A stretch of 28,039 nt of DNA, from IMG/VR virus record IMGVR_UViG_3300044630_003729, positions 1 through 28,039 of that record; one strand, 5' to 3'. The notes below the pieces were generated by a model. That model did no database searches, was not told the DNA's origin, and was given only the letters and a program-made list of their open reading frames with translations. Source of the stretch: a virus. Both the position numbers and the translations under genes were made by a program. How positions within the stretch are numbered: the stretch's first letter is position 1; the number at the start of each line of letters is the position of its first letter. Of this stretch, positions 1-28,039 are shown piece after piece.

Positions 1-284
1 AAATGCGCGGACAAGCCCTGCTACAACTCAGTCAAATCGGACTGCAATTCGACGAATCAAAATCGCAGAACCCTTTTGCGTATTATACTGCCGCTATCAC
101 TAATAGCTTTACTCGCATCCTGAACATCGAAAAGAAAAATCAAAACATACGTGATGACATTCTTGAAATCAATGGATTAAATCCCAGTTGGACTCGGCAA
201 AACTCCGGCAGCAAAAGCATGGCTGCCATGTCCGGACCGGTTGTGTCAAGCCTGGATGATGTAGTAAACTCACTAGATGACTAA
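1..284 (+). CDS. gp55: Late-transcription sigma factor gp55, C-terminal part (5' end outside window)
   Basis: The frame is open from the window edge (in frame from base 3), so only the last ~93 residues are present. The stretch FAYYTAAITNSFTRILN followed by EKKNQNIRDDIL is the signature of the C-terminal part of gp55, the T4-type sigma factor. In T4, gp55 directs host RNA polymerase to late promoters (TATAAATA) together with gp33 and the sliding clamp gp45. The assignment fits the window: motifs ending in TAAATA precede most structural genes, and gp55 lies directly upstream of gp47 as in related phages. Its stop overlaps the start of gp47 by 8 bases. The tail after WTRQNSGS is low-complexity and probably disordered. 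Confidence 0.82.
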   Translation, partial: MRGQALLQLSQIGLQFDESKSQNPFAYYTAAITNSFTRILNIEKKNQNIRDDILEINGLNPSWTRQNSGSKSMAAMSGPVVSSLDDVVNSLDD

Positions 285-1293
285 TCTATTTCGCAAAGCC
301 GCAGTATTCACCGACATACACTTTGGTCTCAAGTCCAACAGCACGTTACACAACGAAGACTGTTTGGCTTTTGTAAAATGGGCCACTGCCAAGGCCCAGG
401 AACAAGGCTGCGAAACTTGTTTGTTCCTGGGCGACTGGCACAACCATCGTGCCAGTATCAACATTGTGACCTTGAACTACAGCCTACGAGCGTTGGAGCA
501 CATGAATGATAATTTTGAACGTGTGTACTTTATTCCTGGCAACCACGATCTATATTATCGCGACAAGCGCGATATTCAAAGCGTAGAGTTTGCAAAACAC
601 CTGCCCCGTGTGGAAATCTGCAACAACTGGTTCAGTCATGGCAATGTCACTATTGCCCCTTGGTTATGTGGTGACGATCACAAACGGTTGGCTGCCATGA
701 GTGGTCAATATTTGTTTGGACACTTTGAACTGCCAGGTTATCTCATGAATGCCATGGTGGCCATGCCAGATCATGGCGACATCAAACGCGAAGATCTATC
801 TGGATTTGATCATGTGTTTACCGGACACTTTCACAAGCGGCAGACCAAACAAAATATTACCTATATTGGCAACTGTTTTCCGCACAATTATGCCGATGCA
901 GGTGACGATGAACGCGGCATGATGACACTGGAGTGGGGCCAAGAACCTGAGTATCATGCTTGGCCAGATCAGCCCACGTATCGTGTGTACAGCTTGGCCA
1001 ACTTGATTGACAATGCTGCTGCTCTACTACGCCCCAAAATGCATGTGCGAGTAGAGCTAGACATTGATATCAGTTACGAAGAAGCCAACTTTATCAAAGA
1101 AACGTTTATTCAGCAGTACAACCTTCGTGAGATGAGTTTGATTCCTTCCAAGCGTGGCGATGTGGAACACGATGCTGCCCCGGGCGAAGTCACATTCGAA
1201 AGTGTGGACCAAATTGTAACTGATCAAATTACCAACATCGAGTCAGAATTCTACGACTCAAAACTGCTGCTGCAAATTTATCAGAATTTATGA
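277..1293 (+). CDS. gp47: Recombination endonuclease subunit gp47 (Mre11-like phosphoesterase)
   Basis: At 338 residues this has the usual gp47 length (T4: 339). It carries the ordered metallophosphoesterase motifs of Mre11/SbcD: FTDIH (D13, H15), LGDWH (D53), GNHD (N89-D91) and GHFH (H184, H186), which bind the two metal ions. With gp46 it forms the SbcCD/Mre11-Rad50-type nuclease that resects DNA ends for recombination-dependent replication and, in T4, helps degrade host DNA. The ATG overlaps the gp55 stop and no strong Shine-Dalgarno sequence is visible, so translation is probably coupled. In T4 only small genes separate 47 and 46; here about 3.5 kb of foreign-looking genes does, and the first of them overlaps gp47 by ATGA. 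Confidence 0.95.
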   Translation: MTNLFRKAAVFTDIHFGLKSNSTLHNEDCLAFVKWATAKAQEQGCETCLFLGDWHNHRASINIVTLNYSLRALEHMNDNFERVYFIPGNHDLYYRDKRDIQSVEFAKHLPRVEICNNWFSHGNVTIAPWLCGDDHKRLAAMSGQYLFGHFELPGYLMNAMVAMPDHGDIKREDLSGFDHVFTGHFHKRQTKQNITYIGNCFPHNYADAGDDERGMMTLEWGQEPEYHAWPDQPTYRVYSLANLIDNAAALLRPKMHVRVELDIDISYEEANFIKETFIQQYNLREMSLIPSKRGDVEHDAAPGEVTFESVDQIVTDQITNIESEFYDSKLLLQIYQNL

Positions 1294-2474
1294 TCTACAA
1301 CAAAAACAACAGTCATGATCAACTTAGGTCTGTTGTTCTAGGGCAGTACTACACTGCTGATTATTTTCAAGAAATTGATGCTGGAGAAATAAGACAACCT
1401 CTCCAACAGATTGCCAATGAAATCCAAGAAGATCTTGATGGGTTCAAGTGTTTTTTAGAATCAAATGGTGTGACAGTGATTCGTCCTGAATTGCCCAGCT
1501 ATGATGAATTTTGGCAGCATCATGCAACCACCGGACAATTTTTAGAACCTCCACTTATGCCTCGCAATTGTCACACTGTGATTGGAAACACAATGTATCA
1601 ATTGTTTCATGACAATCGCATGATAGATCAATGTTTGCAGCAGCTTGATCCCAACATTAAAAATCTTGTAGAGTCTAATAGAAATTATTTTGATCAGGAA
1701 ATTTCCAAACATACTGATTGTTTTCGAGCTGATCAAAACACATGGTATCGTCAGCAAAAATACCAAGAGCTGGCCGGACCTGACTGGCCAACATTTCACG
1801 ATTATGTACAAGGGGCCAGGTCACAAATCCCTGAGATTCAAAAAGAACTGCAGGAATTCAACAGTGTGTTGCACTACAATTCCAGTGATTTTGTGCCCAT
1901 CGAAGGACCAAATTTATTTGTTACTGACCTGGGACTGGTGGTTGACTCCAACGAATACTGCGATTATACCAGTTGGTTACAACAGCATGTTGATTATTCT
2001 GGCAGCATTATAAAAATAAACACAGGCGCTTCGCACACCGATGGATGTTTTGCAATACTAGGGCATCAATTGATTTTGGGAATTGATCCATTGATAGACT
2101 ATCAAGCAGCTTTTCCCAACCATACCGTGATTGCAGTTCCTCCAGAAAATTACATGCACTCGATCAATGGATACAAAATCATGAAGCAATCAGTGCAAGG
2201 TAGATGGTGGGTTCCCGGACAAGAACACAATCAAAATTTTATCAACTACGTTGAAAAATATCTCACTGACTGGACCGGACATGTTTACGAATCTGTATTT
2301 GATGTCAATGTGCTCAGCATCAATCCCGACACTGTATGTGTGACCGGAGACAATCCTGAAATATTAAATCAACTGAATAAGAATGGAGTTGAACCTGTGA
2401 TCATTCCTTGGAGGCATAGGTTTTTTGTCGACGGCGGACTGCACTGTATTACTCTGGATCTTCGGAGAGACTGA
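1290..2474 (+). CDS. Guanidino-group modifying enzyme (amidinotransferase / deiminase fold)
   Basis: This 394-residue protein starts at an ATGA overlap with the gp47 stop. Seen: PPLMPRNCHTVIGNTMY (a block resembling the PRD-type segment of glycine/inosamine amidinotransferases), IEGPN with E205, HTDG with H249 and D251, and GGLHC near the C terminus with C386. The family (amidinotransferases, arginine deiminases, dimethylarginine dimethylaminohydrolases) uses an acidic residue, a His in HxD and a Cys in GGxxC to attack the guanidinium carbon of arginine-like substrates. All three catalytic positions appear present, so I infer an active enzyme. Whether it transfers the amidino group or hydrolyses it cannot be told from sequence. 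It heads a chain of tightly packed accessory genes that includes a radical SAM enzyme. Confidence 0.72.
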   Translation: MIYNKNNSHDQLRSVVLGQYYTADYFQEIDAGEIRQPLQQIANEIQEDLDGFKCFLESNGVTVIRPELPSYDEFWQHHATTGQFLEPPLMPRNCHTVIGNTMYQLFHDNRMIDQCLQQLDPNIKNLVESNRNYFDQEISKHTDCFRADQNTWYRQQKYQELAGPDWPTFHDYVQGARSQIPEIQKELQEFNSVLHYNSSDFVPIEGPNLFVTDLGLVVDSNEYCDYTSWLQQHVDYSGSIIKINTGASHTDGCFAILGHQLILGIDPLIDYQAAFPNHTVIAVPPENYMHSINGYKIMKQSVQGRWWVPGQEHNQNFINYVEKYLTDWTGHVYESVFDVNVLSINPDTVCVTGDNPEILNQLNKNGVEPVIIPWRHRFFVDGGLHCITLDLRRD

Positions 2475-2475
2475 C

Positions 2476-3318
2476 ATGTATGACAACAAAAACATTGTGT
2501 GTGTTTGGTACCCCAGCGGAGGATTTGGAAATTTTATCAATGCCACATTGACTTTGCACGGTGTAAATTTTGTTCGTCCAGATAAAACACACTACAAATT
2601 TGGGGGCAATGGCGACAGCCACGATATTGGTTTTACTGCGCCGTTTTTTTGTGTTGATGACTACTTTTTTGATTTTAATTCTTCAGACAAAAATTATGTG
2701 GTGTTGGTTGATAATGGTATTGTCAATGAGTCTAAAAATTTTGCTGACTATTTTCCTAATTCTAAAATAATCAAAGTATCATACAGTCACAAAACTTGGC
2801 CTATTGTGGCATACACTTCCATACACAAAGCTATGAATTCGTCGATCAATATTGAGTTAAAAGTTGATCAAGATTTATGGCCCAATCAGCAGAATTGGTC
2901 ACAGCGAGAAAAATATTTTTTGTTTTTGTGCGAGCATCATTATCGATCAATGTGGAAACCTGAATCAGGATTTTGTAATTTATTGGTCGACGACCTTTTG
3001 GACTATCAAGGGTTTCGCAATCAGCTTGCAGAGTTTGGTATTTTGACAACAGATTTTTCTCAGCTGTGGGACACTTGGTTTAGTGTCAACCAACAGTATA
3101 TTGCCCCAGTTATTTTTGGGCAAAAGGTAATAAATGCTGTGGTTGATCAACAAAGTATGGATTTATCACAATGCAAAGATCTTTGGACTCAGGCAGTGGT
3201 CAATTACATGATCTGGAATCAATTTGGCTGTGTTGTTCCAGCAAATGATTTTGCCGATTGGTTTGTCAACAGTGACCAGATCGTCACGTTGCTGGCGGAA
3301 AACAATGCACTGTATTGA
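2476..3318 (+). CDS. Unknown 280-residue protein with N-terminal glycine-rich loop
   Basis: The ATG at 2476 lies one base after the upstream stop. An in-frame extension back to 2425 would overlap that gene and is not needed. The N terminus, IVCVWYPSGGFGNFINATL, is a beta strand, a glycine-rich loop and a helix, as in P-loop or sulfotransferase-like proteins, but a full Walker A motif (GxxxxGK[ST]) is absent. The rest is rich in aromatic residues (W, F, Y) with no recognisable catalytic motif. The gene is clearly AT-richer than gp47/gp46 (one sampled 60-base line is about 27% GC against about 38% in gp47), which suggests recent acquisition. The next gene overlaps its 3' end by 14 bases. Function unknown; a nucleotide- or sulfonucleotide-binding role is only a guess. 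Confidence 0.6.
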   Translation: MYDNKNIVCVWYPSGGFGNFINATLTLHGVNFVRPDKTHYKFGGNGDSHDIGFTAPFFCVDDYFFDFNSSDKNYVVLVDNGIVNESKNFADYFPNSKIIKVSYSHKTWPIVAYTSIHKAMNSSINIELKVDQDLWPNQQNWSQREKYFLFLCEHHYRSMWKPESGFCNLLVDDLLDYQGFRNQLAEFGILTTDFSQLWDTWFSVNQQYIAPVIFGQKVINAVVDQQSMDLSQCKDLWTQAVVNYMIWNQFGCVVPANDFADWFVNSDQIVTLLAENNALY

Positions 3319-4135
3319 TCGTCTTGACGTTATGATTGCATATTCTTGCAATCTTGCCTGTCGCGGTTGCATCAGTATCAGCGATCAGGTTCGAGACGGG
3401 GTTGAACCTTTTGAAAATCTTGTTGCTGAGCTGGATCGATGGAAAACATTGATTGTTCCCGGGGTAACAGCTATTTTTGGAGGAGAACCTTGTTTACATC
3501 CAAAATTGGTAGAAATATGTCAGCATGTGAGAACTGTCTGGCCTGACACTGTCATAAGACTGATTACCAATGGCTATCTACTGGACAATTTTGATGCCGA
3601 GCACTGGTTCAATCTAGGCAAACTTGAAATTCAAGTGAGTGTACATCGCAAAGATCACGAGCAGGTGTTGAATCAAAAAATAAAAAATATTTTATCTAAA
3701 CGCAAGGCCTGGCGCATCAGTACGCATCAGTCTACTGGGGAACACAAGCAGATGCAATGGCAGTATGACTCAGTTTCTATTTACAAAAGTATCTTTAAAG
3801 AATTTGTAGTTCCTTATCAACAGCACAACAACCAATTGTTGCCCTGGAACAGTGATCCTGTTGAGTCTCATAAAATTTGCGGTGCTGCCAATACTCCTGT
3901 GCTGTACAAAGGTAAATTATACAAGTGCCCTGCGGTGGCCAATGTCATAGACATTACCAAACAAAATTGGTTTAATTATCAGGCAATTGACATAGATGGC
4001 GACCTGGGTGGATTTGTTCAGTCAATAGGAGTTCCTGAACCAGTATGTGGTCAATGTCCCAATCGAGCACAGGCAGTAGTGATTGATCACTTTGATAAAA
4101 AAAATGTTGTTGTCAGACAAAAAAATATTAACTAG
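3305..4135 (+). CDS. Radical SAM enzyme
   Basis: The start is ATG 3305, inside the end of the previous gene, giving 276 residues. It has the radical SAM signature CNLACRGC (C15, C19, C22), whose three cysteines hold the [4Fe-4S] cluster that cleaves S-adenosylmethionine, and a GGEP motif (G59-P62) that contacts SAM. RLITNGYLL is the following conserved beta strand. Further cysteines in the C-terminal half (KIC, YKC, then VCGQC) look like ligands for an auxiliary cluster of the SPASM/twitch type. It is distinct from the two tandem radical SAM genes after gp46, which lack a classic GGEP. Substrate unknown. Gene packing suggests it works with the guanidino-modifying enzyme and the SGNH-like protein. 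QueE- or peptide-modifying-type activities cannot be excluded. Confidence 0.82.
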   Translation: MHCIDRLDVMIAYSCNLACRGCISISDQVRDGVEPFENLVAELDRWKTLIVPGVTAIFGGEPCLHPKLVEICQHVRTVWPDTVIRLITNGYLLDNFDAEHWFNLGKLEIQVSVHRKDHEQVLNQKIKNILSKRKAWRISTHQSTGEHKQMQWQYDSVSIYKSIFKEFVVPYQQHNNQLLPWNSDPVESHKICGAANTPVLYKGKLYKCPAVANVIDITKQNWFNYQAIDIDGDLGGFVQSIGVPEPVCGQCPNRAQAVVIDHFDKKNVVVRQKNIN

Positions 4136-4820
4136 TGGCTGTGGAGTCAGTTGGGGCGGGCAAGTTAAAAAAACCTGGATCAACATACTCAAGACTGTGG
4201 GTGCTGATATTGTGGATGTTGGCGGTCCTGCTGTGAGCAATCAATGGATACTGAATCGAGTCATTGATTATTTGATACATTATTCAGATATCAGTCATGT
4301 GGTGATTCAATTAACCAGTCTAGACAAACTTGATGTAGAAGTAGATGCTGAACGCATGGCTGAGTTGGTTGAACCAGACACTGCTCGTAACTTTACCATA
4401 CATGGAGTATGGCCCAGCAGTGGCAGTCTAGATCATCCTGCAAAGCAATTGTGGGCCAAATGGTTATCTAGTCCAGGATTAGAAATGCAGGACATAACAA
4501 ATAAATTAGTTTTGCTAGATCATTGGTGTCGAACACACAATATTGTGTTGACAGTATTTCAAGGGTATGATCTACCCTGGACTGCAGATCAAAAACTGAT
4601 GTTATCATCAATTTTAGATACTGATATAGAACCTGCAGCAATGGCCTATGTAAACTCTCAATATTACCAATGGCACGATCATCACAATCAAAATACTGTG
4701 CCATGTTTAGAATATCAATTTGATCTGGCACTGTCAGTGGCTCAAAAACTTGATCAGACTGCAGCCGATCGTGTCAAGCAGTTACGCGATCAATATTTTA
4801 CCAAGCACCGTGCTACATAA
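4104..4820 (+). CDS. SGNH/GDSL-like protein (tentative)
   Basis: I chose ATG 4104 (238 residues) over an in-frame TTG at 4083. Either start overlaps the radical SAM gene, and no strong ribosome site decides it. The N terminus ILTSGCGVSWGG, then GADIVDVGGPAVSNQ and VVIQLTSLDKLD, follows the block I / block II-III layout of SGNH hydrolase-like proteins found in marine phages, with a degenerate first block (GCGVS where GDS is usual). If catalytic, the Ser of GCGVS would be the nucleophile. This is inference from pattern only. It is the last gene of the cassette inserted between gp47 and gp46; a 64-base gap with a promoter follows. Confidence 0.5.
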   Translation: MLLSDKKILTSGCGVSWGGQVKKTWINILKTVGADIVDVGGPAVSNQWILNRVIDYLIHYSDISHVVIQLTSLDKLDVEVDAERMAELVEPDTARNFTIHGVWPSSGSLDHPAKQLWAKWLSSPGLEMQDITNKLVLLDHWCRTHNIVLTVFQGYDLPWTADQKLMLSSILDTDIEPAAMAYVNSQYYQWHDHHNQNTVPCLEYQFDLALSVAQKLDQTAADRVKQLRDQYFTKHRAT

Positions 4821-4832
4821 TGCTCAAATTGT

Positions 4833-4861
4833 TTTACTTTTGCAAACGTTGTTGTTATAAT
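4833..4861 (+). promoter_or_regulatory. sigma70-like (early) promoter for gp46
   Basis: A perfect -10 box TATAAT (4856-4861) lies 17 bases after TTTACT (4833-4838), a 4/6 match to TTGACA. This is the only sizeable gap on the + strand between 277 and 8838, and it sits 23 bases upstream of the gp46 start codon. It would let gp46 and the downstream radical SAM pair be transcribed early by the unmodified host polymerase, independently of read-through from gp55/gp47. Confidence 0.6.
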
Positions 4862-4884
4862 GAGCAATCCATTGGAGCCTTGAT

Positions 4885-6966
4885 TTGATTCAAATTAAAA
4901 AATTAACTGTTCGAAATTTTATGAGCGTGGGCAATGCCACACAAGGCATTGACTTTGATCGTCAAGACCTTACCCTAGTACTGGGCGAAAATCTAGACCT
5001 CGGCGGCGATGGCAGTAGAAACGGCACGGGCAAAACCACAATCATCAATGCTTTGAGTTATGCTCTTTATGGCAATGCTCTTTCAAACATTCGCAAGGAT
5101 AATCTTGTGAACAAAACCAACAACAAGGGCATGTTGGTGGGTCTGGAATTTTCAGCAGGCGGGCACAACTACAGAATCGAACGAGGTCGTAAGCCCAACG
5201 TGTTGAAGTTCTATGTCAATAATGAAGACAAAAGCGTCACAGACGATGCTCAAGGAGACAGTCGCGAAACTCAAGAAGCCATTGAGCGTTTGTTGGGCAT
5301 GAGTCACGACATGTTCAAACATATCTTGGCGTTGAACACTTACACTGAACCGTTTTTGAGTCTGAAAGCCAATGAACAGCGTACCATTATTGAGCAGTTG
5401 TTGGGCATTACTTTGTTGAGTGAACGTGCTGAACGCATTAAAGAACTCAACAAAGCCACCAAGGATGCCATCACCTCAGAAGAGTTTAGAGTACGTGCTG
5501 TGCAAGAAGCCAACAAACGCATTGAAGAACAAGTAGAAAGTCTCAAACGCAGGCAAGTGCTGTGGCAAAAAAAATACGACAGTGATCTTGCTTATCTTGT
5601 GTCACAGTATGACGATTTGGTGGTGGTAGACATCGATGCCGAACTACGTGCTCACCAGGCCTTGGCCATCTGGACCGAACGCAAAAAACAAGCAGACGCC
5701 CGTGTCAAAATGTTGGCGTTTCAAACAGCATGGCAACAAACACAAGCCAAGGAAATTGCTGCTTTGCAAGACAGTTACAACAAACTCAGTCACATTGACA
5801 TTGCCGCTGAACTCAAAGCACACCAAGACTTGGCTGCATACAATCAACGGGCCAAGGACATTGCTGAACTTGAAAAACTCATTGCAAGATGTGTAGCAGA
5901 CGAAGCCCGAGAACTAAAAACTTCTGACAAACTCCGGGCAGAAATTGCTGAACTAGAAGCGCACAAGTGTTATGCCTGTGGTCAAGAGTTTCACGACGGT
6001 GCTCACGAAAGTGTGTTAGAAGCCAAGCGTAAATTGCTACAAGAATCAGCATTGCAATACTTGGCCACCAATGGCCAGTGGATAGAAAACACAGACGCAT
6101 TGTTAAAATTAGGCGAACTGGGCACTCGGCCCACAACACATTATCAAACCGAAGCCGAAGCCATTCGTCACAGCAGTGAAGTAGAAAACGTACAACAAAA
6201 AATTGCAGACAAACAAGCAGAAGTCAATCCTTATGCCGAACACCTGGCTGATACTGTAGCAGAAGACCCAGGAGCAGCACCTGTCACACACTACGATACC
6301 GAAGCCAAAGCAGTCAAACACTCCACCATGGTCAGCAGCTTGTTGCAACAGATCACTAACAAGCATGCAGAAACTGATCCTTATGCTGAACAAATTGTAG
6401 ACATGCAACAAACAGCCATGCAAGAAATCTCATATGAGCAGCTCAATGAACTGGTTCGGGTGCAAGACCATCAGGAGTTCTTGCTCAAATTGTTGACTTC
6501 TAAAGATTCATTTATTCGCAAAAAGATCATTGACCAAAACTTGAGTTATCTCAACAGCAGACTCACACACTACCTGGATCGCATTGGTTTGCCACATACC
6601 GTGACATTCCAAAACGACCTTACGGTGCTGATTGAAGAACTGGGTCGTGAACTAGACTTTGACAATCTCAGCCGCGGTGAACGTAATAGACTGATTCTTT
6701 CTATGAGTTGGGCATTTCGAGATGTGTTTGAAAGCCTGTATCAACCCATCAACTTGTTGTTTATTGACGAACTGATTGATTCGGGTCTAGACACTGCGGG
6801 TATGGAAAGCAGTTTGGCCATTCTCAAACAAATGAGCCGCGAACGCCACAAAAGCGTTTGGCTTGTGAGTCACCGTGATGAGCTAGCAGGACGTGTGGAA
6901 AACATCATGCGAGTGGTCAAAGAAAACGGTTTTACTAGCTACAATACGGATGTAGATCGTGCGTGA
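4885..6966 (+). CDS. gp46: Recombination endonuclease subunit gp46 (Rad50/SbcC-like ATPase)
   Basis: The start is a TTG, supported by GGAG at 4874-4877 seven bases upstream and by the family N terminus (MIQIKKLTVRNFMSVG). Seen: Walker A SRNGTGKTT with K50, a zinc hook CYACG (C362, C365) at the tip of the coiled coil, the ABC signature LSRGERNR (about 595-602), Walker B LLFIDE (D628, E629), and a D-loop/H-loop (SHRDE) near the end. It partners gp47 in end resection. At 693 residues it is longer than T4 gp46 (560). The extra length lies in the coiled coil, where two segments are duplicated (residues ~249/~305 and ~416/~466). The stop overlaps the next gene's GTG start by 8 bases. Confidence 0.95.
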   Translation: MIQIKKLTVRNFMSVGNATQGIDFDRQDLTLVLGENLDLGGDGSRNGTGKTTIINALSYALYGNALSNIRKDNLVNKTNNKGMLVGLEFSAGGHNYRIERGRKPNVLKFYVNNEDKSVTDDAQGDSRETQEAIERLLGMSHDMFKHILALNTYTEPFLSLKANEQRTIIEQLLGITLLSERAERIKELNKATKDAITSEEFRVRAVQEANKRIEEQVESLKRRQVLWQKKYDSDLAYLVSQYDDLVVVDIDAELRAHQALAIWTERKKQADARVKMLAFQTAWQQTQAKEIAALQDSYNKLSHIDIAAELKAHQDLAAYNQRAKDIAELEKLIARCVADEARELKTSDKLRAEIAELEAHKCYACGQEFHDGAHESVLEAKRKLLQESALQYLATNGQWIENTDALLKLGELGTRPTTHYQTEAEAIRHSSEVENVQQKIADKQAEVNPYAEHLADTVAEDPGAAPVTHYDTEAKAVKHSTMVSSLLQQITNKHAETDPYAEQIVDMQQTAMQEISYEQLNELVRVQDHQEFLLKLLTSKDSFIRKKIIDQNLSYLNSRLTHYLDRIGLPHTVTFQNDLTVLIEELGRELDFDNLSRGERNRLILSMSWAFRDVFESLYQPINLLFIDELIDSGLDTAGMESSLAILKQMSRERHKSVWLVSHRDELAGRVENIMRVVKENGFTSYNTDVDRA
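5629..5880 (+). repeat. Diverged duplication in gp46 coiled coil (proximal arm)
   Basis: Residues 249 onward (DIDAELRAHQALA) and 305 onward (DIAAELKAHQDLA) are two copies of the same segment, offset by 56 residues, both followed by a charged helix. This is a protein-level repeat with diverged codons. It lies before the zinc hook, in the ascending arm of the coiled coil. Confidence 0.6.
6130..6408 (+). repeat. Duplicated ~43-residue segment in gp46 coiled coil (distal arm)
   Basis: Residues ~416-458 begin PTTHYQTEAEAIRHSS and residues ~466-508 begin PVTHYDTEAKAVKHST. The copies also share the later pattern NPYAEHLAD / DPYAEQIVD, and the offset is exactly 50 residues (150 bases). The match is uninterrupted at protein level. 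It lies just after the zinc hook, in the descending arm, so both arms carry an internal duplication. Confidence 0.75.
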
Positions 6967-7834
6967 CATAAAAGTACTGCATCTAGAACCAACTGACGTG
7001 TGTCAAGCTGCTTGTTCGTTGTGTCTAAGAGAAACGGACAAAGAATTCAACAAAAATTTGGCTACTCATTTGAGTATGGAACAAATTCTCAATGTATTTG
7101 ATCAAGAAAAAATCAAACAGCTGGACAAAATGTTCATGTGCGGAATTTATGGTGATCCTGCTGCTGGCAAACATACATTAGATATCTATCAAAAATTTAG
7201 ACAAATTAATTCAACTGTCACACTGGGCATGAATACCAACGGAGGGTTGCAAAATCAACAATGGTGGGAGCAACTGGCCAACACATTCAATCAACCTGGG
7301 GATTATGTTGTTTTTAGCATTGACGGTCTTGAAGACACCAATCACATGTATAGAAAAAATGTATCGTGGAAAAAAATAATGCAAAATGTTCAGGCATTTG
7401 TTAATGCAGGTGGATCAGCACACTGGGATATGTTGGTATATCAACACAACGAGCATCAAATTGACCATTGCAAGAATTTGGCCAAAGAAATGAAGTTCAG
7501 TTGGTTTCGTGCAAAGGTAAGCAAGAGACCTTTTATCAACGGGCTAGCAGCTCCGTCGATACTTCCAGTTGATTCGTTGATCACACTCACTGGCAATAAC
7601 AATATCATTGACTGTCATGCACTGATTGAAAAAAGTTTGTATATTGATGCTCGGGGACAAGTTAAACCTTGTTGTTGGTTAGGAGATTACAATACTCATA
7701 TTACGCAACTTGAACAAGTTGCAGTTACCTGGAACACCAACAGCCCGCATCCGGTATGTAAAAAATCTTGTTCAATATCAGGAGCTGGCACAGTGTTTAA
7801 GAATCAATGGCGTGTTGAGGAGCAGCTATGCTAG
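6959..7834 (+). CDS. Radical SAM / SPASM-like enzyme A
   Basis: The start is GTG 6959, overlapping the gp46 stop. The downstream motif CQAACSLC (C15, C19, C22) needs the frame to begin about here. This 291-residue protein has the radical SAM triad, a MCGIYGDPAAG segment in place of GGEP, the block FSIDGLEDTNHMYR, and a C-terminal cysteine-rich region: C219, then YIDARGQVKPCCW (C238, C239), then CKKSC (C267, C271). The CCW and final CxxxC pattern is typical of SPASM-like auxiliary cluster domains in enzymes that modify peptides or carbohydrates. Clear paralogue of the next gene, sharing the FSIDG, YR, YIDARG and CCW blocks at matching places. Substrate unknown. It sits in the gp46 transcription unit, so it is probably expressed early. 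Confidence 0.82.
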   Translation: MRDIKVLHLEPTDVCQAACSLCLRETDKEFNKNLATHLSMEQILNVFDQEKIKQLDKMFMCGIYGDPAAGKHTLDIYQKFRQINSTVTLGMNTNGGLQNQQWWEQLANTFNQPGDYVVFSIDGLEDTNHMYRKNVSWKKIMQNVQAFVNAGGSAHWDMLVYQHNEHQIDHCKNLAKEMKFSWFRAKVSKRPFINGLAAPSILPVDSLITLTGNNNIIDCHALIEKSLYIDARGQVKPCCWLGDYNTHITQLEQVAVTWNTNSPHPVCKKSCSISGAGTVFKNQWRVEEQLC

Positions 7835-8838
7835 CGACCTGGCATTTTCACATTGAAGTTTCCAGCAAATGCACTTTGAAGTGCCCAAGATGTGCTCGTC
7901 AAGAAGTGCCTGATAGTCTTGTGAATACTGAACTAGACTTGGAATTTTTCAAGCGCAATTTCACTCCTGAATTTGTGAAAGCAAATGTAGAAAAGATCAC
8001 ATTCTGTGGCGACGACGGTGATCCCATTTATGCACATGACTTGATCCCTGTGATCCAGTATCTCAAAGATATCAAACCCATTGAGATTGTGATTGTTACC
8101 AATGGTAGTTACAAAAAATTAACGTGGTGGACTGAACTAGGCCAATTGTTGGATGCCAACGACAGTGTGCATTTTAGCATTGACGGTTATGACCATGCCA
8201 GCAACAACTTGTATCGTGTAAACAGTGACTGGGACAGTATCATTGCAGGATTACAAACGTTGCGAACCGCAAGTCCGTGCAAGATAATCTGGGCTGCCAT
8301 TGCATTTAAATTCAACCAAGACCAACTTGACTCTATGCAGAAGTTTGCTCAACACCTGGGAGTTGATCTCTTTCAGTTGACTAAGAGCACAAAGTTTGGC
8401 AGCGTGTATCCGTTGTATGGTCTAGACGACCCACTACAACCCAGTGTTAAATTTGTCAGCAGTTCTCATCGTTTTGAACGAGACTCAGTTGCATTGACTG
8501 GCGCAGGTGCATGGCAAACAATTCCACTGACCAACAAAAAATTATTCAATCAAACCAAAAGTCGTAACGGAGTAACACCGTTATGCGAAATAGGCAACAA
8601 AGGATTGTACATTGATGCCCGGGGCAGATTATTTCCCTGCTGTTGGGTGGCCAATAGATACAATCACAATTCAGACTGGCAGCAAATAGCAGAAAACTTC
8701 AATTTAAACACACGAACACTAACAGACGTACTAGCAGATGATTTTTGGACCACAGAATTTCAGTCGTTTAAATGGCAAGAATGCCAGACCAAATGCCAAA
8801 GTTCATTGGTCGACGAAAAATATGCATGTTTGTGGTAA
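7828..8838 (+). CDS. Radical SAM / SPASM-like enzyme B
   Basis: ATG 7828 overlaps the end of enzyme A by 7 bases, so the two are likely translated together. This 336-residue protein has CTLKCPRC (C15, C19, C22) for the SAM-cleaving cluster, FCGDDGDP replacing GGEP, VTNGS, and HFSIDGYDHASNNLYR. The C-terminal cysteine-rich domain has C253, YIDARGRLFPCCW (C271, C272) and CQTKC (C319, C323). The triad falls at the same residue numbers as in enzyme A, which supports tandem duplication followed by divergence. About 45 extra residues lie between the two domains. The pair may act as a heterodimer or on successive sites of one substrate; that is inference. No precursor peptide gene was recognised beside it. 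Confidence 0.84.
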   Translation: MLATWHFHIEVSSKCTLKCPRCARQEVPDSLVNTELDLEFFKRNFTPEFVKANVEKITFCGDDGDPIYAHDLIPVIQYLKDIKPIEIVIVTNGSYKKLTWWTELGQLLDANDSVHFSIDGYDHASNNLYRVNSDWDSIIAGLQTLRTASPCKIIWAAIAFKFNQDQLDSMQKFAQHLGVDLFQLTKSTKFGSVYPLYGLDDPLQPSVKFVSSSHRFERDSVALTGAGAWQTIPLTNKKLFNQTKSRNGVTPLCEIGNKGLYIDARGRLFPCCWVANRYNHNSDWQQIAENFNLNTRTLTDVLADDFWTTEFQSFKWQECQTKCQSSLVDEKYACLW

Positions 8839-8880
8839 TGTAGATAACTACAACACGAAAGGCAATTTCCAACAAAACAC

Positions 8881-9309
8881 ATGACATGGCTTTATCAAGA
8901 CACCCCAGTTGAGACACTGCCCGAAGAATGTGTGGGATTTGTTTATCTAATCACAAATAATCTATCTGGACGCAAGTACATAGGCAAAAAATTAGCAAAA
9001 TTTTCAAAAACAACGTACAAGACAGTAAAACAAAAAAACGGCATCAAAAAGCGGAAAAAGATACGCACCAAGGTCGACTCAGACTGGCGTGAGTACTACG
9101 GGTCAAGCCCAGAATTAACCGCAGACGTAATCACTTTAGGCACCGAAAACTTCTCCAGAGAGATACTCTACTATTGTAAAAGCAAGTCTGAATGTAGTTA
9201 CATTGAGGCCCGAGAACAGTTTGCAAGGCGAGTATTGGAATCAACAGATTATTACAACGGCCATATACAAGTACGTGTACATGGCTCACACATAAAAGAC
9301 AAAATTTAA
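8881..9309 (+). CDS. Small GIY-YIG-like endonuclease
   Basis: This 142-residue protein starts at ATG 8881, with a weak purine-rich site (GAAAGG, 8857-8862) farther upstream than usual. The N-terminal VGFVYLITNNLSGRKYIGKK fits the VY(L/I)...YIG core of GIY-YIG nucleases, the first motif being VYL rather than GIY. A lysine/arginine-rich insert, then SDWREYYGSS and a late glutamate in SYIEAREQF (candidate metal ligand), follow. Similar small proteins are common in T4-like marine phages and are often free-standing (Seg-like) homing or repair nucleases. The gene ends at the border of the long non-coding, group II intron-like region, which makes a link to a mobile element worth testing. Alternatively it is an ordinary phage nuclease of unknown target. 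Confidence 0.62.
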   Translation: MTWLYQDTPVETLPEECVGFVYLITNNLSGRKYIGKKLAKFSKTTYKTVKQKNGIKKRKKIRTKVDSDWREYYGSSPELTADVITLGTENFSREILYYCKSKSECSYIEAREQFARRVLESTDYYNGHIQVRVHGSHIKDKI

Positions 9310-9310
9310 A

Positions 9311-9715
9311 ATCAACTAACACCCAAGGTTGGCGGGCCAGTTTGCAATACCGCTGTGGAAAAACCGGGGAATAAACCGGACACGTGACATATTGATGCAC
9401 TCCCGTGGGTAAATCCCACTATCCTGAAAAATTGGAAGTGAGTCTGAGGCTAGAACAATAGGGCCAACGCATTGATATAGTATGAATGTTAGCATACAAA
9501 AACACCGGCTATAAAAACTTAAACACTAGGAACGAAGTTTAAGGTAGCAAGCAATTGCAATGTCGACGTAGGATGGGAAAGGTCAGAGCCCAGTAGCATA
9601 CGGTGTATAAAAATACCTACTTCCAAAGTCGTGGCTGGTGATACTCACATGAAGCTCAGACGGAACCATGTAAAACGGTTCCGTCTGACCAGATCAATCT
9701 ACATGAAGCATTTAA
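9311..9715 (+). ncRNA. Structured non-coding RNA, group II intron-like (candidate, possibly a remnant)
   Basis: No credible gene occupies 9310-9781. Local stems in order: GCGG/CCGC (9332-9335 with 9350-9353), CCGG/CCGG (9364-9367 with 9376-9379), GTGGG/CCCAC (9405-9409 with 9415-9419), GTATG/CATAC (9480-9484 with 9493-9497), CTTAAAC/GTTTAAG (9518-9524 with 9537-9543), and a perfect 12-bp stem 9656-9667 with 9677-9688. The segments CTAACACCCAAGG, GGAAGTGAGTCTGAGGCTA and GGTCAGAGCCCAGTAG recall the domain I-III sequences of bacterial group II introns from memory. Missing are a GTGYG 5' end, a reverse transcriptase frame, and a domain V with its AGC triad and GNRA-type loop. It may be a fragment, a degraded intron, or an unrelated phage RNA. 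Confidence 0.45.
9656..9688 (+). other. Perfect 12-bp stem-loop in the non-coding region
   Basis: TCAGACGGAACC (9656-9667) pairs fully with GGTTCCGTCTGA (9677-9688) around a 9-base loop. No T-tract follows on either strand, so it is not a typical intrinsic terminator. It fits a terminal stem of a structured RNA, such as a domain IV that has lost its reading frame. The 9-mer ACATGAAGC occurs on both sides of it (9647-9655 and 9701-9709). Confidence 0.65.
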
Positions 9716-9737
9716 TCGCTTCGCTCTTGAAAACACT

Positions 9738-9781
9738 CTGTTGATGAACGCAGTGAAATCAACAGATCTCGTTAGAGATCT
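9738..9781. terminator. Two adjoining hairpins between convergent transcription units
   Basis: CTGTTGAT/ATCAACAG (9738-9745 with 9758-9765) is followed at once by AGATCTC-GTTA-GAGATCT (9764-9781). The two share two bases and so may be mutually exclusive. They sit immediately beyond the stop of the - strand gene at 9782 and after the + strand unit. The position suits a bidirectional terminator or RNA end-protecting structure, although the T-run is short (TTTAAT on the + strand). Confidence 0.5.
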
Positions 9782-10126
9782 TTAATCATCCAAGTTGGTA
9801 TCTGGCCAATCACGAAACAATGCGTGTTGAATGTTGCCACTAACAAACTGATTGAAACTTTTGTGTTTGGCTTCTAGTTCGCCCTTTTGAGGTGCTACAC
9901 GTTTGAATGCTGAGTCCATTTGGCCCATGTCACGAAACTCCATTATGATCATCCATTCGGGCATGTCAGCAATGCTACGGAACCCCATTTTGCAACGTGT
10001 GATTCTATAGGTCTCCATACGACCCTCACTGACCAAATGATCAAAGAAACTTTTCATTCCGTTGACCCAATCAATGTCGGAGATGTCTCCTTCTTTGTCT
10101 GCCCAAATTGTATATAAGTCTGCCAT
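9782..10126 (-). CDS. DUF6614-like small protein
   Basis: This 114-residue protein starts at ATG 10126 with GGAG (10133-10136, - strand) upstream, inside the end of the preceding gene. The layout LYTIWADKEGDISDIDW, HLVSEGRMETYRITR, then WMIIMEFRDMGQMDSAFKRV and ALFRDWPD resembles a family of ~110-residue cellular proteins of unknown function (DUF6614 as I recall it), with a ferredoxin-like alpha/beta pattern. No catalytic motif is evident. It is the last gene of the - strand unit beginning with gp26. A cellular-type protein here suggests host acquisition. Role unknown. Confidence 0.6.
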   Translation of the reverse strand: MADLYTIWADKEGDISDIDWVNGMKSFFDHLVSEGRMETYRITRCKMGFRSIADMPEWMIIMEFRDMGQMDSAFKRVAPQKGELEAKHKSFNQFVSGNIQHALFRDWPDTNLDD

Positions 10127-10129
10127 GTT

Positions 10130-10573
10130 TTACTCCAGTGGTCCTAGGATTTCAAATCCTTCTATTTCGCTTTTGTACAAATGTGCTTGTTCAAGATACA
10201 GGTACTTGAATCCGCGATCACGATAGATTGCACATTCAGTTTTTAATGTTTCGATTCCCAGTCTGGTTTTTGGATCATGATAGGTCCAAGCAAACTGATC
10301 ACAAAGAGCATGGTGATCATCAAAGCGTCGAATCAAACTCCAGGCTACCAGTTGATTTTTATCATAGTATCCAATGACATCAGCCATTGGATCCTGGTAT
10401 CGACTCCGGAACATGGGCATAACACTGGCAAATCGTTTGTACTTGCAGTAGGATCGATAGATATCATCCAGTTGTGTTAAAGTAGCAGAATCTCGTGCTG
10501 TAATATAGTGCCAAGACACTGTGGGAATATATGTTGTTTTGGATAAATCTACTCTTGCAAATTGATAACTCAT
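10130..10573 (-). CDS. GNAT-like acyltransferase (tentative)
   Basis: I chose ATG 10573 (147 residues, MSYQFARV) because it makes a 4-base ATGA overlap with the preceding stop. A longer frame back to 10627 would run deep into that gene. The central DVIGYYDKNQLVAWSLIRRF and the later alternation TLKTECAIYRDRGFKYLYLEQ resemble the beta4/alpha3/beta5 part of GNAT-fold acyltransferases, near the arginyl/leucyl-tRNA-protein transferase type. The acetyl-CoA loop (Q/RxxGxG/A) is not clear, so activity is uncertain. It shares a transcription unit with gp26 and the next two small genes. Confidence 0.5.
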   Translation of the reverse strand: MSYQFARVDLSKTTYIPTVSWHYITARDSATLTQLDDIYRSYCKYKRFASVMPMFRSRYQDPMADVIGYYDKNQLVAWSLIRRFDDHHALCDQFAWTYHDPKTRLGIETLKTECAIYRDRGFKYLYLEQAHLYKSEIEGFEILGPLE

Positions 10574-11073
10574 TGCCGCGGATCCTGCCTGTGTTGAAAC
10601 AAAGTTTCTAGATACTTTTCGGGCCAAGAGTGATAAAATCCTTTTTGTGCCAGTTGATCTGCTTTGACATTTAGATCACTGAGATTTTGACACATGGACA
10701 ATGCATAGGACCCTTGATTCATGCATACACCGTTTACTATTTCAAGATCGTCAGGATGATCCTCTAGTGCAATCAAGTCAGCTGCCAACAAAAAGTCTTT
10801 GTTGGCTGCTTCAAGTCGCGGAGAAAAAATGTCTCTAGTCCATTCAGTATGATCGTATGCATAAATTACCACCTGAAAGCTGCCTAGTCCTGTGCGACAT
10901 AATTCTTCTAAATCATGATACGGATCTGATCCTATTCTTACAGACACTTGATGATTGAGTCGGGCACGTCGGGCATAGGGACACGGGCTCCAGTTGCCCA
11001 GGGCCGGATGCGGCTGTTCAAGAAAATTTTCTGACCAGGAAAGTATGTCTTGTTTGACTTGTTTGAGTTGCAT
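10570..11073 (-). CDS. Conserved-looking protein with CPYARRAR motif, function unknown
   Basis: This 167-residue protein starts at ATG 11073, which overlaps the previous stop by one base (TGATG). The N-terminal half, ILSWSENFLEQPHPALGNW then CPYARRAR, recalls DUF1415-type proteins, where a CP(F/Y)A motif follows a helix. The remainder has FQVVIYAYDHTEW and a Cys-containing helix (NGVCMNQGSYALSMCQNL) with no known active site. I cannot assign a function. The tight overlap with both neighbours suggests co-translation with the gp26 frame and the GNAT-like gene. Confidence 0.6.
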   Translation of the reverse strand: MQLKQVKQDILSWSENFLEQPHPALGNWSPCPYARRARLNHQVSVRIGSDPYHDLEELCRTGLGSFQVVIYAYDHTEWTRDIFSPRLEAANKDFLLAADLIALEDHPDDLEIVNGVCMNQGSYALSMCQNLSDLNVKADQLAQKGFYHSWPEKYLETLFQHRQDPRQ

Positions 11074-11303
11074 CAAAAGAAAGGTAGTTTACTGTTTTTG
11101 GTAGTTTCAAGATTGTCTTTGATTAGATCACCTATCATTGAGCGTTCTCGAAAACTCATCTGCATGATGTCTTCGTATGTGGCACCGCCTCGCATGTACC
11201 AACTCATCTTTAGACTTTGTTGACGTATTGAATCAGCCTCCTGCTCCATCTGATCAACCATGTCAGAAATTTCTGCTGCGGCCAGCGTCAGGAGGCGTCC
11301 GCG
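11073..11303 (-). CDS. Tail-assembly chaperone extension, reached by -1 frameshift from gp26 (or separate small gene)
   Basis: From the slippery site this frame encodes 76 residues ending MSWYMRGG...DNLETTKNSKLPFF, a C terminus I recognise as common downstream of gp26 in T4-like marine phages. The only upstream ATG (11363) would lie in DNA that encodes the conserved gp26 C terminus in another frame, so I reject it. A separate start would have to be ATG 11261 (62 residues), which has no visible Shine-Dalgarno sequence. The frame is exactly -1 relative to gp26 at TTTTTTC (11309-11303), so a 352-residue fusion is the better reading. By position next to the tape measure gene, it corresponds to the T part of gpG/gpGT-type chaperones. 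That is inference. Confidence 0.6.
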   Translation of the reverse strand, partial: RGRLLTLAAAEISDMVDQMEQEADSIRQQSLKMSWYMRGGATYEDIMQMSFRERSMIGDLIKDNLETTKNSKLPFF

Positions 11304-12130
11304 AAAAAACTTGTTTGATCCATAGTCAACTGTTGACGATAGTTGTGATGACACGAAGGACACTCCATAGCAAGCGGATCAATTTCGCTGTCTTGACGAA
11401 GATTAATAATGTGATTTTTTATAGTATTAAACAACGATCGATCACAATTGTTAATAAACTCGTGAATATGTTCAGGTTCGGTTACCAGTGCATGCGGAGT
11501 ACGAATAGATGCAATGCTCCATTTTAGTGCCTCCATGGTCAACTCTGTGATTTTTTGCAAGCTGTTGTTGAGCTCGGTTATTTTTTCAGCATCGGTTAAA
11601 TCACTGGCCTGTACCACTTGAATTCTTTTTTGTTGTTCAAATTGGTTTTGATTGCTGGTGTTTTGATGTTCGTAAGTCATGGGACGAAACGCAATGGACA
11701 AGTCTCCGTGCTTGATCTCCTGGCGGAAATCGCCACTTTTGAGCTTGTCCAACACTGTTCTTAGATCCAATGAGTAGTCAGAATCTGTACTGCACTCAGG
11801 GCAAGTTGACACAATTTCCATATTGTGACCATAGCTGGCAATTCTGATGGCCACTAGCACAGCATTCAGATCCACTGTGGGCATTTGCCAGGCGTCTATA
11901 ATATTTGGAACACAACTCTGTATCACATTGATCACAGCTTGTCCGTTGTACAACGTGTCAGGAGTACGATATGTGATTTCGTCAATGGCAGTCATTGGAT
12001 AAACTGGAATTTCATTGGTTGCTGGATAGTTTAAACTGCCTGCAGGCCAAAACTCGCCTTGGCTAGGCAATCGCAAATGTATTGCAGGTTGTCTAAAAAA
12101 TTGTTTCAGCGGGTTAACAGATTGGGTCAT
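11288..12130 (-). CDS. gp26: gp26-like baseplate hub / tail-assembly protein
   Basis: This 280-residue protein has the gp26 hallmark near its N terminus: KQFFRQPAIHLRLPSQGEFWPAGSL. Two CxxC pairs, TCPECS (middle) and ECPSCHH (near the end), could bind zinc. In T4, gp26 is needed for baseplate hub assembly. In this position, directly beside the tape measure gene, and with a frameshifted extension, it also resembles the tail-assembly chaperone of other long-tailed phages. The gene is transcribed away from the tape measure gene, sharing a near-palindromic late promoter region. Its 3' end overlaps the next frame, and the stop lies four codons after a slippery site. Confidence 0.8.
   Translation of the reverse strand: MTQSVNPLKQFFRQPAIHLRLPSQGEFWPAGSLNYPATNEIPVYPMTAIDEITYRTPDTLYNGQAVINVIQSCVPNIIDAWQMPTVDLNAVLVAIRIASYGHNMEIVSTCPECSTDSDYSLDLRTVLDKLKSGDFRQEIKHGDLSIAFRPMTYEHQNTSNQNQFEQQKRIQVVQASDLTDAEKITELNNSLQKITELTMEALKWSIASIRTPHALVTEPEHIHEFINNCDRSLFNTIKNHIINLRQDSEIDPLAMECPSCHHNYRQQLTMDQTSFFADAS
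11303..11309 (-). other. -1 programmed frameshift slippery heptamer T TTT TTC
   Basis: Read on the - strand, the gp26 codons AGT TTT TTC GCG contain T-TTT-TTC in the X-XXY-YYZ register. Both Phe codons can re-pair after a one-base slip back. Zero-frame translation stops four codons later (TGA 11290-11288), while the -1 frame continues for 76 codons. GCGG just after the site (11302-11299) can pair with CCGC (11281-11278) as a weak stimulating stem. Confidence 0.65.
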
Positions 12131-12138
12131 AAATCACC

Positions 12139-12146
12139 TATAAATA
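12139..12146 (+). promoter_or_regulatory. Late promoter TATAAATA (perfect T4 consensus)
   Basis: An exact match to the T4 late -10 element, 24 bases before the tape measure ATG at 12171. It lies inside a 7-bp inverted repeat (ACCTATA 12136-12142 / TATAGGT 12156-12162) centred between divergent late genes. No -35 element is expected for gp55-dependent promoters. Confidence 0.8.
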
Positions 12147-12151
12147 TAATT

Positions 12152-12159
12152 TACTTATA
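12152..12159 (-). promoter_or_regulatory. Late promoter TATAAGTA for the gp26 unit
   Basis: On the - strand TATAAGTA differs from the consensus by one base and lies 21 bases before the gp26 ATG (12130). It is the mirror partner of the + strand box in the same inverted repeat, giving a back-to-back late promoter pair. Confidence 0.6.
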
Positions 12160-12170
12160 GGTAAAAACAC

Positions 12171-14969
12171 ATGGCCGACATAAATTTTGAAACTGAACAA
12201 CTTGCAAGGCTGATGGAGCAGGTCAATGCTGAGATGATAGAGTATGGTGAAGTAACCAAGAATACTCAACAAAAAGTATTTGACGCCAACATGAAGGCCA
12301 AGTTTGGTGTTGACAATGCAACCAAAGCCATAACAAAATCAGGCGAAGCAGTGGGGCATTTGGCCAAAGCAGCCACTGAAGCTGCCAAGTCCATGTACGA
12401 CAACAAAAAAGGAGCCAGTGCATTCAACAACAGCGTAGAGCATGCAGGAACTGCTGTACAGCTTTTTGGCGTTGCACTAATGGCTCTGGGCGGCCCCATT
12501 GGTCTTTTGGTAGGCGGCCTGGCCATGCTCACTGGCGGCGTAATCAAACTGGGCAAAACTGTCAACGAGCAGAGTGATGCCATATACAAAGGTTTTCAAG
12601 ATTTATCCAAGTCAGGAGGTGCTGCAGCTGATGGCATGTCTGGTCTATTTGGCGATATTCAAAAACTGGGACTGGGATTTCAAGATCTTGAAGGCTACAC
12701 CAGACTAATTGCTGACAGCAACAAAGAACTGGCCTTGTTTGGCGGCAGCGTAATAAAAGGTCGCAAACAGTTTGCTGACATGGGTCAGGCCATGGCCCCA
12801 TTCCGAGAAAGCCTGTTTAATGCAGGCATGACTCAGGAAGAGATCAACGAAGCCGGTATGGGTTATCTGAAGCTGCAGTCTAGGATTGGTCAATCTCAGA
12901 ACAAAACCGCTGACGAACTGGCCATGGGTGCAAGAAAGTACTTGATCGAGCAAGATGCGCTGACCAAACTCACTGGCCTGACTCGTAAAGAACAAGAAGA
13001 TGCCCGGGAAGAAATACGATCACAGGAACGTTTTGCTGCTACTCTGGCTGAACTGCGAGCCAAAGGGCAACACGACGAAGCTGAATCTCTTGAACAAACT
13101 TTTCTAGTGCTACGCAGTCAGAGCAAAGAAGCTGCACAAGGATTTGCTGATGTGTCTACTGGCATGTTGACCACTGAAGCTGCGCAAAAAAGTTATTTGG
13201 CCACTCAAGGTGAAAGCATGCGAGTGTCCCGGATGATTCAATCAGGACAACTAAGCGCAGCACAAGGTGCACAACTGGTGGCCAAAGCACACGGTCGCAC
13301 AGCAGACGCTATGGCACCACTGGCCAAGATGGGCGTGTACGGACAAACGTTTGGCGACTATGCAGCTGACCTAAGACTCAAAGGCATGGCCGAAGCCGAC
13401 ATTGAAAAGCAGCTGGCCAAGGTCAAAAAAGAACAGATTGAACAGGGTGTTACTGGTAAAAAAGCAGCAGATGCTGAACAGCAAGAGCAAACCAGGCTGA
13501 GAATATCTCAACAACAGACCACACTGGCAATGCAACGAATGGTCAACTATGCAGTTGAACCAGTTACCAGCATAATGGCAGAGTTTGGTAAAGCAGTTGA
13601 ATCAGCTACTATAAAGCTAAACCAGCTGGTTAATTTCTTTGGCATTGGCGGCCCTGCTAAAGAAAAAACTGAACTAGAAAAAGATGCCAAAGCCGCTGCC
13701 GATCTCAGAGAAAAACGAGATCGCGAAGTAAAAGACCTAGAAGTAAAAGTAATCACAGCCAAAAGCGAGTACGATAAACAACTACTGGCAGAACAACTCA
13801 AAATAGCCAAACAGCGGCAAACAGATGCGTTGCAAGCAGAAAAACAGGCCAAAACAGCCTTGTCTGGCGGTGCAACTGGTAAACCAAGCTCATTGGACAA
13901 AGCTGCACCAGGCATGATGATGGGCAGCAAATTAGGCATGCTCATGGGACAAAGCCTGGCAAAAAAATTGTTTGGCAAAACAGAAAGTCAAAAAACTCCG
14001 CCAGGTGGTCCCGGTGCCCCGTCTGAATCCGAAGGTGCCAAGTCTAAATCTGGAAAATCAGCCGCTGACCTACTAGACTTTACTGGCCTGTCAGGCAGTG
14101 TTGGTGCATTTGACGGGCTGGATGCTCGAGTCAAAGATGCTGTGTTGGCAGCAGCCGAAGATTATCTTTCTGTTACAGGAAAAAAACTTCAGATCAACAG
14201 TGCTGCAAGATCAGCTGAAGATCAGAAAAGATTATGGAATGAAACAGTGGCAGCTGGACGTCCAGGACGTGGTCCAAACGGTTATCCTGTTGCTAGACCA
14301 GGCTCAAGTCCGCACGAAAAAGGGCTTGCAGTTGATATACAAAACTATCTTGATCCTGCTGCAGTATCAGCATTAAACAATCAAGGGCTTCGACAAAAAG
14401 TAGCAGGCGATCCACCGCATTTTTCTTTTGGCGACGGAGGAATTGCATCAGGGCCCACAACAGGATATCCTGCCGAACTACACGGAACCGAAGCAGTAAT
14501 ACCTCTAAAAAATGGTCGTGTGCCGGTCAGTTTAGACATAAAAAGCATGGGCTCAAAAAATACAGATCAAGCGGCCATCAAAGATCTCACTGCAAAACTC
14601 AACACCAACAACAATGTAACCAAAAAAATTATTGATCCTACCACTTGGAAAGACATTTTGAATTCAGGAGTGTCCATGAACTACAACATGAGCATTGCAG
14701 AAATCACTTCCAAAATGATTCCAGAAATTGGTAAAGAAATTGGACAACAAATCCAAGAAATTAAATCCACAAACGATTCAACTTCTTCTATTGCTCAAAT
14801 GGCAGCTGAGTTCAAGAATGTCATGCTAGACGCAGTAAAAACTATCAATACCAGCAATACCAATTCAGCAGCACAGGACACACAGTTGTCCTTGTTGAGC
14901 CAGCTGGTCAAAGAACAACAAAACAGCAATGACCTACAGAAGAAGTTGTTACAGGTAGCAGCCAACTAA
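12171..14969 (+). CDS. Tape-measure-like tail protein with M15 peptidase domain
   Basis: At 932 residues this is the largest protein here. Seen: an N-terminal helical part, a hydrophobic stretch at about residues 97-127 (GVALMALGGPIGLLVGGLAM inside it), long Ala/Gln/Lys-rich helices with coiled-coil character (about 280-560), then a Gly/Ser/Pro linker. A peptidase M15 (VanY/endolysin-type) domain follows at about 645-755: AARS (R680), SPHEKGLAVDI with zinc ligands H715 and D722, and DPPHFSF with H750. After it comes YPAELHGTEAVIPL, a short motif often found near the end of tape measure proteins. I infer a tail-length ruler carrying a cell-wall-cutting activity for DNA entry. Functional counterpart of T4 gp29, though I see no gp29-specific motif. 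Confidence 0.72.
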   Translation: MADINFETEQLARLMEQVNAEMIEYGEVTKNTQQKVFDANMKAKFGVDNATKAITKSGEAVGHLAKAATEAAKSMYDNKKGASAFNNSVEHAGTAVQLFGVALMALGGPIGLLVGGLAMLTGGVIKLGKTVNEQSDAIYKGFQDLSKSGGAAADGMSGLFGDIQKLGLGFQDLEGYTRLIADSNKELALFGGSVIKGRKQFADMGQAMAPFRESLFNAGMTQEEINEAGMGYLKLQSRIGQSQNKTADELAMGARKYLIEQDALTKLTGLTRKEQEDAREEIRSQERFAATLAELRAKGQHDEAESLEQTFLVLRSQSKEAAQGFADVSTGMLTTEAAQKSYLATQGESMRVSRMIQSGQLSAAQGAQLVAKAHGRTADAMAPLAKMGVYGQTFGDYAADLRLKGMAEADIEKQLAKVKKEQIEQGVTGKKAADAEQQEQTRLRISQQQTTLAMQRMVNYAVEPVTSIMAEFGKAVESATIKLNQLVNFFGIGGPAKEKTELEKDAKAAADLREKRDREVKDLEVKVITAKSEYDKQLLAEQLKIAKQRQTDALQAEKQAKTALSGGATGKPSSLDKAAPGMMMGSKLGMLMGQSLAKKLFGKTESQKTPPGGPGAPSESEGAKSKSGKSAADLLDFTGLSGSVGAFDGLDARVKDAVLAAAEDYLSVTGKKLQINSAARSAEDQKRLWNETVAAGRPGRGPNGYPVARPGSSPHEKGLAVDIQNYLDPAAVSALNNQGLRQKVAGDPPHFSFGDGGIASGPTTGYPAELHGTEAVIPLKNGRVPVSLDIKSMGSKNTDQAAIKDLTAKLNTNNNVTKKIIDPTTWKDILNSGVSMNYNMSIAEITSKMIPEIGKEIGQQIQEIKSTNDSTSSIAQMAAEFKNVMLDAVKTINTSNTNSAAQDTQLSLLSQLVKEQQNSNDLQKKLLQVAAN

Positions 14970-14970
14970 C

Positions 14971-14978
14971 GGTAAATA
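14971..14978 (+). promoter_or_regulatory. Late-promoter-like GGTAAATA immediately before gp20
   Basis: The box ends 7 bases before the gp20 ATG (14986), and there is no GGAG-type ribosome site between. If transcription starts at the usual distance, the message begins at or next to the start codon. Confidence 0.5.
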
Positions 14979-14985
14979 ACACACT

Positions 14986-16779
14986 ATGTCAGATAAACAA
15001 CCCAATGGCTCATGGCGCAAGTACTTCAAAGTAGCAGATACTTCTGGACAACTGAGCCCTATATCAGGTAAAAATCAGTATGGACTAGATGGCTATCCAA
15101 AAAATGATGGCACCAACAGTGTAGCACAAGCAGACTTTGTGTTTCGTAACTATGCCAGCCGACTACCAGAAGTGTATTCTGGACACCCCAACCGTATTGA
15201 GCGTTACAATCAGTATGAAAACATGGACATGGATTCAGAAATCAATGCATGCCTGGACATCATTGCTGAGTTCAGTACACAGCTCAACCAATCAAACGGC
15301 ACGCCTTTTGATGTAAAATACAACGATACTCCTACTGATCACGAGATTAGCATTGTCAAAAAGCAATTGCAACAGTGGGTCAAGCTAAACAAACTGGACC
15401 AGCGTGCGTTCAAACTGTTCCGTAACACCATCAAATACGGTGATCAAATTTTTGTGCGCGATCCAGAAACATTTGAAATGATGTGGGTAGACATGAGCAA
15501 GGTTGCCCGTGTGATTGTGAACGAGTCAGAAGGCAAGAGACCCGAGCAGTATGTGATCCGTGACATCAACCCCAACTTTCAAAACATGACTGTGGCAGCA
15601 AAAACCACCACAGACTACATGACCAACCCCACCACAGGCAGCATCACAGGCGCGTCTAACTATACCATGCCCAATGGTGGTTCAGGCGGCGGCGTGGGCA
15701 ACAGCAGATTTACACAGGCACAAAACGAAGTGTGCTTGGATGCCAAGCACGTGGTGCACATGAGTCTTAACGAAGGCCTGGATGTGTTTTGGCCATTTGG
15801 TCGCAGTGTGCTGGAACAGATTTTTATGGTCTACAAGCAGAAACAACTGCTGGAAGATGCTGTGTTGATCTATCGTGTGCAACGTGCTCCAGAACGCAGA
15901 ATCTTCAAAATTGACGTGGGCAACATGCCATCACACTTGGCCATGGCTTTTGTGGAACGTGTGAAAAATGAAATGCATCAGCGACGTATTCCTACCACAT
16001 CTGGTGGCGGCAACAACATGATGGACAGCAGCTATAACCCACTGAGTATCAATGAAGATTACTTCTTTCCACAAGGTCAAGACGGCCGTGGCAGCAGTGT
16101 AGAAACATTGCCCGGAGGACAAAACCTGGGTGAAATTGACGACTTGAAATACTTCAACAACAAAATGGCTCGTGGGCTGCGTGTGCCGTCGAGCTACTTG
16201 CCCACAGGCCCTGACGACTCAGACCGTGTGACCAGCGACGGCAAAGTAGGCACAGCCTTGATTCAAGAGTACAGATTTAACCAATATTGCGAACGACTAC
16301 AAGCACTTATAGCACAAAAGTTAGACGACGAATTCAAGATGTTTTTGAAGTGGAGAGGATTCAATATTGATTCTGGTCTGTTTAGTCTGGGATTCAATCC
16401 ACCACAGAACTTTGCCAGCTATCGACAAAGCGAACTAGACAACACCAGAATTCAAGCATTTCAAGGCCTAGAGCCTTTGCCCTATATGTCAAAACGTTTT
16501 TTGCTAGAGCGTTTCTTGGGACTGTCTGAAGAAGAAATACAGAAAAACGAAAAACTCTGGCGTGAAGAACGTGACAATCCTGAAAGCCAGCCAACTCAAG
16601 GGCAAGATCTGCGCAGTGTGGGCATTAGCCCTGGCAATATGGAAACTGATATCGGAACTGGTGAAGAAATTGCTGCTATGGAACCAGCCAGCGGACTTGA
16701 TATAGGAGCACCGGTAGCAGCTCCAGGGCAGGCTCCGGCACCTGGCGCTGTGCCTGCTGGCGGACCCCCAGCAGCATAA
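14986..16779 (+). CDS. gp20: Portal vertex protein gp20
   Basis: This 597-residue protein (T4 gp20: 524) has family blocks throughout: RIERYNQYENMDMDSEIN, LDIIAEFSTQ, LFRNTIKYGDQIFVRD, VYKQKQLLEDAVLIYR, RAPERRIFKIDVGNMP, and EIDDLKYFNNK followed by RVPSSYLP. It forms the dodecameric ring at the unique capsid vertex through which DNA is packaged, and it nucleates prohead assembly. The insert after TTDYMTN (about 205-240, Gly/Ser/Asn-rich) and a Pro/Ala/Gly-rich tail of ~45 residues account for the extra length. The stop codon lies inside the late-promoter-like box that serves the next small gene. Confidence 0.95.
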   Translation: MSDKQPNGSWRKYFKVADTSGQLSPISGKNQYGLDGYPKNDGTNSVAQADFVFRNYASRLPEVYSGHPNRIERYNQYENMDMDSEINACLDIIAEFSTQLNQSNGTPFDVKYNDTPTDHEISIVKKQLQQWVKLNKLDQRAFKLFRNTIKYGDQIFVRDPETFEMMWVDMSKVARVIVNESEGKRPEQYVIRDINPNFQNMTVAAKTTTDYMTNPTTGSITGASNYTMPNGGSGGGVGNSRFTQAQNEVCLDAKHVVHMSLNEGLDVFWPFGRSVLEQIFMVYKQKQLLEDAVLIYRVQRAPERRIFKIDVGNMPSHLAMAFVERVKNEMHQRRIPTTSGGGNNMMDSSYNPLSINEDYFFPQGQDGRGSSVETLPGGQNLGEIDDLKYFNNKMARGLRVPSSYLPTGPDDSDRVTSDGKVGTALIQEYRFNQYCERLQALIAQKLDDEFKMFLKWRGFNIDSGLFSLGFNPPQNFASYRQSELDNTRIQAFQGLEPLPYMSKRFLLERFLGLSEEEIQKNEKLWREERDNPESQPTQGQDLRSVGISPGNMETDIGTGEEIAAMEPASGLDIGAPVAAPGQAPAPGAVPAGGPPAA

Positions 16780-16782
16780 ATA
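16775..16782 (+). promoter_or_regulatory. Late-promoter-like CATAAATA overlapping the gp20 stop
   Basis: Matches the late consensus at 7 of 8 positions. It ends 5 bases before ATG 16788, with no Shine-Dalgarno sequence between. It overlaps the gp20 stop codon (16777-16779). Confidence 0.55.
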
Positions 16783-16787
16783 ACTGT

Positions 16788-17006
16788 ATGATACTGCAAG
16801 AATTTTTCAATAAAGAACCTGAAGCATATCAGGACGTAAAACAAGACAACAGTCAGCCACAACTGGGTGATCTGCGTAAAACTCATCTGACTTTGCAGCA
16901 GCTCAATAAACTTCGAAAGATGAATGATATTCGTCAGGTCGAATACAAAGAAAAACTCAAACTGGTGCGTCAGCAGTATGCACCCCCTGCACAACCTGTT
17001 GTGTAA
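16788..17006 (+). CDS. Small head-region protein between gp20 and gp68 (unknown)
   Basis: This 72-residue basic helical protein (MILQEFFNKEPEAYQ... LTLQQLNKLRKMNDIRQVEY...) ends in a Pro/Ala-rich tail. Small proteins with the LT(L)xQ(L/I)NKLRKM block sit between gp20 and the core proteins in many T4-like marine phages, at the place where T4 carries gene 67, but I see no clear similarity to T4 gp67. A role in the prohead core is inferred from position. A terminator-like hairpin follows directly. Confidence 0.6.
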   Translation: MILQEFFNKEPEAYQDVKQDNSQPQLGDLRKTHLTLQQLNKLRKMNDIRQVEYKEKLKLVRQQYAPPAQPVV

Positions 17007-17028
17007 AAATTGCCAAACTTGGCAATTT
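17007..17028 (+). terminator. Terminator-like hairpin after the small head gene
   Basis: AAATTGCCAA (17007-17016) and TTGGCAATTT (17019-17028) form a stem of about 9 bp closed by a short loop, starting right after the stop. A T-run (17036-17040) lies 8 bases beyond the stem, so termination may be partial. The same inverted repeat would work in both directions. Confidence 0.5.
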
Positions 17029-17071
17029 ATCGTCGTTTTTGCATCTAAAAGCACTAACTTTTCAACTCCTG

Positions 17072-17079
17072 TGTAAATA
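17072..17079 (+). promoter_or_regulatory. Late-promoter-like TGTAAATA before gp68-gp21-gp22-gp23
   Basis: TAAATA core 31 bases upstream of the acidic core protein, followed by TAATAGGAG (Shine-Dalgarno, 17096-17104) before ATG 17111. Unlike gp20, this gene has a normal leader. It is placed to drive the whole scaffold-protease-capsid set. Confidence 0.55.
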
Positions 17080-17110
17080 ACATTACACTTTACCTAATAG
17101 GAGTTTCCGT

Positions 17111-17935
17111 ATGAACAAATTTGAACAATTGATCGAATACGTGATCAATGATGACGAGCAAAAAGCTCGCGCACTTTTCCATGACATCGTTGTGGGCAAA
17201 AGCCGCGAGATTTACGAAAGCCTGATGGCTGAAGAAGAGCTTGAAGAAGCCAAAGCTGAAGAAGAGCTTGAAGAAGGTGACATGGGCGGTGACGCTGCTG
17301 ACGATCTAATCGATGATGTTGAAGCTGAAGAACAAGACGACATGAGCATGGAAGCTGAAGGCGACGATGAAGAACTTGACGTTGAAGTCGACGGCGAAGA
17401 CGACATGGACGACATGGACGACATGGATGACATGGGCAGCGACGAAAATCTTGAAGATCGTGTGATGGATCTAGAAGACAAACTAGACGAACTCATGGCC
17501 GAATTTGAAGACCTCATGGGCAGCGATGACAGCATGGGCGATGGTGACGGCTTTGGTCCCGACGAAGGCGGCGATGCAATCGAAATGGACGATACAGAAG
17601 AAATGATGCCAGAGATGGGTCTGGGTATGATGGAAAACGTGAGTCTTAAAGCAGCCCCAAAGCCAGTGACTTCTGAAGAAGGCGGCATCAACAAGAAGTC
17701 TACAGTGGCCGCCAACGCTGGTGCAAAAGGTCCAATTGGCAGCACAGTCAAGCCTGTAAGCACCACCGGAGCTGAAGCGCATGGCCGCCCTGCTCCGACA
17801 ACCAAAGATCTTATTGGCAAAGTAGGTAATACTCCTGCTCAAAGCACACAAAAACCCAGTGCTGCTGCTAAACCTAAAACAGGCCAAGAAGGCAACGTAA
17901 ACAACAAGTCGATTGTGCCAGGCAAGCACAACTAA
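17111..17935 (+). CDS. gp68: Acidic prohead core protein, gp68-like
   Basis: Residues 1-40, with FEQLIEYVINDDEQKARALF then SREIYESLM, match the start of T4-type prohead core protein gp68. The middle (about 40-175) is extremely acidic, with EEELEE repeats and a four-unit Asp-Asp-Met repeat, recalling the acidic internal core protein gp67. The last ~90 residues are basic/neutral and low-complexity (Ala, Thr, Lys, Pro), ending KSIVPGKHN. At 274 residues it is about twice T4 gp68 (141), so it may combine gp67- and gp68-like roles. Core proteins of this type fill the prohead and are cut by gp21. It has a strong AGGAG ribosome site and lies 2 bases before gp21. Confidence 0.7.
   Translation: MNKFEQLIEYVINDDEQKARALFHDIVVGKSREIYESLMAEEELEEAKAEEELEEGDMGGDAADDLIDDVEAEEQDDMSMEAEGDDEELDVEVDGEDDMDDMDDMDDMGSDENLEDRVMDLEDKLDELMAEFEDLMGSDDSMGDGDGFGPDEGGDAIEMDDTEEMMPEMGLGMMENVSLKAAPKPVTSEEGGINKKSTVAANAGAKGPIGSTVKPVSTTGAEAHGRPAPTTKDLIGKVGNTPAQSTQKPSAAAKPKTGQEGNVNNKSIVPGKHN
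17399..17434 (+). repeat. Four 9-base units encoding Asp-Asp-Met
   Basis: GACGACATG is repeated three times exactly and a fourth time with one change (GATGACATG). The units stay in frame inside the acidic core protein gene, and copy number could vary by slippage without breaking the frame. Confidence 0.85.
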
Positions 17936-17937
17936 AA

Positions 17938-18570
17938 ATGACTTACCTAAAAGAACAACTTACCTTTCACCAAGCTAACATTCAGGTTCTTGAAGAATCT
18001 GATGTCAGCGGGGGTAAGAACCTTTATCTCAAAGGTATTTGTATTGAAGGTAATAAACGCAACGCCAACGACCGAATATATCCCTTGCACGAAATTACTC
18101 GTGCAGTCAACACTATCAACCAACAGATCAAAGAAGGTAACTCAGTCTTAGGTGAAGTGGACCATCCAGATGATTTAAAAATTAATCTTGATCGTGTTTG
18201 CCATAGTGTTGACGGAATGTGGATGGACGGTGATGCAGGACACGGCAAACTTAGAATTCTTCCCACTCCCATGGGAGAATTAATCAAGACATTGCTACAA
18301 TCCGGGGTCAAACTCGGAGTGTCAAGCCGCGGAAGCGGCAACGTTGACGACAGAACAGGACATGTAAGTGACTTTGAAATAGTTACTATAGATGTGGTTG
18401 CCCAACCCAGCGCACCAAATGCTTATCCTAAAGCAATCTACGAAGGTATGATGAACATGAAATATGGTCACAGATTACTGGAGATTGCCAAAGATGCTGG
18501 TCAGGACAACAAAGTGCAGAAGTACTTGAAAAGCGAAGTAATTCGTCTGATCAAGGATCTGAAAATCTAA
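17938..18570 (+). CDS. gp21: Prohead core protease gp21
   Basis: This 210-residue protein (T4 gp21: 212) has the family blocks LYLKGICIEGNKRNANDRIYP, GEVDHPDD with catalytic His76, and GVSSRGSG with catalytic Ser129 or 130, then DVVAQPSAPNA. The enzyme is a serine protease that cleaves scaffold, core and capsid proteins after (L/I)xE during head maturation, then is cut itself. It follows the acidic core protein after 2 bases and has no ribosome site of its own, so translation is probably coupled. gp22 follows 13 bases downstream. Confidence 0.93.
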   Translation: MTYLKEQLTFHQANIQVLEESDVSGGKNLYLKGICIEGNKRNANDRIYPLHEITRAVNTINQQIKEGNSVLGEVDHPDDLKINLDRVCHSVDGMWMDGDAGHGKLRILPTPMGELIKTLLQSGVKLGVSSRGSGNVDDRTGHVSDFEIVTIDVVAQPSAPNAYPKAIYEGMMNMKYGHRLLEIAKDAGQDNKVQKYLKSEVIRLIKDLKI

Positions 18571-18583
18571 GGAGAATCTACTA

Positions 18584-19681
18584 ATGTTAGATGCAATCAA
18601 ACCATTGCTAGATAGCGACTTGATCACCGAGGAAACTCGTACAGAGATCACCGAAGCTTGGGAAGCCAAGCTAAGTGAAGCTCGTGAACAAGCCCGTGCA
18701 GAACTTCGTGAAGAGTTTGCGCAACGCTATGAGCACGACAAAACAGTCATGGTTGAAGCCCTAGACAAGATGGTAACAGAAGGACTCCAGGCAGAACTTC
18801 AACAAGTGGCCGCTGAAAAGCAAGCTCTTGTTGAAGACCGCGTGAAATTCCAAAGCAAGATGAAAGAAAGTGCCACTAAGTTTAACAACTTTATGGTAAC
18901 CAAACTTGCTGAAGAAATTAGCGAACTGCGCAAGGACCGTAAAATGCATGCCGAAGGACTCGAAAAACTTGAGAACTTCATGGTGCATGCTTTAGCTCGT
19001 GAAATTCAAGAATTTGCTCAAGACAAGCGTGATGTAGTTGAAACCAAAGTACGTTTGGTTCGCGAAGCACGTAGCAAGCTTGAAACTCTCAAAGCACGTT
19101 TCGTAAAAGAAAGTGCTGAGAAAATGAGCCAGGCTGTTAGCCGTCATCTTAAGGCCGAACTGACACAATTGCAAGAAGATATCAAAGTTGCTCGTGAGAA
19201 TAACTTTGGTCGCAGAATCTTTGAAGCGTATGCTGCTGAATTTGGTGCAACTCATCTCAATGAGAATGCTGAAGTTCGCAAGCTGCATAGTCTGCTGCAA
19301 CACAAAGACAAGCAGTTGTCAGAAGCCATCAAACTCACTCAACGAGCTCGAGTCGTTGTTGAGTCCAAAGAACGTGAAATACGTATGATCAAAGAATCCA
19401 ATGAGCGTGAAAGCACAATGGAAATGCTGTTGGCCCCTTTAAACCGGGAAAAACAAGATGTCATGCGTAATTTACTGGAGAGCGTACAAACATCCCGTTT
19501 GAAAAACGCCTTCGAAAAGTATCTACCAGCAGTGTTGGAAGATCGTACTGTGAGATCCGCCAAGGTGATTACAGAATCGGTTACCGAAGTTACTGGAGAT
19601 AAATCTGTTCCAAGTAGTCAGCAGGAAGACCGCGAAGCCAAAAGCAACGTGATTGACCTCAAGCGCCTGGCAGGGTTATAA
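18584..19681 (+). CDS. gp22: Prohead scaffolding core protein gp22
   Basis: This 365-residue protein (T4 gp22: 269) is almost wholly alpha-helical and rich in Glu, Lys, Arg and Gln. The FMVTKLAEEISELRKDRK and FMVHALAREIQEFAQDKR blocks are internally repeated and typical of cyanophage-type gp22, followed by LNREKQDVMRNLLESVQT and a C-terminal VIDLKRLAGL. It forms the inner scaffold on which gp23 assembles and is later digested by gp21. AAGGAG (18570-18575) lies 8 bases before ATG 18584. It sits between the protease and the capsid gene as in other T4-like phages. Confidence 0.92.
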   Translation: MLDAIKPLLDSDLITEETRTEITEAWEAKLSEAREQARAELREEFAQRYEHDKTVMVEALDKMVTEGLQAELQQVAAEKQALVEDRVKFQSKMKESATKFNNFMVTKLAEEISELRKDRKMHAEGLEKLENFMVHALAREIQEFAQDKRDVVETKVRLVREARSKLETLKARFVKESAEKMSQAVSRHLKAELTQLQEDIKVARENNFGRRIFEAYAAEFGATHLNENAEVRKLHSLLQHKDKQLSEAIKLTQRARVVVESKEREIRMIKESNERESTMEMLLAPLNREKQDVMRNLLESVQTSRLKNAFEKYLPAVLEDRTVRSAKVITESVTEVTGDKSVPSSQQEDREAKSNVIDLKRLAGL

Positions 19682-19702
19682 TTAATTTTATAGGAGACTT
19701 AA

Positions 19703-20899
19703 ATGTCACAAGAACTATTAGAAAGCCGCTGGGGCGAGACCAAAGAAGCATTGCTCGAAGGTCTAAACGGTACCAAGCGCAACAGCATGGGTGTTATCCT
19801 TGAAAACACTCGTCGCTATTTGAAAGAAAATGCAAGTGCAGGTTCTACTGCAGCAGGTAACATTGCTACATTGAATCGTGTTATTCTGCCAGTGATTCGT
19901 CGTGTTATGCCCACCGTTATTGCTAACGAGTTGGTTGGCGTTCAGCCCATGACAGGTCCAGTTGGTCAGATTCACACCCTGCGTGTGCGTTATGCTCAAA
20001 GCTTGACTGACAACTCAGCAGCTCAAACCAGCGTCACAGCTGGTGAAGAAGCATTGAGTCCATTCAAGATTGCTCAAGCATACTCTACTGTTCCTCAGAA
20101 CACTGCAACAGCCACTAGCTACAATGGTGCTGCTACAGCTACCATGGAAGGCACTGGCGGTAAGCAAATTTCTGTTCAGATCCTGAAGCAAGCTGTCGAA
20201 GCCAAAACTCGTAAGTTGCAAGCTCGTTGGACATTTGAATCTGCACAAGACGCACAAGCCATGCATGGTATTGACGTTGAAGCAGAAATCATGGCAGCAT
20301 TGGCTCAAGAAATTACAGCTGAAATTGACCAAGAAATCTTGTTGAGCTTGCGTAGCCTTGCTGCTACTGAGTTCACATACAACCAAGCTACTGTATCTGG
20401 TACAGCTACATTCGTTGGTGACGAACACGCCGCATTGGCAGTGTTGATCAACCGTGTGGCTAACTTGATTGCTCAGCGTACACGTCGTGGCGCTGGTAAC
20501 TACGCTGTGGTCAGCAGTGCTGCTCTCACAGTGTTGCAATCTGCTACTACCAGTGCATTTGCACGTACCACTGAAGGCACTTTTGAAGCACCTACAAACA
20601 CCAAGTTTGTTGGTACCTTGAACGGTTCTATGCGTGTGTTTGTTGACAGCTATGCTAGCGACACTACACCAGTTCTGGTTGGTTACAAAGGTTCTTCAGA
20701 AGCTGACGCACCAGCATTCTACTGCCCATACATTCCTTTGATGAGCAGCGGTGTTGTGCTTGATCCTACAACATTCGAACCAGTGGTGTCATTCATGACA
20801 CGTTACGGGTACATCGAGTTGACAAACACTGCATCGTCTTTCGGCAACGCCGGAGATTATGTAGGGGAGATAGCCGTACAGAATTTGTCTTTCAGCTAA
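19703..20899 (+). CDS. gp23: Major capsid protein gp23 (short form)
   Basis: Key block VGVQPMTGPVGQIHTLRVRY plus NRVILPVIRRVMP identify gp23, the hexameric shell protein. At 398 residues it is much shorter than T4 gp23 (521), consistent with loss or absence of the insertion domain loops. L40-K41-E42 followed by NAS fits the gp21 cleavage rule (LxE), so a mature protein starting at about residue 43 is predicted. ATAGGAG (19690-19696) precedes the ATG. Codon use is noticeably restricted, as expected for the most highly expressed protein. A strong intrinsic terminator follows within 30 bases. Confidence 0.93.
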   Translation: MSQELLESRWGETKEALLEGLNGTKRNSMGVILENTRRYLKENASAGSTAAGNIATLNRVILPVIRRVMPTVIANELVGVQPMTGPVGQIHTLRVRYAQSLTDNSAAQTSVTAGEEALSPFKIAQAYSTVPQNTATATSYNGAATATMEGTGGKQISVQILKQAVEAKTRKLQARWTFESAQDAQAMHGIDVEAEIMAALAQEITAEIDQEILLSLRSLAATEFTYNQATVSGTATFVGDEHAALAVLINRVANLIAQRTRRGAGNYAVVSSAALTVLQSATTSAFARTTEGTFEAPTNTKFVGTLNGSMRVFVDSYASDTTPVLVGYKGSSEADAPAFYCPYIPLMSSGVVLDPTTFEPVVSFMTRYGYIELTNTASSFGNAGDYVGEIAVQNLSFS

Positions 20900-20926
20900 T
20901 CACTGCAAGGCTTTTTCAAAGCAATC

Positions 20927-20952
20927 AAAAAAGGACCGCAAGGTCCTTTTTT
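20927..20952 (+). terminator. Intrinsic terminator after gp23 (GCAA tetraloop)
   Basis: AAAAAAGGACC (20927-20937), loop GCAA, GGTCCTTTTTT (20942-20952): a perfect 11-bp stem ending in six Ts, continuing TTTGTTGGC. It is the clearest terminator in the window and marks the end of the head operon. Confidence 0.92.
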
Positions 20953-20975
20953 GTTGGCCATACAAAACAATTATT

Positions 20976-21042
20976 GGGGAGATTGCAGCCAGGTTCTGGG
21001 CCGCACATAAGTAAACATGCTCGTGTAGCAATCTGGCTCCCC
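20976..21042 (+). other. Possible structured leader before the 75-residue gene
   Basis: GGGGAGATTGC (20976-20986) pairs with GCAATC (21028-21033) and, after a 4-base bulge, TCCCC (21038-21042): 11 pairs closing a ~40-base loop that holds a CCAG/CTGG mini-hairpin (20989-20992 with 20996-20999). It lies between the gp23 terminator and the next ribosome site (AGGAG, 21076-21080). It is not a tRNA: there is no T arm before the 3' strand. Confidence 0.4.
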
Positions 21043-21086
21043 ATGGTGGCGGGGCTGGATTACACACACATACACAGGAGAAAAAC

Positions 21087-21314
21087 ATGAGCAAAACACC
21101 TTACGAGATCCGTCTCGACCTTCTAAACTTGGCCAAGGAAATCCTCCAAGCGCCGATTTACCAAACTCGCGAAGCTAAGTTAAATGAGTATCATGCTAAG
21201 TTAACTGATGCCAATCGTGGAAGTCTTCCGTTCCCAACCATGCCTGACTTTCCGTCAACCACGGATATAGTCAGCCAAGCCGAAGAACTCAAGAAGTTTG
21301 TGGACCAAGCGTAA
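21087..21314 (+). CDS. Small conserved-looking phage protein (unknown)
   Basis: This 75-residue protein starts at ATG 21087 with CAGGAG 7 bases upstream. MSKTPYEIRLDLLNLAKEIL is a helix I associate with small proteins encoded near gp23 in marine T4-like phages. The rest is polar with SLPFPTMPDFPS, and it ends DQA. No catalytic motif is visible. It stands alone between two similar intrinsic terminators, so it is a single-gene unit, possibly made in large amounts. Function unknown; a head-decoration or assembly-factor role is only inferred from place. Confidence 0.65.
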   Translation: MSKTPYEIRLDLLNLAKEILQAPIYQTREAKLNEYHAKLTDANRGSLPFPTMPDFPSTTDIVSQAEELKKFVDQA

Positions 21315-21320
21315 AAACCC

Positions 21321-21342
21321 AAGCCCCGCAAGGGGCTTTTTT
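21321..21342 (+). terminator. Intrinsic terminator after the small gene (GCAA tetraloop)
   Basis: AAGCCCC (21321-21327), loop GCAA, GGGGCTT followed by Ts to 21342, then GTTGGC. Same loop and same trailing sequence as the gp23 terminator 400 bases earlier. Confidence 0.9.
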
Positions 21343-21355
21343 GTTGGCTCAACAA

Positions 21356-21363
21356 CATAAATA
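21356..21363 (+). promoter_or_regulatory. Late-promoter-like CATAAATA before the fibre-like gene
   Basis: Seven of eight late consensus bases. The box ends 7 bases before ATG 21371 with no Shine-Dalgarno sequence between, the same arrangement as at gp20. Confidence 0.55.
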
Positions 21364-21370
21364 TAACACT

Positions 21371-23269
21371 ATGTCAACACCGCCTCCATATATCAACATC
21401 ACTGGCATCAGTCGCACAGTTATGAAGGACAACGCTCAAGAGACGTTGGCCAATTACAACGGTAATGCACGGCCTGGCGAAATTGTTGCTGATCTTACTA
21501 CAGATCCACCTGCACTGTATGTGGGCAACAATTTAGGTGCGCTGATTGCAATCTCATCAGCAGGTAACTATGGCAACGCCAATGTAGTGGCCAACTTGGC
21601 TGCTCTGGGTACTAACCCAATATCTACAACTGGCAATATTTCTGGTAACTTCTTTATTGGTAACGGAAGTCAGCTTACCGGTATTTCTGCAGGTGCCAAC
21701 ACAGGTAATGTCACATTCAATGATGTCAACGTCATTGGCACAGGTAATCTAAACCTACAACCAACCGGTGCCAGCAATGAATATTTAAATATTTACTTGA
21801 CCGGTGCCGCGGATATACATGTGGCAGCCGGTGGCAGCGGTGGCAATTTAATTTTGGGCACAGATGAAGAAGCCAATATTGCTGTTTTACAGGGCGGCAA
21901 CGTGGCCATACAGGCCGGTAATGTTGGTGGAACCAAGACCTGGAACTTTGACACTGCCGGTAACTTGACCTTGCCATTGAATAGTGTTGTTTATGAAACC
22001 AACATTCCGGATCAGGGACTTAGTGGTAGTGCCATTGCTTTAAAACCAACAGGTGGAACTACGGCCAATCAACAGTTATTGATTTATCCAACAGCGAATG
22101 ACGGTGACCATATACACTTGACAAGTGGAAACTTGTATACAACTGAGTTGTTCTTAGGTAGTGATAACTTCTATGTCAAGTTAGCAAATACAGGTAATGT
22201 CGTTATCAACAGTAATGATGGGGTAGGTAACACAGCACAGTGGAACTTTGGCACAGGTGGTACTACACAATTCCCTAATAGCGTAATACTAGCACCAGTT
22301 AGTCAAAGTATCACTATGCAGAGTGATCAATATTCACAGTTGATGTGGCAAAACGCTAATGTAACCGTGGCCCCAAATATAGCCACTTACTCAAACTTCT
22401 ATGTATCACAAAACAGTGCTGTCTTGGACATTGGCTATCGCGACGGTAGTAGTAACGAACAATTCAAAGAGTGGCTCTGGAGTGTGGATGGCACCCTGAC
22501 ATTACCAACCGCTGGTCGAATAAATTTTGATTATCTTTCTATCAGCAGTGATGCCAATGTTTCGGCATTTTATGCTCCGGCTGGAAATGTTCAACTTGCT
22601 GCCGGCATTGGTGATGCACAAATAGTTGCAAATTCTCTAAATGATTCTAAGACCTGGACCTTTGGCACCACTGGTAATTTAACGGCTCCTGGCAACATCA
22701 GTGCTGCGGGCAACATCAGTGCTGCGGGCAACATCACTGCTGGCAACATATCAACCGGGTCCGGTTCCATTACCGGAGGAAATGTCAATGGCAATGTATT
22801 CAACGGCAATGTGGCATTTGGCAATGGCGTAATAGGCGGTATCGGCAACATCACAGGTGGTAATTTAAGTGTTATAGGCAACGTAACTGCTGCCAACTTG
22901 CCCACAAAATTCACTGGATCCTGGTCAGTTCCCACAGGCAACAGCACACAGAGTTTCACAGTGGATGGTAACAACTCATACCAGATGTGGGTTGAAGGCA
23001 ACATTCCCAACGGTATCATAGCCTGGAATGCCCTGGTTACTGTGACCAACACCAATGTGCCTGTGCTGGGTCAACAGTTTGCTTGGAACTATGTAGGTGG
23101 CGGCAACGTGTTGATGTTCAACACTATACCTGCTCAGATCATAGGCACAGCCGGTGCTATATCAAATGTTGAGCCTGCAGTAAGCAATACCAACGTATTC
23201 TCGTTTGGAATCAACAACGCATCCGGCAACACTGTCACTGTGGACTACGGTTGGGTCAAGCTGTCATAA
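21371..23269 (+). CDS. Gly-Asn repeat virion protein (tail fibre / appendage-like)
   Basis: The start is ATG 21371 (632 residues, MSTPPPYINITGISRTV). An upstream in-frame start at 21341 would lie in the terminator T-run and is rejected. From about residue 50 the chain is made of short beta-rich units built on GN(I/V/L), including FIGNGSQLTGIS and repeated NFDTAGNLTLP / TFGTTGNLTAP blocks that mark separate repeat modules. A dense GNISAAGNISAAGNITAGN run lies near residues 440-460. The last ~110 residues (from FTGSWSVPTGN) form a distinct Trp/Asn-rich end, perhaps a receptor-contacting head. Such proteins are common virion components in marine T4-like phages. Function as fibre is inferred. Confidence 0.65.
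   Translation: MSTPPPYINITGISRTVMKDNAQETLANYNGNARPGEIVADLTTDPPALYVGNNLGALIAISSAGNYGNANVVANLAALGTNPISTTGNISGNFFIGNGSQLTGISAGANTGNVTFNDVNVIGTGNLNLQPTGASNEYLNIYLTGAADIHVAAGGSGGNLILGTDEEANIAVLQGGNVAIQAGNVGGTKTWNFDTAGNLTLPLNSVVYETNIPDQGLSGSAIALKPTGGTTANQQLLIYPTANDGDHIHLTSGNLYTTELFLGSDNFYVKLANTGNVVINSNDGVGNTAQWNFGTGGTTQFPNSVILAPVSQSITMQSDQYSQLMWQNANVTVAPNIATYSNFYVSQNSAVLDIGYRDGSSNEQFKEWLWSVDGTLTLPTAGRINFDYLSISSDANVSAFYAPAGNVQLAAGIGDAQIVANSLNDSKTWTFGTTGNLTAPGNISAAGNISAAGNITAGNISTGSGSITGGNVNGNVFNGNVAFGNGVIGGIGNITGGNLSVIGNVTAANLPTKFTGSWSVPTGNSTQSFTVDGNNSYQMWVEGNIPNGIIAWNALVTVTNTNVPVLGQQFAWNYVGGGNVLMFNTIPAQIIGTAGAISNVEPAVSNTNVFSFGINNASGNTVTVDYGWVKLS
22691..22741 (+). repeat. 18-base tandem repeat (GNISAA units)
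   Basis: An 18-base unit starting GGCAACATCAGTGCTGCG is present twice exactly (22691-22708 and 22709-22726), followed by a partial third copy with one change. It encodes Gly-Asn-Ile-Ser-Ala-Ala in frame. Confidence 0.85.
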
Positions 23270-23282
23270 TTTTACCGGTAAG

Positions 23283-23309
23283 GTATTCAACTACTATTCT
23301 GTTGAATAC
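23283..23309. terminator. Bidirectional hairpin between convergent genes
   Basis: GTATTCAAC (23283-23291) pairs with GTTGAATAC (23301-23309) over a 9-base loop, in the 57-base gap between a + strand stop (23269) and a - strand stop (23327). A palindrome TTACCGGTAA (23272-23281) precedes it. T-runs are weak, so the terminator strength is uncertain. Confidence 0.55.
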
Positions 23310-23326
23310 ATGTTGATTATAGCACG

Positions 23327-24475
23327 TTAAACTTTGAACCACGATAGATATTGAGCAATTTTTTTAGTGACTGTGTTCCAATCTCCACGACTGGGTTGCC
23401 TGAACAGTCTAGCAGTTGAGTACCAAGGGCTAGAATCTCGATCAGTCAGCCAACGCCAATCAGTGGCATAAGCATTGAGCATGATCCAAGTGGGTCGGCC
23501 CAGGGCTCCGGCCAAATGACTCACTGCTGTATCTACTCCTACTACCACATCCAGGTTCTGCATTAGTGCTGCAGTATCAGCAAAGTTGTGAACACTACCA
23601 GGATATCGAGTTACCCCTGCGGCTGCCAATTCAGCTTCTTGCTGGTCTGAGGCATCCACTTGTAGATTGATCCATTCGTATTCGGGTGTGGATTTTATCA
23701 GTTCAAGCATGGTTGCAAAAGGCACTGACTTGTGTTGATTCAACCATGAATCTGGACGACCGCTCCAACAGAACCCCACCCTCATGCGAGTCTTTGGTCC
23801 TAGTTTCAGTTGCCACTGTCGTACTGCAGCAGTATCAGCATTGAGATAACTCTGAACTCGAGGCAAAGTATCCAAAGTGATACCCAAGATGCCTGGAATG
23901 CTCATGATAGGAACCCAGTAGTCAAATTCGCCCATGTCGTCGGTATACCTGCCCACTTGACTAATAACACCGCCTAGACTCAGCAGCGGCACTAGACCGT
24001 CGGTGACTTGTAGTTTAACTTGAGCACCTTGCGTATGTAGATTCCAAAGAAAACGCACAAACTGAATATTATCCCCGTGGCCTTGTTCGCCCACTACCAA
24101 GATAGTACGACCCTGTAGATTTTCGCCGCGCCAACGAGGTTGTACAAATTTAGGCTCTGTTCCGGCCAAATGTTCATATTCCCATCGAGACTCGTAGGCA
24201 GGCCATCCCTGTGCGTAATCACCTTTCAGCAGATAGGTCACAGCTAGATTAAATTTTGTGGTAATGTTTTTTGGATCCAACACAGCCGCATGCTGTAAAA
24301 ACGGTATAGCTCTAGCAGGATGACCCAGTTCTCGCATGACATTGCCATAGTTGTTGAAAGCAGCAGCACAATCAGGGTCTGTCACAAATGCCTGTGCATA
24401 GCAAGCCAAGGCTTGTTCAGGGTCTTGCTGTGCTCTTAGTTGATTGCCTTGTTCTATTAGATCGTTTGAGTTCAT
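23327..24475 (-). CDS. TPR-containing glycosyltransferase (GT9/GT41-like)
   Basis: The start is ATG 24475 (382 residues, MNSNDLIEQGNQLRAQ); an extension to 24535 adds a non-family N terminus and crosses the promoter boxes. Residues ~5-95 hold about three TPR repeats (ALACYAQAFVTDPDCAAAFNNYG is of this type, split across repeats). A C-terminal glycosyltransferase region follows: VGEQGHGDNIQFVRFL, GFCWSGRPDSW, and DVVVGVDTAVSHLAGALG then PTWIML, matching the nucleotide-sugar site of heptosyltransferase/O-GlcNAc-transferase-like enzymes. Lone - strand gene amid structural genes. Possibly glycosylates a virion protein such as the fibre-like neighbours, or host surface sugars; that is inference. 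Confidence 0.78.
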   Translation of the reverse strand: MNSNDLIEQGNQLRAQQDPEQALACYAQAFVTDPDCAAAFNNYGNVMRELGHPARAIPFLQHAAVLDPKNITTKFNLAVTYLLKGDYAQGWPAYESRWEYEHLAGTEPKFVQPRWRGENLQGRTILVVGEQGHGDNIQFVRFLWNLHTQGAQVKLQVTDGLVPLLSLGGVISQVGRYTDDMGEFDYWVPIMSIPGILGITLDTLPRVQSYLNADTAAVRQWQLKLGPKTRMRVGFCWSGRPDSWLNQHKSVPFATMLELIKSTPEYEWINLQVDASDQQEAELAAAGVTRYPGSVHNFADTAALMQNLDVVVGVDTAVSHLAGALGRPTWIMLNAYATDWRWLTDRDSSPWYSTARLFRQPSRGDWNTVTKKIAQYLSWFKV

Positions 24476-24479
24476 GCAG

Positions 24480-24487
24480 TATTTAAT
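24480..24487 (-). promoter_or_regulatory. Late-promoter-like ATTAAATA before the glycosyltransferase
   Basis: TAAATA core on the - strand ending 4 bases before ATG 24475, with no ribosome site between. The score against TATAAATA is modest, but the placement repeats that of other late genes here. Confidence 0.4.
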
Positions 24488-24515
24488 AGGCCTGGGACAC
24501 AGTTGAGACTTTTTT

Positions 24516-24613
24516 GCTAAATACACTGTCCGCAATAGTGCGGCTTATGCTGAGCTTAACACCCACAGCGTAGCAGCTAGAACCTGCATCGGACTTCTTT
24601 AAGGAGAAACAAA
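24516..24613 (+). promoter_or_regulatory. Late-promoter-like GCTAAATA and structured leader
   Basis: GCTAAATA (24516-24523) starts a leader of about 85 bases. It contains a small stem CCGCA-ATAG-TGCGG (24530-24543) right at the expected transcript start and ends in AAGGAG (24601-24606) before ATG 24614. A stem at the 5' end may stabilise the mRNA of the following structural gene. Confidence 0.5.
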
Positions 24614-25396
24614 ATGGGTCGTCCTCTAAAAATTCAAAAAATCATTTCCACAGGTAATCCTGGCGTAGACAACGGTTATCCAAACTTTGGTTCGTTGACC
24701 AATCCAGTTTACAACTCTGCAGACACACTAAATTCAGCAGAATTTATTGGTGTAGTTGGCGGTTCAAACACAGTTGATACTGCAGCCTTTCCCACAGTCA
24801 AATGCCGTGTGTTCATCACAGGCATTTCTGCCGAAGAAGATGGCTACATCTTGCGTCAAAAAGGTGCTCACAAGTATCTAGTGGGCGGAACTACATCTCG
24901 CACAGCCCTGGTGTCTGGCGTGTCTTATCGCATTACCGTAGTGGGTGACACTGACTGGAACAGCTATGGTTTGTACGGAACTGCTGCTGTAGGCACAGTT
25001 TTTACAGCCACCAGCGTGCTAGCTGACACTGGCACAGGTCGTGTAAACGCAGTTGGTGTTTGTGTGTTGTCCAGCGAAGCTGATTCGTCACTAACCGAAG
25101 GAAACATGAACATCACTTACTCTGTGGGCGATTCTACTGCTACCAACATCAGCAAGTTGACCAACAAGTTCTTGCAGAACTTTGCAGGTGGAGCCACTGG
25201 CGGGTCAGCCAATACAGGTGATGTGTGGGCTGCTGCTGACACTGTGGACAATGTGGCTTTTGTGGCCAACTTCTTCACAGATGAAGGAACAATGGCCAAG
25301 AGTGGTGCTGAAGTTACCACCTGGGGTGCCAATGGTTCAGAACAAAATTCTGGTGGAACACTAGATCTAGGCATTGTAGAAAACTACAACAGTTAA
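24614..25396 (+). CDS. Virion structural protein (unknown class)
   Basis: This 260-residue protein has a strong AAGGAG ribosome site 7 bases upstream. MGRPLKIQK at the start is typical of a group of structural proteins in marine T4-like phages. A central segment, SGVSYRITVVGDTDWNSYG to VGTVFTAT (about residues 98-135), is a beta-rich module (L..G..Y.I...GDTDW...VGTVFTAT) that recurs in such virion proteins. The rest is Gly/Ser/Thr/Asn-rich with no catalytic motif or signal peptide. Strong translation signals and a long leader suggest an abundant virion component, for instance a decoration or tail-associated protein; the exact place is not evident. A hairpin overlapping the next ribosome site follows. 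Confidence 0.62.
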   Translation: MGRPLKIQKIISTGNPGVDNGYPNFGSLTNPVYNSADTLNSAEFIGVVGGSNTVDTAAFPTVKCRVFITGISAEEDGYILRQKGAHKYLVGGTTSRTALVSGVSYRITVVGDTDWNSYGLYGTAAVGTVFTATSVLADTGTGRVNAVGVCVLSSEADSSLTEGNMNITYSVGDSTATNISKLTNKFLQNFAGGATGGSANTGDVWAAADTVDNVAFVANFFTDEGTMAKSGAEVTTWGANGSEQNSGGTLDLGIVENYNS

Positions 25397-25412
25397 TTAA
25401 ATTTAACTTTGG

Positions 25413-25446
25413 AAATCCTCTCAGATACATAATGGGAGGATTTTTT
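25413..25446 (+). promoter_or_regulatory. Hairpin with T-run that also buries the next ribosome site
   Basis: AAATCCTC (25413-25420) pairs with GAGGATTT (25436-25443), and a T-run reaches 25446, directly before ATG 25447. The same GGGAGGA (25434-25440) is the Shine-Dalgarno sequence for that ATG. So it is at once an intrinsic-terminator-like stem and a structure that hides the ribosome site. Confidence 0.65.
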
Positions 25447-26034
25447 ATGACCATAGCATTTGTATTAGGCAACGGTGTTAGCCGTCAATCAATTGACCCC
25501 AGTTTGTTAGCATCTCTGGGTTCTACCTACGGTTGCAATGCAATTTTTAGAGAGTTTGCACCTTCAGTTTTGATCAGCACCGACGTTCCCATCAGCAAAC
25601 ACATTCAACAATCGGGGTATAGTCAACATAATGTACATTACACTCGAAAACCAATGGCCAATCTGGGCTCTCGTAAAATACCACAAAAATATTATGGATT
25701 TAGTTCAGGGCCAGTTGCCACAGCAATTGCTGCACTAGATCGGCATCAACGAGTGTATCTTGTGGGGTTTGATATGGGGCCAACACCCACTGGACAATTC
25801 AACAACGTGTATGCAGGTACAGAATTTTACAAAAAACCTTCGGCCTCGCCCACCTACACTGGAAATTGGGTTCGACAACTGACTTCAATTGCTCACGACT
25901 TTTCCCGGGTACAATTTGTAAGGGTACAAGGTCCAACCACCGCCAGCATCCCTGAACTCAGTAATATTGTGAACTTTACACACATGCCCATGGCAGACTT
26001 CTTTGACCGCATAAATAACACAAAGGATCTCTAA
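25447..26034 (+). CDS. Sialyltransferase / DUF115-like glycan-related protein
   Basis: I chose ATG 25447 (195 residues) over ATG 25432 because GGGAGGA ends 6 bases before it. The start IAFVLGNGVSR, then SIDPSLL, and YGCNAIFREF resemble the nucleotide-sugar binding N terminus of Cst-type sialyltransferases (GNGxSLxxID, then RCNxF) and of DUF115 proteins used in flagellin glycosylation. The later GPVATAIAALDRHQRVYLVGFDMG matches the helix-strand block (SGxxxxxxAxxxGxxxIYLxGxDF) of the same fold. A second glycan-type gene within 1 kb of the TPR-glycosyltransferase is suggestive. At 195 residues it is shorter than Cst enzymes, so catalysis is unproven. Confidence 0.55.
   Translation: MTIAFVLGNGVSRQSIDPSLLASLGSTYGCNAIFREFAPSVLISTDVPISKHIQQSGYSQHNVHYTRKPMANLGSRKIPQKYYGFSSGPVATAIAALDRHQRVYLVGFDMGPTPTGQFNNVYAGTEFYKKPSASPTYTGNWVRQLTSIAHDFSRVQFVRVQGPTTASIPELSNIVNFTHMPMADFFDRINNTKDL
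26010..26017 (+). promoter_or_regulatory. Late-promoter-like CATAAATA inside the end of the sialyltransferase-like gene
   Basis: Seven of eight late consensus bases, 17 bases before ATG 26035, with an AAGGA ribosome site (26023-26027) between. Confidence 0.5.
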
Positions 26035-27534
26035 ATGTCTATTTACAAGCGTGTTGCCGGTAATCTCGTAATTCAAACCCTTGGTGCAACGGATACTGTT
26101 ACCTTTGAAGGGCTAACAGCCAATGCTGCAACTGTCATCATTGATGGTGATTTAACAGTGAGTGGCAATGCCAGTTTGACCGGTAACATTTCAGGTGATC
26201 GTATATTCAACGGCACAACATCAATTGAAATTCCAGTGGCCAGCGGTAATGCATTGATTTCAGTGGGCGGAACCAGCAACGTGTTGGTAGTCACTGCCAC
26301 AGGAGCCAATGTCACTGGAACAGCCAATGTGTCGAGTGCAGTGACCACTGCAGCCACAATAAGTGCAGTGGGCAATATCACTGGCAGCAACTTGAACACT
26401 GCTGGTAACGTCTGGATCACAAGAGATGCCAGCGTCTCTCAGCCCACAATTAGATTCACAGACACCGACACAGATGTCACGGATGGCCAAACATTTGGTG
26501 CAGTAGAATGGTTCACATCAGATGTTTCTGGCAGTGGAGCCCGAGTCACAGCAGCCATTAGAGCAGTGGCTTCTGGAACAGCAGGCAACGCCAACGTTCA
26601 AATTTTAACTTCAACCAATGGTGCAGCAGCCACTCCCAAAGTCACTGTGACCAACATTGGCAATGTTGGAATAGGCAACGGAACACCAGGTGACACGTTG
26701 TCAGTAGAAGGCACTGTTTACGGTAGTTCTACTGTGGTTGCTGTGGGCAACATCACTGGTGGCAACATTGCCACAGCAGGCCAAATCACTGCCACAGGCA
26801 ACCTCACTGGTGGCAACATTGCCACAGCAGGGTTAGCCACAGTAACTGGAAATGTATCAGCAGGAAATGTAATCAGTCTAGGATCAGTCACAGCCGGCGC
26901 CTCAGGAATGATGGCCACTGGTAATATTCGTGGTGGTAATCTGGTGAGTGATGCTGATATCAGTGCCACAGGCAACATCACAGGTTCTAACTTGTTTACA
27001 CAAGGCATAGTCAGTGCCACTGGCAATGTACAAGCTGGCAACGCAGTGATTGTAAACACAGTAAGAGCAGCCAATGTTGTCATCAGTGGTCTCAGCAGCG
27101 GAACTGGCATTGGCGTCGAAAACATTGTGTGGCAAAACACTGACTTTACAATAGACTCAGCTACCATGGCCAATGTGGGTGTGTTGAAGTTTACAGCACT
27201 GGAGAATCAAGCCTATCGTTTTAATGCATATATGCCTATTGCTCCTGATGGATCAACTACCACAGCGTTTTCTGTACTGTTTGACAACGGCTCTTGCAAC
27301 TATACAGTAGAAACACAGACCACATCAGCTGCCAGCTGGGCAGTGGCATCTTCCACAACCAGCGACTCTACAGGAACTACTCAATCAATGACTGGTACTG
27401 ATATGCGTACTGTTCGAATTTCAGGAACTTTTGCACACACTGGCAACACAGATGTGACCATTCGTGCTCAGACCAGTGTTGCAAATCTTGTGGTCAAAAC
27501 AGGGGCTCACCTGACCTATACCAGAATTGGCTAA
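26035..27534 (+). CDS. Gly-Asn repeat virion protein 2 (fibre-like)
   Basis: This 499-residue protein starts immediately after the upstream stop (MSIYKRVAGNLVIQTLG). The middle (about residues 100-340) consists of short repeats ITGSNLNTAGNV, ITGGNIATAGQITATGN, and similar, i.e. the same Gly-Asn beta-repeat style as the gene at 21371. A globular C-terminal ~140 residues (from VWQNTDFTIDS) has beta-rich Thr/Ser stretches and ends HLTYTRIG, resembling C1q/TNF-like or lectin-like fibre tips only in general composition. TFGAVEWFTSDVSGSGARVTA (about residues 155-175) resembles a block found in phage tail-fibre proteins. No trimerisation motif was identified. Confidence 0.62.
   Translation: MSIYKRVAGNLVIQTLGATDTVTFEGLTANAATVIIDGDLTVSGNASLTGNISGDRIFNGTTSIEIPVASGNALISVGGTSNVLVVTATGANVTGTANVSSAVTTAATISAVGNITGSNLNTAGNVWITRDASVSQPTIRFTDTDTDVTDGQTFGAVEWFTSDVSGSGARVTAAIRAVASGTAGNANVQILTSTNGAAATPKVTVTNIGNVGIGNGTPGDTLSVEGTVYGSSTVVAVGNITGGNIATAGQITATGNLTGGNIATAGLATVTGNVSAGNVISLGSVTAGASGMMATGNIRGGNLVSDADISATGNITGSNLFTQGIVSATGNVQAGNAVIVNTVRAANVVISGLSSGTGIGVENIVWQNTDFTIDSATMANVGVLKFTALENQAYRFNAYMPIAPDGSTTTAFSVLFDNGSCNYTVETQTTSAASWAVASSTTSDSTGTTQSMTGTDMRTVRISGTFAHTGNTDVTIRAQTSVANLVVKTGAHLTYTRIG
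26746..26831 (+). repeat. Two 35-base direct repeats (offset 51)
   Basis: 26746-26780 and 26797-26831 are identical but for one base. Both encode GNITGGNIATAG-type units (GNLTGGNIATAG in the second), and the offset keeps the reading frame (17 codons). Confidence 0.85.
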
Positions 27535-27553
27535 ATTGTATTCCTGTTCTTTT

Positions 27554-27561
27554 GGTAAATA
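27554..27561 (+). promoter_or_regulatory. Late-promoter-like GGTAAATA before the last gene
   Basis: Same 8 bases as the box before gp20, here 22 bases upstream of ATG 27584. No clear GGAG ribosome site, though GAGGA (27567-27571) lies between. Confidence 0.5.
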
Positions 27562-27583
27562 CACCAGAGGACCTTGAATACCT

Positions 27584-28039
27584 ATGTCACAACAAATAAT
27601 TGATATTGGCGCTGAAGCCAATGATGGAACTGGCGAACCGTTACGCAGTGCGTTTAATGCGGTAAATCAAAACTTCTCAGAAGTTTATGCTGCTGGCCCT
27701 GTTGGTTCCAATGTAAAAATCACCGGCAATACCATCACCGTTACTGGTATCAACAACAACTTGGTACTGGCAGCCAATGGAATTGGTAATATTCAAGCCA
27801 ACAGCAGTTTCATACCCAGTGTCAGTGGCGTGTACAGCTTGGGGGCAAATGGTGCTCAATTTGATTCAGTTTACTCTGTTGCATTTTACGGAAACGGTGC
27901 TGGACTTACAGGGGTATCAGTTGATGCAGGCAATGTTATTCTCAACGGAAATTCCAACGTCAGAATTGGCGGAGAAAACGCCAACGTCACAGTCAGTGTC
28001 AATGCAGTGTCTAATATTGCTGTGTTCTCCACTTCAGGT
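27584..28039 (+). CDS. Fibre-like virion protein, N-terminal part (cut by window edge)
   Basis: The frame is open from ATG 27584 to the window end (152 codons, no stop). The N terminus MSQQIIDIGAEANDGTGEPL then RSAFNAVNQNFSEVY is the common phage-tail-fibre attachment module (IGxxxNDGTGxPLRxAFxxxNxNFxELY). It is followed by the Gly-Asn style repeats and FYGNGAGLTGVS, which matches FIGNGSQLTGIS in the gene at 21371. So this is a third member of the local fibre-like family. It probably continues for several hundred residues beyond the window. Confidence 0.75.
   Translation, partial: MSQQIIDIGAEANDGTGEPLRSAFNAVNQNFSEVYAAGPVGSNVKITGNTITVTGINNNLVLAANGIGNIQANSSFIPSVSGVYSLGANGAQFDSVYSVAFYGNGAGLTGVSVDAGNVILNGNSNVRIGGENANVTVSVNAVSNIAVFSTSG

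Follow-up and report, generated by a model that had tools for sequence, protein, structure and literature searches.

Among long-tailed phages with their G/GT frameshift, T4 was named as the exception in a 2016 review (PMC5009743). A 2010 review (PMC3004832) counts its proteins gp26 and gp51 among the hub assembly chaperones; it describes gp51, which is essential yet missing from the virion, as a protein "of unknown function". According to two citing papers (PMC12846349, PMC10274946), Vladimirov, Gautam and Davidson identified the tail-assembly chaperones of T4-like phages in 2022 (Virology 566:9-15); the same papers relate that poly-T slip signals are known in the TAC-N genes of such phages and that a short gene and a fused long gene occur together in some T4-like phages. 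On our own reading of these citing papers, the chaperone genes in question are 26 (TAC-N) and 51 (TAC-NC), and, as they relate it, the frameshift/two-gene principle for T4-like phages is already published.

Here we analyzed gene 26 of a T4-related virus in a window of 28,039 nt, by which we mean the whole stretch of DNA studied (positions 1 to 28,039 of IMG/VR record IMGVR_UViG_3300044630_003729). A preliminary description of this DNA had proposed a tail chaperone of the gpG/gpGT type, made in two forms by a programmed -1 frameshift. The features relevant to this proposal are as follows.

11288 to 12130, minus strand: gene 26, zero-frame product of 280 aa (PF12322, E=3.4e-16; phrog_150 "baseplate hub", E=5e-20).
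11288 to 11290, minus strand: TGA stop codon of the gp26 zero frame (read from the sequence).
11303 to 11309, minus strand: slippery heptamer T_TTT_TTC in the gp26 frame (read from the sequence; kept in 143/143 single-copy gp26 3′ ends as TTTTTT(C/T/G)).
11076 to 11303, minus strand: -1 frame extension of 76 codons (RGRLLTL...KLPFF), T-like domain of a predicted 352-aa fusion (29-member alignment; AlphaFold2 model).
11073 to 11075, minus strand: stop codon of the -1 extension (read from the sequence).
11289 to 11296, minus strand: 5′ arm of the predicted stimulatory stem (GCCTCCTG), 6 nt past the heptamer (p=0.007 versus dinucleotide shuffles).
11236 to 11243, minus strand: 3′ arm of this stem (CAGGAGGC), across a 45-nt loop (84.6% of cells paired in 34 sequences; covariation score reached by 0/500 shuffles).
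12171 to 14969, plus strand: divergent neighbor, large structural protein of 932 aa (VanY peptidase domain PF02557, E=6e-7, residues 667 to 728).

The assignment of the gene to the T4 gp26 family is given by the PF12322 profile, which scores 60 bits against a gathering cut-off of 24.5. Its AlphaFold2 model (pLDDT 86) has a T4-like baseplate hub assembly protein as top Foldseek match (TM 0.90), while searches of the PDB with the models of gp26 and of the extension matched no solved structure, and sequence searches with both against solved structures returned nothing convincing. Within the clade alignment, two CxxC pairs (C110/C113 and C257/C260) are invariant. The 280-aa zero-frame product would represent the short, TAC-N (gpG-like) form of the putative chaperone.

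As to its surroundings, the divergent 932-aa neighbor is probably the tape measure protein, judging from position and size; in RaK2, a structural protein at the same position is noted as similar to tape measure protein. Upstream of gp26, Pfam searches show three radical-SAM genes (3224 to 4135, 6959 to 7834 and 7828 to 8838, plus strand) among recombination genes (metallophosphatase, AAA_23/SMC-like). A SegE-like GIY-YIG endonuclease at 8881 to 9309 (plus strand; PF19835, E=7e-33) is likely a homing endonuclease. Farther along, a single protein encoded among structural genes at 23327 to 24535 (minus strand) combines TPR repeats with a short glycosyltransferase-9-like match.

Gene 26 ends with AGT TTT TTC GCG GAC GCC TCC TGA. 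As proposed, TTTTTTC thus stands in the exact X_XXY_YYZ register of gp26, four codons ahead of the stop, and the -1 reading ...SFF|RGRLLTL...KLPFF adds 76 residues to the preceding 276, for a predicted product of 352 aa. The main ORFs of the window, with 8570 codon positions in all, contain 37 in-frame XXXYYYZ strings, and there is a single in-frame TTTTTTC, the one at the gp26 slip site. Such a heptamer would be suggestive in one sequence alone; it is the comparison with relatives that settles the observation, which at the level of sequence we regard as confirmed. The -1 frame proved to be coding-constrained right up to the heptamer in an alignment of 29 members, with FFR, LL, W37, R40, G41, R56, N66 and PFF invariant, and the AlphaFold2 model of the extension is all-helical (pLDDT 87). 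Note that the stop codon of the extension overlaps the ATG of the next gene (TGATG, 11073 to 11076, minus strand), an arrangement which suggests that this gene may be translationally coupled to the frameshifted reading frame.

Retention of the heptamer and its register in related gp26 genes was the check that the preliminary description had named for itself. Scanning IMG/VR with both gp26 and the extension as queries yielded 95 loci. The junction is covered in 93 of them, and each of the 93 shows TTTTTTC and, in the -1 frame, the tail. A script was used to check nearly all, one (L072, whose contig starts inside gp26) was checked by eye, and L005 ends before the junction. An automatic survey had scored L040 and L072 as lacking the heptamer; both contigs begin inside gp26, and TTTTTTC is present on direct reading. 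An additional T run flagged by the automatic scan in L043 has no relation to gp26 and was excluded.

With added scans using the P-SSM2 and 121Q gp26 proteins, the collection grew to 143 distinct 3′ ends, all from gp26 genes present in single copy and all placed in alignment with three reference genes; all 143, which as counts are phylogenetically non-independent, carry T_TTT_TT(C/T/G), with C in 137, T in 5 and G in 1. The -1 domain measures 58 to 82 aa from the slip. The codon ahead of TTT ends in T in every case, although eight different codons are used (AGT 100, AAT 17, GCT 13, CAT 4, GAT 4, TCT 3, CGT 1 and TAT 1). Isolates with the slip site include the jumbo phages Atu_ph07, Phosso, SCTP-2, PA5oct, RaK2, 121Q, CBB, XacN1, Vibrio 2.275 and CM1; S-PM2, P-SSM2 and HTVC008M of the Kyanoviridae, one of them a pelagiphage; KVP40 and Aeh1 of the Straboviridae; and Cr30, phiM12, phiM9 and phiW-14, so that phages of Caulobacter, Sinorhizobium and Delftia are covered. 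The site was also found at three loci in bacterial genome bins, which are probably viral contigs.

A stimulatory element at slip-site spacing is usual, though not obligatory, for slips of the gpG/gpGT type, and a candidate stem was found here, modest as the window's own example is (8 bp, with an overall fold that is not unusual, z -1.2). Across 23 representatives, 17 have a stem at 3- to 9-nt spacing with p<0.05 versus dinucleotide shuffles, and the same test gave no significant stem in the other 6. Pair counting revealed compensatory changes in two alignments, with scores reached by 0/500 shuffles and above those of slid controls; in several members of the window clade (L006, L022, L051 and L053), the pairing is broken. 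The stems themselves differ: a second clade has GGCTTTTGA/TCAAAAGCC with a longer loop, and we found GGCTCTTTGT/ACAAAGAGCC in Atu_ph07, CCATCAAGTCC/GGACTTGATGG in XacN1 and AGTATGGCTCA/TGAGTCATACT in P-SSM2. RNA folding is markedly stable in four relatives (z -3.7 to -6.3). The cyanophages have an 11-bp hairpin of their own, which includes a CTC/GAG to CGC/GCG change, and in addition show GGAGGG or a close variant ∼9 nt upstream of the slip site. An upstream Shine-Dalgarno (SD)-like element ahead of a slip site is an arrangement known from E. coli dnaX.

The preliminary description was not aware of such a slip having been described for T4 gp26. T4's own gp26 has no slip site; it is the single-copy relatives that keep it. 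T4, RB43, RB49, Acj9, CP220 and a T4-like IMG/VR genome (G001) each have two PF12322 genes, none with a slip site, and one of the two copies runs in frame into a segment resembling the -1 extension. Conversely, a single copy is present in each of the 18 slip-bearing isolates that PF12322 scores; SCTP-2 falls below the profile threshold. Slip site and second PF12322 gene are mutually exclusive in this sample.

In hhalign, the C-terminus of gp51 matches the extensions that cyanophages, KVP40, Aeh1 and other phages encode in the -1 frame (probability 96.7%, E=3.5e-10), and the KVP40 record had already noted the similarity of its small ORF to the gp51 C-terminus. By these sequence comparisons, T4 gp26 and gp51 are paralogous, with gp51 carrying the same extension fused in frame and its C-terminus homologous to the -1 domain found in cyanophages and in further T4-like phages that have a single copy. 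T4 gp51 may thus be the long form of gp26. Cyanophage-type extensions also match phrog_634 (baseplate hub assembly catalyst; E=2e-29). The extension of the window clade gave no match to phrogs and is related more weakly, at 62% and 39% probability to the cyanophage and T4 extensions, respectively; the former value was obtained with jumbo-phage intermediates and drops to 2% for the window clade alone. We infer that it is homologous to the cyanophage extension. The window's gp26 is linked to gp51 because both match PF12322; a direct profile link between the gp26 body of the window clade and gp51 was rejected, as this comparison aligned the zinc motif alone.

Might the extension instead be a separate small gene, translated from its own start or by termination-reinitiation into a free protein, with the heptamer incidental? 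It is annotated in this way in S-PM2 and KVP40 (as "gp51" in both), Phosso and Atu_ph07, and Phosso, Atu_ph07 and cyanophages have an ATG in the -1 frame that closely follows the stop or overlaps it. Because this ATG overlaps the gp26 stop in Atu_ph07 and Phosso, coupled re-initiation of the extension is possible in these two phages. As a general explanation we nevertheless consider a separate gene improbable. The conserved FFR.RLL residues precede any downstream start, constraint on the heptamer extends to a synonymous position, the stem stands at slip-site spacing, and T4-type phages have the domain covalently fused. Moreover, in no member of the window clade did we find the domain containing MSWYMRGG in a different register behind a good ribosome site. 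The preliminary description had gone further in saying that the extension has no convincing start. Possible starts do exist at several -1 positions (the mechanical ORF begins with GTG at 11363), but across 62 clade members no start codon combines conservation with a preceding SD-like motif, and an own start for the extension was rejected on this result.

A different objection would be that TTTTTTC is maintained by amino-acid constraint on the C-terminal Phe-Phe alone, making the -1 ORF an overlap without slippage. The pair near the gp26 C-terminus (F275 and F276) is invariant across the window clade, and T4-type gp26 likewise ends in ..EFFELL in the absence of a slip site. Codon usage speaks strongly against this: T_TTT_TTY, which covers both Phe codons and the third base ahead of them, is present in 78/78 slip sites, compared to 6/54 internal Phe-Phe pairs of the same genes, and phiM9, which has TTT TTG (Phe-Leu), still keeps the T run. 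Given also that the -1 frame is constrained as coding sequence right to the heptamer, we attach very little weight to this explanation. Just as implausible is transcriptional slippage as the source of long and short forms, since although RNA polymerase could slip on a six-T run, such slippage usually requires longer runs, the X_XXY_YYZ register is exact in every member, and both the downstream stem (3- to 9-nt spacing) and the upstream SD-like element of cyanophages are ribosomal stimulators.

We consider it very likely that gp26 is a tail-assembly chaperone of a T4-superfamily phage whose two forms arise from one gene by a -1 slip. Three observations support the G/GT reading: the product is predicted in a short and an extended form, its gene sits next to a large structural gene that looks tape-measure-like, and T4 has the pair as two genes; the chaperone activity of gp26 and of its slipped form is putative. 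We infer slippage in gp26, and its rate, within the following model. Most ribosomes would terminate at the TGA (11288), and the 280-aa product would result. With tRNA-Phe in the P and A sites on T_TTT_TTC, a minority would move back by one base, aided by the stem that begins 6 nt downstream, and would terminate 76 codons on, yielding as a minor product the 352-aa form with its helical C-terminal domain. On the model of lambda gpG/gpGT, coating of the tape-measure protein would fall to the short form and recruitment of tube subunits at the hub to the extended one; both would be dispensable in the finished virion. T4 would reach the same pair without a slip, through gp26 as the short form and its paralogue gp51 as the long one.

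Three groups outside the 143 3′ ends depart from this arrangement. In the Ackermannviridae (ten IMG/VR junctions plus Vi01), the extension overlaps in the -1 frame at an invariant GAR-ATT-TTC-ATY-TAA junction that has no tandem slippery heptamer. After the gp26 stop, RM378 and PAU carry a domain that resembles the extension but lies in the +1 frame. In PAU, this domain is preceded by AAGGAG and ATGATG, and it may be a free gene or be reached by a +1 or -2 shift. We put forward, as an evenly balanced proposition, that the -1 slip is ancestral to the chaperone pair of the T4 superfamily, that its stimulatory RNA turned over repeatedly around a near-invariant T_TTT_TTC, and that the slip was lost more than once: by duplication and in-frame fusion (T4 and other Straboviridae; Campylobacter CP220), in favor of a non-canonical site (Ackermannviridae), or in favor of a +1-frame or independent start (RM378, PAU).

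How does this locus compare with described chaperone systems? The slippery sequence of lambda gpG/gpGT is GGGAAAG, rather than the TTTTTTC of gp26. There is no detectable sequence relation between the two systems, the CxxC pairs being a feature of gp26, and the models of gp26 and its extension found no match in the PDB among solved chaperones of the gpG/gpGT type. The putative tape-measure gene is divergent beside the window's gp26 but lies downstream in lambda. By analogy, gp26 and its slipped form would behave like gpG and gpGT (Levin 1993; Xu, Hendrix and Duda 2004). In 0305phi8-36, which belongs to a different lineage, gp143 and gp144 provide short and long forms from paralogous genes, as do gp26 and gp51 in T4, and no frameshift was found there (PMC2147016). 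Adele, of the Vandenendeviridae, resembles our locus in having a T-rich -1 slip at the TAC-N 3′ end and a conserved -1 frame; it differs in phage family and in its motif, GTTTTT instead of the full T_TTT_TTC, and the passages of the paper available to us report no stem covariation (PMC12846349).

Many genomes miss the extension or annotate it as a separate gene. The near-universal presence of the slip site in single-copy relatives, jumbo phages included, together with covarying stems, agrees with the 2022 identification of Vladimirov and colleagues, with which, as the citing papers describe it, our data share the short and extended T4-like chaperones, the poly-T slip and the two-gene forms. 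Possibly new here are the stimulatory RNA, the breadth across jumbo phages, and the exceptions in Ackermannviridae, RM378 and PAU. The swap from a slipping gp26 to a separate gp51 offers a natural test of whether slipping must set the isoform ratio.
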